A DNA stretch of 64,000 nucleotides from Saccharibacillus endophyticus. GTDB lineage: Bacteria > Bacillota > Bacilli > Paenibacillales > Paenibacillaceae. The notes under the pieces were generated by a model, which did not search any database, was not told where the DNA came from, and worked only from the letters and a program-made list of their open reading frames with translations. How positions within the stretch are numbered: position 1 is the stretch's first letter; each line of letters begins with the position of its first letter. The stretch is from the NCBI RefSeq assembly GCF_013185185.1, contig NZ_JAAZWE010000002.1, positions 372,001 to 436,000 of the forward strand, written 5' to 3'. A program made the position numbers and the translations under genes. Below are positions 1 through 64,000 of the stretch, one piece after another.

Positions 1-393
1 TTTTCGGTACAAGTCGTTTCGTCCGCCGACGAGCTTCGGGTGAGCGATCGCGGAAACTATTTTGCTCAAGGCGGCGTGAGTTTGAACCTTGCGGACGACG
101 CAGGCTGGGAAAAGCAGAGCGCTCGCGAACATTTGCCTTTTGCCGAAGATCGGCGGATGCGCTCTGGGCTTGTGTATAATGACGCCGGGCAGCTGTGGTT
201 GATCGTGGCGCCGGAGCCGATCACGGCTGCGGAGTTCCGTTCGGCGCTGCTCGCGGGCGTTCCCGGCGAAGGGCGCGAAGGCATTTTCTTGGACGGGGAC
301 GGTTCGTCGCAGATGAATGCAGACGAAGCGGTGCTGACCGGGGATGGCCGGATGGTGGTGCAGATGATCGGGGTGTCCTCAGCAAATCAGTAA
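1..393 (+). CDS. Phosphodiester glycosidase family protein, C-terminal part
   Basis: The frame is open from base 1, so only the last ~130 residues of a longer gene are present; the in-frame GTG at 40 is internal. The end carries the motif FLDGDGSSQM, close to the LDGGGSSQM loop of the NAGPA/DUF2233 phosphodiester glycosidase domain, preceded by the usual strand LVYNDAGQLWLIVAPEPITAAEF. The family removes GlcNAc or similar groups from phosphodiesters and is usually exported in Firmicutes; signal peptide and any partner domains would lie before the window. The gene is followed by a rho-independent terminator at 409-474. Family assignment is firm, substrate unknown. Confidence 0.8.
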   Translation, partial: FSVQVVSSADELRVSDRGNYFAQGGVSLNLADDAGWEKQSAREHLPFAEDRRMRSGLVYNDAGQLWLIVAPEPITAAEFRSALLAGVPGEGREGIFLDGDGSSQMNADEAVLTGDGRMVVQMIGVSSANQ

Positions 394-408
394 GCTTATT
401 TTATTAAA

Positions 409-474
409 AAGAGCCTTCCCTTCTTTTAAGTCACGCGCGATGCGCTTGCTTTTAGACGGCGAAGGTTCTTTTTT
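409..474 (+). terminator. Terminator of the phosphodiester glycosidase gene
   Basis: AAGAGCCTTC (409-418) pairs with GAAGGTTCTT (461-470) with one G-U pair and is followed by a T-rich run. The long loop holds a small GCGC-GAT-GCGC hairpin. It fills most of the gap 394-549. Confidence 0.6.
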
Positions 475-549
475 CTCCGATTGGATCAACATAAGCAGCA
501 TTTAAACAGCTGACGAATTTCGGTCTGTTCTTCGCTATTTCATTGTTGG

Positions 550-1125
550 TCAAGTACTCGCTTCCCCTACAGAATGGCTTCTTCCTTTGTTCTTTACGAA
601 AACAAACCGATCTTTGGCCTGCCAAACATGCTCAAAGTCGCAGCGGTATCCTCGTAACCACAACTTCCCCTCGATACTTCTCAAGTAAAAACCTTTCGGA
701 AACTCATGATTGTCGGTCAATGGCTTAGAGGCGATCGTGATCGACCCTTCAGGCGCTTTGTTTTGACTTGGCATGCTTGCCGAGCTGCTGTCTATTTGCT
801 CAGTGTACTGTATCCGTAAATGAGGAGCCAGTTCCAGTGGGCATAACGTCCAATTAAGTTGAGCCGCTTTTTCAAATACCTGTAGAAGCGTCGCTCCTTC
901 GGGAAACCCGAGATCTCCGACAGACAATTCGACGATCACCACCGTACAGCGAACGTTCGAGGTTGTAAATCGTTCGTCGGCAAATAATGTTTCCGCGTAT
1001 GCGTTCAACAAAATATGCTTTTCTCGTAACTTTTGAAGCAGTTCTGCTTTGGAGAAACCTCCGATGTCTACGGCTCTCTCGATCACCGATCCGTCGAGAT
1101 TGTTTTCATTTTTCTGCTCCGTCAC
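550..1125 (-). CDS. Conserved hypothetical protein
   Basis: 191 residues from a GTG start at 1125, preceded at 9 bases by a GAGGAGG ribosome binding site. No signal peptide or membrane segment. I do not recognise a catalytic motif; a central stretch (GFPEGATLLQVFEKAAQLNW, about residues 72-91) and a C-terminal stretch containing LWLRGYRCDFEHVW look like conserved cores. It overlaps the end of the upstream kinase-like gene by 20 bases, so it is probably translationally coupled as the last gene of a three-gene operon starting at 2331. No function is proposed. Confidence 0.7.
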   Translation of the reverse strand: MTEQKNENNLDGSVIERAVDIGGFSKAELLQKLREKHILLNAYAETLFADERFTTSNVRCTVVIVELSVGDLGFPEGATLLQVFEKAAQLNWTLCPLELAPHLRIQYTEQIDSSSASMPSQNKAPEGSITIASKPLTDNHEFPKGFYLRSIEGKLWLRGYRCDFEHVWQAKDRFVFVKNKGRSHSVGEAST

Positions 1126-1789
1126 GAGTTTTTTCCTCCTCTTGTAAAAACTGCGTTACAGGATGCCGCTTCAACCATTCCACCATGTAATCGAATAATT
1201 CAAGCGAATAGCGATGGTTGGTTTGCATGCCAGGCAGCTCGCTCTCGATGATCCGTACATTTTCTTCGATCCGGTCCGAGCGAACAAATGTTACCAGTCC
1301 GGGCATGAATGCGTTCAGCGCTTCGAAATACCTTTTCTGCGGCTCGATAAACGTCAGGTTCATCTCGAAGCCTCTTCTCATTCGCGTGACGTCGCCGGCT
1401 TTGCGTTGTCTTAATTGCTCTTCTACAGTATGCAAAATGAAATACCGATCGGGAAAGCCCAGCTTGCGCTGCTCAATCAGCGGGCGGTAAAAGTCGGCGA
1501 CGAAGTCCAGCGACTGCCCGTCGAACAACGTGAAGCCGAACGACCAGTTGTACCAAAACGGCTGAAACAGATCGATATCGATCACGGCGAGACCGTCGCC
1601 TTCTTTTTCGGTCGCGATCTTCCACCGATCCGCCTGCCGTTCGAAAAACCATTCCGGATATTCGCGCTGCGGCTTTTCCCACCACATGGCGACTTCGGGG
1701 ATATGAAAACCTCCGGTTTGAGCGGCCAGTGCGGCGGAAGTCGTCGTTTTTCCTGCGGCGCTGGCGCCTTCGATGCTGATAATGGTCAC
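1106..1789 (-). CDS. P-loop NTPase, nucleoside-kinase-like (AAA_33/ dNK-type)
   Basis: 227 residues. A Walker A motif GASAAGKTT sits at residues 8-16 right after a hydrophobic strand, as in small-molecule kinases and deoxynucleoside-kinase-like proteins; an acidic strand LAVIDIDLFQPFW (about 67-79) could hold the Walker B or substrate aspartate, and R-rich lid candidates (RQRKAGDVTRMRR) lie near 127-139. The start is the GTG at 1789: AAGGAGG is 8 bases upstream and the GTGA overlap with the DinB gene stop indicates coupling. Substrate cannot be told from the sequence. Confidence 0.75.
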   Translation of the reverse strand: MTIISIEGASAAGKTTTSAALAAQTGGFHIPEVAMWWEKPQREYPEWFFERQADRWKIATEKEGDGLAVIDIDLFQPFWYNWSFGFTLFDGQSLDFVADFYRPLIEQRKLGFPDRYFILHTVEEQLRQRKAGDVTRMRRGFEMNLTFIEPQKRYFEALNAFMPGLVTFVRSDRIEENVRIIESELPGMQTNHRYSLELFDYMVEWLKRHPVTQFLQEEEKTRDGAEK

Positions 1790-2331
1790 TTGGCTTCCCT
1801 CCTTCCGTTATGATGAATCGAATGCGATGCATGAACTTTTTTCAGATGGGCGATGTTCGCGTAATGATGCCGACTATGATCCGCAATATGCCAGATCGCC
1901 CAACGGATCGACGCGGTATTTCCGTTTTCGAACGGAACGGTCTTTTCCAGATCGGAATCGACTAACCGTGCGCAAACTTGCTTCAACTGCCGCTGTACGT
2001 CGTCGTATTCGGCAAGCAGGATTTGCAGCGGCACATCTTTGACGGCTGGCAGTTTGCCTTCTTCGTCGTACATGGGGCCGAACTTTTGCAGCACTTCGCC
2101 CGGAACTTCCCTGCTTTGCAGCCGATACGCCCAATGCATGTCCACGACCGCCATATGACGCAGAAGCTGAGCGATACTGTTGAGATCGGCATCGGTGCCT
2201 TTGTAGTCGATCAAGTCTTCCGTTCCTTGCACCAGCCGAAGAAGCCTGCGGTAATTGTAATCAATGGTGGCATGCAGCAGGCCGATCACGGGAGTCATGC
2301 CGGGTGCAGGATTCAAGTCGTAGCGTTTCAT
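1786..2331 (-). CDS. DinB family protein
   Basis: About 181 residues with the three-histidine pattern of the DinB/YfiT-like four-helix metalloenzyme fold: LLHATIDYNYRRL near the N terminus, HMAVVDMHWAY in the middle and HIADHSRHHYANI near the C terminus. Proteins of this family include bacillithiol or mycothiol S-transferases and many unknowns. Two ATGs are possible (2340 and 2331); AAAAGG directly abuts the first and is 9 bases from the second, so 2331 (MKRYDLNP) is preferred. First gene of the operon that continues with the kinase-like gene (4-base overlap). Confidence 0.85.
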   Translation of the reverse strand: MKRYDLNPAPGMTPVIGLLHATIDYNYRRLLRLVQGTEDLIDYKGTDADLNSIAQLLRHMAVVDMHWAYRLQSREVPGEVLQKFGPMYDEEGKLPAVKDVPLQILLAEYDDVQRQLKQVCARLVDSDLEKTVPFENGNTASIRWAIWHIADHSRHHYANIAHLKKVHASHSIHHNGRREAK

Positions 2332-2522
2332 CAGCGTCATCCTTTTGGGTCTTTTTTAATCTTGTATTCGCATACGAATCGTTTATCCGAATATTAATAT
2401 TCCTTCTGAAATAGGACGGCTCGGTGCGACAAATCGATTGCTCGGAAATGCGGCTAAACCCGATTATTTTTCATCATGGCTATAAGTCCCGGGAAACATC
2501 TTTTTGCGAATGACGTAAAGGG

Positions 2523-3086
2523 TTACCCGCCTACTTCGCTTGTCATTCCCGGTTCGTACGTGACGTTCAGCATTGCCTTTTCTTGTTTGGCGACGAATTG
2601 TTCCATGAAGGTTTGGACTTTTTTTTCGGTTTTGAGTTTTTGTTGATCGAATGCGTTGAACACGAAATTGACCTTTTGCTCGGAGACCTGTATGCCTAGA
2701 TGCGTCATTTGGATGCCTGCTTCTTCGATGTCCTGCTGCTTGGATTGGATTTTCTCGAACACTTTGTTCAGATCGGCTCGCGAATACGTCACTTCAATGA
2801 ATTCGACTTGATCCAGAAGATTTTGTCGAAGTTCATGTTTAAGCTTGCGGGTACGATCATTGTCTTGTTTGATTCCGACTATGATCTTGCCCGATTGCGA
2901 ATCCGTGTAAAAGGTTCCGTCTTGGGAAAAAGGCACATCGTAATACACCTGCTTGACGATACGGCTGTATGCCTGAATGTCTGCGGGATCGATACCGGTT
3001 TTCGGATGATCGGAAGAAGATCCGCAAGCGGTCGTCATGGTCAGGATCATCGCTAACAGGCATATCCGGATTCGGCTTAGGTTCAT
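2523..3086 (-). CDS. Putative lipoprotein, function unknown
   Basis: 187 residues with an N-terminal signal peptide ending in a lipobox-like TMTTAC at residues 16-21, so the mature protein probably starts at Cys21 and is anchored to the outer face of the membrane. The rest is a mixed alpha/beta domain with several charged helices and no recognised motif. A good AAGGAGG site lies before the ATG at 3086. Monocistronic as far as can be seen. It resembles the many short lipoproteins of unknown role in spore formers; I cannot assign a family. Confidence 0.75.
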   Translation of the reverse strand: MNLSRIRICLLAMILTMTTACGSSSDHPKTGIDPADIQAYSRIVKQVYYDVPFSQDGTFYTDSQSGKIIVGIKQDNDRTRKLKHELRQNLLDQVEFIEVTYSRADLNKVFEKIQSKQQDIEEAGIQMTHLGIQVSEQKVNFVFNAFDQQKLKTEKKVQTFMEQFVAKQEKAMLNVTYEPGMTSEVGG

Positions 3087-3170
3087 CGTTATCCTCCTTG
3101 GAATGAAGCGGTTGGATGATCAAAGATGGTTTGATTATCTAACGCAAAAGAAACGATGAAAGTTGCCCAA

Positions 3171-3200
3171 CAAAAAAACGCCGATAACCGACTCGACGTT
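3171..3200 (-). terminator. Terminator of the TPR gene
   Basis: Read on the minus strand, AACGTCGA pairs with TCGGCGTT (one G-U pair, 8-base loop) and is followed by seven Ts. It sits 25 bases beyond the stop of the gene ending at 3225. Confidence 0.65.
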
Positions 3201-3224
3201 TGCATAAGATTTGAAAGCTGATGC

Positions 3225-3734
3225 TCATTCGCCGACTTCATCCAAATGGGACGCATAGTAGGCGAGCGGTCTGCTGAAATACTGAAGCTTTTCGTCCGAG
3301 GTTGTTTCCAACAGATTCGTCAGCAAAAGCTCGGTCGATTCTTGGTGTTTGCCCGTATTGTAAAGGGCCAGTGCCAAAAACGCTTGAAGCCCTCGATGAT
3401 GCGGAAACTCTTTCACGCCTCGGCGCAGCGTCTTCTCCGCCTCCTCGTAAAAGCCCAAATAACGGTACGTGCTGCCCAAGCCGAGCAGCGCTCTTTCCAG
3501 ATCCGCTCCGGCCAGCCCTTGATCGATCGCTTGCACGTAAAAAGGAATCGCGTCCCGTCCCATGCCGGAGTTGTCGTGAGCGACGGCGGTCTGGTAGTTG
3601 ATCTCGGCGTCCTCCGGATAAGCGGCTGCCAAATCCAACAGCATGGCCCGCACTTCGGCAAGCATCGCCTGATCCTGCTTGGCCCGTCCTTCTTCGCGAA
3701 GTTGTATAGCTTTGTCTAAAAGTTCTCTATTCAT
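3225..3734 (-). CDS. Tetratricopeptide repeat protein
   Basis: 169 residues, cytoplasmic, made of helical hairpins with TPR spacing: around residues 37-65 (AEINYQTAVAHDNSG...AIPFYVQAI), 75-105 (ALLGLGSTYRYLGFYEEAEK) and 110-140 (GLQAFLALALYNTGKHQEST). The family is a small soluble TPR protein common in Bacillus and Paenibacillus, presumably a protein-protein interaction scaffold. AGAAAGG lies 7 bases before the ATG. No partner gene is evident nearby; its terminator is at 3171-3200. Confidence 0.85.
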   Translation of the reverse strand: MNRELLDKAIQLREEGRAKQDQAMLAEVRAMLLDLAAAYPEDAEINYQTAVAHDNSGMGRDAIPFYVQAIDQGLAGADLERALLGLGSTYRYLGFYEEAEKTLRRGVKEFPHHRGLQAFLALALYNTGKHQESTELLLTNLLETTSDEKLQYFSRPLAYYASHLDEVGE

Positions 3735-3761
3735 GGGTGTGCCTTTCTTGTTCGGAATGTT

Positions 3762-4673
3762 TTAAGCAATGATTTTGGCACCTTTCGTTCGATTACACTT
3801 CCAGCATAGCGTTTGCAGGTTGCTTTCGGTCGTTTCTCCGCCTTTTGACAAAGGAATCATATGATCGATCTCCAGCAATAAATGCTTCGTGTCATAAGCC
3901 GAGATGCCGCAGCTCTGACAAGCATAATGATCGCGTATCTTGATTTTTTCCCGCAAAGCCGAAGTCATTAACGCTCTTTGGCCTGCAACACTTTTTTTGA
4001 ATTTGACCAGCGTACTCAAGTAACCTACAAACCGGTTCAAATTATCGATGTCCAATGTAATGTCGCATTTAGCCGAACTGTTGCCGCCGGCGGAAACATA
4101 TTGGAACGTATAGACCGGGAAATATAAGGTGCTAAAGTCGATCTGTTCAAAGCCTAGCTTTCTTTTTAGCTTTTCTTTATTGAATCTGTAGATCATGGCC
4201 GGAATCGAGTTTTTGATATTTTCGACGATGGAATCGTGTTCTTGTTTTAACAGCACTTTGCCTTGTTCGGCAGCGTCGAAATCGTTAAGCACGGCTTCGA
4301 AACTCGAAAGGGATGCTTCTGTGACCTTGATATCGAAATATTTGCAAAGGTATTTAAACGGCTGATCGTTCGCGTTTTTACATACCGTTGCCGAGCAATT
4401 ATGTACGTATCGGTTTTTGATGTTTTTGTTCCACTCGGTTCGTTTGAAGTTGTAGTTGCTGTTGTCTTGCAGTGTGCTTTTGCCGTAATCGTAAGAGTTG
4501 ATGTCGACATAGGCGTTCTTGAGTTCTTGGATGTGATGATTGAGGTCGTTGCAGTTCGCGGTGTAGGCTTCCACGCTTCGTTTTAGGGTGTTGAACTTTT
4601 CGCTTTTGAAGTAGACCATGACGTAGATTTGATAAGCGACGAAAGCGGCCAATATGACTAGTAGAAATTCCAT
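3762..4673 (-). CDS. HNH endonuclease domain protein with N-terminal membrane segment
   Basis: 303 residues. Residues 1-22 form one hydrophobic helix (MEFLLVILAAFVAYQIYVMV). The C-terminal 55 residues are a clear HNH nuclease: a first CxxC in HYACQSCGIS, the LEIDHMIPLSKGGE core with the catalytic His, the N of TTESNLQTLCWKC and the second CxxC. The middle ~200 residues (two possible helical regions) are not recognised. The membrane anchor combined with HNH is seen in uncharacterised Firmicute proteins, some annotated as HNH endonuclease only. Whether it cuts DNA or has a regulatory role is not shown by the sequence. Confidence 0.85.
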   Translation of the reverse strand: MEFLLVILAAFVAYQIYVMVYFKSEKFNTLKRSVEAYTANCNDLNHHIQELKNAYVDINSYDYGKSTLQDNSNYNFKRTEWNKNIKNRYVHNCSATVCKNANDQPFKYLCKYFDIKVTEASLSSFEAVLNDFDAAEQGKVLLKQEHDSIVENIKNSIPAMIYRFNKEKLKRKLGFEQIDFSTLYFPVYTFQYVSAGGNSSAKCDITLDIDNLNRFVGYLSTLVKFKKSVAGQRALMTSALREKIKIRDHYACQSCGISAYDTKHLLLEIDHMIPLSKGGETTESNLQTLCWKCNRTKGAKIIA

Positions 4674-4827
4674 CCTTTTCGTTCCTCTCGATTTGGCATT
4701 TATATTTTCTTTTGCAAGATTCGTTCTTCGGAAATTAAAGATTATTTTCCATTATCGGTCTCCTCAACGATCAGTACTCTTCACCTTCGTCCCCTACTAC
4801 AATTGAATCCAGCTTACTCGCGATAGC

Positions 4828-5100
4828 CTACATTTTTTCAATTTGATCATCATTTGAATAACGAGCTGATACTTCTCCCTCTCTAAAAGTAAACGTGACT
4901 TTAATTTCTTCATCTTCAATCTTCTTTTTCCAGACCGCCATTCCTTCTCCCGACATCCCCATCGTCATTCCATTCGGAAGTTCGACTTCGATATGATCGG
5001 TCTCTTCTAGTTCCGCATCCTTCTCGATATAACTTTTCCACTCTTGTATCGTGATCGGGTTGTCTTCGTCTTTTCTTTGAATATGGATTGCATAAGCCAT
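4828..5100 (-). CDS. Small hypothetical protein
   Basis: 90 residues, acidic, no membrane segment or signal peptide. The sequence begins MAYAIHIQRKDEDNPITIQE and contains a predicted alternating beta pattern, with a GMTMGMSGEGM turn in the middle. Related short proteins occur as orphan genes in bacilli and in immunity clusters, but I see no neighbour that explains it. The gap 4674-4827 upstream of the HNH gene shows nothing recognisable. Confidence 0.6.
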   Translation of the reverse strand: MAYAIHIQRKDEDNPITIQEWKSYIEKDAELEETDHIEVELPNGMTMGMSGEGMAVWKKKIEDEEIKVTFTFREGEVSARYSNDDQIEKM

Positions 5101-5136
5101 TATGATCCACTCTCTTTCAGTTGAATTTAATTCGAA

Positions 5137-5577
5137 CTACTCACACACACTCTTTATCCAATATCTCTTAATGACGTTGCCATCCTCTTCAATGAAATCA
5201 GAATCCGGCTTCCCGCCGTTTTTGACAATTGTTTTTTCAGACCCTATGTTGCTCGCATCACAGACCACTAAAACATCTTTGACACCTAGTTTCTTTGCCT
5301 CAATAAGAGAAAGTTTTAACAGAATTGTCGCGAGACCTTTTTGACGTTCAGATGGACGGATGCCGTAACCGATATGACCACCCGCATTAAACAACTGTTC
5401 GGTAAGCCGATGTCTGATATTAACTGCACCCAATACTCTATCGTAATCATTCACCAGCCAAAATGTTGAATCTGACACCCATCCCTCTGGCAGTCCGATC
5501 CCCTTCTCACTATCCGATAGCGATTTCAACATTCCTTGGAAATCGCTTGGATCTTTACTAATGACCCAAGGAACCAT
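5137..5577 (-). CDS. GNAT family N-acetyltransferase, 5'-truncated
   Basis: 146 residues containing the GNAT core: LGAVNIRH (beta 4), the acetyl-CoA loop GGHIGYGIRPSERQKGLAT (motif A) and the C-terminal KTIVKNGG and KRYWIKS segments. Full-length relatives start 25-30 residues earlier. The reading frame continues upstream of the ATG with codons that fit the family (NEYLSFYQEWKESGED) but meets a stop (TAA) with no start codon. The 5' end of the gene is therefore missing, cut off at about 5620-5630, where the AT-rich cassette island begins. It may still be translated from the ATG at 5577 (GGTGAGG nearby) but probably not as a full GNAT fold. Confidence 0.75.
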   Translation of the reverse strand: MVPWVISKDPSDFQGMLKSLSDSEKGIGLPEGWVSDSTFWLVNDYDRVLGAVNIRHRLTEQLFNAGGHIGYGIRPSERQKGLATILLKLSLIEAKKLGVKDVLVVCDASNIGSEKTIVKNGGKPDSDFIEEDGNVIKRYWIKSVCE

Positions 5578-5700
5578 GTCCTCACCTGATTCTTTCCATT
5601 CTTGATAAAAAGATAAGTACTCATTATTTTAGTTCTAATCGAGGTTTAACTAATTTTAAATTATTCATATTTGATGTCCTCTATGAAATGCCTTCAGATT

Positions 5701-6252
5701 CTAGTGACTTTCTTCATTTTCTTCTTTGTAAAAACATTCTCCATTCTTACATCCATAGGTAATTTTTGAGCCAAAGTCTTCGTAATAGATGATTTCATTA
5801 AAATCAGAAGGCGGTGCTTCTCTAATTTTTTCTAACAAAACTTTTGCGGACTCTATTGCATTGGGTTGATTTTCCTTCTGATCGTAACCGATTGCAGGCC
5901 CTGAAGGACCATCATAAACCATAAAATGCCATTTACTTGTATCATCGCTTACTTCAATTACATAGTGGTAGGCATCTTCAGCATTATCTGATTGATATAA
6001 CGGTTCGCCAAACAAAGCAAGAAGCGATCCTCTAAACCTCGCACTTTCTTCACCTTCATAAATGCCGGGATCAAGAAACTTCGAGAATCCTAATGTTAAA
6101 TCTTCAGAAATAGCTTTGTAGGTATACACTTCATTTAGCTCCCCTTTCAAAGGATTATCATTTATTGGCTTATCTTGTTCGAGGTTCTTACGTGTATGAT
6201 CCGAACAGCCTAGTAAAACCACCAAAATCAATACAGTTATTAATTTGTACAT
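5701..6252 (-). CDS. Putative lipoprotein, last gene of the cassette array
   Basis: About 183 residues from the second ATG. Two ATGs lie 6 bases apart; AGAAAGG abuts the first (6258) and stands 6 bases from the second (6252), so MYKLIT is the likely start. Signal peptide with lipobox LLGC near residue 16, then an acidic domain (EDLTLGFSKFLDP, YHYVIEVSDDTSKWHFMVYDGPSGPAIG) of no recognised family. It may fold like small secreted beta-rich proteins. Upstream is attC 6305-6400; downstream (5580-5700) no attC can be found, so the array is truncated or ended by deletion here. Confidence 0.7.
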   Translation of the reverse strand: MYKLITVLILVVLLGCSDHTRKNLEQDKPINDNPLKGELNEVYTYKAISEDLTLGFSKFLDPGIYEGEESARFRGSLLALFGEPLYQSDNAEDAYHYVIEVSDDTSKWHFMVYDGPSGPAIGYDQKENQPNAIESAKVLLEKIREAPPSDFNEIIYYEDFGSKITYGCKNGECFYKEENEESH

Positions 6253-6304
6253 GTTCATCCTTTCTGGAAGTGAGTAGGCTTTATAGTAGTTCCTCATTGA
6301 TTTC

Positions 6305-6400
6305 AGTTAACGTTCCTGTATTCACGACTCGATGTATGTCGGGTGTCCAGAGAATGCCGGGCTAAGGAAAAATGTTTGCAGCGTGAATATTATGTTAGCT
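6305..6400 (-). repeat. attC-like site 1 (between cassette C and the lipoprotein gene)
   Basis: 96 bp from AGTTAAC to GTTAGCT on the plus strand. Shares the constant arms TATTCACG and CGTGAATA with the other copies, but it is the most diverged copy: the outer mini-hairpin is degenerate and the cassette C 3' arm (GCAGGGCATCAGCTAAC) matches the cassette C start at 12 of 17 positions. Confidence 0.75.
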
Positions 6401-6438
6401 GATGCCCTGCTCTTCTTTGAGTCTTCTCGCATCAGGTC

Positions 6439-6840
6439 TTAACTATAAAGGTATAAGTCAAAATCAATTTCCGCCCCCAGATCATAAATAAACTTTATTG
6501 TGTCTTTATTTAGATACATGGCAGGCTTTATATTGTTCTCAATATTAATGACGACTTCAAATTTACATTCAAGATTGTTTTGTTTAATTAACTGTACGAC
6601 TTTATCTTTTTGATCCTGAATTAAAGCTTTAACCTTATTGATTTGATCATTGATATCTAAAGACTCTTCATAGTCTGTGGATAGTTCCCAACATGTTTCC
6701 TTACGAACTAGATCTCTTCGTATCGGATCGCCTTTAAACCATGTTCTTGTAGGAGTAATTAAAAGTGTTTGGGTCAGAATTTTCGGGTCAAATTGTTCTC
6801 CAAATATACTGAATTCAACTTTTACATTCGTTCTTTCCAT
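6439..6840 (-). CDS. DUF4279 family protein (cassette C)
   Basis: 133 residues that fit DUF4279: an N-terminal strand VEFSIFGEQFDP, the segment LLITPTRTWFKGDPI and a C-terminal end KFIYDLGAEIDFDLYLYS. DUF4279 proteins are small cytoplasmic proteins of unknown role, often found next to toxin or immunity genes and in cassettes. GAGGAG is 9 bases before the ATG. It is the only gene in its 575-bp cassette, so it must rely on read-through or a promoter in the short leader. Confidence 0.8.
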   Translation of the reverse strand: MERTNVKVEFSIFGEQFDPKILTQTLLITPTRTWFKGDPIRRDLVRKETCWELSTDYEESLDINDQINKVKALIQDQKDKVVQLIKQNNLECKFEVVINIENNIKPAMYLNKDTIKFIYDLGAEIDFDLYLYS

Positions 6841-6879
6841 CCTGAGTTACTCCTCGAATTATATGTTTAGCAGGATTTC

Positions 6880-6975
6880 ACTTAACGTTCCTGTATTCAC
6901 GACCCGATGACTGTCGAGTGTCTGGCGTATGCCGGACCCAGGACGTATGTCCGCAGCATGAATATTATGTTAGAC
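6880..6975 (-). repeat. attC-like site 2 (3' end of cassette A)
   Basis: 96 bp. The R'' arm on the minus strand, GATTCCGTCGTCTAAC, is complementary at 15 of 16 positions to the first bases of cassette A near 7902-7917. R' is GTTAAGT, a perfect match to the integron consensus GTTRRRY; R'' GTCTAAC matches RYYYAAC. Confidence 0.85.
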
Positions 6976-6986
6976 GACGGAATCTA

Positions 6987-7886
6987 CTACATTGAACTTG
7001 CCCAAGCTGGTTTCAAATGATTGAAAATGTATACTAATATTGTAGTTGTCACGATGATTAAAAAAATTACGAAAAATAGTTGTTTAAATAACTTCTCATT
7101 TTTCGATTTTGGTAATGGCACAAAATTGATGTTTTTATCTAAAATAATAACTAAAAATAATGTAGTATTAATGAAACTTACCATCAATTCTAATACAACA
7201 ATTATCTTCATTATAGGATCAACAGCAATCAGGTCACTACTGCCTAACCCCATATATATTACAAAATGAAAATAAAAACGTTCCCAAAATCCAGGATCAA
7301 CTTCGTCTTTTTGCTCATCAATAAATTGCAACAACTTATCGCCAATAATTCCATCGAACATCATTCCGTAATATGTAAAAAGTGATACTAATAGTACTGT
7401 GAATACAGAAAAACAAATAAACATTTTTATAAGTCTATTTGAATTAATATGAGATTTATTTTTTTTCGGATGCAATTTATTCATTACCATAAAGAAATTA
7501 TAATATAAAAAAATCAGACTGAATAAAAGCATCCCAAAGAACTCTATCAACAAAAAAGTATATCCAATATCTTCGATCCAATTAATATGAAATTGAATTG
7601 AATTTATAGATATTAGCGAAAACGAAAAGTAAATAAGACCTAAATCAATAATTACATTAAAAAATCTAAAGCGTACAGATGTACTTGGATATACAACAAG
7701 ATATTTAAAAACAAAAAATGCAATGACAAAAATGAAAACCATAAAGGAACAAATTAATGAACCACGAACATATTCATTATCTAAATATTCTGATGGATTG
7801 AAGGTTGTAACCGTAATCATACAACTTAGTACAATAGAAAATATCAAACTAAACCACTTAAATTTTTCGTAGTAATACTCTTTCAT
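6987..7886 (-). CDS. Multi-pass membrane protein, possibly ion-channel-like (cassette A)
   Basis: 299 residues with about seven hydrophobic helices (near 10-30, 45-65, 75-95, 105-130, 150-170, 225-255, 268-290). The region FYFHFVIYMGLGSSD followed by a hydrophobic helix near 205-255 is laid out like the pore loop and inner helix of two-TM potassium channels, with GLGSSD where TVGYGD is usual; selectivity for potassium would not be expected from that filter. This is inference from pattern only. AAAAGGAG lies 6 bases before the ATG. Only gene in a 1031-bp cassette. Confidence 0.7.
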   Translation of the reverse strand: MKEYYYEKFKWFSLIFSIVLSCMITVTTFNPSEYLDNEYVRGSLICSFMVFIFVIAFFVFKYLVVYPSTSVRFRFFNVIIDLGLIYFSFSLISINSIQFHINWIEDIGYTFLLIEFFGMLLFSLIFLYYNFFMVMNKLHPKKNKSHINSNRLIKMFICFSVFTVLLVSLFTYYGMMFDGIIGDKLLQFIDEQKDEVDPGFWERFYFHFVIYMGLGSSDLIAVDPIMKIIVVLELMVSFINTTLFLVIILDKNINFVPLPKSKNEKLFKQLFFVIFLIIVTTTILVYIFNHLKPAWASSM

Positions 7887-7908
7887 TCCATTCTCCTTTT
7901 AGATTCTG

Positions 7909-7949
7909 TCGTCTAACGTCTTTTAGACGAAGTTTAGGTTTACCTAAAC
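7909..7949 (-). repeat. Collapsed attC-like junction between cassettes B and A
   Basis: Instead of a 96-bp site this junction has a perfect 8-bp hairpin, TCGTCTAA (7909-7916) with TTAGACGA (7923-7930), and a second palindrome GTTTAGGT-TT-ACCTAAAC (7932-7949). The bases AAACTTCGTCTAA still match the complement of the cassette B start (11 of 14). The centre AAGACG-TTA is shared with the attI-like site at 13748-13766. Confidence 0.6.
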
Positions 7950-7974
7950 GCACTTCCATTACACTTCTCAAACC

Positions 7975-8691
7975 TTATTTATCTGAGATTGAAGGTGGTA
8001 TATTTATTTGACGAATCTCAAAATCTTCCTCAAACATTTTATGAGCCTTTTTCTTATTTCGCTTATCTTTAGGTGATACAGTAATATATGACCTTTGGAA
8101 ATCTACTGCTGTATCTTTATGTATTAATTCACTCCAAAATATCGCATTTAAGTTTCCATCCCATTCCTCAACTTTTTTCCAACCTAGTCTTTGGCTCATT
8201 TTAACTTCAAGTTGAACTTTAAATTTACTAATATTGAGTAATTTATTCCATCTGCCTGAAAAAAGAAGATGCGTTTCGATTACATCCTTATTTTTAAGGA
8301 TTAGTGGATGCCAATCATTTTGAATGATTTTTTCTAAAGAATTTCCTTTGAGCTTGTAAGAAAAATTTTTATGATTCTCTGGTATCAATTCAAAATCTAC
8401 AGGGAAAATTTCATAGATTGAAGCCATCAGCTTATTTTCATAAATCAATTTCATTCTCATAGATTCAATTTTACCAATCGAGTTACTAGAATTTGCAATT
8501 TTCAGAGGAAGAAATATGAATATTTGATACCAATCATCTTTTTCATTTCTCCATTTGTTGATTTTAAAAGTAATATCTCTACCAGAGAATACTGGTTTGA
8601 ATTTATCGTAATGTGTTTTAATTAATGCAATTATTGACACAGTTGCAGCAACACTAGCAATGATGATAGTTAGTAATTCTTTAATATTCAT
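7975..8691 (-). CDS. Membrane-anchored hypothetical protein (cassette B)
   Basis: 238 residues. One N-terminal hydrophobic helix (LLTIIIASVAATVSIIALI, residues 5-23) followed by a soluble, beta-rich domain rich in aromatic and charged residues, likely cytoplasmic or anchored by the single helix. Related single-TM proteins of unknown role are common in defence islands and cassettes; none of the recognised effector motifs is present. AAAGGAG is 7 bases before the ATG. Only gene in an 807-bp cassette. Confidence 0.7.
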   Translation of the reverse strand: MNIKELLTIIIASVAATVSIIALIKTHYDKFKPVFSGRDITFKINKWRNEKDDWYQIFIFLPLKIANSSNSIGKIESMRMKLIYENKLMASIYEIFPVDFELIPENHKNFSYKLKGNSLEKIIQNDWHPLILKNKDVIETHLLFSGRWNKLLNISKFKVQLEVKMSQRLGWKKVEEWDGNLNAIFWSELIHKDTAVDFQRSYITVSPKDKRNKKKAHKMFEEDFEIRQINIPPSISDK

Positions 8692-8717
8692 TTGTATTCT
8701 CCTTTATTTTAAATTTC

Positions 8718-8813
8718 GTATAACGTTCCTGTATTCACGACTCGACGTATGTCGGGTGTCCGGCGACTGCCGGGCCAAGGACGAATGTCCGCAGCGTGAA
8801 TATTATGTTATAC
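8718..8813 (-). repeat. attC-like site 3 (3' end of cassette D)
   Basis: 96 bp from GTATAAC to GTTATAC. R'' of cassette D, GATTCCGTCGTATAAC, complements the cassette D start at 15 of 16 positions. Central part folds as three mini-hairpins: GGAC-ATTC-GTCC, CCGGC-AGTC-GCCGG and CGAC-ATAC-GTCG. Confidence 0.85.
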
Positions 8814-8932
8814 GACGGAATCTCATCTTTGAATAGCGCACAAATATTCTTATTTTATTATTGATCTTCTATATGATTCGATAGGCTTTCAGATTAAAAT
8901 TCCAACGAGGCATGTATTAGTGTGTTTACTAT

Positions 8933-10435
8933 TTAATTAAAGAGGCTAAGATAAAACCTCACATTATTACTTAATGCCTCCTCTAAAAGTTTACTCTGAT
9001 TTAGAATTTTCTTTAATCCTGTAATCCATTGATTTCTATTGATTTCGTATATGAGAATCCACTTATCGCCGTAGATAGTTTCATTATTCAGTTTAGATTT
9101 TAAATTATTTTTGCTAATTTTAATTTCATTCTCTCTATTCAAACCTTTCTTTTGAACATAGTCTAAAGCTATGATCGTAGATAACGGTTCTGCATGATCA
9201 ATAATATTAACGAGATTCTCGACTTCAATCTCCATATCAAGAGAGCCCATTACACAAAGTAACCATATAGTTTCAAGTTCGTGTTTATAATTAAGGCAAC
9301 TTGCCAATATGTTGTTTATATTTTTTTGTATTGATCTATCAAAAGTGAAACTATTATTCAAGATTATGTCATATACATATTCAGCCATATTGGGGAACGA
9401 TAAGATTATATTAACAAGGTGTGAAAAGACGAGTTTCTTCTCCTTATTCGGAATAGTGTGACTACTCAAAATTTTCAAACCATATTTTAGAACACCTTTA
9501 TTACCTTGATGTAGTTCTATCATTTTTTCTATATACTTCAAGTAACCATCCTTAGAAAAATCATGTTCTTTTAAAATCTTAGTAAAATCTTGGTTCAACT
9601 GATATGGATATTTGCTTATTTGTGTCTTTTCTGTATTAACATGTAGCTTGTAATCATAGAGTATATTTTGAAACAGAGGGATAAACTCATTGATCTCACT
9701 TTCAGTTCTAAAATAGAAGTTATAATCGTCCACATAACGCTTGAAGTGGTGACCTTTCCTACTTAAAATTTCGTCAATAGAAGTTAAAATAATTTCCGAA
9801 ACAATTCGAGAACTTAAAGGGCCTGTTGGAATACCTTTAGTTTCGTTATTGTTTATAGATCTAACTAACTTATCAAACTCATCATAAATTGCGTATGTTG
9901 GATTTCTTTTTGATGGACTTTTTTTAAGTTCATCTTTTGAATTTTCTTTACCATATAAAGCCCATGTTAAACTATGCGTATAGATGTTCTCGTAACATTT
10001 ACTTAAATCAATTTTCAAAAGATACTTGTAACCAGCAGAATAAATGGTGCGGTCATGATAATTTTTCATAAATCTAGAAAATACCTTGTACCCTATAATT
10101 TGATTAGGTGCAATGATATTAGAGTACGAATGTTGGTTTTGGCGAAGCTTAGATTCTATAACTCTTCTATGTTTTTCAATAGCTTCGCATAACATAAGAT
10201 ACAAATCTATATGAGGGATAGCTAAAATCCTTCTTTCAAGATCGCTCTTGTAACTTGAAATAAACAAACAAGGAGCAGACTCAATCCTCTTAGATTTCAA
10301 ACTTATTGAGTTTAAATTTATCATTGATGAATTGTCCTTAAGAAAATCTGCTATTTCAATGCTTGTAAATACTTGAGATGGTAGATTATCCGAAAAAAAC
10401 CCACACTTAATCAAATTATATATTGTTAATCTCAT
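8933..10435 (-). CDS. Reverse transcriptase family protein, Abi/DRT-like (cassette D)
   Basis: About 500 residues from the ATG at 10435, chosen because GGAG is 7 bases upstream; the ATG at 10468 has no ribosome binding site. RT motifs: YLLKIDLSKCYENIYTHSL (motif A, Asp), KGIPTGPLSSRIVSEI (motif B-like) and RYVDDYNFYF (catalytic YxDD). The C-terminal ~200 residues are helical with no recognised domain, which resembles the architecture of abortive-infection and unknown-group RTs used in phage defence (AbiA, AbiK, DRT families). I cannot place it in a numbered DRT type. No maturase, endonuclease or Cas1 domain is seen, arguing against a group II intron or retron. Single gene in a 1767-bp cassette. 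Confidence 0.85.
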   Translation of the reverse strand: MRLTIYNLIKCGFFSDNLPSQVFTSIEIADFLKDNSSMINLNSISLKSKRIESAPCLFISSYKSDLERRILAIPHIDLYLMLCEAIEKHRRVIESKLRQNQHSYSNIIAPNQIIGYKVFSRFMKNYHDRTIYSAGYKYLLKIDLSKCYENIYTHSLTWALYGKENSKDELKKSPSKRNPTYAIYDEFDKLVRSINNNETKGIPTGPLSSRIVSEIILTSIDEILSRKGHHFKRYVDDYNFYFRTESEINEFIPLFQNILYDYKLHVNTEKTQISKYPYQLNQDFTKILKEHDFSKDGYLKYIEKMIELHQGNKGVLKYGLKILSSHTIPNKEKKLVFSHLVNIILSFPNMAEYVYDIILNNSFTFDRSIQKNINNILASCLNYKHELETIWLLCVMGSLDMEIEVENLVNIIDHAEPLSTIIALDYVQKKGLNRENEIKISKNNLKSKLNNETIYGDKWILIYEINRNQWITGLKKILNQSKLLEEALSNNVRFYLSLFN

Positions 10436-10484
10436 CATCAATCTCCATTCAATTTTAATAAATCTCATTTTGTTTGATTCTGTC

Positions 10485-10580
10485 GTATAACGTTCCTGTA
10501 TTCACGACTCGACGCATGTCGAGTGTCCGGCGACTGCCGGATCAAGGGCGTATGCCCGCAGCGTGAATATTATGTTATGT
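10485..10580 (-). repeat. attC-like site 4 (3' end of cassette E)
   Basis: 96 bp from GTATAAC to GTTATGT. R'' of cassette E, GAGAACTTCACATAAC, matches the complement of the cassette E start at 14 of 16 positions. One mini-hairpin is GGGC-ATAC-GCCC instead of GGAC-ATTC-GTCC, a compensated change. Confidence 0.85.
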
Positions 10581-10696
10581 GAAGTTCTCTATTCTTTAAA
10601 TTCTTCTTTATACTAATACATGAACTTATTTCTATTATGTTTGAAAATAATAAACTACATAGCGCATTAATAATTACAAATTAAATAACCTTTCAT

Positions 10697-12025
10697 TTAT
10701 ACAGAATTCATTGAGTTTAGATCTATTATTTGGATAAACTTATCTATAATTTTATAGTCAACCTCCCCTTTTGAATCATAATAATTTTCCAATAATAAAG
10801 GCGTATTAAAACTAGAAATCATTTTTTCTGAACAAACAAGTGCTGTTACAAATTTATACATAAAATCTGTGTATTCAACATAAATTCTTATTGAAGGAAG
10901 GTTCTCATTTCTGAAATGTCTCAATATAGGAGAAATCAAATACTTTTTAGTATAGAAAAATTCTAATTCTTTCTTTATATATTTTAAAATTGTTGCTTCC
11001 TCTGCCTGATCTTGTTTAATGAAGTATGCTTCTTGGCATACTTGTGAATAATGCTCCCTGATCACTTCATCTCTACTGATGATGCTATTAGCAGAATTAT
11101 GAAAATATATTCTATCTTTAGACTTACTCTCACGTAACTTCAATTCTTCATAACTTAAAATCCGGCCCTTGTGCATTATCATTTCTTTGTATTCTTTTAA
11201 TAATGTAGAAAATTCTGTTATATCAATTCTACTTTTTGGTTCATAAGAAGTAGAAATTTCAAGAATATCGTGTAAAGAACTGATCGGCCACTCCTTCCAA
11301 TATTTAGCTATAGAAATTTCCTTATCAGAACGACTGTAGGTACCTTCAAAACACAAATCTGAATTCTTAGTAAGTAACATCCACAATGTCTTAGCTAACG
11401 ACCATACATCTGCTGGTCTAGCATCTTCAACTTGCCCAGCACGTCTCATTTCTGGAGCAATCGTAGCATGGTTACCTAATCTCTCATTTATTTTTGTCAA
11501 GGCATCATTTTCGAAATCTGGGTATGCGACTAAACCAAAATCACCAAAAGCCCATTCACTTTTATAATAATAAATGTTACTAGGTTTAATATCTCTATGA
11601 ACGATTTTATTTCTGTGTAATTCTTCTAATGTTTCAGATAAAGATATAACACAATCAATAATCTCTTTCAGATCATCACAGTCAGACAACCTTTCAGATA
11701 CAGGTTCAGCTAATTCCATTACATACCAAACTTCTACTCCTTTAAGATCTTTCGTATATTCAAAATCCCCATTTATTTTTTCAGGAATAAATTTAAATAC
11801 AATAGGTACTATTCCTTTTATTTTATATTGATACTTCTCTACAATCTTAATTTCATTCAAAAATCGCTTTATTTTTCTTACATCTTCAGCCGAATTCATT
11901 TTCATACTCTTTAATGCATATTTTTCACCCTTTTCGTTTTTGACTAAAAGAACTTTTGCATTCCCGCCAGCGGCAAAATTTTTATCAATTACTTTGTATG
12001 GAGAGTATTTTTCAGTTTTATTCAT
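10697..12025 (-). CDS. Serine/threonine protein kinase with C-terminal extension (cassette E)
   Basis: 442 residues from the ATG at 12025, which has AAGGAG 8 bases upstream; an upstream in-frame ATG (12079) lacks one. Kinase domain about residues 10-290: glycine loop AAGGNAKVLLVKN, Lys in YALKSMK, catalytic loop HRDIKPSN, GDFGLVAY as DFG, and APEMRRAGQ with DVWSLAKTLW. All catalytic residues are present. The C-terminal ~140 residues are not recognised and have no membrane helix, unlike PrkC, so it is a soluble kinase. Kinases of this type occur in defence loci (for example Stk-type systems), but target and role are unknown here. Largest cassette, 1795 bp. Confidence 0.85.
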   Translation of the reverse strand: MNKTEKYSPYKVIDKNFAAGGNAKVLLVKNEKGEKYALKSMKMNSAEDVRKIKRFLNEIKIVEKYQYKIKGIVPIVFKFIPEKINGDFEYTKDLKGVEVWYVMELAEPVSERLSDCDDLKEIIDCVISLSETLEELHRNKIVHRDIKPSNIYYYKSEWAFGDFGLVAYPDFENDALTKINERLGNHATIAPEMRRAGQVEDARPADVWSLAKTLWMLLTKNSDLCFEGTYSRSDKEISIAKYWKEWPISSLHDILEISTSYEPKSRIDITEFSTLLKEYKEMIMHKGRILSYEELKLRESKSKDRIYFHNSANSIISRDEVIREHYSQVCQEAYFIKQDQAEEATILKYIKKELEFFYTKKYLISPILRHFRNENLPSIRIYVEYTDFMYKFVTALVCSEKMISSFNTPLLLENYYDSKGEVDYKIIDKFIQIIDLNSMNSV

Positions 12026-12086
12026 AACATCTACTCCTTTTTCACAAAATGTACTTTCAATAAAGCAACGATTCTTCAATTAGACA

Positions 12087-12262
12087 TGTCTTCAAACCTA
12101 AATGGAAATAGATATTATCGAATTTTTATTCTTTCCATTTTTTATCTATAAAGGTTTACATAAGGGGGTAGTGACATGGAATTGGAAAATAAAATGCGTT
12201 TTAAGTATGATTCCCTAGAGAATATAATAATAAAAAACTAAACATTAGTAGGTTTGAAGACA
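12087..12262. repeat. 14-bp inverted repeat pair flanking a small ORF in cassette E
   Basis: TGTCTTCAAACCTA (12087-12100) and TAGGTTTGAAGACA (12249-12262) are perfect inverted copies 148 bp apart, in the leader of the kinase gene. They could pair in RNA or mark a small inserted unit. Confidence 0.6.
12176..12241 (+). CDS. Possible 21-residue peptide (divergent, in cassette E)
   Basis: ATG at 12176 preceded at 8 bases by GGGGG (AAGGGGGTAGTGAC), followed by 21 codons and TAA: starts MELENKMRF and ends ENIIIKN. It is the only candidate gene on the plus strand of the array and lies between the 14-bp inverted repeats, divergent from the kinase. The strong ribosome binding site is the only support; it could equally be chance in AT-rich DNA. 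Confidence 0.3.
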   Translation: MELENKMRFKYDSLENIIIKN

Positions 12263-12279
12263 CACATCAGGATAATTTC

Positions 12280-12375
12280 ACATAACGTTCCTGTATTCAC
12301 GACCCGATGTATATCGGGTATCCGGCGAATGCCGGATCAAGGACGAATGTCCGTAGCGTGAATATAATGTTAACT
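12280..12375 (-). repeat. attC-like site 5 (3' end of cassette F)
   Basis: 96 bp from ACATAAC to GTTAACT. R'' of cassette F ends CTTCAGTTAAC and matches the complement of the cassette F start at 13 of 15 positions. Inner hairpin CCGGC-ATTC-GCCGG; another is CCGAT-ATAC-ATCGG, compensated relative to other copies. Confidence 0.85.
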
Positions 12376-12435
12376 GAAGTTTTTTCTTCTTTATGAAAAA
12401 ATTCAAAGCATATGAATTAGCTACCGGAGTTATAT

Positions 12436-13005
12436 TTAAGTCGACCAACAGTTTTGAAGAACTTTTTTGTTAAATATGTATCCTTTTCTATAGTATTCAA
12501 CGAGTATACTTTTTCTTTTATAATTTACTTCGTAATAAATTCCTAATGTATAATCACAGACATGTTCAAACGAAACAGTATTATCAAGCGACCTTCCCCC
12601 GCCGTATCTATCTTGAGTTAAAGCCATTATTCTTATTCGGTCACTATCCTTCTCACTCTTTGATCTACTAGACTTTTTCATTTCAATGGCAATCAAATTA
12701 TCTTTTTTTAAGTTTTGACCACGGCTATGTAAAATCAAATCGCAATTTATTTTGACTTTGGTCCCACCAGGTCCAGGTATACTTTTGATTTTAGTTTCCA
12801 CTGTACTGTTCTTATTACGATTATATTCAACATCTACATTGTACTTTGAGAACTCGGTGTCTTGAATAGAATCTCTTAGATGCATCATGAGTGCACCACA
12901 TAAAGTTCTTTCCGAGACCTGCGATAAAAGCAAGTCAGAATTATTTCTTAAAAATGTAGTATTAGCTTTTTCGAAAATTTTGATTAATTTATTTTCTTCA
13001 TCCAT
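12436..13005 (-). CDS. PD-(D/E)XK nuclease-like protein (cassette F)
   Basis: 189 residues from the ATG at 13005 (GAGG 8 bases upstream; the GTG at 13014 abuts the Shine-Dalgarno). The segment KINCDLILHSRG followed by LIAIEMKKSS has the D-(x)n-E-x-K arrangement and flanking beta strands of the PD-(D/E)XK phosphodiesterase superfamily, about residues 85-115. An upstream helix with ERTLCGALMMHL fits the usual N-terminal Glu helix. Proteins like this are often annotated only as hypothetical cassette proteins. Nuclease activity is inference from the motif. Confidence 0.65.
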   Translation of the reverse strand: MDEENKLIKIFEKANTTFLRNNSDLLLSQVSERTLCGALMMHLRDSIQDTEFSKYNVDVEYNRNKNSTVETKIKSIPGPGGTKVKINCDLILHSRGQNLKKDNLIAIEMKKSSRSKSEKDSDRIRIMALTQDRYGGGRSLDNTVSFEHVCDYTLGIYYEVNYKRKSILVEYYRKGYIFNKKVLQNCWST

Positions 13006-13044
13006 TATGTTCACCTCTATATTTTACTGTTCAGTAATAATTTC

Positions 13045-13140
13045 AGTTAACGTTCCCGTATTCACGACTCGACGTATGTCGGGTGTCTGGCGAACGCCAG
13101 ACCAAGGACGAATGTCCGCAGCGTGAATATTATGTTAAGT
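13045..13140 (-). repeat. attC-like site 6 (3' end of cassette G)
   Basis: 96 bp from AGTTAAC to GTTAAGT. R'' of cassette G, CAGTAACTTCACTTAAC, matches the complement of the cassette G start at 15 of 16 positions. The inner hairpin is CTGGC-GTTC-GCCAG, a compensated change from CCGGC/GCCGG. Confidence 0.85.
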
Positions 13141-13144
13141 GAAG

Positions 13145-13360
13145 TTACTGCTTTAATTTCTTCAATTCGATTCTTTGTTTTAAATTTTTTGAAAACTCTC
13201 TTGTAGAATTTTGAACATTTCCTGTGTAATTGATCTCTGCTGCTATTTCAAAAATTTCTTCTTCAAAAATCCCTTCCAATTCCTGTGTACTACATGTTAT
13301 TTCTTCTCCTAATAATTCTTTTATGACTGCTTTTTGTTCACTTTCAAAAACTAAATCCAA
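13145..13360 (-). CDS. Small hypothetical protein (cassette G, second gene)
   Basis: 71 residues from a TTG start at 13360, overlapping the previous gene by 10 bases, which suggests coupling. AGAAAG is only about 4 bases upstream, so the start is uncertain, but no in-frame ATG exists further in. Acidic N-terminal half (ELLGEEITCSTQELEGIFEEE) and basic C-terminal tail; no recognised family. The small size and pairing with an acidic helical protein could suit an immunity or antitoxin pair, but nothing shows this directly. Confidence 0.5.
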   Translation of the reverse strand: MDLVFESEQKAVIKELLGEEITCSTQELEGIFEEEIFEIAAEINYTGNVQNSTREFSKNLKQRIELKKLKQ

Positions 13361-13710
13361 ATCTTTCTACACTTTTCTTCTGCTCTATCCAATAATATTC
13401 GCAAGGCATCTTCAGCTTTACTTACTGATTTTATTGCGTTATTTAATTTACTATCTCTTGCTCTGCCTTCTTGAGATATTTCTATCCAACTAGCAGGGTA
13501 AAAATACTCAATACTTTCATCTAAACTTGAATTCAAATCGGATAATCTACCCCAGTATTCGCAAAAGTCTACATACTCCGCAGTAATCATTTCAATGGCT
13601 TCTATCCAATCTTCTTTTTTATTGAAATCGAAAGGGGTACTTCGATGCTTCATTCCGAGAATTTGGTTGAGCTTTTTAATTTTTGTTTGTTAATCTTTTG
13701 AAATGAACAT
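13351..13710 (-). pseudogene. Small gene with an early in-frame stop (cassette G, first gene)
   Basis: The intact part (13351-13653) encodes 100 residues from MKHRSTPFDF, helical, with no recognised family, and its ATG has no ribosome binding site. A strong GGAGG with 9-base spacing lies before an ATG at 13710 in the same frame, which reads MFISKD, a TAA stop at 13690-13692, then QTKIKKLNQILG and on into the 100-residue ORF without further stops. The simplest reading is a ~119-residue gene carrying one nonsense mutation. Alternatively the 6-codon ORF is a leader peptide. Confidence 0.55.
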
Positions 13711-13723
13711 ATGTAATTGCCTC

Positions 13724-13866
13724 CGTGAATAAGACTTTAGTAATTTCACTTAACGTCTTATTCACGAACTTCGCTTACACCATTTCATTTATATTATTCA
13801 CGAATTTCGTATATCTAGCACTCTTCCGATTATTCACGGCCCTCTTTTTCTTCTATACATTCTCCC
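13724..13866 (-). other. attI-like entry site of the cassette array
   Basis: At the 5' edge of cassette G the recombination core reads, on the minus strand, AAGACG-TTAAGT. TTATTCACG occurs three times exactly 36 bases apart (13758, 13794, 13830); the first two copies extend to TTATTCACGAAnTTCG. A fourth copy is inverted at 13724-13735, making a perfect 12-bp inverted repeat with 13755-13766. The same TATTCACG is in every attC arm, so it is a good candidate for the recombinase binding unit. Integron attI sites also carry extra direct repeats next to a simple core site. No integrase gene follows; the next gene is an ABC-F ATPase. Confidence 0.55.
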
Positions 13867-13890
13867 AATGCCTAATCGCTTACTTTTTCC

Positions 13891-13899
13891 ATTTTAGCA
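13891..13899 (-). promoter_or_regulatory. Candidate extended -10 promoter reading into the array
   Basis: TGCTAAAAT on the minus strand is an extended -10 element (TGn-TAAAAT) about 145 bases before the first cassette, in the position expected of an integron Pc promoter. No good -35 is seen. The stretch 13711-14022 holds this, the attI-like site and the ABC-F terminator. Confidence 0.35.
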
Positions 13900-13933
13900 T
13901 CGTTAGGGAAATTTGGATATAAATTTTCGCAGC

Positions 13934-13972
13934 AAAAAGAGGTCTTAAGATGGATAACCATTCCAAGACCTC
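13934..13972 (-). terminator. Terminator of the ABC-F gene
   Basis: On the minus strand GAGGTCTT pairs with AAGACCTC around an 18-base loop and is followed by five Ts. It isolates the array from ABC-F transcription. Confidence 0.6.
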
Positions 13973-14022
13973 GATCCTTTATGCCTAAATGTATTCTCTA
14001 TCCGACTTACTCTCGACGAAAA

Positions 14023-15999
14023 TCAGCCTTTCCCCGCCTCAATCTGCTCCGCCAGCTCATTCAAATAGGTCCAACGCTCCATCAGCTCTTCCAGCTTCGC
14101 TTCCGCTGCTGCCTGCTGCTGCATCAGCTCCTGAAGCTTCGCGGAATCGCTGGCTGAGCGTTCCATCTCGGCGGCGATGTCCTCGATCTTCTTCTCGGCC
14201 GCTTCGATCGTCTCGTCGATCGAGTCGTACTCGCGCTGTTCGTTATACGTGAACTTCGCTTTTTTCGCGGCAGGAGCGGGAGCAGCGTTATCGGCAGTAG
14301 CCGTGTTCGCTGCACCGCTGCTTTTCCCGGCACCCGAAGACCCGTTCGCCGAACCTACCCCGCCAGCCCCTTTCCCGCCTTCTGAAAACCCATCTTTCAA
14401 CGAGCCTCCGCCCGTACGCTCCATATACTCGCTGTAATTCCCCGCATGAATCGCCACTTTCCCGCCGCCTTCAAAAGCAAAAAGCTTATCGCACACCCGA
14501 TCCAGGAAGTAGCGATCGTGGGATACGGTAATCATGACGCCCGGGAAATCGTCCAGATAATCTTCCAGCACCGTCAACGTCTGAATATCCAGATCATTGG
14601 TAGGCTCGTCGAGCAGCAGGACGTTCGGCGCGGCGATCAGAATGCGCAGCAGGTACAGGCGACGACGCTCGCCGCCGGACAGCTTGCCGATCGGCGTCCA
14701 CTGGGCGGTCGGCGTAAACAGGAAGCGTTCCAGCATCTGCGACGCGGTCACGGTGCCTTCGTCCGTTTTCACCGTCTCGGCCGCTTCTTTGATATAATCG
14801 ATCGCCCGCATGCTCGGGTCCATCTCGGCGGCTTCTTGGCGGAAGTAGCCGACGCGGACGGTGGAGCCTTTATCCACGGTGCCGCTATCCGGTTCCAAGT
14901 CGCCCGCGATCAGGTTGAGCAGGGTGGATTTGCCGCGTCCGTTCGGGCCGACAATGCCGATCCGGTCGCCCGGGACGGTCATGTAGGTCAAGTCGTCGAT
15001 CAGCAGGCGTCCGGCCATCGACTTGCCGACGTGGTCGAGTTCGAGCACTTTGCGGCCCAAACGCGCGGATAACGTCGCCATTTCCATATCGCCGGCTTTT
15101 TGCTGCGGCTTGTCGTCTTGAAGCTGTTCGAAACGGTCGATCCGCGCTTTCTGCTTGGTCGAACGGGCTTTCGCGCCGCGACGGATCCAGGCCAGCTCTT
15201 TGCGCAGCAGGTTTTGCCGTTTGTCTTCGGTCGCGGCTTCGCGCTCTTCGCGTTCCGCTTTTAGTTCAAGGAAACGGGAATAGTTCGCGGTATAGCGATG
15301 CATTTTTCCGTAATCCAGTTCCAGCATGACGTCCGCGACCCGATCCAGGAAGTAGCGATCGTGCGTCACCATAAGCAGCGCGCCGCGGCGTTTTTTCAAA
15401 TACGTCTCCAGCCATTCCACCGATTCCGAATCGATATGGTTGGTCGGCTCGTCCAGGATCAGCAGCTCGGACGGCTGCACCAACGCCGCCGCCAACGCGA
15501 CGCGTTTGCGCTGACCGCCGGATAACGTCCCCATTTTCACGTCAAACGTATCCAGGCCCAGCTTGGACAATACGCTTTTGGCTTCGCTTTCGATGCTCCA
15601 TGCGTTCAGCCGATCCAGCTCTTGTCCGGCTTTGAGCAGACTCTGCTGAAGCTCATGCGAATCCGGCTCCTGTTCCAGCTTCAACGCCGTTTCGCTGTAA
15701 GCGCGCGCTGCCGCCAGCTCGTCGCCTTCGCCGTGCAGAAGCTGCTGGAGCACCGTCAATTCCGGATCGAAATCCGGATTCTGCGCCAAGTAACGAATCC
15801 GCATGCCGCTGCCTTTGACCACCTGACCCGAATCCGGCTGCTCGATGCCCGCGATCACTTTCAGGAACGTCGATTTGCCCGTGCCGTTCACGCCGACGAC
15901 GCCGATCTTGTCCTGATCTTCCATGCCGAACGAAGCTTCGTCGAACAGCACCTTTTCCCCATAGCTTTTGGATATACGTTCAACGGTCATGATATTCAT
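14023..15999 (-). CDS. ABC-F family ATPase, Uup/YfmR type
   Basis: 658 residues with two ABC ATPase domains and no membrane helices. Walker A motifs GVNGTGKST (about residue 36) and GPNGRGKST (about 351); signatures LSGGQRKR and LSGGERRR; Walker B LLILDEPTNH and VLLLDEPTND. The linker between domains (about 245-320) is basic and helical, as in ABC-F proteins that act in the ribosomal E site. The C-terminal ~90 residues after a Gly/Ser/Ala-rich linker form a coiled coil (DETIEAAEKKIEDIAAEME), the Uup/YfmR hallmark. It probably assists translation of stalling sequences. AAAGGGG lies before the ATG. It ends the conserved chromosome next to the cassette array. Confidence 0.9.
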   Translation of the reverse strand: MNIMTVERISKSYGEKVLFDEASFGMEDQDKIGVVGVNGTGKSTFLKVIAGIEQPDSGQVVKGSGMRIRYLAQNPDFDPELTVLQQLLHGEGDELAAARAYSETALKLEQEPDSHELQQSLLKAGQELDRLNAWSIESEAKSVLSKLGLDTFDVKMGTLSGGQRKRVALAAALVQPSELLILDEPTNHIDSESVEWLETYLKKRRGALLMVTHDRYFLDRVADVMLELDYGKMHRYTANYSRFLELKAEREEREAATEDKRQNLLRKELAWIRRGAKARSTKQKARIDRFEQLQDDKPQQKAGDMEMATLSARLGRKVLELDHVGKSMAGRLLIDDLTYMTVPGDRIGIVGPNGRGKSTLLNLIAGDLEPDSGTVDKGSTVRVGYFRQEAAEMDPSMRAIDYIKEAAETVKTDEGTVTASQMLERFLFTPTAQWTPIGKLSGGERRRLYLLRILIAAPNVLLLDEPTNDLDIQTLTVLEDYLDDFPGVMITVSHDRYFLDRVCDKLFAFEGGGKVAIHAGNYSEYMERTGGGSLKDGFSEGGKGAGGVGSANGSSGAGKSSGAANTATADNAAPAPAAKKAKFTYNEQREYDSIDETIEAAEKKIEDIAAEMERSASDSAKLQELMQQQAAAEAKLEELMERWTYLNELAEQIEAGKG

Positions 16000-16088
16000 C
16001 GCCGTTCAGTCCCCTTTCATGCTCACGCTCTTTTTCTATAAAAAAACGGACCCCGCTGCCTGCGGAAGCCCGTTCGTCCTCCAAAATC

Positions 16089-16664
16089 TCAGTTCAATTC
16101 CCGCTCGCTTCCGCGCAGGAACAATCGCACGGTCTGATCCACCCGCAGCTCCAATTCTTCGCGCGTGAACTCGCCTTCGAACAGAATGTCCATTTTCAAG
16201 CGATCCAGCATCCCGATAAACGCTTTGGCGTAAAAGTCCGGATCGGGCATGCCCGCTTCTTCCAGCACGTCTTTTACGATCGCCATATAGCGGGTCAGGA
16301 ATCCGTGCATCATTTTCATCAGCTCGGAGTCGTTGTTGGGCGCATGGAAAAAGATTTTGCCGTGCGATTTCCGCTCGTAATAATACTCCAAATGATGCTC
16401 GGCGACCTGACGCAGCTTGGGCAGCAGCCCGTCCGCCTGCTTCACCCGGTAACTCAGATTGCGTAAAAAAGTCTCCCAATCCCGCCGGGTCACCGCGATA
16501 AACAGTTCTTCTTTGCTTTTAAAATATAAATACATCGTCCCTTTAGCGATTCCGGCATGCTCGGTAATATCCGAAATTTTGGTTTCATAGAACCCTTTTT
16601 GACCGAAAATCTCAAAGGCCGAGTCCAGAATCGCTTCATGCTTTTCCCGCTGCGCTCCGCTCAT
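16089..16664 (-). CDS. TetR/AcrR family transcriptional regulator
   Basis: About 191 residues from the ATG at 16664 (GGGAGG 8 bases upstream; a GTG at 16673 is less likely). N-terminal HTH: AILDSAFEIFGQKGFYETKISDITEHAGIAKGTMYLYFKSKEEL, at residues 10-55 in the usual TetR layout. The C-terminal domain has the form of the YcdC-like ligand/dimerisation fold. It lies 2 bases from the DUF92 gene, whose stop precedes it, so both may be cotranscribed. Targets are unknown. Confidence 0.88.
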   Translation of the reverse strand: MSGAQREKHEAILDSAFEIFGQKGFYETKISDITEHAGIAKGTMYLYFKSKEELFIAVTRRDWETFLRNLSYRVKQADGLLPKLRQVAEHHLEYYYERKSHGKIFFHAPNNDSELMKMMHGFLTRYMAIVKDVLEEAGMPDPDFYAKAFIGMLDRLKMDILFEGEFTREELELRVDQTVRLFLRGSERELN

Positions 16665-17482
16665 CCGAACCACCTCCCTGCCAAAACCATAATCGTCAAT
16701 GCCAGCCCGCCGCCCGCGACCGAGGACAGCAGGTTTACCGCATCGTTATTCATGAAAGACCATCCGCGATAACGCGTGGTCGCCGCTCCGCAATGCGTGC
16801 GGCTTTCGACGCTTTTCCCGCATACCGGGCAGCGGTACATCACTTGCACCGTCGCGCCCAGGTACGAATCGACGAAAGCGCCGACGGTTCCGCCCAGCGC
16901 TCCCGCGGGAATCCATGCCCACCACGGCCAATCCGGCCCGCTTTTCGTCCAGAGCAGCAATACGAGCGCCGCAGTTCCGATCATGCCCGCGCCGACGACC
17001 GCAGCCGCGCTGCCGCGAAGCGACACGCCTCCGGACGTCCCCGCAGGCAGCGGCTTCCACGTCACGATCGAGCGCGGCGGGCTTTTGCTCAGGCTGCCCC
17101 ATTCGGTTGCCCAAGTGTCCGCGGTCACGGTCGCCATCACGCCGACGAACGCGCCGAACCAGAGCGGAGAAGGCCAGATATAGTTACCGAGACACAGCAC
17201 CATGCCGATCCCGCCGTTGGCGAGCACCTGCACCGCGTCGCGCCGACCGCTTTTTTCGTACATTTGCTCGGCTTGACGCTTCTCGGCCTGCTTGACCTTG
17301 GACAATACGCTCGATGTGATAAAGAAGAGCAGCAGTAGGCCAAACCAGAACAAATCGCCCGCCCCGTAATAAATCGTGCCCATAATAATCGCCGCGATCG
17401 CGCCGGATGCCGACAACGATCGTTTGGCGTAAGCGGCGCCCGCTACGAGGCAGGCGCCGACCGCTCCGATGATCCAATCCAC
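16661..17482 (-). CDS. DUF92 family integral membrane protein
   Basis: 273 residues from a GTG at 17482 (GGGAGG 11 bases upstream). Several hydrophobic helices and the DUF92 hallmarks NGGIGMVLCL, ATVTADTWATEWGSLS, TSGGVSLRG and GTVGAFVDSYLGATVQ. The plant and cyanobacterial relative VTE6 is a phytyl-phosphate kinase, but bacterial members are unassigned. A CxxC pair (CPVCGKSVE) follows, as in many family members. Its end overlaps the start of the TetR gene by 4 bases. Confidence 0.88.
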   Translation of the reverse strand: MDWIIGAVGACLVAGAAYAKRSLSASGAIAAIIMGTIYYGAGDLFWFGLLLLFFITSSVLSKVKQAEKRQAEQMYEKSGRRDAVQVLANGGIGMVLCLGNYIWPSPLWFGAFVGVMATVTADTWATEWGSLSKSPPRSIVTWKPLPAGTSGGVSLRGSAAAVVGAGMIGTAALVLLLWTKSGPDWPWWAWIPAGALGGTVGAFVDSYLGATVQVMYRCPVCGKSVESRTHCGAATTRYRGWSFMNNDAVNLLSSVAGGGLALTIMVLAGRWFG

Positions 17483-17524
17483 TTGATGATACGCCTCCCG
17501 CGCGGAATCCGCATTCGCCGTCTA

Positions 17525-18145
17525 TTAGCCGACGGTGCAGCCGCCCCATTTTTCTTCGTTCCAATACAGCTCCAGCACGTCGCCCGCAACCGTCGGACCG
17601 ACGCCTTCCGGCGTGCCGGTATAGATCAGGTCGCCTTCGCCGAGGCCGTAGTGCTCCCCGATGTAATCGATCAACGTTTGCAGGTCGAAGATCATGTTGG
17701 TGATGCTGCCGCGCTGCACGACTTCGCCGTTTTTGCGCAGCGAGAACCAAGCTTCGTTCAACGCGTCCAAACCCGGGAATTCGATCTCTTGCGTCAACGG
17801 AGCGGAGTTGCGGAAGCCTTTGGCCGCGGTCCACGGATGCCCTTTGGCCTTGATCTTCGATTGGACGTCGCGCAGCGTGAAGTCGATGCCTAGCGCGACG
17901 GAAGCGACGATGTCTTCAACTTTGATGCCCGGCTCGTACGCACGGCCGATCCGCAGCACAAGCTCCGTCTCGAAATGAACCTCGCCCGCATTTTGCGGCA
18001 AAGCGATCGTTCCGTCGTCCAGCGCGCAGATGGCATGGGACGGCTTGAGGAAGATCATCGGTTCGGAAGGAACGTCGTTACCCAGTTCTTCGGCATGCTT
18101 TTTATAATTGCGTCCTACGCAGTACACATTATTGACAGCGATCAT
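17525..18145 (-). CDS. Fumarylacetoacetate hydrolase family protein
   Basis: 206 residues starting MIAVNNVYCVGRNYKKHAEE, the usual entrance of YcgM/FAHD1-like FAH proteins. Metal-binding acidic residues appear in VHFETELVLRIG, GIDFTLRDVQ and the conserved lysine region AKGFRNSAPL. Ends with GDLIYTGTPEGVGP, the family signature. Such enzymes act as acylpyruvase or oxaloacetate decarboxylase. AAGGTGGGG is 7 bases before the ATG. It sits between GDPD and DUF92 on the same strand, spacing 28-42 bases, suggesting one transcript. Confidence 0.9.
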   Translation of the reverse strand: MIAVNNVYCVGRNYKKHAEELGNDVPSEPMIFLKPSHAICALDDGTIALPQNAGEVHFETELVLRIGRAYEPGIKVEDIVASVALGIDFTLRDVQSKIKAKGHPWTAAKGFRNSAPLTQEIEFPGLDALNEAWFSLRKNGEVVQRGSITNMIFDLQTLIDYIGEHYGLGEGDLIYTGTPEGVGPTVAGDVLELYWNEEKWGGCTVG

Positions 18146-18173
18146 TGAAAATCCCCACCTTCATCATTTTGAG

Positions 18174-18962
18174 TTAAAAAGGCATCCAGCGACGCCATAT
18201 CGCCCGTTCGCGGATCTCCGGCAGCTTGCGCGCGAGCTGCCAGCGATCCGGCCGGTTCGTGCAGATCATCAGATCCGGGTGCATGGAGCCGAGTTCGCGC
18301 ATGCGGCGGATATGATCCACCGTCCAGACCATGACGTCGATGCCGCGTTCGATCGTCGAGCGGACGAACGCCGCATCCACTTTTCCATGCGCGATCGATA
18401 GCAGCTTGCAGCCGCATTCTTCCAGTCTCTGCTCCAGATCCGGAGGACGAGTATCGATAATCAGTCCGCGGCGCACACCCGGTGCGAGAGCACGGGCTTC
18501 AAGCAGCGCGTCAGGAATAAAAGAGGTCAAGACCACGTCCTGCTCCATCTTGCGCAGCGCGACCTCTTTCAACACGGCCGCCGCAAGTCCCGTATAGCTG
18601 TCCGCTTTGGCTTTCAGTTCGATGTTGACCTTCAATCGTCCGCGAACCTCGTCCAGCAGCTCGCCGAGCGTCGGAATCCGTTCTCCGGCATACCAGCGGG
18701 ATTTCCAACGCCCGGCGTCCATTTTTTTCAGCTCGGCCAATGTATGATCGCGGACGATCCCGCTACCTCCCGCCGTACGGCCGAGCGTAAAGTCATGGAT
18801 GACCACCGGCACGCCGTCGCTCGACAGCTGAACGTCGATTTCGATCCATTCGACTTCCCGTATCTTCATCGCCAGCCGCATCGCGGCCAGCGTATTTTCA
18901 GGCGCCGCGCCCGAAAATCCCCGGTGCGCGACGCAGCGATTATTCAACATCCGATTCGTCAT
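18174..18962 (-). CDS. Glycerophosphodiester phosphodiesterase
   Basis: About 262 residues. Begins with VAHRGFSGAAPENTLAA (catalytic His and the HRG...ENT motif), WIEIDVQLSSDGVPVVIHD (metal ligands E, D and second His) and KVNIELKA. No signal peptide, so a cytoplasmic GDPD (GlpQ2/YqiK-like). Upstream in-frame starts to 19028 lie inside a 110-bp palindrome, so the ATG at 18962 (MTNRMLNN) or the one at 18950 is preferred; a GGGAG is adjacent. The 5' region carries two long palindromes (18989-19202). Confidence 0.88.
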   Translation of the reverse strand: MTNRMLNNRCVAHRGFSGAAPENTLAAMRLAMKIREVEWIEIDVQLSSDGVPVVIHDFTLGRTAGGSGIVRDHTLAELKKMDAGRWKSRWYAGERIPTLGELLDEVRGRLKVNIELKAKADSYTGLAAAVLKEVALRKMEQDVVLTSFIPDALLEARALAPGVRRGLIIDTRPPDLEQRLEECGCKLLSIAHGKVDAAFVRSTIERGIDVMVWTVDHIRRMRELGSMHPDLMICTNRPDRWQLARKLPEIRERAIWRRWMPF

Positions 18963-18988
18963 CTCCCGCGAACATTTAACCGAATACC

Positions 18989-19202
18989 CTAGTACCTTGA
19001 CCGCATCAAATCTAAGGTTTGCGTTCATCGGAAACCCGCACGCTTCAAGCGGGTTTTCGAGGGGCGTAACCTAACCTCTTAAGCGGTCAAGGTACTAGTA
19101 CTCTGTATCACTCAAATAGTAGGTTTACGTTTGGCCGAAACGCACATGGGTCTAGTGCGTTTCGGACGAGCGTAACCGTACATTCATCCGATACAGAGTA
19201 CT
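18989..19202. repeat. Pair of related ~110-bp imperfect palindromes
   Basis: Element 1: CTAGTACCTTGACCGC (18989-19004) pairs perfectly with 19083-19098, enclosing AACCCGC/GCGGGTT (about 19033-19055). Element 2: AGTACTCTGTATC (19097-19109) pairs perfectly with 19190-19202, enclosing CCGAAACGCAC (19135-19145) and GTGCGTTTCGG (19155-19165). Both share AGGTTTnCGTT on the left and GCGTAACC on the right, so they look like two copies of one architecture. They lie directly behind the CapA stop and before GDPD. Confidence 0.7.
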
Positions 19203-19204
19203 CG

Positions 19205-20809
19205 TCAATTCGCGCGAACCTGTCCGTCGGCATCGATCCGTACGCCGGGCGACAGATTATCGATACGCTTCAGCAGCTTCTGCGCATCCGCCTTCTGCAT
19301 CGGAACCGGACGACCCAGCTCGGCCCAATACGGAACCAGCTTCATCGAGCAATCGCCGTTTTTGCTGCACTCCGCCTGGAAAACGCCGGTTTCCCACGTC
19401 TTGGCCGTCGCGGATTTGGTGAAAATAAAGTTGCCGGTTCCGTATGCGATCCACTTGCCTTTGTACGGCTCGAAGCCTTGCAGCACGTGCGCGTGACCGC
19501 CGACAATCAGATCCGCTCCGGCGTCGATCATGGCGTGCGCCAATGCTTTCTGATTTTCGTCGGGCATATCGACCCGTTCTTTGCCCCAGTGCGCGATCGC
19601 GACCACGACATCCGCATGTTTGCGAGCTTCCGCTACGGCTCGGGCGGCGGCTTTCGGATCGTAGGCGCTTGCCGCGCCGGGATGATCCGGGCCCGCGGCC
19701 CAATTCGTTTCCGGAAGCACGCGGCTGACGCCGACGATCGCGATCTTGATGCCTTTGCGTTCGACATAGACCGGAGCATAAGCGGCCGAAGCGTCTTTGC
19801 CTGCCCCGACATGCGCGATGCCTGCTGCGTCCAGGTTCTTGATCGTATCCAATAACCCTTTGATTCCCTGATCGAGCGTATGGTTGTTCGCCAGATTGAC
19901 GACATCCACGCCCGCATCCTTCAAAGGACCAAGCGCCTTCGGCGACGACTTGAACACGAACGATTTGTCCGCCCCCGTCGTGCTCAGCGCCGTAACCGGC
20001 GTTTCAAGGTTTATAACCGTCAAATCGTCGTTTTTAAACCGCTTTTGCACATAAGCGTACGGGTAGGCGTAGCCTTCCTGCTCTAACAACGACTGTACCT
20101 TGCCGGAAAAAATCACGTCTCCGGCAAAGGTGAGGTTGACGACCTTGCCACTGTCTGTCTTGGACGAAGCCGCGACGTCTTGCGGCTCGGGAACAGCCGT
20201 CGCCTCGAAGTCGGCAGCCTGGTCTTCGGTTTCCGTTCCAGACGAAACGTCTTCGTCTTGCGGCTGAGCATCGCCTGCATCGTCAGCACGCAACTCGTCG
20301 GCCAGGTCGCCTGCCGACGGCACGGCCGCGCCTATGGCGGAACCGACGGTCAGAGGCGGATTCCCGTCTTCGGAATCCGCTTCGCCGCCGTTCGGCAGCC
20401 CGTCTCCGGCCTCGTCTCCGGCCTCGTCTTCGGCCGGAGACTCCACGTCCGGCTGCGTATCCGTGCCGGACGGCTCTTCCGGATCGGCTGCATCGCTGCC
20501 GATCTGCTCCCCGGCCGCCGCTTCGGAAGCGGCCGGCTCTTGACCCCCGGACGATAATTCTTCGTCCGCCAAGCCCGGCTCTTCCGCGATCCCGGCCGCG
20601 GAAGCCAGCGCAGATTCATTCTGCGCGGCTGCCGCGCGCAAAGCCGCAGCCGTGCCGGCTTCTCTGGCAGCATGTTCGCGCGCATACACCAGCGCGCCGC
20701 CTGCAACCACCAATACCGCCAATATCAAATTAACCGTCAACAATACCCGGCGCTTGCGCTTCCGGGCTTTTTGGGTTCGAGTGCTTCTCGAACGCGGGGA
20801 ATCATTCAA
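19205..20809 (-). CDS. CapA family protein (PgsA-like metallophosphoesterase fold), membrane-anchored
   Basis: 534 residues from a TTG start at 20809 (AAGGAG 10 bases upstream). Basic N terminus and one membrane helix (VLLTVNLILAVLVVAGGALVY, about 22-42), then ~190 residues rich in Ala, Glu and Asp that look disordered, then the CapA domain: NLTFAGDVIFSGKVQ, VINLETPVT, VVNLANNHTLDQG, IAIVGVSR, VVVAIAHWGKE and LIVGGHAHVLQG. The ligand residues of the calcineurin-like fold are present. In bacilli PgsA/CapA is part of poly-gamma-glutamate synthesis, but no pgsB or pgsC is nearby, so function is open. Confidence 0.88.
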   Translation of the reverse strand: MNDSPRSRSTRTQKARKRKRRVLLTVNLILAVLVVAGGALVYAREHAAREAGTAAALRAAAAQNESALASAAGIAEEPGLADEELSSGGQEPAASEAAAGEQIGSDAADPEEPSGTDTQPDVESPAEDEAGDEAGDGLPNGGEADSEDGNPPLTVGSAIGAAVPSAGDLADELRADDAGDAQPQDEDVSSGTETEDQAADFEATAVPEPQDVAASSKTDSGKVVNLTFAGDVIFSGKVQSLLEQEGYAYPYAYVQKRFKNDDLTVINLETPVTALSTTGADKSFVFKSSPKALGPLKDAGVDVVNLANNHTLDQGIKGLLDTIKNLDAAGIAHVGAGKDASAAYAPVYVERKGIKIAIVGVSRVLPETNWAAGPDHPGAASAYDPKAAARAVAEARKHADVVVAIAHWGKERVDMPDENQKALAHAMIDAGADLIVGGHAHVLQGFEPYKGKWIAYGTGNFIFTKSATAKTWETGVFQAECSKNGDCSMKLVPYWAELGRPVPMQKADAQKLLKRIDNLSPGVRIDADGQVRAN

Positions 20810-20928
20810 GACGTGGAATCTCCTTCAGCTTATTCGGGCATTTCTCAAAACGTACAACCGATATCGAAAACTATTCTTCATTATAGCAGGTTATCCGGCA
20901 GAAGGAGAATAAGCGCCCGCAAAAACGA

Positions 20929-20970
20929 AAAAAGCCGCCTCCTTATCCTGAAGATAACGGAAACGGCTTG
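20929..20970 (-). terminator. Terminator of the hem operon
   Basis: On the minus strand AAGCCG (20965-20970) pairs with CGGCTT (20933-20938), with an inner TTATC/GATAA stem, followed by six Ts. It stands about 105 bases beyond the hemY stop. Confidence 0.7.
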
Positions 20971-21075
20971 CGCCTGATTTCATTTTCGGGAATAAAAACA
21001 GACGCTTTTCGCAAAACAAACAGCTTTTTGCTCGTTGTCTCAATCTGCTGCTCGTTTACGCTCGCTTTCTGCCTC

Positions 21076-22503
21076 TCACACCGCAGACATCGCCGGAACC
21101 GCGCTCGCCATTTCCGTCGAAATCTCTTTCGCCTGACGAATACAATCCGGCAAACCTACACCGTCGTAACCGGCTCCGGCAATATAAACCCCCGGCAGTT
21201 CTTGCGCCATTTGCTCACGCAAATTGGCGATTTGCTGCTTGTGACCTACCGGGTACTGCGGCATGGAGTTGTTCAAGCGCGTCACTTCGGTGAACAGCGG
21301 CTGTGCATCGATATCCATCAGATCGAGAATATCTTTGCGAACCAACTCTACCAATCCGGCGTCATCCTGCTTCAACGCTTCCTGCTCGCCGGCCCGTCCT
21401 ACGTAACAGCGCATCAGCACTTTGTCGTCCGCGCTGGTGTGCAGCCACTTGGTCGATGTCCAGGTGCAGGCGGTAATCGTACGTTTTTCTTTGCGCGGAA
21501 CCAGGAAGCCCGATCCGTCGAACGTCGTTCGGATATCCTTTTTATCGAAGGCCAACACGACGTTCGCCACCGACACGTAATTTATCGCATCCAGCGCCGA
21601 CGCGTCCACGTGAGGCGACAGCAGCCTCGATGTGGCAAAGGTCGGCGTAGTCGCCACGATAGAGTCCGCGGCAAGCAGACTTCCGTCCTCCAACTCCACG
21701 TCGTAGCCGCCTTCCGGCCGCTTGCGGATCGAAGAGGCTCCCGTGTTCAATCGCAGATCGACCGTTCCCGACAGCTCCGTGATCAAAGCATGAATCAAGC
21801 TTTGCAGCCCTTGGCGGAAAGTCAGGAACATGCTCTTTTTCGTGCCCGTATGCGTCTCCACCGGCTTGCGCCCCGTCATCATGCCCCGGATCAGGCTTCC
21901 GTGTTCGCGTTCGACCGCGCCGAACTGCGGGAACGTCGATTCCAGACTCAAGCTGCGCGTATCGCCTGCGTAAATACCCGCAAGCAGCGGCTCGGTCACG
22001 TTTTCCAATACTTCGTGTCCCAGCCTGCGCTCGATGAAGTTGCCCAATGATTCGTCTTCTTCGCTCCGGCGCGGCGGCAGCATATAATCCATCAACGCGC
22101 GCAACTTGCCCGCGGGCGAGACCAGCTTGCTTGCGAGAAACGGCTTGATTTGCGTCGGAATGCCGAGCACGAGTCCCGAAGGCATCTCGTGCAGCTTGCC
22201 TTTATGCAGCAGGTAAGTTTTTTTGGCATCCGGGTTGGTCGTCACCAGATCATGATCGATCTCGAGCTCTTTTGCCAGGTCGACCATCGCCGTCTTGCGC
22301 GCCAGGAACGAATCCGGGCCTTTTTCGATAACGAAGCCTTCCTTGTGCAGCGTCTCGATCTTCCCGCCCCATGCATTCCCTTTTTCCAGCACGGTCACGT
22401 TCGGCTCGAAGCCGGCTTGGCGCAGGAAGTTTCGGGTGTAAAAGGCGGCGCTGAGGCCCGTAAGGCCTCCGCCGATGATGACGACGTTACGCTGTTCAGC
22501 CAT
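21076..22503 (-). CDS. hemY: Coproporphyrinogen III oxidase / protoporphyrinogen oxidase HemY (CgoX)
   Basis: 475 residues. FAD-binding N terminus VVIIGGGLTGLSAAFYTRN (residues 6-24) and a second dinucleotide region EKGNAWGGKIET. C terminus YIAGAGYDGVGLPDCIRQAKE is typical of the family. It oxidises coproporphyrinogen III to coproporphyrin III in the Gram-positive haem route, at the membrane or cytosol. Overlaps the end of hemH by 8 bases, so translation is coupled. Last gene of hemE-hemH-hemY; a terminator follows. Confidence 0.93.
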   Translation of the reverse strand: MAEQRNVVIIGGGLTGLSAAFYTRNFLRQAGFEPNVTVLEKGNAWGGKIETLHKEGFVIEKGPDSFLARKTAMVDLAKELEIDHDLVTTNPDAKKTYLLHKGKLHEMPSGLVLGIPTQIKPFLASKLVSPAGKLRALMDYMLPPRRSEEDESLGNFIERRLGHEVLENVTEPLLAGIYAGDTRSLSLESTFPQFGAVEREHGSLIRGMMTGRKPVETHTGTKKSMFLTFRQGLQSLIHALITELSGTVDLRLNTGASSIRKRPEGGYDVELEDGSLLAADSIVATTPTFATSRLLSPHVDASALDAINYVSVANVVLAFDKKDIRTTFDGSGFLVPRKEKRTITACTWTSTKWLHTSADDKVLMRCYVGRAGEQEALKQDDAGLVELVRKDILDLMDIDAQPLFTEVTRLNNSMPQYPVGHKQQIANLREQMAQELPGVYIAGAGYDGVGLPDCIRQAKEISTEMASAVPAMSAV

Positions 22504-23449
22504 GAACCAGCGCCCCTTTTTTGCATTCGGTCACGATGCAGTCGGCTATCGTCTGCATGTACAGCGGATCGGTGTTCAGCGAATCGATGCGCATCAGGCG
22601 AACGTCCAGCTCCGCGGCCACGTCCTGCGCTTCGATATCCAAATCGTACAACACTTCCAGGTGATCCGACACGAAGCCGAGCGGCGACACCAGCATATAG
22701 CGAACTTCTTTTTCCGACAGCTCCTTCATCGTATCCAGCACGTCCGGACCGAGCCAAGGCTCCGCCGTGCGTCCGGCGCTCTGCCACGTGAACTGCCAGT
22801 TGGTCACGCCTGCCGCGGCCGCGACCGCTTCCGACGTTTCCAGCAGCTGGTCGCGGTACGGATCGCCGATCGACAGGATGCGTTCCGGCAGGCTGTGCGC
22901 ACTGAACAGCACTTTGACTTCATCGCGCGGCGCGCCGCTTTCCACGAACGCGTCCAGCTTGGCCGACACGCGCTTCGAGAACGCTTCGATCAGTTTCGGA
23001 TGCAGGTGGTAGCTTTCGATAAAGCTCATCTTGACTCCGGTCTCTTCCGCCGTTTCTTTCGCGCGCTTGATGTAGCTGCCCACGCTCATCGTCGAATAAT
23101 GCGGAGCGAGCACGATGCCGACCGCTTCGGCAATCCCGTCGGCCGCCATGTTGCGCACGCCGTCTTCGATAAACGGATGCGCGTGCTTCAAGCCTTGATA
23201 ACACACGAATTCCGCGTCCGGCAGTTCCAGGCGGTCCAGCTCGGCCTGAATGCCTTCGACCTGACGATCGGTATTTTCGCGCAGCGGGAACACGCCGCCC
23301 ACGATCGCTTCGTAGCGGTCTTTCAGTTCTTTGAGCTGCTCCGGCGCGGGCGGGTTGCCTCTGCGGATATGGGTGTAGTACGCTTCGACGTCGTCCAGAC
23401 TTTTTGGCGTTCCGTAAGACATGACGAGTACTCCGATTTTTTTCTTCAA
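22496..23449 (-). CDS. hemH: Coproporphyrin III ferrochelatase HemH (CpfC)
   Basis: 317 residues from a TTG start at 23449 with GAGGGG 8 bases upstream. Motifs: GVLVMSYGTPKSLDDVEAYYTHIRRG (porphyrin loop), LAPHYSTMSVGSYIKRA with the catalytic His, VLFSAHSLPER, and the C-terminal PLGFVSDHLEVLYDLDIEA with the conserved Glu. It inserts Fe2+ into coproporphyrin III. The gap to hemE (23450-23636, 187 bases) holds no recognisable signal, so hemE and hemH may or may not share a transcript. Confidence 0.93.
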   Translation of the reverse strand: MKKKIGVLVMSYGTPKSLDDVEAYYTHIRRGNPPAPEQLKELKDRYEAIVGGVFPLRENTDRQVEGIQAELDRLELPDAEFVCYQGLKHAHPFIEDGVRNMAADGIAEAVGIVLAPHYSTMSVGSYIKRAKETAEETGVKMSFIESYHLHPKLIEAFSKRVSAKLDAFVESGAPRDEVKVLFSAHSLPERILSIGDPYRDQLLETSEAVAAAAGVTNWQFTWQSAGRTAEPWLGPDVLDTMKELSEKEVRYMLVSPLGFVSDHLEVLYDLDIEAQDVAAELDVRLMRIDSLNTDPLYMQTIADCIVTECKKGALVHG

Positions 23450-23636
23450 CTTGATTTCCCCTCTCTTGCCATGATAGGAGTCGGCTTCGGCCGCTCCGGG
23501 ACCTTTTTTCGCGTCCGTACGATCTTTTGGTTGAAGCGTTAACGTTATGCAAACCGCGAAAAGCCGCGAGTGCCTTGATGACGCACTTGCATGCGGATTC
23601 CCGCCGTATTGTCGTTTCTTTCCTTTATTTAACTAT

Positions 23637-24707
23637 TTAACCCCTAGAGATAACGCGCGACAGCGCCTGAGCCGAGTATTCATGCACGTATCCGGTCAGC
23701 TCGCGCAGCTTGTCCAGCGAAGCTTCCGGGAACAGGCCGTGCCCCAGGTTGAAAATGTATCCGGGCTGCTGCACGCCTTCATCGATAATTTTCGCGGCGC
23801 GCTCGTGAATGAGTTCTTGCGGTCCGGTCAACACGAACGGATCGAGATTCCCTTGCACGGCATAGCCCGGTCCCAGTCTTCGGCGGCCTTCGGCAATCGA
23901 TACGCGCCAATCCAGTCCGATCACGTTGGCTTTCAGTCCGCGCAATGTCGGCAGCAGCTCGCCCGAAGCGACACCCGGGAAGTAAATCTTCGGCACGTTC
24001 TGCATTTCCGGCATTGCCGACAGCTCGTCGAAGATTCGCGTGATCGTCGGCAGCACGTAATGGGCAAAGTCCGCCGGAGACAGCGCGCCCACCCAACTAT
24101 CGAACACCTGGAACGCTTTGCCGCCGTTTTGCACGTGCGCGCGCAGATAAGCGATCACCATGTCGCCCAGCTTGTCCATGAGCGCGAACCAGGTTTTCGG
24201 CTCGCTGTACATCATCGTTTTGGTGCGGATGTAATTTTTCGACGGACGTCCTTCGATCAGGTAACTGGCGATGGTAAAAGGAGCCCCGGCGAACGTGATC
24301 AGCGGCACGTCCAGCTCGCGGTCCAGTATCCGGATCGTTTCCAGCACGTGGCCGAGATCGCCTTCGACGTCGATCGGGCGCAGGCGCTCCACGTCGGCGA
24401 GATCCCGGATCGGATTGTCGATGACCGGACCGACGTCTTTCACGATATCGAAATCGATGCCCAGCGAGGCAACCGGATTCATGATGTCCGAATACAAAAT
24501 GGCCGCGTCCACGCCCAGCTTGCGCACCGGCATCAGCGTGACTTCGGCCGCAAGTTCCGGTTGGCGGCAAATTTCGAGAAGCGAATAGTTTTCTTTGATT
24601 TTGCGGTATTCCGGGTCGTATCGGCCGGCCTGTCTCATGTACCAGACAGGCAGACGATCGACCTCTTGACCATAACAGGCCCGGATAAAACGATCATTAT
24701 AAGTCAT
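23637..24707 (-). CDS. hemE: Uroporphyrinogen decarboxylase HemE
   Basis: 356 residues from the ATG at 24707 (MTYNDRFIRA), preceded by TTGGAGG; upstream in-frame codons do not fit the family. Contains the signature LPVWYMRQAGRYDPEYR (substrate-binding Arg/Asp), ILYSDIMNPVASLGIDFDI and HNLGHGLFPEA-like GYIFNLGHGLFPEA. Converts uroporphyrinogen III to coproporphyrinogen III in the cytosol. First gene of the haem group. Confidence 0.94.
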   Translation of the reverse strand: MTYNDRFIRACYGQEVDRLPVWYMRQAGRYDPEYRKIKENYSLLEICRQPELAAEVTLMPVRKLGVDAAILYSDIMNPVASLGIDFDIVKDVGPVIDNPIRDLADVERLRPIDVEGDLGHVLETIRILDRELDVPLITFAGAPFTIASYLIEGRPSKNYIRTKTMMYSEPKTWFALMDKLGDMVIAYLRAHVQNGGKAFQVFDSWVGALSPADFAHYVLPTITRIFDELSAMPEMQNVPKIYFPGVASGELLPTLRGLKANVIGLDWRVSIAEGRRRLGPGYAVQGNLDPFVLTGPQELIHERAAKIIDEGVQQPGYIFNLGHGLFPEASLDKLRELTGYVHEYSAQALSRVISRG

Positions 24708-24891
24708 GTCGACGAGAGCCTCCAATATCGGTTGATAACGGTCTATAAAATACATTCAATTTTAATTATGCGCTTTTGAAACGTTTGTCACAAGCTAGGA
24801 TTGCGACGATTGTTTGACGTTTTCCTACCTATATATTATCCACCCGAAGCAGCCGTTTGGAAACCGCTTCGGGCATTTTCTCATTCAACGT

Positions 24892-25548
24892 TCACTTATT
24901 CTTCACCATTGCGATCGCCAATCCGTCGTAAGCAGGCAGCAGCGTTCCGAGCAATCTCGGGTCGTCCGCCATGCGGCGGTTGAATTCGCGCACGATTTGA
25001 ATCGCCGGACCGTTGCGCTCGAAATTCAGCGTGCGTCCGCGCAGCAGCAGATTGTCCGCCACGATTACCGCGCCCGGATTCGCCATTTCGATCGCCATAT
25101 CCAGATAGTTCAGGTAGTTCAATTTGTCCGCGTCGATAAAAAAGAAGTCGAATTTCTCGCCGGCCGCCTTCAACTGCTCCAAGCTGTCCACCGCAGGTCC
25201 GATCATGTAACGCGTCCGATCGCCGAAGCCCGCTTCGATCAGATGGTTTTTCGCGACTTCCGCATAATCGGGCCGAATCTCCAGCGAAGTGATCGAGCCG
25301 CCTTCCGCCATGCCGCGAGCCATGCAGATCGCGCTGTATCCGCCGAGCGCGCCGATTTCCAAAATGCGCTTCGCCCCCGTCAACGTCACCAGCAGCGTCA
25401 GCATTTTGCCGTATCCCGGCGCTACCGACACGTCCGGCATTTTCGCGGCGTGGATTCTTTCCTTGATTCTGATTAAAAGGTCGTCCTCGCGGGCGAGATC
25501 GTCCATATAAATTTCGGCAGCCGAAGCGCTCGTATGCAAGTCGTTCAT
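24892..25548 (-). CDS. O-methyltransferase family protein (SAM-dependent, TrmR-like)
   Basis: 218 residues from the ATG at 25548 (GGAGAG 8 bases upstream). SAM-binding motif I ILEIGALGGYSAICMARG (about residues 60-77), motif TSLEIRPDYAEVA, FDFFFIDADKLNYLNYLD (metal-binding Asp and catalytic region) and VIVADNLLLRG, all typical of the cation-dependent O-methyltransferase family. In Bacillus a related protein (TrmR/YrrM) methylates tRNA uridines. Role here could be tRNA or small-molecule methylation. It precedes hemE by 184 bases. Confidence 0.87.
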   Translation of the reverse strand: MNDLHTSASAAEIYMDDLAREDDLLIRIKERIHAAKMPDVSVAPGYGKMLTLLVTLTGAKRILEIGALGGYSAICMARGMAEGGSITSLEIRPDYAEVAKNHLIEAGFGDRTRYMIGPAVDSLEQLKAAGEKFDFFFIDADKLNYLNYLDMAIEMANPGAVIVADNLLLRGRTLNFERNGPAIQIVREFNRRMADDPRLLGTLLPAYDGLAIAMVKNK

Positions 25549-25800
25549 TTTATTCACTCTCCGTTTTCGCTTATCCATTGTTTCCGAATATATTGTAACC
25601 GCAGCAGTGTTCCCCTATACTAGATTGAGCATTGGGCGCACGAATACCCCCGGAAGCGCATATTGCGCCCGGACACGTCTGTCTTCATCTGATCATTGTA
25701 CGATTTTATCGCAGGCTTCACAAGCGGCTTAACCGATTTTCTTCGCTGCGCCGCGGATCTTTACCGCCTGCTTTCACCTTTAATAAACGGAGCTGAACTT

Positions 25801-26946
25801 ATGAGAATTCCTGAACAATTAACCTTGATCGCGACTTGTGCCATGGGCATCGAAGCGGTCGTCGCACGCGAATTGAAAGACCTCGGCTACGCCGATGCCC
25901 GCACGGAAAACGGCCGCGTCACCTTCACCGGCACGCCTGCCGATATTTGCCGCGCCAACTTGTGGCTGCGCACCGCCGATCGCGTCCTGATCAAAATGGC
26001 CGAATTCCCGGCCGTCACGTTCGAAGAACTGTTCCAAGGCGTCAAAGCCGTCGATTGGGCCGCCTTCATCCCGGAGTACGGCGAATTCCCGGTCAACGGA
26101 CGCTCGCACAAATCGCAGCTGTCCAGCGTTCCCGCCTGCCAATCCGTGACGAAAAAAGCGGTCGTCGAGAAAATGCGGGAATCGTACGGCACCGAATGGT
26201 TCAACGAAGACGGTCCGCTGTTCACGCTCGAAGTGACGATGCTGAACGATATCGCCACGATCACGCTCGACACGACCGGCCCTTCGCTGCACAAACGCGG
26301 CTACCGCAAAACGACCGTCGAAGCGCCGTTGAAAGAAACGATGGCCGCCGCGCTAATCCTGCTCAGCCGCTGGGGCCCCCACCGTCCGTTCTACGATCCG
26401 TTCTGCGGTTCCGGCACGCTGCCGATCGAAGCGGCGCTGATCGGCTGGAACATCGCGCCGGGCCTGCGCCGCAGCTTCCCGTCCGAACGTTGGGATTTCG
26501 TGCCGGAGGAACTGTGGAGCCAAGCGCGCGACGAAGCGTTCGACGCAGTGCGCGACGAGATTCCGCTGAACATCGGCGGCAGCGATATCGATCCGGAAGC
26601 GGTCGAGATCGCCAAAGCTTCGGCCAAACGCGCGGGTCTCGGCACCGAGATTTCGTTTAGCGTCCAGCCTGTCGCCCGCTTCAAAGCGGAAGGCAAATTC
26701 GGCTGCGTGATCACCAACCCGCCTTACGGCGAACGTCTCAGCGAAGAAGAGGAAGTCGAGAAAATGATCCGCCAGCTCGGACGCGCCGCGCTCGATCTGC
26801 AGGACTGGTCGTTCTTCGCGATTACCCCGACCGAGAACTTCGAGCAAAACTTCGGCAAAAAAGCCGACAAGCGCCGCAAGCTGTTCAACGGACGGATCGA
26901 GTGTCAGTTCCTGCAGTTCTTGGGACCTCTGCCTCCCCGTCGTTAA
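25801..26946 (+). CDS. THUMP-domain class I SAM-dependent RNA methyltransferase (RlmL N-domain/YpsC-like)
   Basis: 381 residues from the ATG at 25801 (GGAG 8 bases upstream); the earlier start at 25696 lacks a ribosome site. N-terminal THUMP region (LIATCAMGIEAVVARELKDL..., residues 7-160), then the Rossmann methyltransferase: FYDPFCGSGTLPIEAALIG, GSDIDPEAVEIA and the catalytic CVITNPPYGERL (NPPY). E. coli RlmL uses this domain to make m2G2445 of 23S rRNA; YpsC is the Bacillus homologue. Divergent from the methyltransferase at 25548; the LTA synthase follows 12 bases after its stop. Confidence 0.9.
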   Translation: MRIPEQLTLIATCAMGIEAVVARELKDLGYADARTENGRVTFTGTPADICRANLWLRTADRVLIKMAEFPAVTFEELFQGVKAVDWAAFIPEYGEFPVNGRSHKSQLSSVPACQSVTKKAVVEKMRESYGTEWFNEDGPLFTLEVTMLNDIATITLDTTGPSLHKRGYRKTTVEAPLKETMAAALILLSRWGPHRPFYDPFCGSGTLPIEAALIGWNIAPGLRRSFPSERWDFVPEELWSQARDEAFDAVRDEIPLNIGGSDIDPEAVEIAKASAKRAGLGTEISFSVQPVARFKAEGKFGCVITNPPYGERLSEEEEVEKMIRQLGRAALDLQDWSFFAITPTENFEQNFGKKADKRRKLFNGRIECQFLQFLGPLPPRR

Positions 26947-26958
26947 GGAGTGACTACG

Positions 26959-28956
26959 TTGCGAATATTGAATTCTTTATCGACAAGACCCGGCCCCAAG
27001 CCGGGTCTTCTCTTTACCTCTATCGTTTACGTGTTGTTCGTGATTCTTATGCTGGGCAAGCTGCGTCTGCTGCACGGCAATCTGCACCTTCCGTACATCA
27101 ATATGGGCGCTACGGATTTTCTGATCGCGGCGGGCTGTGTGCTGGCTCTCTCGTTTTGGGTATTCTGGCTGCCTGTGCGCGCTCGCTTATGGGCATTGGC
27201 ACTGCTAGACCTGCTGCTGACGGCGCTGATCTTCGCAGACCTCGTTTATTTCCGCTACTTCGGCGACTTTCTGACGGTTCCCGTGCTGCTGCAAGCCGGG
27301 CAGGTGGAATCACTCGGCGGCAGCATCGCGGAACTGCTGCGCTGGCGCGACCTGTGGCTGTTCGCCGATTGGCCGCTGATTCTGGCCGCCGCGCTGTGGG
27401 ACTGGTCTAGACTGCGTAAAAATGTTCGGGTCTTCTCAGGCACATCCGCGTACTCGCTCGGAACGGGTACGCCGTCGTCTTCGCGCCGAAGCGTCCGTTT
27501 CCTCCAACGATTTGCGGCCGGACTTCTGGTGCTGGTCATCGGGTTCTCCGCCGCCTTTTTCCCGATCCGACACGCTTCCCAGACCTGGGCCAAAAACCTG
27601 CTGGAAAACAACTGGTGGAACATGTCCATGTACAACGTGACCGGGCTGCTCGGCTTTCACGCGATCGACGCTTACCGCTATGCGAAGACCGCGATCGGTA
27701 AAGGGCAATCGTTATCGGATGAACGTCTGACGGAAATACGCGACTGGTTTCAGCAAGGCCGCGCGTCTCGCACAGGTCCGGCGGAATTGCTAGGACAGTA
27801 TAAAGGCAGCAACGTCGTCATGGTGCAAGGCGAGGCGTTCATGAACTTTTTTGTCGGAAAAGAAGTAAACGGACAGCCGATCACGCCGAATCTCGACGCG
27901 CTGATGAAGGACAGTCTGTATTTTGATCACTTTTACCAGCAAACCGGGCAAGGCCGTACCTCCGATGCCGACCTTGCTGCCAACTTCTCGCTGCATCCGC
28001 TGCCTTCGGGTTCCGTGTTTATCCGGTACGCCGACAACGAATTCGAAACTTTGCCTTCCATCCTGAAAGAACAAGGCTATTCGGCCAACGTGTTCCACGC
28101 TTACGACGGCAGCTTCTGGAATCGGAATCGGATGTATCAGGAGATGGGCTACGATCGTTTTTATACGGAAAAAGATTACGAGATCGACGAACCGCTCGGC
28201 TGGTCGCTCGGGGATCGCTCGTTCTTCAATCAGTCTGTCGGGTTTATGGAAAAAACGCCGGAGCCGTTCTACTCGTTCCTGATCGGCCTCAGCAGCCATC
28301 ATCCGTATAATTTGGCACTGAAAGACGAAGACAAGCTTCCGGTCGGCGAGTTTGAAGGCACGACGTTCGGCGATTATTTGCAGTCCGTGCATTACGTCGA
28401 TTCGGCTTTGGGCGATATGGTGCAGCGGTTGAAAAGCGACGGGCTATGGGACAATACGATCTTCGTCTTCTACGGCGACCATGACTACTCCCTCGACGAG
28501 CGCGAATCCGTAAGCAAATTACTGGGACGCGAAGTGTCGGAGTTCGAGTACACGCAGATGATGGGCCAAGTCCCGCTGCTGATGCACCTGCCGGACGGAC
28601 AGCTGGCGGGCACTTACGAACAGCCCGGTGGTCAGCTTGATATCATGCCTACACTGCTGTCGCTGCTCGGAGTGGATGCCGGGAATTACGCGCTGATGGG
28701 CAGCAATCTGCTGAACGACTCCGAGCAGGAACGACTCGTCGCGCTGCGAACAGGCGCATTCACCGACGGCAAGATCTACTACGAACCTTCTCCTGACGGC
28801 ATGTTCGAAAACGGAATCTGCTATGATCTCGCAACCGGACAACCGACCGACGTGGAACAAGCACGGGCAGGGTACGACGAGGCGGTAAAGCGTCTGGCGA
28901 TTTCGGACGATGTGCTGGCGAAAGATTTGATTCCGACGCTGGATTTGAAAAAATAA
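26959..28956 (+). CDS. LTA synthase family protein (lipoteichoic acid synthase LtaS-like sulfatase)
   Basis: About 665 residues. The likely start is TTG at 26959, 8 bases after AAGGAG; the GTG at 26950 lies inside the Shine-Dalgarno. Five membrane helices in the first ~190 residues, then the extracellular sulfatase-fold domain: VVMVQGEAFMNF (metal-binding Glu), QQTGQGRTSDADLAANFSLHPL (catalytic Thr in GRTSDAD), FHAYDGSFWNRN, and VFYGDHDYSLDE near the C terminus. Polymerises glycerol phosphate outside the membrane. A terminator-like hairpin overlaps its first codons. Confidence 0.92.
   Translation: MRILNSLSTRPGPKPGLLFTSIVYVLFVILMLGKLRLLHGNLHLPYINMGATDFLIAAGCVLALSFWVFWLPVRARLWALALLDLLLTALIFADLVYFRYFGDFLTVPVLLQAGQVESLGGSIAELLRWRDLWLFADWPLILAAALWDWSRLRKNVRVFSGTSAYSLGTGTPSSSRRSVRFLQRFAAGLLVLVIGFSAAFFPIRHASQTWAKNLLENNWWNMSMYNVTGLLGFHAIDAYRYAKTAIGKGQSLSDERLTEIRDWFQQGRASRTGPAELLGQYKGSNVVMVQGEAFMNFFVGKEVNGQPITPNLDALMKDSLYFDHFYQQTGQGRTSDADLAANFSLHPLPSGSVFIRYADNEFETLPSILKEQGYSANVFHAYDGSFWNRNRMYQEMGYDRFYTEKDYEIDEPLGWSLGDRSFFNQSVGFMEKTPEPFYSFLIGLSSHHPYNLALKDEDKLPVGEFEGTTFGDYLQSVHYVDSALGDMVQRLKSDGLWDNTIFVFYGDHDYSLDERESVSKLLGREVSEFEYTQMMGQVPLLMHLPDGQLAGTYEQPGGQLDIMPTLLSLLGVDAGNYALMGSNLLNDSEQERLVALRTGAFTDGKIYYEPSPDGMFENGICYDLATGQPTDVEQARAGYDEAVKRLAISDDVLAKDLIPTLDLKK
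26985..27009 (+). terminator. Terminator-like hairpin inside the 5' end of the LTA synthase gene
   Basis: AAGACCCGG, loop CCCCAAG, then CCGGGTCTT: a perfect 9-bp stem from 39 bases after the methyltransferase stop, within codons 9-17 of the LTA synthase. The following CTCTTT is a weak U-run. It could attenuate read-through, or be only the coding sequence RPGPKPG. Confidence 0.4.
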
Positions 28957-28994
28957 CGTCTCGCTCCGCGCCAAATTTTTTCGCAATATCCCAT

Positions 28995-29036
28995 AAAAAG
29001 CCCCGAATTCCGTCAATCCGGAACTCGGGGCTTTTT
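28995..29036. terminator. Bidirectional terminator after LTA synthase
   Basis: AAAAAGCCCCGA pairs with TCGGGGCTTTTT, with an inner ATTCCG/CGGAAC stem. It serves the plus-strand LTA synthase and the minus-strand DUF1450 gene, which ends at 29084. Confidence 0.85.
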
Positions 29037-29083
29037 GGAAATCGGCCATACACGCAGCTCAATGCCGAGCCGCGACGTACCGA

Positions 29084-29311
29084 TTATGATTTTTTAATAA
29101 AAGGCGCGACCTTCTCCAGCACTTCGGCTTCTGTCGGAGCGCTGACGTAACGGCCGTTGATGAAGACGAATGCCCGTTTGCCGCAAGGACCGCAGTACGA
29201 CTTGCAGCCGACCTTGATCTCGGCATCGGGAGCCATTTTTTGCAGCTTCGGCACGATGGTCTTCATGCGCACGTGCTGACATTTGTCGCAAACGCGAATA
29301 TCGTTAGCCAT
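29084..29311 (-). CDS. DUF1450 family protein (YuzB-like)
   Basis: 75 residues. Two cysteines near the N terminus (VCDKCQHV) and a CKSYCGPCGKRAFVFINGRYV block, the pattern of DUF1450 small thioredoxin/ferredoxin-like cysteine proteins; the residues could bind metal or an Fe-S cluster. Followed by a C-terminal helix. Next to a HesB-like gene, a pairing that hints at Fe-S or redox work. A good AAGGGAAG site lies before the ATG. Confidence 0.82.
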   Translation of the reverse strand: MANDIRVCDKCQHVRMKTIVPKLQKMAPDAEIKVGCKSYCGPCGKRAFVFINGRYVSAPTEAEVLEKVAPFIKKS

Positions 29312-29338
29312 GATTCTTCCCTTCTTCTTCGGCGGTTC

Positions 29339-29644
29339 TTAGTGGTCGCCGTGGTTGCCTTTCGACGGATTCGTGATCACGAATCCTTCTTCCTGGGTGC
29401 TGTACAGATAATCGATCTTGATTCCGTCGAGCAGCGGTTCGCTGGCATCGACCAGAACGCTGATGTCCTTGTCGGTCGCAACCAATTCGTCGCCGTCTTT
29501 TTGCTTATCCAGATCCATGCCGTAGTGGGCATGGTCGCCGTGCGAATGCGTAATGAATACGCGAACGTTCATTTCTTTGTTTTCTTCCTTGTTCAACTCT
29601 TCCAGCAGTTTCTTCGCAGCGTTGCGCGTAATTTTGACCTTCAT
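29339..29644 (-). CDS. HesB/IscA-like fold protein lacking cysteines
   Basis: 101 residues beginning MKVKITRNAAKKLLEEL, like A-type Fe-S carrier proteins. The conserved cysteines of IscA (one in the central strand, two in the C-terminal CGCG) are absent; there is not a single cysteine. Instead it has HSHGDHAHYGMDL in the middle and NHGDH at the end. The central GIKIDYLYSTQEEGFVITNPSK matches the family's beta-roll. It is a known subgroup of cysteine-free HesB-like proteins, so Fe-S transfer by the usual mechanism is unlikely. 27 bases from DUF1450. Confidence 0.78.
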   Translation of the reverse strand: MKVKITRNAAKKLLEELNKEENKEMNVRVFITHSHGDHAHYGMDLDKQKDGDELVATDKDISVLVDASEPLLDGIKIDYLYSTQEEGFVITNPSKGNHGDH

Positions 29645-29715
29645 GACAGACTCCTCCCGCCTGCGGTTTCAAACCGCGGCTCTTCATAAAATAATGATGC
29701 AGCAAAAGGCAGCAC

Positions 29716-30528
29716 TCAACCTTGCATGGATGCAACCTGCCAAATGGCTTTCGTTCTTGCGATATACTCGGCCAGCCACTTTTGTGCGATTTTCTCGAAC
29801 ATATCCGATTCTCCGCTGTGCAGGAACCGATGCTCGGGAATGGAATCGCCGGTCTCCAACTGTCCTTTTTCATACAAAATCGTACTGACCTCGCGAGCCG
29901 TCTCCTCCGCCGAACTGATCAGCTTCACGGACGGTCCCATTACCCGCTGAATGGTGTCCGCAAGGAACGGATAGTGGGTGCAGCCCAAAATCAGGCAATC
30001 GAGCGGCAGCGCACGCAATGGGAGCAGTTCGTTTTTGACGATCTCATACGTGGCCCGACCGCTAAAATGCCCCTGCTCGACCAAAGGAACAAACGACGGA
30101 CAAGCACGGCTGACCACATTGACAAAAGGAGAGATCTGTTTCAACGCTTGGGCGTATGCCCCGCTATCGACTGTTCCTTTTGTGCCGATGACTCCGATAA
30201 TGCCGTTGTTTGCTTTGCTGATCGCCGCGCGGGCACCCGGATGGATGACGCCGACAACCGGAATATCCACCTTCTCCGCAATCGTATCGAGCGCAGCGGC
30301 GGTGGCCGTATTGCAGGCGATGACGATCATTTTCGGATTGAACGTCATCAGATAATCAACGATCTGCTCCGTAAATGCGCGGACTTCCATGAGATCGCGC
30401 GGTCCGTAAGGGGTACGCGCCGTATCTCCGAAATAGATGATTTGTTCTCTCGGCAATTGACGCATGACCTCTCTGGCCACGGTCAGGCCGCCGACTCCCG
30501 AATCCATTATCGCAATAGCTTGCTGCAC
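29716..30528 (-). CDS. racE: Glutamate racemase
   Basis: 270 residues from a GTG at 30528. Motifs: IAIMDSGVGGLTVAREV (first catalytic loop), YFGDTARTPYGPR, IVIACNTATAAAL (catalytic Cys), VVGVIHPGARAAI, and LILGCTHYPFL with the second catalytic Cys. It makes D-glutamate for peptidoglycan. The gene is upstream of the HesB-like and DUF1450 genes on the same strand, with 71 bases between; a shared transcript is possible. Confidence 0.94.
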   Translation of the reverse strand: MQQAIAIMDSGVGGLTVAREVMRQLPREQIIYFGDTARTPYGPRDLMEVRAFTEQIVDYLMTFNPKMIVIACNTATAAALDTIAEKVDIPVVGVIHPGARAAISKANNGIIGVIGTKGTVDSGAYAQALKQISPFVNVVSRACPSFVPLVEQGHFSGRATYEIVKNELLPLRALPLDCLILGCTHYPFLADTIQRVMGPSVKLISSAEETAREVSTILYEKGQLETGDSIPEHRFLHSGESDMFEKIAQKWLAEYIARTKAIWQVASMQG

Positions 30529-30675
30529 GAGTACACGCTTCCTTCATATCGTTTTCCCGAACATCCGCCTCGTACGGACAAAACGCCGCAAGAGGTGGAC
30601 CGGGGTTAAAATTAAGCCTAAACTCTATCATAGCGAAGCGACTCCCTCGCCGCAAGCAACTTTTGGACGAATCGA

Positions 30676-31782
30676 TTACTCCTCTTCGGAAGTCGACGAA
30701 TGCGAATCTTGCCTTAGCGGAGTCTGGCGATTCTCTTGCATTCGGTATTCGCGCTCGGAGCGGAACTCGGTTCCGTCTTCCTCCCGCAACCGATAGCCCG
30801 AGCCTGAATCTTCTTCGTCATCCTGCCAAGCGTTCGCTTCATCCTTATCATACCCGACCGGATCTTCGGTTTGTGTTCCGGCATAATGGGGATGGCCCGG
30901 ATTGAGGTCGATCACCGCGCGTTCGGGAGCCAGGACGGAGCGCTGACGCTCGCAGCGCCATCTGAGTCCGGCGCCGCCGAGCAGTTGTCCGTCTGCTGCT
31001 TCGCCTGCATTTCCGTAAACGTAGTAGGAGGCGCCGTAGATCATTGGAATCACCCGATCCGGCGTCATATCCACTACCCGGCACTGAATGTCCGGCACGC
31101 CGAGAGCGGTCAAGCCGAGCGTATCGACCAGCACTTCGTTTTGCCGCTGCATCTGATAGACTCTGACGTTCAGCGCCCCGTAAAGCGGCTCGTTCGGATA
31201 AGAGGCCAGGAAAGTTCCCGCATCGATCAATTGTCCGCTCGGCTGCCAATAGATCGCATCACAGCCTGTCGTCTCGATCACGCTTGCCAAGACGGACTGG
31301 AACATCTCAATCCGACGCTCAAACGGCAGCATGGCCGCGTACCAATCGCACAGCGTTACCGCATACCGATACTCTTCAAGCCGCTCCGCTCCGCCTTCCC
31401 ATTTCCAGCTTTGTTGAAGCACGCCTTCCCAATTCAGATCCTCGCGAATCTCTCTGGGCTCGAAGACTCTCGTCTGCGCGGGCACTTCCGCATCCGTGAA
31501 ATTCACGGTGTAATCGCCATGATAAAAAACGGCGGCCAGCTCGAAGCGATCGCTGCCGGTCGTCTCCTTGCGACGCAGCGCCTCGTTCTCCACTTGTTCC
31601 GTCTCCCGAAACGGTCCCGTGTTGATCGCCGTCTTGCGGATGCGTTGATGAATCCGCTCAAAGATCCGCGAAGGTTCCAGCTTCGGCTCCTCCCGGAATA
31701 ATAACTCGACTGCATATACCGGAAGGAATCCCGGTTTCATTTTCTTGCCTTCTTTTGGTTGTTGTCCTGCCGAATCGGCCAT
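30676..31782 (-). CDS. DUF4261 domain protein
   Basis: 368 residues; ATG at 31782 with GGGGGA 9 bases upstream. N-terminal part begins KPGFLPVYAVELLFREEPK; the conserved DUF4261 region covers about residues 210-300 (CDAIYWQPSGQLIDAGTFLAS, LGLTALGVPDIQCRVVDM). The C-terminal ~70 residues are highly charged, poor in hydrophobics and probably disordered. Function of the domain is unknown; it often occurs in Firmicutes near suppressor-of-fused-like or immunity genes. The DUF86 gene sits 40 bases upstream on the same strand. Confidence 0.78.
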   Translation of the reverse strand: MADSAGQQPKEGKKMKPGFLPVYAVELLFREEPKLEPSRIFERIHQRIRKTAINTGPFRETEQVENEALRRKETTGSDRFELAAVFYHGDYTVNFTDAEVPAQTRVFEPREIREDLNWEGVLQQSWKWEGGAERLEEYRYAVTLCDWYAAMLPFERRIEMFQSVLASVIETTGCDAIYWQPSGQLIDAGTFLASYPNEPLYGALNVRVYQMQRQNEVLVDTLGLTALGVPDIQCRVVDMTPDRVIPMIYGASYYVYGNAGEAADGQLLGGAGLRWRCERQRSVLAPERAVIDLNPGHPHYAGTQTEDPVGYDKDEANAWQDDEEDSGSGYRLREEDGTEFRSEREYRMQENRQTPLRQDSHSSTSEEE

Positions 31783-31821
31783 GTGTCTGCTTCCCCCTCC
31801 GTGTCTGTCCGGCGCGCCTGC

Positions 31822-32262
31822 TCAGTTCGGCTTGGTGCTCCCGCCGAGCTCGCTAAGCAAATACCGGTTCACCCGATCCGCAAAGTGCTCCAAAGCGGCA
31901 GGCAGCTCCATCGTCAACGGGTGCAGGGCTTTACGATCCCATTCGTAGTAATCCTGCACCAACGGACGACGCAACCTGACCAGTCGCAGCAGCATCTCGT
32001 GCAGCTCGTCGTCGATCACGGTCTCCCCGTGAATAATGTCTATAATGTCCTCGTAACTGCCTGCATCCCGCATGATGAATCCGTCGATCAGATAGCTTCC
32101 GATATCCGTGACGGCTTCCAATGCCAGATGCAAAGCGCGCTCTTGCGCAAGTCCTTGAAGGAGCGTTCCCTCCCACTGCGCGGCGACCAGACGCATCGCT
32201 TCGATCGTCTGCGGCAGCGACAGCAGACGCTTCTCGATCTGTTCCCGATTGACGTAATACAA
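31822..32262 (-). CDS. DUF86 (HepT-like) family protein
   Basis: 146 residues from a TTG start at 32262: AGGAGG stands 8 bases upstream and the protein then begins LYYVNREQIEKRLLSLP, matching YutE of Bacillus. The longer open frame upstream to 32472 is not family-like. HepN/HepT-type helical bundle; conserved RLAHDYW-type RNase motif is not obvious. The HepT toxins pair with MNT antitoxins, but no MNT gene is adjacent, so this is more likely the housekeeping YutE branch. Confidence 0.82.
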   Translation of the reverse strand: MYYVNREQIEKRLLSLPQTIEAMRLVAAQWEGTLLQGLAQERALHLALEAVTDIGSYLIDGFIMRDAGSYEDIIDIIHGETVIDDELHEMLLRLVRLRRPLVQDYYEWDRKALHPLTMELPAALEHFADRVNRYLLSELGGSTKPN

Positions 32263-32371
32263 TGCCGGTTCCTCCTGTGCATCCGCTGCGGCCGATGTTT
32301 CGCAAGCCGCACGGTTCCTGGATTTTCGCGTTTCGTCTTTTTGCGATATAGGGCAATCGCGCAAACCGATA

Positions 32372-32659
32372 TCAGATTTCGTAGTCCACAGCGTACGAGA
32401 CTTCTTTGACGCCGTTGATGTATTCGATGATCTTCTGATGTTCCGGATGCGCCTGATAGCCTTGCAGATCATCCAGCGTCTCTACGGTAGCCGTCAGCGC
32501 GATATCGTAAGAGCGCTCCGTGCGCAGGATATCCGTTCCGATCTCCAGCGATTTGAGCTGCTCGATCTTGCCTTCCATGCTGCGCAAAACGTCTGCCGCC
32601 TCCGCTACGCTTTCCGCCGAACGGTTTTTCAATTTAAAAAAGACGATATGTTTAATCAT
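32372..32659 (-). CDS. Dabb family (stress-responsive A/B barrel) protein
   Basis: 95 residues from the ATG at 32659 (MIKHIVFFKLKN); GGGGAG is 9 bases upstream. The Dabb signature is clear: HIVFFKLKN, EIGTDILRTERSYDIALTATVETLDDLQGYQAHPEH and SYAVDYEI. It is a dimeric ferredoxin-like fold; family members range from olivetolic acid cyclase to stress proteins, and the bacterial ones are unassigned. Upstream region 32660-32797 holds nothing recognisable. Confidence 0.85.
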   Translation of the reverse strand: MIKHIVFFKLKNRSAESVAEAADVLRSMEGKIEQLKSLEIGTDILRTERSYDIALTATVETLDDLQGYQAHPEHQKIIEYINGVKEVSYAVDYEI

Positions 32660-32796
32660 CGTATTCATCTCCCCTACCGTTGAATTGACCTTCAAAAAAG
32701 CTCATAAAGAAACTATATCATAAGGAGAGCGGTTACAGCCAAAATCGAACACGGCGATTTAGCGAAAATGCGTCGTCCTTTGTCAAAGTCAGCGCA

Positions 32797-32834
32797 AAGA
32801 AAAAGACCGTTTGCCGTGATTCCGACAAACGGTC
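32797..32834 (-). terminator. Terminator of the LPXTG gene
   Basis: Minus-strand GACCGTTTG pairs with CAAACGGTC around a 12-base loop and is followed by a T-rich run (TCTTTTTCTTT). It lies 35 bases beyond the stop. Confidence 0.75.
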
Positions 32835-32868
32835 CTTCTCCGCTCAAGCCAAGTGTTTTCCTTAACGA

Positions 32869-35019
32869 TTAACGCGAACGACGAAAACGAATTGCAGCAC
32901 CGGATACCATCAGCAGCAAGCCTGCGTACAAGAACATCGTGTCGCTGCCGGCTTCTCCCGTTTGAGGCAGTTCGGAAACGCCGGTCCAATTCATCGAAGC
33001 CGCAGAGTTCGCTGTATCCGTTTTCGCAGCGTCCATCGAAACTTCCGCGGTTGGCGTCGCTGCGATCGTTACGGGACGTTCTCCGATATCGGCCGTCGCT
33101 GCCTCCGCTGTTACAATCGTTCCATCCGTCACGCCGCGGTTCTCATCCATTTCCGGTGACAATGCATCAAACTCGTCACCTTCGGATGCTGTAGCTGTCG
33201 TAACGTTGTTTCCAAGCGATTCTCCGTCTTCATCGTCAGCAGGCAGCGCACTTGGCGTGTTGCCCGAAGACGCGATTACGGTTCCCGGTACGGATGCTGC
33301 GACCACGCCGTCAACCGTGATTCCGCTGTCGTTACCACCCGTGCCTGGGTTCGGCGTCGTACCGCCGTCGTTACCGCCCGTGCTTGGGTTAGGTGTCGTA
33401 CCGCCGTCGTTACCGCCTGTTCCCGGGTTTGGTGTCGTACCGCCGTCGTTACCGCCTGTTCCCGGGTTTGGTGTCGTACCGCCGTCGTTACCGCCTGTTC
33501 CTGGGTTAGGTGTCGTACCGCCGTCGTTACCGCCTGTTCCTGGGTTAGGCGTTGTTCCACCATCATCGTCCCCACCGTTACCCGGGTTTGGCGTAGTGCC
33601 GCCGTCATCGTCTCCGTTACCCGGATTCGGAGTCGTTCCTCCGTTATTTCCTCCCGGTACTGCTGGAGTAAATGTAGAGCTTTCCAGCACCGACACCTGA
33701 ACGCCCGGCAGAATGCCGTTCAAGTTCAGATCGAGCAGCGAGGAATTGTTGGACGTTCCATCTCCGTTCACGGAATCATTGTTGCCCAGAACCGTCAGTC
33801 CGACGTCGTTACCGAGCAGATCGTCGAGATTCAGGTTCAGCAGAGAATCGGAATTGCTTTGCGTTGCCGGATTCGTCGTACCAGAGTTCGCGTTGTTGGA
33901 CTCGTTTTCCAGCACGCCCAGATGAATATTGTCGCCCAAAACTTCGTTAAGGTCTACGTTCAACAGGGAATCGTAGCTGTTGTTCGTCGTTGTCGGGTTC
34001 GATCCATTGGTTGCGCCCGAATTCGTGTTAGTTGCTTCATTTTCCAATACGCCGACATGAACGGTATCGCCCAGCACTTCGTCGAGGTTCACGTTAACGA
34101 GTGAACTCGATTCCGTGTTGGTTGTAGCGGCTGGCGTTCCTGGCGCTGTACCGGAAGTCGTGTTGGATTCTTCATTTTCCAATACGCCGACGTGAACGGT
34201 ATCGCCCAGCACTTCGTCAAGGTTCACATTGACCAGCGAACTCGATTCACTGCTTGTCGAAGCGGCTGGCGTTCCTGGCGCGGCACCGGAGGTTGTGTTG
34301 GATTCTTCGTTTTCCAATACGCCGACGTGAACGGTATCGCCCAGCACTTCGTCGAGGTTCACATTGACCAGTGAACTCGATTCACTGCTTGTCGAAGCGG
34401 CTGGCGTTCCTGTCGTTATACCGGAAGTTGCGTTAGATTCTTCGTTCTCCAGTACGCCGACTTGGACACTTTCGCCCAACACTTCATCGAGGTTTACATT
34501 AACGAGTGAACTCGATTCCGTATTTGTTGTAGCGGCTGGCGTTCCTGTCGTTGCACCGGAGATTGTGTTGGATTCTTCGTTCTCCAGTACGCCGACCTGA
34601 ACATTTTCGCCCAACACTTCATCGAGGTTCACGTTAACGAGTGAACTCGATTCCGTGCTCGTTGCAGCGGCTGGCGTTCCCGTTGCCGCACCCGAAGTTG
34701 TGTTCGATTCTTCGTTCTCCAGTACGCCGACATGCACATCATCGCCCAGCACTCCGCCAAGATCTACGTTGACCAGCGCATCGTAATTCGTTGCCGCACC
34801 ATTGCTTCCAGCGTTGCTTGTCTCACTCGGCAATACGTCGACTTGCAGCGTATCACCGAGCAGGCCGTCGGCGTTGAGGTTCAGCAGCGAACGGCTTTCC
34901 GTCTGAGGCGCGCCGCTGTCGGTCGTCGTAACGTCCGCAGCCGATGCGGCTCCTTGAGCCAATACGAGCGTGACTGCCGCAAATCCTGTTGTCATCAGTG
35001 CTTTTACCGTCTTTTTCAT
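32869..35019 (-). CDS. LPXTG cell-wall-anchored repeat protein
   Basis: 716 residues. Signal peptide MKKTVKALMTTGFAAVTLVL... (cleavage after AASA, about residue 27). Then about ten tandem units of 40-45 residues, each with LVNVNLDEVLGDTVHVGVLE followed by a Ser/Thr/Ala linker (residues ~45-440); then a run of GGNDGGTTPNPGTG copies (about 455-565), a Thr/Ala/Glu-rich spacer, and at the C terminus LPQTG (about residue 684), a hydrophobic helix and RFRRSR. This is the sortase anchor, so the protein is linked to peptidoglycan. The repeats look like a stalk; no known adhesin domain is seen. The following repetitive gene is 31 bases upstream. Confidence 0.88.
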   Translation of the reverse strand: MKKTVKALMTTGFAAVTLVLAQGAASAADVTTTDSGAPQTESRSLLNLNADGLLGDTLQVDVLPSETSNAGSNGAATNYDALVNVDLGGVLGDDVHVGVLENEESNTTSGAATGTPAAATSTESSSLVNVNLDEVLGENVQVGVLENEESNTISGATTGTPAATTNTESSSLVNVNLDEVLGESVQVGVLENEESNATSGITTGTPAASTSSESSSLVNVNLDEVLGDTVHVGVLENEESNTTSGAAPGTPAASTSSESSSLVNVNLDEVLGDTVHVGVLENEESNTTSGTAPGTPAATTNTESSSLVNVNLDEVLGDTVHVGVLENEATNTNSGATNGSNPTTTNNSYDSLLNVDLNEVLGDNIHLGVLENESNNANSGTTNPATQSNSDSLLNLNLDDLLGNDVGLTVLGNNDSVNGDGTSNNSSLLDLNLNGILPGVQVSVLESSTFTPAVPGGNNGGTTPNPGNGDDDGGTTPNPGNGGDDDGGTTPNPGTGGNDGGTTPNPGTGGNDGGTTPNPGTGGNDGGTTPNPGTGGNDGGTTPNPSTGGNDGGTTPNPGTGGNDSGITVDGVVAASVPGTVIASSGNTPSALPADDEDGESLGNNVTTATASEGDEFDALSPEMDENRGVTDGTIVTAEAATADIGERPVTIAATPTAEVSMDAAKTDTANSAASMNWTGVSELPQTGEAGSDTMFLYAGLLLMVSGAAIRFRRSR

Positions 35020-35050
35020 TAGTTATCGCTCCCTTTTATTTTTTTGATTT

Positions 35051-36586
35051 TTACGTCAAAAAGGGAGCTTGCTTCGGTGGTGAAAAAGGCGGCGCGTTGA
35101 TCCATTGACTGCCTTCCGTATCTGATGTTGCTTTCAAACGATATAACGGGTCCGAGACTGTCGGCATGAAGCCGGCGTACAGCTGCGCGATCGGAGGCTG
35201 AGGCCCCGCAAATCCCGAGCCGCCTTGCGACGGTCCCGAAGCGCCGCGTGTCGGCGAGCCTTCGCTTAGCAATCCCGGTACGACCGGTGCTTGCGGCTGA
35301 CGGCCTTCGCGCGGTGCAAGAGGCGCTGCCTGCTTGTCCTTCGGCTCTGCAAGTTCTGCGGAAGAAGTCGCGGAAGGCGTGTTGTTCTCGCGAATCGGAG
35401 CAGCTTCCCCGTCTCGCGAAGACGTATCTGCCGCTTTTTCATTCGGGAATACGCCGAATACCTCTACGGCAGACAGATCGGGTAATCGCTCCGAAGTCAT
35501 ATCTGCCGGCTGTGCATCCAACGAAAGTTCTTCGGCATCATCCCGTCCGTAACCCGCAATCGATACGGATTGATTCGGTTCAGTCGAGGGTTCCTCGGTC
35601 AAGGAAGGCTGATTCTCCGGTAAATCGGGGATCAGCACCTCTCCGGCGACAATACGTTGAGCTTCCTGAACGTGCACAGCCTGTCCGGCTACCTCGGAAG
35701 GATTCACTGTGGTGCGTCCTTCGTCCGATGCTCCGGTTCTACCCGAAGATTCGGTCGTCGTTGAGATAGGCGCCGTCGTCTCCGTTCCTGTCGTTGGCGC
35801 TGACGGATGTTGTCCGCTTCCCGGCTCCTGACCGTTCCCCTTACCCGGCTCTTTATCCGGTTGCGAAGGCGTCGGAGTCTGTGTTCCGGGGTTAGTCGGA
35901 ACAATCGGAACCGTAGGCAAGCTTGGTGTGCCGCCTCCCTTTCCCGGCCGGGTGATCGGCTTCACCGTTTCTTTCACGGTATCTGCCACCGTCTCGACGA
36001 CCTCGCCTACCGTATTGCCGGCCCCTTCCGTTACAGGTCCGACACTTTCCACGATGCTTCCGACATTTTCCGTCGTGTTCTTGACCGTCTGTTCGACTGC
36101 TTTGACGGTCTGCCCCGTTTCTTCCAGTAATGTGCCTACAGGATCGGCAGCCTTGCCGTTTAATGCTCCTGTCACTTGAGGAACCGTGTTCAGCGGAATG
36201 TCAACGGTTTCATTAACGATGATATTCGCGTCTTTCACTACTTGTTCCACGGTATTGACCACACTGCCTGCACTGTCTGTTGTTGGAGTCGTAACCGGTT
36301 CAAGCAGCCCTCCGGTCGCTTTTCCCGCAACATCCAACGTATCTTGGACCGCTTGCTGCGTCTGATTTAAGGTTCCGCTTACCGTTTGCTCCAGCGCGCT
36401 TGTCGCGCCGCTTACTTTCTGATTGACCGAATCGGATACGCCGCCGACCGTTTGATCGACGACATCAACCGCTCCTTTAAGCACATTGTCCAGAAGTCCC
36501 GGGGCAAATTTGGCCTCGGCAGAATGGGTCTGGAAGACCAGTATCCATGATGCCGCCAAGACGATTGCCAGCATTCGTTTTTTCAC
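35051..36586 (-). CDS. Exported valine/threonine-rich repetitive protein
   Basis: 511 residues from a GTG at 36586 (AAGGAGG 7 bases upstream). Signal peptide VKKRMLAIVLAASWILVFQ..., cleavage near SAEA (about 25). The first ~200 mature residues are heptad-like repeats of VDQTVGGVSDSVNQ and TVKAVEQTVKNTTENV, likely an amphipathic rod. The rest is Pro/Thr/Gly/Glu-rich and disordered, with no LPXTG or membrane helix; the end PPFSPPKQAPFLT is unusual. Not recognised. It stands directly upstream of the LPXTG gene and may be cotranscribed with it. Confidence 0.78.
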   Translation of the reverse strand: MKKRMLAIVLAASWILVFQTHSAEAKFAPGLLDNVLKGAVDVVDQTVGGVSDSVNQKVSGATSALEQTVSGTLNQTQQAVQDTLDVAGKATGGLLEPVTTPTTDSAGSVVNTVEQVVKDANIIVNETVDIPLNTVPQVTGALNGKAADPVGTLLEETGQTVKAVEQTVKNTTENVGSIVESVGPVTEGAGNTVGEVVETVADTVKETVKPITRPGKGGGTPSLPTVPIVPTNPGTQTPTPSQPDKEPGKGNGQEPGSGQHPSAPTTGTETTAPISTTTESSGRTGASDEGRTTVNPSEVAGQAVHVQEAQRIVAGEVLIPDLPENQPSLTEEPSTEPNQSVSIAGYGRDDAEELSLDAQPADMTSERLPDLSAVEVFGVFPNEKAADTSSRDGEAAPIRENNTPSATSSAELAEPKDKQAAPLAPREGRQPQAPVVPGLLSEGSPTRGASGPSQGGSGFAGPQPPIAQLYAGFMPTVSDPLYRLKATSDTEGSQWINAPPFSPPKQAPFLT

Positions 36587-36813
36587 TGATTCACCTCCTT
36601 TCTGCTTTCGACATTTCCTGATTTCGACCCAATTCGACCTTTTTATTGCAAAGTGTCCAACTGTGTCTACTTCTTTTTTACCATACATTTTTTGTGCCGA
36701 AACTCATTTTTGAGCAAAAAGTAAAAAGATCCCATATGTGAAAAATGAACAACTCGCTCTTTATCCGGCTTCCTTGCTTTAAAATTTTTTTTGTTATTTT
36801 CGGAGTGGCATGC

Positions 36814-36849
36814 AAAAAAAGAGCCGTCTTCCCGAAGGAAAACGGCTCT
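36814..36849 (-). terminator. Terminator of the Ctc/L25 gene
   Basis: Minus-strand AGAGCCGT pairs with ACGGCTCT (36820-36849) and is followed by seven Ts. It lies 31 bases beyond the stop. Confidence 0.85.
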
Positions 36850-36879
36850 GCTTTATTTCATGATATACAAGTACTCGGC

Positions 36880-37497
36880 TTACTCGGATTTTTCCTCGTC
36901 GCCTACGCGCTCCGGTGCCACTTCCGGTTCAGCAGCAGCTTCCGGCTCTTCCATAACCTGCGGAACGATGACGGATGCGATGACTTCTTCTTCGGAAGAC
37001 AACAGTTTGACTTTATCCGACAGATGAAGATCCGCCGCCGTCAATTTGTCGCCGATTTCCAAGTTCGAAACGTCGACTTCCAACGAGCTCGGCAGGTCGT
37101 CGGGCAACGCTTCGATTTCCAGCTCAGTCGATTGAATTTGGAGAATTCCGCCTTCTTTCGTGCCTTTCGCTTCGCCTTGATAATCGATGGCGATCGTCGC
37201 GCGAACCGTCGTGTTTTTGTCGATTTGCAGGAAATCCGCATGCACGATCCGTCCGTTGATCCGTTGAACGTCTTTGATCATGACTTGAGTCGAAGAACCG
37301 TCTTTGATTTTCAACGAGAAGATGTCCGCGCCGCCGCGTTGAACGTGGCGAAGCAAATCTTTGGCATCGACGTGAACCGGAATGCCGTCCGCTTTCTTGC
37401 CGTATACGACAGCCGGAACGCGTCCGCTTTCGCGCAGAACTCTGATATCGGAACGTTTAAAACCGCTTCTTTTTTCAGCTTCAAGTGCTTTACTCAT
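36880..37497 (-). CDS. ctc: Ribosomal protein bL25, Ctc family
   Basis: 205 residues from the ATG at 37497 (GAGGAGG 10 bases upstream). Starts MSKALEAEKRSG, with the L25 core RESGRVPAVVYGKKADGIPVHV and FLQIDKNTTVRATI, and a Ctc-type C-terminal domain ending in an acidic tail. Binds 5S rRNA in the large subunit; in bacilli Ctc is a sigma-B general stress protein. No sigma-B promoter was confirmed. The usual pth neighbour is absent in this window. Confidence 0.93.
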   Translation of the reverse strand: MSKALEAEKRSGFKRSDIRVLRESGRVPAVVYGKKADGIPVHVDAKDLLRHVQRGGADIFSLKIKDGSSTQVMIKDVQRINGRIVHADFLQIDKNTTVRATIAIDYQGEAKGTKEGGILQIQSTELEIEALPDDLPSSLEVDVSNLEIGDKLTAADLHLSDKVKLLSSEEEVIASVIVPQVMEEPEAAAEPEVAPERVGDEEKSE

Positions 37498-37650
37498 GAT
37501 TACTCGACCTCCTCGGAATTGGACAAACCGACGATTAGGAAAGAACTGGGATACCGGCCTGGCCGGGCTTTCCGTCGTCTTCACGTTATTCTATTACCCC
37601 GCAGACGCTAACTTGTATCACCCGCCCGGAATCGCCGGCAACAAGTTCGC

Positions 37651-40239
37651 TCAATCCGCGGTTTCTCCCGCGCCCGAAACCAGGTGCGGAGCCAGGTAAG
37701 GAGCGGTGCGGCTGTCTTTGCTCGTCGATACTTCATGCGGCGTTCCCGCCGCCACGATCTTTCCGCCTTGAGCCGCCGCTCCGGGTCCCAGATCGATGAT
37801 CCAATCGGACTGCGCGGCGATCCGCATATTGTGTTCCACCATGATGACCGCATGCCCGGCTTCCGCCAACGCGTCCAAATGGCGCAGCAGCCGGTCCGCG
37901 TCGACCGGATGCAGGCCGTTGGTCGGTTCGTCCAGCAAGTAGACCGCGCGGCCGCGCTGCGCGCGCTGAAGCTCGGAAGCCAGCTTGATGCGCTGCGACT
38001 CGCCGCCCGACAATTCGGTCGCCGGTTGTCCGAGCTTCAGATAGCCGAGTCCCAGATCCAGCAGCACCGATAGCGGACGGGAGATCGACTGCTGCTGCGC
38101 GAAAATCCCGGCCGCTTCTTCCACGGTGAGCCCTAACACGTCGGCAACGGTCAGGCCGTTCCATTTCACCTCGAGCGTCTCCGCGTTATAACGCGCCCCT
38201 CCGCATTCCGGGCAAGGCACGTACAGGCTCGACAAAAACATCAGCTCGATCTGGACGAAACCTTGTCCTTCGCAGTTCGGACAGCGTCCCGCCGCCACGT
38301 TGAACGAAAAGCGGCCCGCTTTGTATCCTCGCTCCCGCGACAACGGCGCGTCCGCGAACAGCTTGCGTACATGGTCGAACAATCCGGTGTAAGTCGCCAA
38401 GTTCGAGCGCGGCGTCCGTCCGATCGGCTTCTGATCGATTCGCACCAGGCGGCGAAGCGAATCCAAATCGCCCGAGACTTGCCCGGATACCTGCCGGCCT
38501 TGGTTTTCTTCCTCTTCTTCTTCCTCTTCTTCTTCCGGATCGTTCGGAAGATCGCCCAGGCGCGAAGACAGCAGCGCCGGAAGCGCCGTCGATACGAGGC
38601 TCGATTTGCCCGAACCGGATACGCCGGTCACCGCCGTCAGGCAGCCGAGCGGAATATCGACGTCCAATTCGTTCAGATTGTTAAAAGAAAGCTGCCGGAT
38701 CTTCAACCAGCCTTCAGGCTGCCGCGTCTCCCTGAGCACCGAAGGAGCTTCCGCGAACAAGTATCGGCGGGTGATCGATTCTTCGACCGATTCCAGACCT
38801 TCGGGCGGTCCGCTGTACAAGACCCGTCCTCCCCGTTCGCCCGCTTCCGGTCCGATATCGACCAACCATTCGGCATGCTTGATCACGTCGAGGTTATGCT
38901 CGACGACGAGTACCGAATTGCCCGCGTCCCGCAGCGCGGCGAGCGATTCCAGCAGCGCTTCGCCGTCGGCGGGATGCAGGCCTGCCGACGGCTCGTCCAG
39001 CACGTAAGCGACGCCGAACAGCTTGGAGATCAGCTGCGTCGCCAAACGCAGGCGCTGAAGCTCGCCCGACGACAGCGTAGGCGCCGGACGATCCAGCGAC
39101 AAGTGGCCGACGCCGATCGCGATCAGCCGTTCCAGCCGGCTCGATACGTCGTCGACCAGACGTTTGGCGACCTGCGCTTTTTCGGTTTCGCGTTCGGGAC
39201 CTTCGGCGCTTTTCCTTTTCTTTGAATCCGCGCGATGCAAGCGAACGCCTTCTTCCAGCTTTTCCCGAAGCTCCGCGACCGGCAAGCGGAACAAGTCCGC
39301 GATATCCAGTCCGGCGAACGTCACGGAGAGCGCTTCGCGTTTCAAACGTTTGCCTTCGCACGCGGGACAAGGACGGACTGCCAGATACGGTTCCAACCGC
39401 TGTCTGCGTCCCGGCGTATCGGCAGAGGCGTACATATTAAGCAGTTGACGCCGGGCGCCGGTATAGTTGCCCATGTAGTCGGGACGTCGTCCGGAACGGA
39501 CGGCTTCCCGGATTTCCTCGTAACTCAGATCGGGAAAGACCGGCGCCGAAGGCTTTTCTTCGGTGAACAGGATCCAGTCGCGGTCTTTTTGCGGGAGGTC
39601 TTTCCACGGTTTGTCCACGTCGTACCCGAGCGAGATCAGAATGTCGCGCAAGTTCTGTCCATGCCAGGCTCCCGGCCAAGCCGCGATCGCGCGCTGCCGG
39701 ATGCTGAGTCCGGGATCCGGCACCATCGATTCTTCGGTCGCGTCGTAAATCCGTCCGAGTCCCTGACATTCCGGGCAAGCGCCTTGCGGCGTATTGGGCG
39801 AAAAGTCTTCGGCGTACAGCACGCCTTGGCCGTCCGGGTAATCGCCGGCCCGCGCGTAGAGCATGCGAAGCACGTTGGACACGGCGGTCAAGCTGCCTAC
39901 GGTCGAGCGTTCCTGCGGCACGCTCCGCTGCTGCTGAAGCCCGACCGCCGGAGGCAGTCCTTCGATGCTTTCGACCTGCGGCGCGCCCGCCTGCTGAATC
40001 AATCTTCGCGCATACGGTGCGACCGATTCCAGATAGCGCCGCTGCGCTTCGGCATACAGGGTGCCGAAAGCGAGCGACGACTTGCCTGAACCGGACACGC
40101 CGGTAAAAACGACCAGCGAATCGCGCGGAAGATCGAGATCGGCATGTTTTAAGTTGTTTTCGTTCGCCCCGCGCACGCGGATCATGCCGTCGGATTCGCG
40201 TCGGCGCTCGGAGCGTGAAGAGAAAAAGTCGGCATTCAT
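37651..40239 (-). CDS. UvrA paralogue (class II UvrA-like ABC ATPase)
   Basis: 862 residues from the ATG at 40239 (GGGGG upstream). Two ABC ATPase halves with Walker A GVSGSGKSS twice, signatures LSSGELQRLRLA and LSGGESQRIKLA, and zinc-finger CxxC pairs (CPECQGLG, CPACEGKR, CPNCEGQG, CPECGG). At 862 residues it is shorter than UvrA (~950) as in UvrA2-type proteins that lack the full UvrB-binding region. A run of glutamates (DPEEEEEEEEEEN) interrupts the second half. Such proteins protect against DNA-damaging or drug adducts. It lies before the Ctc gene on the same strand but separated by a 153-base gap. Confidence 0.88.
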   Translation of the reverse strand: MNADFFSSRSERRRESDGMIRVRGANENNLKHADLDLPRDSLVVFTGVSGSGKSSLAFGTLYAEAQRRYLESVAPYARRLIQQAGAPQVESIEGLPPAVGLQQQRSVPQERSTVGSLTAVSNVLRMLYARAGDYPDGQGVLYAEDFSPNTPQGACPECQGLGRIYDATEESMVPDPGLSIRQRAIAAWPGAWHGQNLRDILISLGYDVDKPWKDLPQKDRDWILFTEEKPSAPVFPDLSYEEIREAVRSGRRPDYMGNYTGARRQLLNMYASADTPGRRQRLEPYLAVRPCPACEGKRLKREALSVTFAGLDIADLFRLPVAELREKLEEGVRLHRADSKKRKSAEGPERETEKAQVAKRLVDDVSSRLERLIAIGVGHLSLDRPAPTLSSGELQRLRLATQLISKLFGVAYVLDEPSAGLHPADGEALLESLAALRDAGNSVLVVEHNLDVIKHAEWLVDIGPEAGERGGRVLYSGPPEGLESVEESITRRYLFAEAPSVLRETRQPEGWLKIRQLSFNNLNELDVDIPLGCLTAVTGVSGSGKSSLVSTALPALLSSRLGDLPNDPEEEEEEEEEENQGRQVSGQVSGDLDSLRRLVRIDQKPIGRTPRSNLATYTGLFDHVRKLFADAPLSRERGYKAGRFSFNVAAGRCPNCEGQGFVQIELMFLSSLYVPCPECGGARYNAETLEVKWNGLTVADVLGLTVEEAAGIFAQQQSISRPLSVLLDLGLGYLKLGQPATELSGGESQRIKLASELQRAQRGRAVYLLDEPTNGLHPVDADRLLRHLDALAEAGHAVIMVEHNMRIAAQSDWIIDLGPGAAAQGGKIVAAGTPHEVSTSKDSRTAPYLAPHLVSGAGETAD

Positions 40240-40442
40240 GATCAAGACCCCCTTTTGCGGATTTTCGTTCTCGGACAAGATCGGCAACCGATCCTGTCCT
40301 GATACGTTTACCGCATTCGGAAGTGCTTAAATCAGTTGGGCGCTTTCCGACCGCTCGAAACTGCCGAAACCTTTTCGAACACAAAAAAGACCGGCTTCAG
40401 GCCGCAGCAAGGCTTGAAGACAGTCTCCCCTGACATGAAAAA

Positions 40443-41564
40443 CTAGACGTTCCCTCCGGCATTGAACGCATTCGCCTCGTTACCGATCGATTTCTCCGTG
40501 CTTCCCGCATTCAGCACTACCGGCAGTCCCGTCTCCGCACTTTCATAAAAAGCATCCACGACCTCCGCGAAATACAAGCCATGCTCCGCCGGAGCAATCA
40601 GGTTTTGCTTTTCATCCTTGATGCAATCGACAAAATGACGGAATTCTCCGGTCAATTGCAGAAACGGGTTGATTTTAAGCTTGGGCTTCATATCGAGACA
40701 AATTCCGTTGTGTTCCCCGAACAAATTCAAGGTCCCGTTGATCAGAGTAGCCCCGCCTTTGGTTCCCATCAGTTCCACGTAGAACCGCTCTTCTTCGATG
40801 TTCGCGGCCCAACTGAAATCGAGTGCCAGGCTTGCCCCGTTTTCCAAAGCGATATAGCCGTGCGCAGCATCTTCGACGTCGAAAATGCCATTCTCGATCC
40901 CGGTATAGCCATGCCGATTCCGCGTTCCGGTCTGCATGAAGTTCTGGTAAATTCGCCCCGCTGCATACGAGACTTTCGGCATGCCCATGAAATACAGCGC
41001 CAGATCGATATAATGCGCTCCGAGATCGATCAACACGCCGCCTCCGGCGCGGGCTTTGTCCGTGAACCATGTGCCGCGCCCCGGTATGCCGCTGCGACGC
41101 ACCCAACCGGCTTTGGCGCTGTAGATATGGCCGAGATTGCCGTCGTCGATCCACTTTTTCAAATAGATCGCTTCGTTCGTAAAACGGTTGTTCAGACCGA
41201 TCATGACCTGCTTGCCGGAACGGTTTCTCGCTTCCACGATATGCCGGGCTTCCTCCGCATGCAGACTCAGAGGCTTCTCGCAGTGCACGTTCACGCCATG
41301 AGACAATGCATATTCCGTAATCTCGGCGTGCAAAAAGTTGGGCGTGACGACGCTGACGATATCCGGTCGCTCCGCTTGTATCATTTCTTTGTAATCGCTA
41401 TAGACATTCGGTACGTTGTGCCGAGCCGCCATCGCGGATGCCTTGTCGATATCGACATCGCAGATCGCCACGACTTCGATATCATGCAGTTCCTTGTAGC
41501 CGTGGATATGCTTTTTCTCGGCGTTGCCTCCGGCTCCGATCAAGGCATACTTCAACTTGTCCAT
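40443..41564 (-). CDS. Gfo/Idh/MocA family oxidoreductase
   Basis: 373 residues. NAD-binding N terminus YALIGAGGNAEKKHIHGY (GxGxxG variant), AICDVDIDKASAMAARHN, and the EKP motif CEKPLSLHAEE. C-terminal substrate domain with GGGVLIDLGAHYIDLALYFMG. Dehydrogenates sugars or inositols; substrate unknown. AAAGGGGG stands before the ATG. It is 41 bases downstream of the TIM-barrel isomerase, so they form a pair, likely for one sugar-like substrate. Confidence 0.9.
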   Translation of the reverse strand: MDKLKYALIGAGGNAEKKHIHGYKELHDIEVVAICDVDIDKASAMAARHNVPNVYSDYKEMIQAERPDIVSVVTPNFLHAEITEYALSHGVNVHCEKPLSLHAEEARHIVEARNRSGKQVMIGLNNRFTNEAIYLKKWIDDGNLGHIYSAKAGWVRRSGIPGRGTWFTDKARAGGGVLIDLGAHYIDLALYFMGMPKVSYAAGRIYQNFMQTGTRNRHGYTGIENGIFDVEDAAHGYIALENGASLALDFSWAANIEEERFYVELMGTKGGATLINGTLNLFGEHNGICLDMKPKLKINPFLQLTGEFRHFVDCIKDEKQNLIAPAEHGLYFAEVVDAFYESAETGLPVVLNAGSTEKSIGNEANAFNAGGNV

Positions 41565-41605
41565 GCTGGTTGTCCCCCTTTTTCAAACGATGCAATAGGA
41601 TTCGT

Positions 41606-42397
41606 TTACGGTTGCAGCAGCAGCTTGCGGAAGTAATCGGCCGAATAATCGATGCCTGCTGCTGCCAGCTCGTCCGGCAAAGCCGATTTGCGCGGTTCGA
41701 TGCTAAGTCCGGCGTTATATCCCGTGCTTCTTAGCACTGCCAGGAATGAAGGCCAATCCGTCTGATCCATTCCTGCCGGCGGCTCGTCGACTTTTACTCC
41801 GTTCACCAACAGCGACCCCTTGAGATGAACGTGATAGAAACGATGTCCCCAATCCAACGCCTCCTGCAAATAATCTCCCCCGAAAAAGCGGGCATGCGAC
41901 GGATCGAACTTGATGCCCAGCTCCGGCAGATGGCCGTGCACGATTTTCCAGACGTCCGGCTTGTTCACGAAATTCACTTTGCGGCAATTATAGGTGGAAA
42001 CGTTCACGTTTTTGTCTTGCGCGTAATCGAGCAGCTTGCCGAAAAATCGGATCGCCGCGGTGCAATTCGCATAAAAAGACAGCTCTTCGACGTAATTGCA
42101 GCCCACGACGAAACTGTGGCATTCCAGCGCGGAAGCGATATCGATGAGTTTGCGGCAACGATCCAACTCTTCCGCAAGGATCTCTCCGTTCTTATCGATC
42201 CGCTCCGACTTCCAGCGTCCGATCGAACCGATCTCGATCCCGTACTGCTTGCTCCACTGCGCAATCTGTTCCCGACGATCGCAGAACGCGTCCACGTCGT
42301 CTCCTTCGTTCACGCAAAACTCCAGGAAGCTAAGCCCTCTGCGCTTGGCTTCGACGAAGCTGCGTTCTTCAACTGTCGCAATAATTCCCAATTTCAT
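41606..42397 (-). CDS. Sugar phosphate isomerase/epimerase family TIM barrel
   Basis: 263 residues. AP-endonuclease 2-type TIM barrel: SFVVGCNYVEE, GIKFDPSHARFFGGDYLQE and RFYHVHLKGSLLVNG carry the conserved His/Asp/Glu ligands. Start ATG at 42397 with AAAAGGAG. Together with the downstream Gfo/Idh/MocA gene it suggests catabolism of a sugar or inositol. The AraR-type regulator gene is on the same strand ~400 bases upstream, beyond tRNA-Leu, so regulation by it is possible but no box is seen here. Confidence 0.87.
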   Translation of the reverse strand: MKLGIIATVEERSFVEAKRRGLSFLEFCVNEGDDVDAFCDRREQIAQWSKQYGIEIGSIGRWKSERIDKNGEILAEELDRCRKLIDIASALECHSFVVGCNYVEELSFYANCTAAIRFFGKLLDYAQDKNVNVSTYNCRKVNFVNKPDVWKIVHGHLPELGIKFDPSHARFFGGDYLQEALDWGHRFYHVHLKGSLLVNGVKVDEPPAGMDQTDWPSFLAVLRSTGYNAGLSIEPRKSALPDELAAAGIDYSADYFRKLLLQP

Positions 42398-42443
42398 AGC
42401 TGGCGACTCCTTTTCATTCCGGTTTGTCTATTTCTACCCTATC

Positions 42444-42473
42444 AAAAACGGATTCCCGAAGGAATCCGTTTTT
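42444..42473. terminator. Bidirectional terminator between isomerase gene and tRNA-Leu
   Basis: AAAAACGGATTCC, loop CGAA, GGAATCCGTTTTT: a perfect 13-base stem with T-runs on both strands. Confidence 0.85.
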
Positions 42474-42537
42474 GCGACACTTTTGCAGTCTGTTATTGCG
42501 CCTGTCTTTCGAATACGATTCTTTTGCCGAGAAAAAC

Positions 42538-42580
42538 AAAAATCCCCTGAACCGTCCTAAGACGAATTCAAGGGATTTTT
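42538..42580 (-). terminator. Terminator of tRNA-Leu
   Basis: On the minus strand AAATCCC pairs with GGGATTT, with inner TGAA/TTCA and GTC/GAC pairs, followed by TTTTTGTTTTT. It begins 10 bases after the tRNA. Confidence 0.75.
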
Positions 42581-42589
42581 ATTCAATGA

Positions 42590-42673
<84 letters not shown>

Positions 42674-42806
42674 ATATCATGCAGCGGACAAAATGTCCTG
42701 CCCAAATAATATAACACGGCGAGCAGGCAAAGCGCAAGCCCTTTTGGCAAAAAGTTGTTCGTCGAATCTACCGATCCCTTTTAGCGAGTATTCGTACATC
42801 CAACTT

Positions 42807-43910
42807 TCATCGCTTCAATGGCGATGCGGAATCTCGCTCGATCAACTTCGGCACATATAAGAACTCTCCCGTATCTTCGCTCGGCGCGCCCGCTTCATTT
42901 TCGATCATCGCGATTAACCGCCTGGCCGCTTCCCGCCCCAATTCTTCTTTCGGATGCGTAAGCGTCGTCAGCGGAACTCCTGCCGCCAGCGCAAGTGCCG
43001 AATCATCGAATCCGACAATCGACAACTCGCCGGGCACGGACACTCCCATCTCGCGAGCCGTGTTCAAGAGCGGAACGGCCAACGCATCGTTGTAAGCAAA
43101 TAATGCGGTCGGGCGATCCGTAGAGGCTAGCAGCTCGCGCAGCTTTTTCACTGGCAGCTCGCTCTTCTGCGACGTCGTATAGGTGACTACATGCTCCGGA
43201 TCTAACGGAATTCCGGCTTCGCGGTGGGCATGCATGAATCCTTTCAAACGGTTAACCCCCTGCAGATCGTCCGTTTTGAAAAAGCCGACGATACGGCGAT
43301 GTCCTTGCTTAATCAGGTAACGCGCGGCCGTAAGTCCACCCTGCTCGTCATCTACTCTCAAACAAGGTACTTCCAGCTCGCGGTAACGCTCGTTAATCAT
43401 CAGGAACGGCAAATTCTTCGACTGCATCGACAGGTAAAACGGAAGATTCGGATTGCCTTCGGCGCTCTTGGTCGGCTCGATGATCAGCCCGCTTAACGGC
43501 TCGCTCAGCATCAGGCGCAAACACTCCATCTCTTTTTCCTTGTCATTGTCCGTACTCGCCAGCAGCAATCGATACCCCCGACTGCGCAGCTCCGCTTCGG
43601 CTCCCCTTACAATATGAGGAAAAATATAATCCGAGATATACGTTGTTACGATCCCGATCGTGCGCGGCTGCATCGCTTCTGCGCGAACAGCGGCATGTCG
43701 GACAAACGTTCCTTTTCCCTGCACCCGCTCAAGCAAGCCCTGGCGTTCCAACTCGGAAAAGGCTTGACGGACGGTTTGCCGACTGAGCGAAAATTGCTCG
43801 GCTATCTCGTTTTCGGACGGAACCTGACTGCCGGGAGAAAGCTTTCCGCTTTCGATCCGGCTCAACAGTTCGTTTTTTAACAGGATATATTTAGGAAGCC
43901 GCTTGCTCAT
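42807..43910 (-). CDS. araR: GntR/LacI-type transcriptional regulator, AraR-like
   Basis: 367 residues. N-terminal GntR winged helix (PKYILLKNELLSRIESGKL, SENEIAEQFSLSRQTVRQAF) and LacI-type ligand domain: TTYISDYIFPHIVRGAE, LIIEPTKSAEGN and FFKTDDLQGVNRLKGFMHAHRE match Bacillus AraR closely. AraR represses arabinose genes and is released by L-arabinose. Two AraR-box-like palindromes lie upstream, suggesting autorepression. The sugar served here is not confirmed, because no araBAD is in the window. Confidence 0.85.
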   Translation of the reverse strand: MSKRLPKYILLKNELLSRIESGKLSPGSQVPSENEIAEQFSLSRQTVRQAFSELERQGLLERVQGKGTFVRHAAVRAEAMQPRTIGIVTTYISDYIFPHIVRGAEAELRSRGYRLLLASTDNDKEKEMECLRLMLSEPLSGLIIEPTKSAEGNPNLPFYLSMQSKNLPFLMINERYRELEVPCLRVDDEQGGLTAARYLIKQGHRRIVGFFKTDDLQGVNRLKGFMHAHREAGIPLDPEHVVTYTTSQKSELPVKKLRELLASTDRPTALFAYNDALAVPLLNTAREMGVSVPGELSIVGFDDSALALAAGVPLTTLTHPKEELGREAARRLIAMIENEAGAPSEDTGEFLYVPKLIERDSASPLKR

Positions 43911-43993
43911 TGGATTTCACCTCGGTCTATGATTGACGATCACGGTTCAAACTAAAAAGAGAGCGGTTTCATTTACGAATATGCAGAATGAAG

Positions 43994-44045
43994 TTGTACA
44001 TACATTTAAGATAAATATGTATTTTTACGAAAGGGTACGTACAAG
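43994..44045. promoter_or_regulatory. Two AraR-box-like palindromes upstream of araR
   Basis: TTGTACATACATTT (43994-44007) and GTACGTACAAG (44035-44045) resemble the AraR operator ATTTGTACGTACAAAT; the first differs at one centre base. They lie 84 and 125 bases before the araR start. Cooperative binding to paired boxes is known for AraR. Confidence 0.5.
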
Positions 44046-44078
44046 AAAATCTTAATTGCGGTTCACTTAAAATGCAAG

Positions 44079-44459
44079 CTAAAATTCCCCTTTCCATAAC
44101 GGTTTACACTCGGTATACCCCATCTCGTCAAGCAGCGTCCACGCATTTTCGATTAACTTCGTCTGCCCGATCTGCCATAGCTCCGGTCGTCGCCGCTGCA
44201 AATGGGCAATGATCTCCGCAATAGATCGAGGTCTTCCCAAGTGAATATTGGCGGACTCTCCGTTTTGCCGCGCCGAGATTTCATAAAACGTCCAAGAGGT
44301 ATGAGGATCTTCGTCAGGCGGAAAAGCCGGGAAGACCAGCACGAGTTTGGTATTCTTTTGTTCTTTCGGCGAAAGATACAGCGTAAATCGGGCGCCGCCC
44401 GCATGCCAATACACGAAGGCTCGATCTCCGACCACAATCGTTCTGCGCGTTGTTTTCAT
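44079..44459 (-). CDS. Hypothetical protein coupled to an alpha/beta hydrolase
   Basis: About 126 residues from the ATG at 44459 (MKTTRRTIVVGDRAFVYWH), chosen because its ATGA overlaps the stop of the upstream hydrolase gene. Soluble, with LVLVFPAFPPDEDP and a helical C-terminal half. No recognised family. The coupling suggests shared expression with the hydrolase; function unknown. Confidence 0.65.
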   Translation of the reverse strand: MKTTRRTIVVGDRAFVYWHAGGARFTLYLSPKEQKNTKLVLVFPAFPPDEDPHTSWTFYEISARQNGESANIHLGRPRSIAEIIAHLQRRRPELWQIGQTKLIENAWTLLDEMGYTECKPLWKGEF

Positions 44460-45217
44460 TTCCTCTCTTCTCCTTCCTCCAGCCATTCTCTGAGGATCGT
44501 GTTGAAACATTCCGGTTGCGCCAAAGGAATGCCGTGTCCGACGCCGGGCAAAATCTTTTTTTGCGCTTTTCGATGTACCGACACGAGCTGCTCCGCCGAC
44601 TTATGCATGACTCTTTTTTCCTTTTCGCCCACCGTGACGAGAACGCGAGCGTCGGAACGCGAGAATCCTGCCGGCAACCGATAGGTCAAGCTTTGCCGCA
44701 ATATGCCGATCAGAGCATCCGGGCTGCTTTTTAAACTATGTGCGTAATACGTTTCGAATTGCCCGGGCGGAATATGCAAAGCTTTGGCTTGAAGAGCCGA
44801 AAAGCGTCGATTGCGAATCAGCGGAAAACTGCAACGAACCACGGGACCGATCATTCTGCCGGCAAAAGGAATCGGAGCAACCGAAGCGCTATTGATCATG
44901 GCTCCGTGCAGCAGATGCGGACTGTCGTTCATCATTTGAATCACGATCTGCGCTCCAAGCGAAAAACCGACCGCGTAAATGGGGCGGCCTGCGCCTTTTC
45001 GCCCCGCCAGATCGATCAACTGCCGCGCGCTTCGTTCAATAGCGAAACCCGGCTTTTCTTTCGGATCTTCCGATTCCTTAAGTTCCGGCACTAAGCAATG
45101 ATATTGTTGAAAAGACTTTACCTGACGATCCCACATCCAACCGCCTACCCCGCCGCCGTGCACGAATATCAATAAAGGAGCATTCGGATCGCCCGACTCC
45201 GTATACGTCCATTTCAT
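44456..45217 (-). CDS. Alpha/beta hydrolase
   Basis: About 253 residues from the ATG at 45217 (AGGTGG 6-7 bases upstream). LLIFVHGGGVGGWMWDRQV (HGGG oxyanion loop), nucleophile elbow AVGFSLGAQIVIQ with GFSLG, and a late VGHGIPLAQPE with the catalytic His. Carboxylesterase or hydrolase of unknown substrate; no signal peptide. It sits beside a small unknown gene. Confidence 0.85.
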   Translation of the reverse strand: MKWTYTESGDPNAPLLIFVHGGGVGGWMWDRQVKSFQQYHCLVPELKESEDPKEKPGFAIERSARQLIDLAGRKGAGRPIYAVGFSLGAQIVIQMMNDSPHLLHGAMINSASVAPIPFAGRMIGPVVRCSFPLIRNRRFSALQAKALHIPPGQFETYYAHSLKSSPDALIGILRQSLTYRLPAGFSRSDARVLVTVGEKEKRVMHKSAEQLVSVHRKAQKKILPGVGHGIPLAQPECFNTILREWLEEGEERK

Positions 45218-45340
45218 TAAAACCCACCTTTCCAACAGCATCTTTGGCATTGACTCGGTACTTTTTTTATTGATTTTAACACATCTTTATTACGATCAAG
45301 ACTACGTAGGCAAGCATCCAAAATAATTGTGACAATTTTA

Positions 45341-45377
45341 AGTGAATAATTTCACATTTGATGTGACTACAATCACC
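45341..45377 (+). promoter_or_regulatory. Two FNR/CRP-type boxes upstream of nirB
   Basis: AGTGA-ATAATT-TCACA (45341-45356) and TGTGA-CTACAA-TCACC (45362-45377) are one mismatch each from the Firmicute FNR consensus TGTGA-N6-TCACA. The centre of the second, 45369.5, is 41.5 bases before a predicted start at about 45411 (-10 TATAAT at 45400-45405), the standard class II activator position. Confidence 0.7.
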
Positions 45378-45399
45378 AACCCCTTGAATTTTAATTAAT

Positions 45400-45405
45400 T
45401 ATAAT
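45400..45405 (+). promoter_or_regulatory. Candidate nirB -10 element
   Basis: TATAAT with no good -35 at 17 bases, as expected of an activator-dependent promoter. The transcript would start near 45411 and have a ~178-base leader. Confidence 0.55.
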
Positions 45406-45484
45406 GAGAATGTAAGTTAGATCAAATTTGAAATAGCGGCGGCTCGCCGGATCTTCCGGTCCCGCCGTTCAGTGAATGTTAACT

Positions 45485-45500
45485 TGTGAATAAAGTCACA
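45485..45500 (+). promoter_or_regulatory. Perfect FNR box in the nirB leader
   Basis: TGTGA-ATAAAG-TCACA matches the consensus exactly. It is about 80 bases downstream of the predicted start, so it could serve a second promoter or act as a roadblock. Confidence 0.65.
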
Positions 45501-45588
45501 TTATGATGACAAATCGCCTTTCCTGCCTATTCAACTACAGGTCGCGATTTTCCTACACCGAATTCAAACGCCAAGGAGGCACATCGTT

Positions 45589-48027
45589 ATGACGAACGCA
45601 AAAGAAAAACTCGTCGTGATCGGCAACGGCATGGCCGGCATCAATACGCTGGAGCAAATTTTGAAGCTGACCGATCGTTTTGACATTACCGTATTCGGTA
45701 GTGAACCTCACCCCAACTACAACCGGATCATGCTCTCCTACGTGCTTGAAGGAAGCAAAACCATCGACGATATCGTCATCAATGATTGGAACTGGTACAA
45801 GGAGAACGGAATCGCTCTTCATACCGGACAAACCGTAACGAACATCGATACTGCGAATAAAACAGTCGTCACGGACGGCGGAATGACTGCATCTTACGAT
45901 AAATTGCTGATCGCGACCGGTTCGAATTCGCTGATGCTTCCGATTCCGGGCAGCGAACGCGAAGGCGTTGTCGGCTTCCGCGATATCGCGGACTGCGACC
46001 AAATGCTTGAAGCCGCCAAACAATACAAGACGGCAGCCGTCATCGGCGGCGGCTTGCTCGGCCTTGAAGCAGCCAAAGGTCTCGTCGGACTCGGCATGGA
46101 CGTTACCGTCGTCCATTTGATGAACGATCTGATGGAACGCCAGCTCGATACGCAAGCTTCGGCCATGCTCCAAACGGAATTGGAACGTCAAGGCATCAAA
46201 TTCGCCATGGGCAAATCGACCGCGGAAATGCAGGGCGATCATCGCGTACGCAAACTGGTATTCACCGACGGCGAAGAGCTGGATGCGGAATTCGTCGTCA
46301 TGGCGGTCGGGATCCGTCCCAACAAACAAATCGGCGAAGTCAGCGGCATCCAGACCAATCGGGGCATTCTGGTCGACGACTTCATGCGCACCTCGGCACC
46401 GGACGTGTATGCGGTCGGCGAATGCGCCGAGCACCGCGGGATCTGCTACGGCCTCGTCGCTCCTCTTTTCGAACAAGGCAATATTTTAGCTAAACATATC
46501 TGCGGCGTCGAAACGGCAGGCTATGAAGGTTCGATCACGTCGACCAAGCTGAAAATTTCCGGCGTGGACGTGTTCTCGGCCGGCGAATTCATCGAAGGTC
46601 CTCGGCATACCGTGATCGCGGCCAAAGACGAATGGAAACGCACGTATAAAAAAGTTCTGCTTGATCAAGGCAAGATCGTCGGCGCCGTATTGTTCGGCGA
46701 CGTAACGGAATCGGCTTCGCTGCAAAAGTACGTTCGCGAAGGCACCGAAATGACGGACGAAATCTACGGCGATCTGATGGGCACGGGCGGCCACTGCGGC
46801 GGCAAGTCCAAGACGGCAGCCGTCGAAAAAATGGCGGACGACGAAATCGTCTGCGGCTGCAAAGGCGTTACGAAGAAAGTCATCGTCGATGCGATCAATG
46901 AAAAAGGATTGACCACCGTCGACGAGATTAAAGCCTGCACCGGCGCTACCGGATCGTGCGGCGGCTGTAAACCAGTCGTAGAACAAATCCTGAGCTTCGT
47001 CCTCGGCGACGGATTCAAGAAAACAGCCAAAACCGGCATCTGCGCGTGCACGCCGCTCAGCCGTCAAGAAATCGTAGCCAGCATCAAGGAAAAAGGACTG
47101 CGCACCACGAAAGAAGTCATGCACGTGCTGGAATGGCACAACCCGGAAGGCTGCTCGAAATGCCGGCCGGCCGTCAACTACTACTTGGGCGTCATCTATC
47201 CGGGCGAACATAAAGACGAGAAAGAATCGCGCTTCGTCAATGAACGCATGAACGCCAACATCCAAAAAGACGGCACCTATACCGTCGTTCCGAGAATGTA
47301 CGGCGGCGTCACGACACCGGAAGATTTGAAAAAAATCGCCGATGTCTCGGTCAAATACAATGTCAAAGCCGTTAAAGTGACCGGCGGACAACGTCTCGAC
47401 TTGATCGGCGTGCAGAAGGAAGACCTGCCGAAAGTCTGGGAAGAACTCGATATGCCTTCGGGTTATGCTTACGCCAAATCGCTGCGCACGGTCAAGACTT
47501 GCGTCGGTTCGCAATACTGCCGCTTCGGCACGCAGGACTCGATGGCTGTCGGCGCGATGCTGGAACGCAAATTCGAACGTCTCGACTTCCCGGCCAAGTT
47601 CAAGCTCGCGGTTAACGGTTGCCCGCGGAACTGCGCGGAATCGTGCACGAAAGATATCGGGATCGTCGGCAACGACGGCGGCTGGGAAATCTTCATCGGC
47701 GGTAACGGCGGGATTAAGGCAAGACTGGCCGACTCGCTCTGCAAAGTGAAAACGGACGAAGAGTTGACCGATACGGTAGCCGCTGTTATGCAATACTACC
47801 GCGAGACCGGCAACTATCTGGAACGGACGTCGGAATGGGTGGAACGGATCGGCCTGGAAGACATTTATAAAAAGACCGTTGAAGACGTCGAGTATCGCCG
47901 CACGCTGATCGACAGTATCGAACATGCGCTGACCTTCGTCGAAGACCCTTGGAAACAAGTGCTGAACGACAAGAAAATGCGCAGCGAATTGTTCGAAACC
48001 GCGAAACCGGCCGTTACTCAAGCGTAA
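45589..48027 (+). CDS. nirB: NAD(P)H-dependent nitrite reductase, large subunit NirB
   Basis: 812 residues. FAD/NAD domains to about 400 (VVIGNGMAGINTLEQ, AAVIGGGLLGLEAAKGL, VYAVGECAEHRG); BFD-like [2Fe-2S] CGCKGVTKK...CGGCKP (about 422-465) and a second CACTPLSRQ...CSKCRP; then the nitrite/sulfite reductase domain with TCVGSQYCRFGTQDS and NGCPRNCAESCTKD, the four cysteines for the 4Fe-4S/sirohaem. It reduces nitrite to ammonium in the cytoplasm. AAGGAGG precedes the ATG. FNR boxes upstream and nirC downstream suit anaerobic nitrite use rather than the nas assimilation type. Confidence 0.95.
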   Translation: MTNAKEKLVVIGNGMAGINTLEQILKLTDRFDITVFGSEPHPNYNRIMLSYVLEGSKTIDDIVINDWNWYKENGIALHTGQTVTNIDTANKTVVTDGGMTASYDKLLIATGSNSLMLPIPGSEREGVVGFRDIADCDQMLEAAKQYKTAAVIGGGLLGLEAAKGLVGLGMDVTVVHLMNDLMERQLDTQASAMLQTELERQGIKFAMGKSTAEMQGDHRVRKLVFTDGEELDAEFVVMAVGIRPNKQIGEVSGIQTNRGILVDDFMRTSAPDVYAVGECAEHRGICYGLVAPLFEQGNILAKHICGVETAGYEGSITSTKLKISGVDVFSAGEFIEGPRHTVIAAKDEWKRTYKKVLLDQGKIVGAVLFGDVTESASLQKYVREGTEMTDEIYGDLMGTGGHCGGKSKTAAVEKMADDEIVCGCKGVTKKVIVDAINEKGLTTVDEIKACTGATGSCGGCKPVVEQILSFVLGDGFKKTAKTGICACTPLSRQEIVASIKEKGLRTTKEVMHVLEWHNPEGCSKCRPAVNYYLGVIYPGEHKDEKESRFVNERMNANIQKDGTYTVVPRMYGGVTTPEDLKKIADVSVKYNVKAVKVTGGQRLDLIGVQKEDLPKVWEELDMPSGYAYAKSLRTVKTCVGSQYCRFGTQDSMAVGAMLERKFERLDFPAKFKLAVNGCPRNCAESCTKDIGIVGNDGGWEIFIGGNGGIKARLADSLCKVKTDEELTDTVAAVMQYYRETGNYLERTSEWVERIGLEDIYKKTVEDVEYRRTLIDSIEHALTFVEDPWKQVLNDKKMRSELFETAKPAVTQA

Positions 48028-48160
48028 GATTTACCGCTTTGTGCAATCTGGTCAAACGAAACGTCTCGGAAGAGAGCTGCCTATTCAATCAAGCAGTCCT
48101 CTCTTCTCCCCCGTTTCGTTCTCGTTTGACCCTACTTATAATCCCGAGAGGAGCTTGACT

Positions 48161-48493
48161 ATGAGCCCACAATTAAATGCCGTAAGCACCGTTAGCCTGG
48201 ATGCAATCGATCGATTCCCAAGCCGCATGGGTCGTGTCTTTATCGTCGGCGAGACCGAAATCGCCGTATTCCGCACATCGGAAGATGAAGTGTATGCGGT
48301 CGAGAACCTGAATCCCCATCCAAAAGGCGGCCCGTTGGCCGAAGCCATCGTATCCGGGCATTATATTTACGATCCGTTATACGATTGGAAAATCGACTTG
48401 AAAACAGGTCTTGTTCAAGAACCGGATAGCGGACAAGTTCGTACGTTCCGCACTGAAATCGCGGACGAGCAAGTGATTCTGTTCACGAAGTAA
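48161..48493 (+). CDS. nirD: Nitrite reductase small subunit NirD-like
   Basis: 110 residues from the ATG at 48161 (GAGAGGAG upstream). Rieske-type fold with PHPKGGPLAEAIVSGHYIYDPLYDWKIDLKTG. The cluster ligands of Rieske proteins (CxH...CxxH) are missing: the positions read NPH and DPLY, so this subunit cannot hold the [2Fe-2S] cluster. The E. coli NirD also lacks them, so this fits the small subunit, which stabilises or activates NirB. Confidence 0.9.
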   Translation: MSPQLNAVSTVSLDAIDRFPSRMGRVFIVGETEIAVFRTSEDEVYAVENLNPHPKGGPLAEAIVSGHYIYDPLYDWKIDLKTGLVQEPDSGQVRTFRTEIADEQVILFTK

Positions 48494-48572
48494 GGCAAGA
48501 GCCGAATGCGGCTCTTTAGCTTCTTTTGCTTCACCTGATTTGCCTATTCGCGCGCCCAGGAGGCTGAAGGTT

Positions 48573-49400
48573 ATGTTTACCGAAAGTGTACGTTCCATTG
48601 TCGAAGCTGCTGCTAAAAAAAGAGATTTCATGAACGAACACCCGCTCCGTTATTTCATTAGCGCTGTGTTGGCGGGAGCTTATGTCGGGCTTGGAATCAT
48701 TCTGATTTTCTCGTTAGGCGCTCCGCTCGCCGCAATCAAATCGCCTGTTCAATCGCTGGTAATGGGGGCTTCGTTCGGGATCGCGCTCACCCTCGTTATT
48801 TTTGCAGGCTCGGAGCTTTTTACCGGAAATAATATGTTCTTCACCGCTTCGACTCTGGCGCGTCGCACGTCGGTAAAAGATCTCGGCAAAAACTGGACGT
48901 TGGTCTTTTTCGGCAATCTGGCCGGTGCGGTCGTACTCAGCCTGCTGGTGCTGGGAACCGGACTTTTCAAAGGGATCGCACCGGAGCATCTGATCTTCGC
49001 CGCTGCTGCCAAAAAAATGAGTTTACCCGTCATGGAACTGTTTTTCCGCGGTATTTTGTGTAACTGGCTCGTCTGTCTGGCGATCTGGATGGCAAGCCGT
49101 ACCACGAACGATATCGCCAAAATCATGCTGATCTGGTGGTGTCTGTTCGCCTTTATCGCCAGCGGTTACGAGCACAGCGTAGCGAATATGACGCTTCTCA
49201 GTACCGCATTGCTGCTGCCTGGCCATCCGGAAACGATCACCTTGGTCGGCTGGCTGCACAACATGATTCCCGTGACGCTCGGCAATATCGTCGGCGGTGC
49301 ATTTTTCGTCGCTTGCGCATATTGGACGATCTCCCCGGTTCGCAAATCCGTTCAAAACGAGGCTCCGGAAGCTCGGCAGGAGACCCGTCCGGCTTCTTAA
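48573..49400 (+). CDS. nirC: Nitrite transporter NirC (formate/nitrite transporter family)
   Basis: 275 residues from the ATG at 48573 (AGGAGG 9 bases upstream). Six membrane helices; family motifs AVLAGAYVGLGIIL, GSELFTGNNMFF, FFRGILCNWLVCLAIW (the loop-rich pore region) and GYEHSVANM. Moves nitrite in or formate-like anions in pentameric channel form. Third gene of the nirBDC operon, ended by the terminator at 49427. Confidence 0.93.
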   Translation: MFTESVRSIVEAAAKKRDFMNEHPLRYFISAVLAGAYVGLGIILIFSLGAPLAAIKSPVQSLVMGASFGIALTLVIFAGSELFTGNNMFFTASTLARRTSVKDLGKNWTLVFFGNLAGAVVLSLLVLGTGLFKGIAPEHLIFAAAAKKMSLPVMELFFRGILCNWLVCLAIWMASRTTNDIAKIMLIWWCLFAFIASGYEHSVANMTLLSTALLLPGHPETITLVGWLHNMIPVTLGNIVGGAFFVACAYWTISPVRKSVQNEAPEARQETRPAS

Positions 49401-49426
49401 GTATCCTCGTTCCATATGCTTCCCGC

Positions 49427-49457
49427 AAAAGTCTTTGCCTATGGCAAAGACTTTTTT
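49427..49457 (+). terminator. Terminator of nirBDC
   Basis: AAAAGTCTTTGCC, loop TAT, GGCAAAGACTTTT with a T-run: a perfect 13-base stem. The rest of 49458-49713 is AT-rich leader with no other recognisable signal. Confidence 0.9.
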
Positions 49458-49713
49458 GTTCCTCTTTTTACCAAAAATCCGCTTATCCGAAACCGTTTTT
49501 CATAAAAATAACCTAGTTCTTTATCCCTGTATTTTCAACAAAATTCGCTTTTAATATTGAATTAATCACAAATTACCCTTATATTCGATCCGTACTTAAG
49601 ACTCATATTTTCTATTTCCCATTTTGTTTTACTTAATCATCCATCGTAACTTTTTAAGCTTATCCCTATTTTATCCACTCTTGCTTTTATACGGAAAGGA
49701 AAGTGACTTAGAA

Positions 49714-50559
49714 ATGAGTATCGTCGATTCAATGCTTGCCGTAGCCCCTTACCTGGGAAAAATGATGCGCGAGAACACAGCGGTCATCATCTATGATCGC
49801 ACCCATATGCTCTACTATGCGCAGCACGGAGACTTCGACATGGGTTACAAAACCGGAGATCCATTATATCCGGGCTTTGAAAACTTCGCTGCGTTGAAAG
49901 GTTCCAAAGAAGCCCGTCTGGACGCATACCCGGCGGAGATGTTCACGTTTGGTTATCCGCTGCATTCCGTAACCATCCCTTTGCTCGAAAACGGAGAAGT
50001 CGCAGCCGTATTGACGATCAGCTACGACCAAACCAACCAGGAGAAGCTCCAAACGCTTGCCAACGACAACCGCTCGATCGCCGAGAACCTGGTCGATATG
50101 GTTCAACATATTGCCGCTCATGCCGAAGAACTTCAAGCCACCAGCGAGCAGATCCTTGTCAACACCAAAACAGCCGTACAGAACTCGGGCAAAATCAATA
50201 ACGTCGCGACGCTGATCAAGGAAATCTCCGACCAGACGAATATGCTCGGCTTGAACGCCGCAATCGAAGCTGCCCGTGTCGGCGAGCTCGGAGCCGGATT
50301 CGGAGTCGTCGCTGCCGAAGTGCGCAAACTGGCCGTCCACTCCAAATCGGCTACCGCGGATATCGAGCTGGCGCTGAAAGACGTACAAGATTCGATCCGC
50401 GTCATGGAAAACGAAATTTCCCAGATCGTATCGTCTTCGCAAGAACAAGCCAATCTCGTGACGAACTTTACGGACGTGATCGAACGCTTGCAAAAGACCG
50501 GAGAGTCCATGCAGGATCTGGCATCCAGTCTGACCCGTTATCATAAAGATGTCCGCTAA
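49714..50559 (+). CDS. Soluble chemoreceptor-like signalling protein (YfmS type), copy 1
   Basis: 281 residues, no membrane helix. N-terminal ~110-residue sensor ([34 protein letters not shown]) and a C-terminal MCP signalling hairpin with [34 protein letters not shown]. Resembles B. subtilis YfmS, a cytoplasmic receptor. The ATG at 49714 is 13 bases from AAAGGA, longer than usual. Nearly identical core to the gene at 50732, which follows after a terminator. Stimulus unknown. Confidence 0.87.
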
Positions 50560-50611
50560 CCGGAAATTCAGGCCGAGGACTAACAACGATTACTTGCCTT
50601 AACAATAAGAT

Positions 50612-50651
50612 CCGCTTGTCTCCGTCCAGGAGCAAGCGGCTTTCTTTTTTT
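50612..50651 (+). terminator. Terminator between the two chemoreceptor genes
   Basis: CCGCTTG pairs with CAAGCGG, with inner CTCC/GGAG, followed by a long T-run. Confidence 0.85.
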
Positions 50652-50731
50652 ATAAAAACGTCTTCAAAATTCCGTTCTTTTTCCGATAATTAGGTAGGTA
50701 GGCGTTTATATACGGAAAGGAATGTGAAACG

Positions 50732-51574
50732 ATGAACAAGCTAGAAGCATTGCTGCAAGCCGCTCCTTTATTCAGCACGGTAGCCCGCGAAGAGGTTGCT
50801 GTCACCATCTATGATGCTGCGCATGTCCTGTATTACGAGCAAGCGGGAAGCTTCCATCTGGGCTATCATACGGGAGAACCGATGAAAGAAGGCTTCGAGA
50901 ACTTCGTGACCCTGGAAGGCCGTACAGAGCCGTTCATTTTAAAGTTTCCGGAAGACTGGTACAGCGCCCCCCTCGAATCCGTCGTCGTTCCGATTCTCGA
51001 AGATAACAAAGTGATCGCCGTATTAAATCTTACATATAATCAGAAGAGCCGCGACGAATTGAATTCGATCGTCAAAACGAACGGCGCGATTGCCGAACAG
51101 CTGGGCGACATGACCCAAAGCATCGCCGCACATTCGCAACAGCTTCAGGCAACCAGTGAACAAATTCTGGAGAATACGAAGACGGCCGTGCAAAAGTCAG
51201 GCAAGATCACGAGTGTCGCGACGCTGATCAAGGAAATCTCCGACCAGACGAATATGCTAGGGCTGAACGCCGCAATCGAAGCTGCCCGCGTCGGCGAGTT
51301 GGGTGCCGGATTCGGCGTCGTTGCCGCCGAGGTACGCAAGCTGGCCGTGCATTCCAAATCAGCAACAGCGGACATCGAGACGGCTCTCAAAGACGTTCAA
51401 GACTCCATCCGCACGATGGAAGCCGAGATCGCGCAGATCGTCGCCTCTTCGAAGGAACAGGCCGAGTTGGTTTCTTCGTTTACCGATGTAATCGAGCGCT
51501 TGCAGCAGACCGGCAGCTCGATGCAGGATCTGTCTCAAAGCCTGCTGCAATATCATGTCAAAGCGCATGCCTGA
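50732..51574 (+). CDS. Soluble chemoreceptor-like signalling protein (YfmS type), copy 2
   Basis: 280 residues, paralogue of the preceding gene. The sensor domain is diverged ([34 protein letters not shown]) while the signalling hairpin is almost unchanged ([34 protein letters not shown]). Both genes share the leader TATACGGAAAGGAA. Divergence in the sensor with a constant signalling part suggests two related ligands. No chemotaxis genes are next to it. Confidence 0.87.
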
Positions 51575-51599
51575 TAGAGCCGAAACCGACAGGCTCACT

Positions 51600-51875
51600 T
51601 CATGCCTGAACTGCCCACCGGCCTCCGCCGGGATACGGGCAGTTTTTGCTTTTTAAATGGGCGATCACCGGAACCAGGCAGCCGCATAGCATGCAGGTCG
51701 TCCCTCCCTGAAACTTCGGACAGGCTTTGCAAGCTTGCAGTCTCGCCTCATACGCCTCTACATCAACCCTCAACTCCGGTGCAAAAGCCGCCGAAGCAAG
51801 CAATCGCTCCATTTGCTTTTCGCTGACCGCAAACTCTTCGCTGCATCCTCTGCAGGTTCGATTGGTACTCTGCAT
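51600..51875 (-). CDS. DUF6171 family cysteine-rich protein
   Basis: 91 residues with two cysteine pairs: CRGCSEEF near residue 8 and CKACPKFQGG...CMLCGCLV near 48-67, then CPYPGGGRW at the end. Probably a small zinc-ribbon or zinc-finger protein in the cytosol; function unknown. Its last codons overlap the terminator of the chemoreceptor operon coming from the other strand. Confidence 0.75.
   Translation of the reverse strand: MQSTNRTCRGCSEEFAVSEKQMERLLASAAFAPELRVDVEAYEARLQACKACPKFQGGTTCMLCGCLVPVIAHLKSKNCPYPGGGRWAVQA
51609..51652 (+). terminator. Terminator of the second chemoreceptor, overlapping DUF6171
   Basis: AACTGCCC pairs with GGGCAGTT, with inner CCGG/CCGG, followed by TTTTTGCTTTTT. 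It lies inside the 3' end of the convergent DUF6171 coding region. Confidence 0.8.
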
Positions 51876-52150
51876 CGTTCCCTCTCCGATCCGTTTACTT
51901 TTTCATGAATGATTAAGGTCTGTCTTATCATTATAAAACGGAAATAAGTGGCCCCGTCAACCGTTGAGAAATTTCTTCCCGCTTATAACCGATGTACTGT
52001 TTGCGTGCTTGCTTTTGTTACCCATGAGACTCTAAACTATTACATAGAAAGAGTTTGCATAACGCATCGGTTGTCCGTGTTTTAATCGAAAGATCGAAAA
52101 CGTTTCTGGGCAGCCGAAAGTCTGATTCCGAAGGAGAGAACCGCGATTTC

Positions 52151-53236
52151 ATGAAGGCCCTTAGAGATTTTTTCTACATTCCGGGAATTCGCAGGTCACT
52201 GGCGCTGATTTTGGCCCTCGTCCTGCTCATTTCGCTCCGGAGCATGCTGAGCATGCTGCTCATCACATTTATCCTCACGTATCTAATGAACCGACTGCAC
52301 CGTTTTATACGAAAAGGAACGGATCGCATCAAGCTCAACAGTAAACTCGTGCTCGTCCTGACGTATGCCTTGCTGGTATTTGCGCTCGGATTCGGGATTT
52401 ACCGTTACTTGCCCGTCTTCATCTATGAAATTCAGCAGTTAATCAATCAGGTCATCTCCTTCTATAACAATCTGTCTAATCTGGCTCTGCCCGACAATAC
52501 GTTCACGCGCTATATCATGAACTCCGTCAAGGAATTCGATATCGCGAGCTACGTCGAAGGCGGTCTGGATTTCATCGTGCATACGATCACCGACATCGGC
52601 AAATGGAGCCTTAACCTGTTTATCGCGTTCATTCTGAGCTTGTTCTTTAACTTGGAAAAAGACAAAGTCTCTTCGCTCATGTCGAAGTTCCGTTACAGCA
52701 AAGCGGCTTACTTCTTCACGGAGCTGGAATACTTCGGTCGCAAGTTCGTGGCTTCGTTCGGCAAAGTGCTTGAAGTCCAATTCATGATCTCGCTGACGAA
52801 TTCCCTGCTCTCGCTGATCTTCCTGTGGGCGTTCGGATTCCCGAATCTGTTCGCGCTGTGGCTCATGATCTTCCTGCTCGGTCTGGTACCGGTCATGGGC
52901 GTCGTGATCTCGCTCATCCCGCTCTGCGCGATTGCGTTCAATATCGGCGGCTTCAAAATGATTCTGTACATTCTGATCATGATCGTGGTACTGCATGCGA
53001 TCGAAGCTTATGTGCTTAATCCGAAGTTCATGTCGAACAAAACGCATCTGCCGATCTTCTTCACGTTCCTGATCTTGCTGCTGGGCGAGCATTTCCTCGG
53101 CGCATGGGGATTGATCGTCGGGGTGCCGATCTTTATCTTCCTGCTTGATATTTTGGAGGTTCCGCTTGAGCCGGGAGGGAAAGTTTCCGCGAAGAAGAAA
53201 GGGGAGCCGCCTATCATGCCGCCGAAGGTTCAGTAG
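52151..53236 (+). CDS. AI-2E family transporter (PerM/YtvI-like permease)
   Basis: 361 residues from the ATG at 52151 (MKALRDFFYI); GAAGGAG is 14 bases upstream, so a nearer start is not excluded. Eight hydrophobic segments; family features include the ILSLFFNLEKDKVSS bridge and the conserved LIFLWAFGFPNLFALWLMIFLLGLVPVMGVVISLIPLC and LGAWGLIVGVPIFIFL. Function varies (AI-2 export or Na+/H+ antiport). Upstream 51876-52150 shows nothing recognisable. Confidence 0.87.
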   Translation: MKALRDFFYIPGIRRSLALILALVLLISLRSMLSMLLITFILTYLMNRLHRFIRKGTDRIKLNSKLVLVLTYALLVFALGFGIYRYLPVFIYEIQQLINQVISFYNNLSNLALPDNTFTRYIMNSVKEFDIASYVEGGLDFIVHTITDIGKWSLNLFIAFILSLFFNLEKDKVSSLMSKFRYSKAAYFFTELEYFGRKFVASFGKVLEVQFMISLTNSLLSLIFLWAFGFPNLFALWLMIFLLGLVPVMGVVISLIPLCAIAFNIGGFKMILYILIMIVVLHAIEAYVLNPKFMSNKTHLPIFFTFLILLLGEHFLGAWGLIVGVPIFIFLLDILEVPLEPGGKVSAKKKGEPPIMPPKVQ

Positions 53237-53412
53237 TTTCGGTGCGGCGGGTGGCACTGGGTGACGCTGCGGGAGAAATTCGTTCAAGACGCTGTCTCAC
53301 TCGGAAAATCGATTGAAGTTTTTAGCGGGATTTTTCAGAGTTCAAAGGCGTCTTTCACTGAATTTCTCCCTCCGCTTCTGCGCTCGTTTGCAGAACTTTT
53401 TTTAAAAGTAAG

Positions 53413-53445
53413 AAGACCGAACCGGGGTTTGCGGTTCGGTCTTTT
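53413..53445 (+). terminator. Terminator after the AI-2E transporter
   Basis: AAGACCGAACCG, loop GGGTTTG, CGGTTCGGTCTT and a T-run. It stands 177 bases after the stop; 53237-53412 holds no recognisable gene. Confidence 0.8.
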
Positions 53446-53499
53446 TGCTGCGCTGAAAGTATTGAAGCAGATCGACACAAAGGAAAAAAGATCTACGAA

Positions 53500-53535
53500 C
53501 AAAAAAAGTCCCCGTCGGGGTGGCTCCGACGGGGA
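53500..53535 (-). terminator. Second of two near-identical terminators after the serine hydrolase
   Basis: Minus-strand TCCCCGTCGG pairs with CCGACGGGGA (loop of 7 bases) and is followed by a run of seven Ts. A close relative of 53667-53703. Confidence 0.75.
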
Positions 53536-53666
53536 TACATATATCTCTCAAAGAGGGGTTACGTGTATATTAAGCGCTCAAGCTGAAAAGAAGCTGACTG
53601 TAACTTAAAGATTTGCTTAAAATTCGATCTTTCTTTCTGGAACAAAAATCGGGAGAAGCAAATCGT

Positions 53667-53703
53667 AAAAAAAGGACCCCGACGAGGTGGCTTCGTCGGG
53701 GTC
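53667..53703 (-). terminator. First of two near-identical terminators after the serine hydrolase
   Basis: Minus-strand GACCCCGACGA pairs with TCGTCGGGGTC (loop of 7 bases) followed by seven Ts, about 98 bases beyond the stop. The stretch 53704-53800 shows nothing else. Confidence 0.8.
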
Positions 53704-53800
53704 AAGCTCTATGATTAGAGGGGATTGAATATAGAATAACCCCGGAACCTGAAAACAACCTGAAACGCCGATGAAAGTTGGATAAAAGACAGCGAGCGGC

Positions 53801-54964
53801 TTAAAGAGCGCCGTAGGCGGCAGCGCGGACACGCAGGTGATGATGCTCTTCCATGTTCGGCAGCATTTGGTGCATGTAGACGATGGCCGTATTTGTTTCC
53901 GGCGAGATCGAAGTCCAGGTCCCGGCCATGCCCGTCCAGCCGAATTCGCCAAGCGGACTGTTGCTGCCGCCCGCGGCGCGGTCGATGAGGGTGCGAACGC
54001 CGAGGCCGTAGCCGTAACCTGCCGAGTACGAGTTAGCGAAATCGGCGAGCTGCGCGTCATTCAGTTGGTTGGTGCGCATCAGGTCGATAGTGCTGCGGCT
54101 TAAAATCCGGACGCCGTTCAGCGTGCCGCCTGCGGCTAGCATGCTGGCGAATTTCATATAATCGCGCGTGGTTGCGTATAAGCCTTGACCGCCGGGTTCC
54201 AGCAATGCATCCGGCTGGTGCAGAGCATCCATCTCTTCCGATGCCGGAGTGAGCGTGCCGTCTTCGGCACGCTCGTACATGACGGCCATCCGTTCCTTAA
54301 TATCGTCGCGGTAGCGATAAGCAGTGTCTTTCATTCCGAGCGGTTCGAAAATTTCATCCTGCAAAAACTCGCCGAGCTTTTTACCGGAAACGGCTTCGAT
54401 CAGCGCTCCGACCAAATCGTGACCGTATCCGTACATCCAGCGCGTGCCCGGCTCGAACATGACCGGTGCTTGCGCTGTCGCGTTGACTTCTTCCTGCAGC
54501 GTGTAGCGTCCGCCCGTCTTCTCGTTCAGTTCTTGGCGCAAACGCGTAATCTCGCGCGCAGTCAGCGATTCTCCGTATGGATACGGATGCCCGGTCATCA
54601 TGCCGAAGGCGTGCCGGACCAGGATCGGATTTTGTACAGGTTCGGTATGGACTTGTCCGTTTGCTTGCGTCACGGTCTTCCGTACATTCTTATACTCGGG
54701 CAGATACAGATGTAATGGCTCGTTCAGTAAAAATTTGCCGCGTTCGAACAAAATCATCGCTGCCGTGCAGACAATCACTTTGGTCATCGAATACAAACGA
54801 AACACCGTATCGGCATTTACTGCGGTTCCTTTTTCCAGATTCGCTTGCCCGAAATATCCTTCATATACGACTTCTCCGTCTTTCGCGATCATACAGGCGC
54901 AGCCGGAAGGCCCTTGTTCCGTAAAAGACTTCAGCAGCGCGGATAAATGATCGAATTGTGCCAT
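53801..54964 (-). CDS. Serine hydrolase, beta-lactamase/class C PBP-like
   Basis: 387 residues without a signal peptide, so probably cytoplasmic. SxxK motif in FRLYSMTKVIVCTAA (about residue 58), a YxN-like YGYGHDLVG (about 172), and a later GGSNSPLGEFGWTGMAGT region near 335 that holds the third motif position. Family members hydrolyse esters, amides or D-amino peptides; substrate unknown. The ATG at 54964 has GAGGCG upstream. Two stacked terminators follow. Confidence 0.87.
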   Translation of the reverse strand: MAQFDHLSALLKSFTEQGPSGCACMIAKDGEVVYEGYFGQANLEKGTAVNADTVFRLYSMTKVIVCTAAMILFERGKFLLNEPLHLYLPEYKNVRKTVTQANGQVHTEPVQNPILVRHAFGMMTGHPYPYGESLTAREITRLRQELNEKTGGRYTLQEEVNATAQAPVMFEPGTRWMYGYGHDLVGALIEAVSGKKLGEFLQDEIFEPLGMKDTAYRYRDDIKERMAVMYERAEDGTLTPASEEMDALHQPDALLEPGGQGLYATTRDYMKFASMLAAGGTLNGVRILSRSTIDLMRTNQLNDAQLADFANSYSAGYGYGLGVRTLIDRAAGGSNSPLGEFGWTGMAGTWTSISPETNTAIVYMHQMLPNMEEHHHLRVRAAAYGAL

Positions 54965-55343
54965 TTTTATCGCCTCGTTTTCCGTTAGTTAGCGTTTTTT
55001 CTTGTATGCATAAAGAATAATCCGCTTTCACGTTCCATTTTGGCAGATATGAAACGTTTTAGCCAGCTCTATGTATACTCTGTGTTTTTCTTTACAAACA
55101 GGCTACACCTATAAATACAAGTTACTTTTAAGAATTTCACATCGTCCGTGGCTATCGAAAAGATCTGTTCGCTTTCATTTTGCAAAGCCAGCTAGTACTT
55201 AAGTTTAATATGTATATTGATTTCTTAAACAAAGAATTGCCTATAGATAATTCAAATTCTACCTATCAAACCACTCTCAAGAATATTGATGAGTGAGCTG
55301 TCATATTTGATATCATACTTGCTCTTCAAGTTAAAGCAGCATG

Positions 55344-55380
55344 AAAAAGGATCCTCTCTAATTTAGAGAGGATCCTTTTT
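55344..55380. terminator. Perfect bidirectional hairpin terminator
   Basis: AAAAAGGATCCTCTCTAA (55344-55361) pairs with all of TTAGAGAGGATCCTTTTT (55363-55380). It stands alone in the gene-free stretch 54965-55553, with no ORF that I can support beside it. Confidence 0.75.
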
Positions 55381-55423
55381 CAGAATGTAGGCAAACTCAA
55401 GAATTTGAGTGTGCAGACAATCT

Positions 55424-55450
55424 GAAACGACATTTCTGTCGTTTCTTTTT
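55424..55450 (+). terminator. Terminator-like hairpin left of the recombinase remnant
   Basis: GAAACGACA, loop TTTC, TGTCGTTTC, then five Ts. The stem is identical to the terminator behind tRNA-Lys at 57125-57152. Confidence 0.7.
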
Positions 55451-55535
55451 GAGATGGATTTTCAAAAGCTGGAAACTTGGACCTGTCGATTAAAAGTCGA
55501 ATGTTCGATAACTAAGCTAATTATTCGTATGATAT

Positions 55536-55547
55536 TGGTGGAGCGTA
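55536..55547 (-). repeat. Inverted copy of the tRNA-Ala 3' end beside the recombinase remnant
   Basis: TGGTGGAGCGTA is the exact reverse complement of the tRNA-Ala 3' end TACGCTCCACCA (57022-57033), six bases beyond the recombinase stop. The minus-strand context GAATCCCTTACGCTCCACCA looks like the end of a T arm plus acceptor, as left by integration in a tRNA gene. Confidence 0.55.
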
Positions 55548-55553
55548 AGGGAT

Positions 55554-56883
55554 TCATCGCCGCCAGCTATGCGCTCTAGTACTTATATCTGAAATACTAC
55601 CATTACCTGCGGTAGAAAGGAATTGCACGACGTCGATTCTAAAGTTAATTTCAATAGAGTCTTTAAATATAGTGATCCCTTTAATCAATCCCCTAAGCAT
55701 TACTTTCTTTTTTTCATGAGTAGACTCATTGAATTTAGTAAGCCAAATCCTGATGTTTTCTGCAAGTTCTCTGATATCGCTAAGTTCTAGTTTTTTAATT
55801 TTAAAATCTTCTTCAAGCTTTCTTACTTCGGAATCAATACGTTGGATATCCGTCTCTTTTTGCTCAATCATTTCGTTTAGTAATTCAGGCTTGAAGGCGC
55901 TTTTGCCAAGAATGCTTTTAGTGACCTCTTTTTTCAAAGTATCGATTTCCGCATATGCGTCTTGTAACTCTTTGTTTTTTTCATTTAAAGCTATTTGAAT
56001 AAGCCCATACTCTTCTTGATTATAATCTTTGGCAAACTTTTTATAATCAATTTTCTTCATATGATTTAAATAGCGAGTTACCTCTTCAAGAACTGCGTCT
56101 TCAATTTTACTTTGAGAATAAATTGTTTGCCCGATACATTCGTTCTTTCTAAGCGCTTTTCCACTACATCTATAGACAGCGCGTTTCCATTTCTGAATTT
56201 CTCCAGATGCAAGTTTGTAAGTCTTGCTATTATAAAAGGTATTTAGCAATTCGATTACTCCCATAGCCTTCCTCTTTTACGAACGCAAACATTTGCCTGA
56301 CTATTACTGCCTGGTCTTCATTAATTGCGAGCTTCATAAGTTCTTTACCCTTTTTGTTTATAACGCCAGATTTAACAAGACAATAACCAAATGGAGCAGT
56401 GCCTCCACGGTACAAACCGTCTTGAGCCATTTGTACATGTTTTTCGTCAATACGAATAGACGTTTTCTTAGATTCATGATTTGACTGCCAGAATCTAAGG
56501 AAGTTGGCAGCGTCGTCGCCTTCAGTTTGAAATTGCTGTTCTCCTTCTTTGACGGACCATACTTCAATCCCTTTTGTACTGAACCATTTGAGCAAAAGGG
56601 AAGTCTCGTAGATTTTACGCCCTAAACGATCAAACATGAAGTATAGAAGTACGTCATATAATCCGTTTTCTGCATCATATTTAGCTCTTTGAATTTCATC
56701 TCGATCTTCAACTGAAGTCTTATAGCCCGATACACCTTTTTCAGTATATTCTTTTACTAATGTCCACCCTTGTTTATCTACGAATTCTTGACAGGCCCTT
56801 CTCTGCATAGGTATATCGTTTCCTTCGAGTTGTGCTTTAGTTGATACTCGATAAAATGTAGCTACTTTTTTAATCTCTGCCAT
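55554..56883 (-). pseudogene. Large serine recombinase, frameshifted and internally deleted
   Basis: Two frames together. The first (56230-56883, 217 residues) is the catalytic domain: TFYRVSTKAQLEGNDIPMQRRAC (Ser in YRVST), KGVSGYKTSVEDR, LLYFMFDRLGRKIYE and GYGSNRIAKYLL before its stop. The second (55554 to about 56264) picks up with half of the zinc ribbon (YRCSGKALRKNECIG), the coiled coil and the C-terminal domain. Most of the recombinase domain between them is missing and the frame is shifted, so the gene is dead. Its stop is followed by a tRNA-3'-end-like fragment, and two tRNAs sit just upstream. Confidence 0.8.
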
Positions 56884-56907
56884 GATTATTTACTTAGTAA
56901 AGAACTA

Positions 56908-56936
56908 TTGACCTGGCATTTTTTTTGTGGTATATT
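56908..56936 (+). promoter_or_regulatory. tRNA operon promoter
   Basis: TTGACC and TATATT spaced by 17 bases, ending 22 bases before tRNA-Ala: a near-consensus sigma-A promoter, divergent from the recombinase remnant. Confidence 0.8.
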
Positions 56937-56958
56937 ATTTCTTGCCGATAATTTAATT

Positions 56959-57033
56959 GGGGCGTTAGTTCAGTGGGAGAACGCTTCGCTGGCAGCGAAG
57001 AGGTCAGGGGTTCGACCCCCCTACGCTCCACCA
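56959..57033 (+). tRNA. tRNA-Ala (anticodon GGC)
   Basis: GGGGCGT acceptor pairs with ACGCTCC (one G-U), D arm GTTCAGTGGGAGAAC, anticodon loop CTGGCAG gives GGC, T arm GGGGTTCGACCCC. CCA is encoded. Confidence 0.95.
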
Positions 57034-57042
57034 GTAAAATAT

Positions 57043-57115
57043 GGATTCTTAGCTCAGTTGGTAGAGCATTCGACTCTTAATCGACAGGTCCAGGGTTCGA
57101 GCCCCTGAGAATCCA
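57043..57115 (+). tRNA. tRNA-Lys (anticodon CTT)
   Basis: GGATTCT acceptor pairs with AGAATCC, D arm GCTCAGTTGGTAGAGC, anticodon loop CTCTTAA gives CTT (reads AAG), T arm CAGGGTTCGAGCCCCTG. No CCA encoded; the anticodon stem has a mismatch at its first pair. Confidence 0.92.
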
Positions 57116-57120
57116 TCCCA

Positions 57121-57152
57121 AAAAGAAACGACAAAATGTCGTTTCTTTTTTT
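57121..57152 (+). terminator. Terminator of the tRNA pair
   Basis: GAAACGACA, loop AAA, TGTCGTTTC and a run of seven Ts, starting 5 bases after the tRNA. Same stem as 55424-55450. Confidence 0.88.
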
Positions 57153-57341
57153 GTGCTCTTCTTTAATCGATAAAACTAGTTCCAAAGACTTAATATAATC
57201 CCTCAAACAGAACTTGCTTATAATAAATTGACACAGTATGTAAATTTTCATTGCTACTTTCAAATAGGTATACTATAATTCTATTTGGCTCCAGAATGGG
57301 ATTTATGTACTTGTAACCAAGTAAAAATCTTGATCCTAATT

Positions 57342-57469
57342 TCATATTTTAGCAAACTTATTGAAAAATAAGGACGCAAAGCTATAGGGACTAAATCCGC
57401 CGGAGTAGTCAGCCAGTTGCATTTATCAATCGGCGATTAGTAGGTATTTGTACCCACTTTCGCTTTTTT
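57342..57469 (+). promoter_or_regulatory. Cyclic-di-GMP-I (GEMM-I) riboswitch with terminator platform
   Basis: Aptamer core: AGCAAAC, P2 stem CTTATT-GAAA-AATAAG with its GNRA loop, GGACGCAAAGC, P3 and CAGCCAGTTGCA, in the order of GEMM-I aptamers. A stem GCGA...TCGC with inner GGT/ACC (57433-57463) runs into six Ts (57464-57469), a likely terminator platform. It lies about 30 bases before the decarboxylase start, whose GGGGAGG may also be controlled. Confidence 0.87.
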
Positions 57470-57497
57470 ACATTTTAGATCGGGGAGGAACCCAGGC

Positions 57498-59168
57498 GTG
57501 TCCAACTACAAAGAGAATTCCGTACAAACCTTTTTTCCGAGCGAGGACGGCAATCAAAAAGAACGTCAGCAGTTTATGCAGCTCATCGAGCAATTGATCA
57601 CGGGCGTCGATAATTTGAAAAATCCGAACGGCGTCAATCTGTCGGGCGAAAAAGAACGTTCGAAATCTTTCTATACCGATTTGATTCGAAATAGCGCAAT
57701 CCCGACGGACAGCACGGACCAAAAAGAAGTAAATGAGCATTTGCTGAAGCTGCTGCACAATCACCCTTACCATTCCAAGTATTTCTTGACGAATATCCTG
57801 CCGATGGCAAGCACTCCGGGAATTTTGGGCATGATCACGGCATTCCTCGTGAACGGGAATAACCTTTGGGACGTATATGGTCCTGCAGGTGCCGAAGCGG
57901 AAGTGAGAGTCATCAGCATGATGTCCAAGCTGGTGGGGTACGATCCGCAGTTGAGCGGCGGCTACACGACATGGGGCGGACAGGGAGCTATTTTCACGGG
58001 TTTGAGATTGGCGATCGCCAAAGTCGCGCCGGACGCTCCCCGTAAAGGCGTTCCTCGCAACCTGTACGCTTTCTGCTCGGAATCCGCTCATTACAGCTTG
58101 TTCAAGTCCATGGAAGCAACAGGACTCGGCAGCGATAACCTGATCAAGGTTCGCACGCATTCCGACAGTTCGATGGACACGGAAGACCTTCGTCAAAAGA
58201 TGGAGAAAGTCATCGCCGAAGGCGGCATTCCGGTCTACGTCGTAGCCACCACCGGCACTACGGACGCGATGGGTATCGATAATGTCCAACTGGTGCTTCA
58301 GACGGCTGCCGAAGTTGCGGGCAAATACGGCATCCAACGCCCGCATATTCATGCGGACTCTGCGCTCGGCGGATTCTTTGCCTTTTTCCGGGAGTATGAC
58401 TTCCTTGCAAATCCGCTAGGATTCACGCCGCAAGTCTTGGAAGCTTTGCAGAAGATCCAAAGCAGAATGCAGTACATGTCGCTGGCCGATACGCTCTGCT
58501 TCGATTTCCAAAAGCTCGGACAAACTCCGTATTCGACAAGCCTTTTCCTGGTGAAAAATGCTGCTGACCTTCAACTCGTCGATCTTGCCGAAGAAGAAAC
58601 GCCTTATGTCGGACACCGGGGTTACGGAGATTATCATACGGGCTACACGTTGGAATGCTCGCGCATGGCAAGCTCCATCAGTATCTACAGCGCGCTTCTG
58701 GCATTCGGCGTGACAGGTTACCAGCGTCTGCTGGCTCAGTTTGTCGAAGTCAATCTGGCCTTCCGCGAGACGCTGCGCCGGGAAGTTCCCGAGGCTGTTA
58801 TCGTCAATGACGAAAATCCGGCGATCATGACGCTGTTCCGGATCTACCCGGATCGCCGGAACGATTTCCAAGCGGAATTGTCCGGTCAATGCTCACTTGC
58901 TCGCATCGAAGAGACGAATCGCTTGAACGAACAGCTGTTTGAAGTCTTAGGCCAGAAACGTGAGATCATGTTCTTCGGGGATACGAAAAAGCATTTGGTC
59001 GTGCCCACGAGCGACGGAAGCCAAACCTCCCTGTCCGCCGCTAAACTTTTCGTGATTTCGCCTTATACGGAAGTTGCGCACGTGCCGGAAATCGTGGACT
59101 ATCTCAAACAAAATATCGACACCGTATTTCATTCCTATGCAGATACACTGCAACCAATCGGAGGGTAA
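57498..59168 (+). CDS. PLP-dependent decarboxylase (group II, glutamate/aspartate-type)
   Basis: 556 residues from a GTG at 57498 (GGGGAGG 9 bases upstream). PLP-dependent fold: TTWGGQGAIFTGLRLAIAK, VVATTGTTDAMGIDN, IHADSALGGFFAF (cofactor Asp) and the Schiff-base Lys in TLCFDFQKLGQTPYST. C-terminal small domain follows. Substrate cannot be assigned: relatives decarboxylate glutamate, aspartate, tyrosine or sulfinoalanine. It is the first gene behind the riboswitch and is directly followed by a chemoreceptor. Confidence 0.88.
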   Translation: MSNYKENSVQTFFPSEDGNQKERQQFMQLIEQLITGVDNLKNPNGVNLSGEKERSKSFYTDLIRNSAIPTDSTDQKEVNEHLLKLLHNHPYHSKYFLTNILPMASTPGILGMITAFLVNGNNLWDVYGPAGAEAEVRVISMMSKLVGYDPQLSGGYTTWGGQGAIFTGLRLAIAKVAPDAPRKGVPRNLYAFCSESAHYSLFKSMEATGLGSDNLIKVRTHSDSSMDTEDLRQKMEKVIAEGGIPVYVVATTGTTDAMGIDNVQLVLQTAAEVAGKYGIQRPHIHADSALGGFFAFFREYDFLANPLGFTPQVLEALQKIQSRMQYMSLADTLCFDFQKLGQTPYSTSLFLVKNAADLQLVDLAEEETPYVGHRGYGDYHTGYTLECSRMASSISIYSALLAFGVTGYQRLLAQFVEVNLAFRETLRREVPEAVIVNDENPAIMTLFRIYPDRRNDFQAELSGQCSLARIEETNRLNEQLFEVLGQKREIMFFGDTKKHLVVPTSDGSQTSLSAAKLFVISPYTEVAHVPEIVDYLKQNIDTVFHSYADTLQPIGG

Positions 59169-59171
59169 CAC

Positions 59172-60917
59172 GTGTTAAAGCAACCATCGAATCCAGCCAA
59201 GAAGTCCTTGTTCGGCTGGTATAAGAAACACATTTCGGCGAAAATGATTTCTTCGATTATCTTGTTGATCGTGTTTACTTGTGCGGCGTTCTCCATTGCA
59301 GAGTCCCAAATCAGCAACCGGCTCACAAGTGAATTGGAGGGTCAGTTCGACCTGCGGCTCGCGACCAGCATCCAGTCGATCAATGCTTATTTGGAATCGA
59401 TCCCCGAAAATCCGGCAGACATTGACGGAACGGGCAGTGCGGCGCACGAGAAAATCAAAGCCAAGCTGGAGAACATACTCGTAACCGATACGTTGGAAAA
59501 TGTGTACATTCTCAGCAACAACACGGGCAAGGAACAGCTCGTGATCCTGACCGGCGTAGACGATGATTTCGGAACGGACTATGCGTTTTCGGATGAAATG
59601 AAGACGGCTATCGATTCACAGAAGATGACGTACAGCTCGATCTACGAAGATGAGTACGGCATTCACAAATCGGTCTTCCTTCCTCTCAAAGATCGTGACG
59701 GGAATACATTCGGGATTGCGGGAATCGATATTGACGCAAGCGTCATCCCGGCTACGCAAACCTTCATTTTCTGGTTCACGGTTATTATCGTTGCCGTAGT
59801 CCTTGTCATCGGTATCGCCGTAGCCTTCTTGCTCAGCCGCAGCCTGACTCGCCCGATCAACCGACTGGTGAACGCGACCCGAAAAGTCGCGGAAGGCGAT
59901 CTGACCGAGGAACTGGTACTCAAACGCGAGGACGAACTCGGTACGTTGGCTGATTCGTTCAATACGATGCGGGGCAACTTGGAGACTTTGATTCATCAAA
60001 TCTCAAGTTCTTCCGAAGTCTTCTCGACGACAGCCGGCAATATCAATCAATCGTCCAATGAAATGGGAGCCAGCTCTCATCAGGTTGCCCTTTCCATGAA
60101 CAGCGTGAACGAAGGCGTATCCGAAGTCGTGATTTCGATCAACGACAGCACCTCTTCGATCGTGGAAGTCAACGAAGAACTGGCTAAGGTAACGAACGAG
60201 GTCGCGGGCATGCAGCAAATGGTCCGGGAGGTCAGCTCCTACTCCAAAGACGGTCAAGTACTTGTTGAGAAGACGTTGAACCAAATGAACGTCATCCAAC
60301 AGGAAATGAGACAATCTCAAGATGCAGCTGCCCAGCTGGATACGCGCTCGAAAGAGATTAGTGAATTTATCACCGTCATTACGCATATCGCCACGCAGAC
60401 CAACCTGCTGGCGCTGAATGCTTCCATTGAAGCCGCACACGTCGGCGAACACGGTAAAGGCTTCGCGGTCGTTGCCGGAGAGGTCAAGAAGCTGGCCGAA
60501 CAATCGTCCAATGCGGCCAACTCGATCACCGAACTGATTCAAAGCACGCAGTTGGACAGCCAATCCGTGCTTACGAGCATCGAACAAGGCAACCAGGCTG
60601 TAGAAAAAGGACAAGAATGGATTAACGAGATGTCGGAGAACTTCAATACGATCTTCAACGGCGTCTCCTCGTTCTCTTCCCAAATCGGCCATCTGAAAAA
60701 CTCGCTCGATAAGACAGATCGTTCGTTCGAATTGATTACGGATTCCATGCAAAAAATATCCGGCATCACCGAAGAGCAATCGGCCGGATACGAAGAAGTC
60801 GGAGCCGCGATCGAAGAGCAAAGCGCCACGATCCAAGAAATCGCGGGCGCGATACGCAATCTGTCTCAAATGGCGGACGAGCTGCAAGCCTCCGTGCAAT
60901 ATTTCAAAGTGTCTTGA
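59172..60917 (+). CDS. Membrane-bound methyl-accepting chemotaxis protein
   Basis: 581 residues from a GTG at 59172 (GGAGGG 6 bases upstream; 3 bases after the decarboxylase stop). N-terminal helix ([20 protein letters not shown], about 25-44), an extracellular sensor with dCACHE-like features (residues ~45-190), a second helix ([19 protein letters not shown], about 197-215), a HAMP domain ([22 protein letters not shown]) and the signalling hairpin [20 protein letters not shown]. Cotranslation with the decarboxylase and the c-di-GMP riboswitch suggest it links motility or attachment to the same signal. Confidence 0.9.
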
Positions 60918-60933
60918 TTGTTTGAAATCGACA

Positions 60934-60972
60934 AACAGGAGAAAGCCGATGTTACCGGCTTTCTCCTGTTTT
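60934..60972 (+). terminator. Terminator of the riboswitch-controlled operon
   Basis: AACAGGAGAAAGCCG pairs with CGGCTTTCTCCTGTT, a 15-base perfect stem, then Ts. It lies between convergent genes. Confidence 0.9.
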
Positions 60973-61001
60973 CGTTTTGCGGATATCGCTTTGTTCTCCT
61001 A

Positions 61002-61442
61002 TCAAACCATTCCTGCCGCGACCGCAGCCGCAATGAAAACGGCTTGCAGCAGCGCGCGTGCCGCCAAGCCCGGAACCGCTCTCCCTCCGACCGTCATTTT
61101 TTTTCGTGCCGCAAACACGTTCGCGGGAAACATCGCCAGCAGCAGCAAAGCCAAACCGGCGGAAGCCGCGGCGGCAGTCGCCGGAAACAAAAGTCCGATC
61201 GCGCCGGCAATTTCAAGCAATCCCGTGATCGTCACGATTGCGGCTGGTTTCGGAAAAAAAGGAGGGACCATTCGGATCAAGTCGGCTCTTTTCGCTCCCC
61301 AGTGCGCGGAAGCGCCCAATGCGAACATCACGGCGACCGAAGCTTGCAGCGAAGTCTGCCAGCCTTCGAAATGCGAGATGCCGATCAGTCCGAACGTTTT
61401 GAACAACAGGAAAGAACCGATCAACGCGTAAAAAGGAATCAT
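61002..61442 (-). CDS. DoxX family membrane protein
   Basis: 146 residues from the ATG at 61442 (AAAGGAG 8 bases upstream); an open frame reaching to 62165 is a shadow. Four membrane helices: MIPFYALIGSFLLFKTFG, LQASVAVMFALGASAHWG, AAIVTITGLLEIAGAIGLLF and AGLALLLLAMFPANVFAARK. DoxX-like proteins of unknown function. Its start overlaps the TetR stop by 4 bases, suggesting the regulator controls it. Confidence 0.86.
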   Translation of the reverse strand: MIPFYALIGSFLLFKTFGLIGISHFEGWQTSLQASVAVMFALGASAHWGAKRADLIRMVPPFFPKPAAIVTITGLLEIAGAIGLLFPATAAAASAGLALLLLAMFPANVFAARKKMTVGGRAVPGLAARALLQAVFIAAAVAAGMV

Positions 61443-62059
61443 GTCCGGCTCTCCTTTGCGGCATGATCGTGCGGTTGAAGCGTTCGGGCGATCCACTCGG
61501 AGAGATGCGAAGCGTCGAACGAGCCGGACGTTCCCGCAATCGAAGCTCGCACGCGCAGCCCCATCGTCAATAGCACGAACATGTCCGCCGTACGGTCCGC
61601 GTCGACCTTTTTGGAAATCAAGCCGTACCGTTGACCGATCCGTATCCATTCCGCCGATAAAGCCCGAGTGCGTTCGTCGTATTCTTTTAAAGCTTCCGCG
61701 ATCAGCGGTTGTTCTTCTTTGCCCAACAAATACAGCAGAATCTTGTTGGTCACCTCTTCCGTACGGGCATAAGCGGCGATGCTGTCCGAAATTTTTTGCA
61801 TCGGCTCGGCAAACGACTTTCCTCCCTGCAGTACCTCCTCTCGGAATTGCCGATTCGTTTCTTCGAGGCGCTCCCGCAAGACTTGAACGAACAATTCGTC
61901 CTTGCTTTTGACGTAATGAAAAATCGCGCCTTTCGACAGACCCGATTCTTCCATGATGTCTTTCATGGTGATTGCGCCGCAGCCTTTGGCCGTTACGAGC
62001 TTTTTGACGGTATCCGATAAAAGCGCGGTCGTTTGCCGCCTGCGTTGTTCCTGTTTCAA
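61439..62059 (-). CDS. TetR/AcrR family transcriptional regulator
   Basis: 206 residues from a TTG at 62059 (AGGAGG 7 bases upstream). HTH TVKKLVTAKGCGAITMKDIMEESGLSKGAIFHYVKSKDELF at about residues 15-55. C-terminal TetR_C-type helices. Overlaps DoxX by 4 bases in the same transcript, so it probably autoregulates the pair. Ligand unknown. Confidence 0.88.
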   Translation of the reverse strand: MKQEQRRRQTTALLSDTVKKLVTAKGCGAITMKDIMEESGLSKGAIFHYVKSKDELFVQVLRERLEETNRQFREEVLQGGKSFAEPMQKISDSIAAYARTEEVTNKILLYLLGKEEQPLIAEALKEYDERTRALSAEWIRIGQRYGLISKKVDADRTADMFVLLTMGLRVRASIAGTSGSFDASHLSEWIARTLQPHDHAAKESRT

Positions 62060-62181
62060 AATGATCCCTCCTGCGCCGTCGGATAAGAAAACGGTGATGT
62101 ATCTTTTCATTATAAAAACAGACCGTCGGTTTGTAAATGAAATTCACCGTTATCTTTTGACGCATCGGGGAGAATGTTTCT

Positions 62182-63423
62182 TTAAATGCCTTCGTACTTT
62201 TTCAACACGATCGCCGAATTATGCCCGCCGAACCCGAACGAGTTCGAAATGCCGATGTTCAGCTCTGCCGTTCTCGCCTTTCCCGCCGTATAATCGAGAT
62301 CGCATCCTTCTTCCCCATGCTCCAAGTTGATCGTAGGCGGCACGATGCCCGTTTGCAGCGACTTCAATAACGCTATCGCTTCTACCGCTCCCGATGCGCC
62401 CAGCATATGCCCGGTCATCGATTTATTCGCCGTCACCGGAATTTCATACGCGGCTTCTCCGAACACCGCTTTGATCGCTGCCGTCTCCGAACGATCGCCG
62501 AGTACCGTACTCGTCGCATGCGCGCTGATGACATCCACTTTTCCCGGATCTATCTTCGCTTCTTTCAACGCCAATCGCATCGCGCGCGCCGCCCCCTGTC
62601 CGTCTTCCGGCGTCGCCACCATATGATAAGCATCCGAACTCGCCCCGTATCCGATCACTTCGCCCAGAATCGCCGCTCCGCGCTCCAGCGCATGACTAAG
62701 CGATTCCAGCACCAAAATCCCTGCGCCTTCCGCCATCACGAAGCCGTCGCGCTCCCGATCGAATGGGCGGCTTGCCCGGGTAGGATCATCATTCCGTGTC
62801 GACAGCGCCGTCGCATTGGAGAAGCTCGCCAGCGCAATCCCGTGCAGCGCCGCTTCCGTTCCACCCGCGATCATCACATCCGAACGCCCGGCTTGAATCT
62901 GAAAAAAAGCTTCGCCTATCGCCGTGTTCCCGATCGAGCAGGCCGTTACCGGCGACATCGACGCTCCCAAGGCCCCATAGCGAATACTGATCAAAGCCGC
63001 CGCCATATTGGGAATCATCGCCGGAACGAGCATCGGACTGACGCGTCCCGGCCCGCGGTTTGCCAGCGTTCCCGCCTGATCCATCAGCGTCCCGATCCCT
63101 CCGATCCCGGAACCGACATAGACGCCCATACGCTCCCGGTCCGTTTTTTCCAGATCAAGTCCCGACTGCTCGATCGCCTGCTCGGCCGCAACCAGCGCGA
63201 ATTGGCAGAATCGATCCAGCTTCCGCGCCTCTTTCGCTCCGAGCAAGCCCAACGCATCGAAATCTTTTACCGCTCCCGCGATATTTACCTTATAACCGCC
63301 GGCTTCAAAAGCTTCGATAAACGAAACGCCGGACTCTCCACGAACCAAATGCGACCAAAAGTTTTCCGTTCCGATCCCCAGCGGCGATACGACGCCCGTT
63401 CCCGTGATGACCACTCTTTCCAT
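62182..63423 (-). CDS. fabF: Beta-ketoacyl-ACP synthase II
   Basis: 413 residues. Thiolase fold: VVITGTGVVSPLGIGTENFWSHL, active-site Cys in MSPVTACSIGNTAIGEAF (normally TACA), His in DVISAHATSTVLGD and NKSMTGHMLGASG. C-terminal NSFGFGGHNSAIVLKKY. Condenses malonyl-ACP with acyl-ACP in fatty acid elongation. The Cys is in TACSIG, so catalysis is intact. Not next to acpP or fabH here, so it may be a second FabF used in a special pathway. Confidence 0.9.
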   Translation of the reverse strand: MERVVITGTGVVSPLGIGTENFWSHLVRGESGVSFIEAFEAGGYKVNIAGAVKDFDALGLLGAKEARKLDRFCQFALVAAEQAIEQSGLDLEKTDRERMGVYVGSGIGGIGTLMDQAGTLANRGPGRVSPMLVPAMIPNMAAALISIRYGALGASMSPVTACSIGNTAIGEAFFQIQAGRSDVMIAGGTEAALHGIALASFSNATALSTRNDDPTRASRPFDRERDGFVMAEGAGILVLESLSHALERGAAILGEVIGYGASSDAYHMVATPEDGQGAARAMRLALKEAKIDPGKVDVISAHATSTVLGDRSETAAIKAVFGEAAYEIPVTANKSMTGHMLGASGAVEAIALLKSLQTGIVPPTINLEHGEEGCDLDYTAGKARTAELNIGISNSFGFGGHNSAIVLKKYEGI

Positions 63424-63571
63424 TCTCTATGTTCCTCCTTGAATTTTAGCCTTTGACGTTAACGACAGGCTTTGCATACCGCTATCATGTCACGTAAAAT
63501 ATCCTAGTACAAGTTACCGTTTATAAGGGTATAAAAACTGCCTGATTCCTATTAAAGGAGGTTGATCGTCC

Positions 63572-64000
63572 ATGAATGCAACGGCCAGACTTCAAGCCTT
63601 ATCCGCCTTTCTCAAAAGCCAACGGGCCAAAATTTCTCCGGAATCCGTCGGCTTCCCCGCAGGAACCAGACGCCGCACGCCCGGGCTGCGCCGCGAAGAA
63701 GTGGCCCAATTGGCCGGCGTAAGCACCACCTGGTATACCTGGCTTGAGCAAGGACGCGATATCCAAGCTTCGCCTTCCGTGCTCGATTGCGTTGCCGGCG
63801 CGCTCAAGATGAATGCCGACGAACGCAAATACTTGTACTCGCTCGCGATCGAAGACGGTTCGACTGCTTACACACCCGAGAACGATGCTCTTCAAATCAG
63901 TCCTTCTTTGCAAAAAATCATCACCGGACTTCGGCACTGCCCCGTCATCGTCTCGGATCGGATGTGCAATATCGTCGGATGGAATCAGGCAGCCTGCCAT
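63572..64000 (+). CDS. XRE-family regulator with MmyB-like ligand domain, N-terminal part
   Basis: Runs off the window; 143 codons visible from the ATG at 63572 (AAAGGAGG 10 bases upstream). N-terminal HTH: RRTPGLRREEVAQLAGVSTTWYTWLEQGRDIQASPSVLDCVAGAL, the RRxPGLRREEVA signature of the MmyB-like family. The rest (PSLQKIITGLRHCPVIVSDRMCNIVGWNQAA) begins the MmyB ligand-binding fold. Divergent from fabF across a 148-base gap. Confidence 0.9.
   Translation, partial: MNATARLQALSAFLKSQRAKISPESVGFPAGTRRRTPGLRREEVAQLAGVSTTWYTWLEQGRDIQASPSVLDCVAGALKMNADERKYLYSLAIEDGSTAYTPENDALQISPSLQKIITGLRHCPVIVSDRMCNIVGWNQAACH

What the first reader, a model, noticed from the sequence alone, without database searches (positions are those of the whole stretch)
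5701..13866. Integron-type gene cassette array in a Paenibacillaceae-like chromosome
Six sites of exactly 96 bp recur after single genes in an AT-rich island, all in the same orientation. Each site has TATTCACG and CGTGAATA arms, a core beginning and ending with the TAAC/GTTA boundary, and a structured centre. Cargo is mixed and unrelated: RT, kinase, nuclease-like, channel-like, DUF4279 and unknown proteins. Sequence shows the sites and gene arrangement; established knowledge of integrons gives the attC model; the inference is that this is a cassette array. Integrons are mainly reported outside Bacillota, so this would be notable.
Basis: partly seen in the sequence, partly recalled or inferred. 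Interest (0 to 1): 0.95.

Follow-up and report, generated by a model that had tools for sequence, protein, structure and literature searches.

The report
Overlooked second kind of integron
This bacterial chromosome and its relatives carry rows of single-gene cassettes built like those of integrons, but the enzyme that likely moves them lacks the domain by which integron integrases are defined, so a widespread gene-capture system has probably been overlooked in Gram-positive bacteria and beyond.

Summary
Confirmed and extended. The window holds six folded recombination sites (plus one decayed) in one orientation, headed by an attI-like site with three direct repeats. The two ends of most units are complementary to each other, the signature of circular cassettes; a Vibrio integron gives the same signature. 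Against a close relative, the attI-proximal block is replaced exactly between the attI GTTA and an attC GTTA. The genome has 27 sites in three arrays; 15 of 16 genomes searched in the genus and 218 of 394 in the family have matches. The likely integrase (384 aa) lies beside another array of the genome: a tyrosine recombinase without the IntI-specific domain, with an N-terminal extension that weakly resembles HARP, encoded in the same direction as the cassettes. None of the 16 genomes has an IntI above cut-off. Homologues of the same make-up, followed by units that pass the cassette test, occur in Bacteroidota (Rufibacter, Algibacter, Seonamhaeicola and others). It works like an integron but fails the defining test for IntI membership. 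Recombination itself is inferred, not shown. Cargo includes a defence-type reverse transcriptase (RT_UG30) and a kinase. A published survey reports one complete integron in Firmicutes (Limnochorda).

The parts
13751..13841 (-). attI-like head of the array: three direct repeats (13759-13769, 13795-13805, 13831-13841; spacing 36 and 36), last one followed by AGAC-GTTA
   Evidence: three repeats in 19 of 22 heads compared
13048..13137 (-). attC-like site 1
13138..13750 (-). cassette 1: ORFs 13351-13653 and 13145-13360 (overlapping frames; no Pfam match)
   Evidence: ends complementary AGTGAA / AGTGAA
12283..12372 (-). attC-like site 2
12373..13047 (-). cassette 2: 192-aa ORF 12436-13014, weak PD-Lambda-3_A match (29 bits)
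10488..10577 (-). attC-like site 3
10578..12282 (-). cassette 3: protein kinase ORF 10697-12079 (Pkinase; PD-T4-6-like, 79.6 bits)
8721..8810 (-). attC-like site 4
8811..10487 (-). cassette 4: reverse transcriptase 8933-10468, PADLOC RT_UG30 (603.5 bits), a defence-type RT
7905..7935 (-). decayed site without centre; boundary between cassettes 5a (ORF 7975-8691) and 5b (ORF 6987-7886); core AAGACGTTA as in attI
   Evidence: cassette 5b ends GACGACAGAA / GACGACGGAA
6883..6972 (-). attC-like site 5; exact limit of the DNA shared with genome G011
6308..6397 (-). attC-like site 6 (last recognisable)
6398..6882 (-). cassette 6: DUF4279 protein 6439-6840; 96.3% identical cassette in G011
5137..6307 (-). 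distal tail shared with G011 (95.5% over 5138-6977): ORF 5701-6297 (no Pfam match) and GNAT acetyltransferase 5137-5577
14023..15999 (-). ABC-F type ATPase gene (identified from the translation only; no family search was run on it); neighbour of this attI in relatives of the genus
   Evidence: (ORF). The likely integrase is not in the window: G000:C12:346027-347181 = L020:6028-7182

Best explanation
This is one of three cassette arrays of an integron-like system whose likely recombinase, encoded at another array of the same genome, has no IntI-specific domain. Shown: the cassettes end in a 90-bp site that can fold (R stem, 4-/7-nt internal loop, 8-bp L stem, three hairpins); the array begins at an attI-like site with three direct repeats 36 bp apart; the cassettes next to attI differ between relatives with breakpoints exactly at GTTA; one tyrosine recombinase gene lies immediately upstream of another array and reads in the same direction. 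Inferred: the enzyme binds double-stranded attI and the folded bottom strand of a circular cassette's attC, exchanges one strand within GTTA, and so inserts new cassettes next to attI, serving all attI sites of the genome in trans; the N-terminal HARP-like extension, shared with Bacteroidota homologues, would read the folded DNA in place of the missing IntI domain.
For: Cassette ends: 128 of 192 complementary bases in 24 units against 82.1 +- 5.6 (maximum 108) in 100000 shuffles; units in other genomes 527 of 736 against 328.2 +- 9.4; Vibrio control 151 of 186 against 68.4 +- 6.5; flanks of the same site, not expected to pair, 95 of 216. Breakpoints at GTTA and TAAC. Three direct repeats in 19 of 22 heads. 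Integrase beside arrays; 40 of 42 genomes with a close integrase homologue have sites against 178 of 352 without (Fisher p = 2.8e-9). IntI domain absent. Bottom strand folds better in 23 of 27 sites, p = 0.0005. Cassettes shared between species, e.g. 98.2% over 1158 bp. Same geometry and cassette test downstream of homologues in nine Bacteroidota loci. N-terminal extension homologous across the two phyla (hhalign 96.7%, E 4.3e-10); HARP above its Pfam cut-off in L163; top Foldseek match of the domain is SMARCAL1 HARP 4o66, not significant, E 0.2.
Against: No recombination was observed. 178 of 352 family genomes without a close integrase homologue at E <= 1e-105 still have matches, and 42 of the 218 positive genomes have a single match only, so the integrase may be more diverged, lost or different there and some matches may be stray. 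Saccharibacillus genomes G003, G004, G008 and G009 have sites but no integrase match at E <= 1e-60, and three of the 11 genus matches are short or broken. The attI beside the integrase in the window's own genome is degenerate. 9 of 24 own units pair at fewer than 4 leading bases; one of these spans the decayed site, and decay is my guess for the rest. HARP matches only 9 of 52 Paenibacillaceae members, not the window genome's own integrase, and 0 of 12 Bacteroidota extensions. The strand preference is small (mean -17.5 against -16.4 kcal/mol). 26 of 37 loci with such integrases showed no linked cassette; of the 21 with at least 3 kb downstream, 10 showed none. Three of the nine Bacteroidota loci rest on one linked pair each (shuffled: 0.3 in the whole group). 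Two plasmid loci with such integrases failed the test.
Confidence: 0.82

Rival explanations
1. Ordinary integron remnants (a CALIN) whose canonical IntI was lost or acts from a plasmid; the neighbouring patchless recombinase is a passenger.
For: CALIN are common in print (PMC9024848, passages). Several genomes have sites without a close integrase homologue.
Against: 0 of 16 genomes of the genus has a TIGR02249 match over cut-off. The patchless integrase sits directly upstream of attI and array in several genomes and of linked cassettes in Bacteroidota. Only 3 of 27 sites fit GTTRRRY.
Confidence: 0.08
2. The cassettes are real but are moved by XerC/XerD or another host recombinase on double-stranded sites, as in pdif modules (recalled).
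For: The L and R boxes resemble paired recombinase half-sites; other Xer-like genes are in the genome.
Against: pdif sites are about 28 bp (recalled); here most sites span 70-160 bp and keep R, L and central stems by covariation. The pair attI / attC and the linked integrase gene fit integrons.
Confidence: 0.06
3. Integron-like system, but the integrase acts on cruciform or double-stranded attC rather than on a folded single strand.
For: The hairpins fold on both strands; the strand bias is small.
Against: The 4- versus 7-nt internal loop is asymmetric, kept in 25 of 27 own sites and dominant in the linked Bacteroidota sites, as expected if one strand must be told from the other.
Confidence: 0.15
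4. A REP/MITE-like repeat family scattered between genes.
For: Sites are repeated and hairpin-rich.
Against: All 27 sites of this genome lie in three clusters; 93 of 119 units carry their longest ORF in the site's direction; cassette-end complementarity and breakpoints.
Confidence: 0.01

Closest known systems
Integrons with IntI (class 1 and Vibrio chromosomal integrons; controls L141, L103/L104)
   Same: attI plus tandem single-gene cassettes, complementary cassette ends, GTT/AAC core, R-spacer-L folded site, cassettes mostly in one direction, head turnover
   Different: Integrase lacks the roughly 41-residue IntI domain and has an N-terminal extension; gene reads towards the array rather than away; spacers 4/7, while the few linked sites of IntI controls are mostly 5/6 (4 of 8 counts); R box not GTTRRRY
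CALIN (clusters of attC lacking integrase; PMC9024848, passages)
   Same: Two of the three arrays of this genome have no adjacent integrase
   Different: Both have their own attI-like head, and a likely integrase is present elsewhere in the genome
Archaeal integrons (PMC9668308, passages read)
   Same: Integrons outside the usual phyla; attI downstream of the integrase gene
   Different: Their IntIs carry the IntI-specific domain
XerA-type recombinases (4a8e, 5hxy; NCBIfam NF040815)
   Same: Among the best sequence relatives of the catalytic half
   Different: Below the NF040815 cut-off (208.8 against 220 bits); extra N-terminal domain; linked to cassette arrays
HARP substrate-recognition domain of SMARCAL1 (PF07443, 4o66)
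   Same: Pfam match in some members, first Foldseek hit of the N-terminal model
   Different: Similarity is weak (Foldseek E 0.2); DNA binding untested

Membership tests
Integron with IntI | Tyrosine recombinase with the IntI-specific additional domain | tested here: not met
   Absent in 7 of 7 family members, present in 2 of 2 IntI controls; TIGR02249 matches of this enzyme split at profile 180/233 and no match is over cut-off in 16 of 16 genomes
Integron with IntI | Phylogenetic membership in the IntI clade | tested here: not met
   Quick ML tree: 12 IntI rows one clade (SH-aLRT 99), the patchless integrases outside it; no bootstrap
Integron (general plan) | Array of cassettes, each with its own attC whose R'' box pairs with the cassette's own 5' end | tested here: met
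   positive control; 9 of 24 own units pair weakly
Integron (general plan) | attI site at the head of the array next to the integrase gene | tested here: met
   Heads at the 3' end of the integrase gene in L107, L109, L112-L114 and others; degenerate in L020, the window's own genome
Integron (general plan) | attC folds into R and L stems with unpaired spacer | tested here: met
   pairing kept with covariation
Canonical attC | R box GTTRRRY / RYYYAAC | tested here: not met
   3 of 27 and 4 of 27
Canonical attC | Hit by the published attC covariance model | not testable with these tools
   The model is not held here
Integron (general plan) | Integrase catalyses attI x attC and attC x attC recombination | not testable with these tools
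   Needs a bench assay
XerA (NF040815) | Score over curated cut-off | tested here: not met
   208.8 bits against 220
HARP domain | PF07443 over curated cut-off in the N-terminal extension | tested here: inconclusive
   29.0 against 25 bits in L163; 24.9 in P0069; none listed for the window genome's integrase
REP/MITE repeats | Scattered single copies without fixed gene units | tested here: not met

The most novel reading that the evidence does not exclude
A second class of integrons exists, spanning at least Bacillota and Bacteroidota, run by recombinases outside the IntI clade that read folded attC with an N-terminal HARP-type domain instead of the IntI domain; one such enzyme serves several attI platforms in trans, and these enzymes are the unseen integrases of many arrays now filed as integrase-less CALIN.
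Probability: 0.55. Interest if true: 0.97.

Novelty: new variant of a known kind. Interest (0 to 1): 0.93.

Why it matters
The commonly used IntegronFinder calls an integrase only if it has the IntI domain (PMC9668308, passage), so a family-wide cassette system in Paenibacillaceae and related ones in Bacteroidota would not be called complete integrons by it. The survey passages read here list one complete integron in all Firmicutes (PMC9024848). If the reading holds, gene-cassette capture is a route of gene flow, including phage-defence genes, in large Gram-positive and Bacteroidota groups; the IntI domain is not essential for using folded attC; and the question of how integrons arose gains another lineage to compare.

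Tried and rejected
Rfam (window, L103, L144, L018, L020) lists no attC match; its class 1 attI leader hits only the control L144. R1 gives 0 matches up to E 0.01 in the five canonical control loci and, in 80 integrase loci of named genomes, one true match (a Paenibacillus, L145) and one chance-level match: it is specific to Paenibacillaceae sites. A class-wide sample (398 genomes) gave 29 positives at E <= 1e-4, 27 in the window's family and two marginal single matches outside. Two plasmid loci (Chryseobacterium L225, Rufibacter tibetensis L226) look array-like but failed the strict cassette test. Repeats near integrases in L170, L183 and L188 were not resolved; L176 did not pass the 4/7 geometry. 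Ten paper searches of an open-licence library showed no report of this system in their listings; subscription journals and preprints are not covered. One review's passage lists Firmicutes and Bacteroidota among phyla with integrons (PMC8618304), which speaks against calling integrons unknown there. A canonical attC model was considered and not built: five diverse sites were too few.

In one search the scan covered only the integrase's strand, so its zero for IntI loci says nothing; one search covers both. Most matches on the opposite strand (spacers 7/4) are the same sites read backwards; one linked pair (L167) lies upstream of its integrase. L205 gave no open frame with a match and was dropped before the counts (79 of 80 loci plus 5 own or control loci).
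Full report
THE SITES. The window holds six copies of a 90-bp site (TAAC to GTTA), all in one orientation. The window's genome (5.94 Mb, 18 contigs) has 27 BLAST matches to the site, all in three clusters: 16 on C10, 6 in the window (C11) and 5 on C12. A motif scan of the fetched stretches also gives 27, with the same split; at the C10 end the two lists differ. The genome is Saccharibacillus by inference: its integrase is closest to proteins named Saccharibacillus, and the complete genome used for comparison, G011, has the contig length of the listed S. sacchari record.

A site folds into an R stem (TAAC/GTTA, extended by the flanks), an internal loop of 4 and 7 nt, an 8-bp L stem (TATTCACG/CGTGAATA) and three small hairpins (two sites, both strands). 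Across 26 of the 27 sites 93.6% of cells pair, with 35 two-sided changes against 13.1 +- 3.6 shuffled (one decayed C10 site was not aligned). The bottom strand folds better in 23 of 27 sites, a small mean difference.

THE UNITS ARE CASSETTES. In an integron the R'' end of a cassette's attC is complementary to the same cassette's other end, because attC is complete only in the circle (established knowledge of integrons). I tested this. In 24 units of this genome 128 of 192 bases are complementary, against 82.1 +- 5.6 when ends are shuffled among units (maximum 108 of 100000). 15 of the 24 pair over at least 4 leading bases and 9 do not, one of these because it spans a decayed site; on C12 only two units could be tested. 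Two flanks of the same site, which should not pair, give 95 of 216. In 92 units from other genomes the figure is 527 of 736 against 328.2 +- 9.4 (150 of 237 model matches were available, and units with other letters at the core or gaps outside 150-4000 bp were dropped). A Vibrio integron gives 151 of 186 against 68.4 +- 6.5 in 31 units. Of 119 cassettes, 93 carry their longest ORF in the site's direction, 13 the other way, and 13 have none of 50 aa.

THE HEAD. The array starts at 13751-13841 (minus) with three direct repeats of the type GTTCGTGAATA at 36-bp spacing, the last followed by AGAC-GTTA. Of 37 matches to this motif I kept 22 as separate heads, leaving out duplicates, inner repeats, the degenerate head beside the integrase of the window's genome and the decayed site at 7933. 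In these, 19 of 22 have three repeats, all but one of the gaps 35-36 bp, and 3 have two (one repeat per head is there by construction, and shuffled heads give 4.6 copies in all against 63).

EXCHANGE AT THE HEAD. The ABC-F-linked platform of the window has matches in relatives, several with an attI-like head. Against G011 the flanks are 95-96% identical, but window 6977-13743 (reverse transcriptase, kinase and others) has only its attC sites in common with the DNA that stands there in G011. The two limits fall on the GTTA of attC 5 and the TAAC of attI, to the base. Near-identical cassettes stand in different arrays and species: 98.2% over 1158 bp between G000 and G013, 97.9% over 1046 bp between G011 and G013, 94.9% over 709 bp between two arrays of G000, and a 100% duplicate of 487 bp within one G011 array.

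THE ENZYME. On C12 a 384-aa tyrosine recombinase lies directly upstream of an array, in the same direction; that array holds sites in both directions. Its catalytic half is related to XerA-type recombinases and IntI. The IntI-specific additional domain, described as necessary for integron recombination and used by IntegronFinder to call IntI (PMC9668308, passages), is absent in 7 of 7 family members aligned and present in 2 of 2 IntI controls. No TIGR02249 match is over cut-off in 16 genomes of the genus; the best-scoring matches are this enzyme, split at profile positions 180/233. Integrase homologues are in 11 of 16 genomes of the genus, three of them short or broken, and in 42 of 394 of the family at E <= 1e-105; 40 of these 42 have sites, against 178 of the other 352 (p = 2.8e-9). 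G011, a one-contig genome, has one integrase at E <= 1e-60 and three attI-like heads; that one enzyme serves all three is inferred.

DISTRIBUTION. With a covariance model of the sites: 15 of 16 genomes of the genus, 218 of 394 of the family, 42 of these with a single match (stricter filters, at most 11 candidates scored per genome), 29 of 398 of a class-wide sample, 27 of them in the family.

BEYOND THE FAMILY. With a strict test (6 of 6 complementary end bases, L arms at least 7 of 8), 11 of 37 such loci have linked cassettes, 38 in all, every one downstream of the integrase, against 0.3 in shuffled sequence. They are two Saccharibacillus loci and nine Bacteroidota loci: Rufibacter sp. SYSU D00344 (7 cassettes), Algibacter onchidii (5), a GWF2 Bacteroidetes genome (4), Seonamhaeicola aphaedonensis (3) and five with 1 or 2. 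The other 26 showed none; 21 of the 37 have at least 3 kb downstream. Scanning both strands with wider spacers, 35 loci with patchless short integrases gave 1 linked pair, and 12 IntI loci gave 4, three of these upstream on the opposite strand as in known integrons. The spacer geometry AAC-N4-L8...L8-N7-GTT dominates in the linked sites and is kept in 25 of 27 own sites. In a quick tree the 12 IntI form one clade (SH-aLRT 99) that excludes the patchless enzymes; these need several label changes and are not shown to be one clade.

N-TERMINAL DOMAIN. The extensions of Bacteroidota and Paenibacillaceae enzymes are homologous (hhalign 96.7%, E 4.3e-10). HARP (PF07443) matches 9 of 52 Paenibacillaceae members, just under cut-off at best, and 0 of 12 Bacteroidota extensions, but one Saprospiraceae member above cut-off. 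The predicted domain (pLDDT 86.6) has the SMARCAL1 HARP domain 4o66 as first Foldseek match, then XPB, none significant (E 0.2 and 0.3). A role in reading folded attC is my inference.

CARGO. Defence-type reverse transcriptase (RT_UG30, 603.5 bits), a PD-T4-6-like kinase (79.6 bits), a weak PD-Lambda-3_A match, DUF4279, and proteins without a clear family.

WHAT IS KNOWN. IntegronFinder 2.0 reports one complete integron in Firmicutes (Limnochorda) and a few CALIN (PMC9024848, passages). None of ten searches of the open library listed a report of this system. NCBI names some homologues 'site-specific tyrosine recombinase/integron integrase'; I take this for an automatic family name, as NF040815 bears it.

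VERDICT. It works like an integron. It fails the defining test of the IntI family, so it is filed as a new variant: an integron-like system with another integrase lineage. Recombination, strand use, action in trans and the HARP role remain to be tested.

Noticed in passing
window 7905-7935: Decayed site without L arms or hairpins; its core AAGACGTTA is that of attI rather than attC, which suggests a cassette boundary that kept an attI half.
   Followed up: partly
window 55554-56883 (minus): A gene that reads like a large serine recombinase, split over two frames, in an AT-rich patch beside tRNAs (56959-57115) and a c-di-GMP-I riboswitch (57341-57424): likely remnant of an integrative element (named from the translation, no family search).
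   Followed up: no
L225 and L226: Patchless integrases on plasmids of Chryseobacterium sp. SNU WT5 and Rufibacter tibetensis, followed by small mostly co-directional genes; the strict cassette test found none.
   Followed up: partly
L020:5940-6010: Long inverted repeat (TTATGTTTG...CAAACATAA) between the upstream gene and the integrase start; terminator or regulatory site.
   Followed up: no
L105:10169-10657 and 14004-14492: The same 487-bp cassette twice, 100% identical, in one array of G011.
   Followed up: no
L147: An Undinarchaeales archaeon MAG encodes a homologue, 42% identical over the whole length including the N-terminal extension; the contig ends right after the gene.
   Followed up: no
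window 4784-5129: A 90-aa ORF beyond the last recognisable site matches DNA (82%) in the large array of G011, so the array may once have reached further.
   Followed up: no
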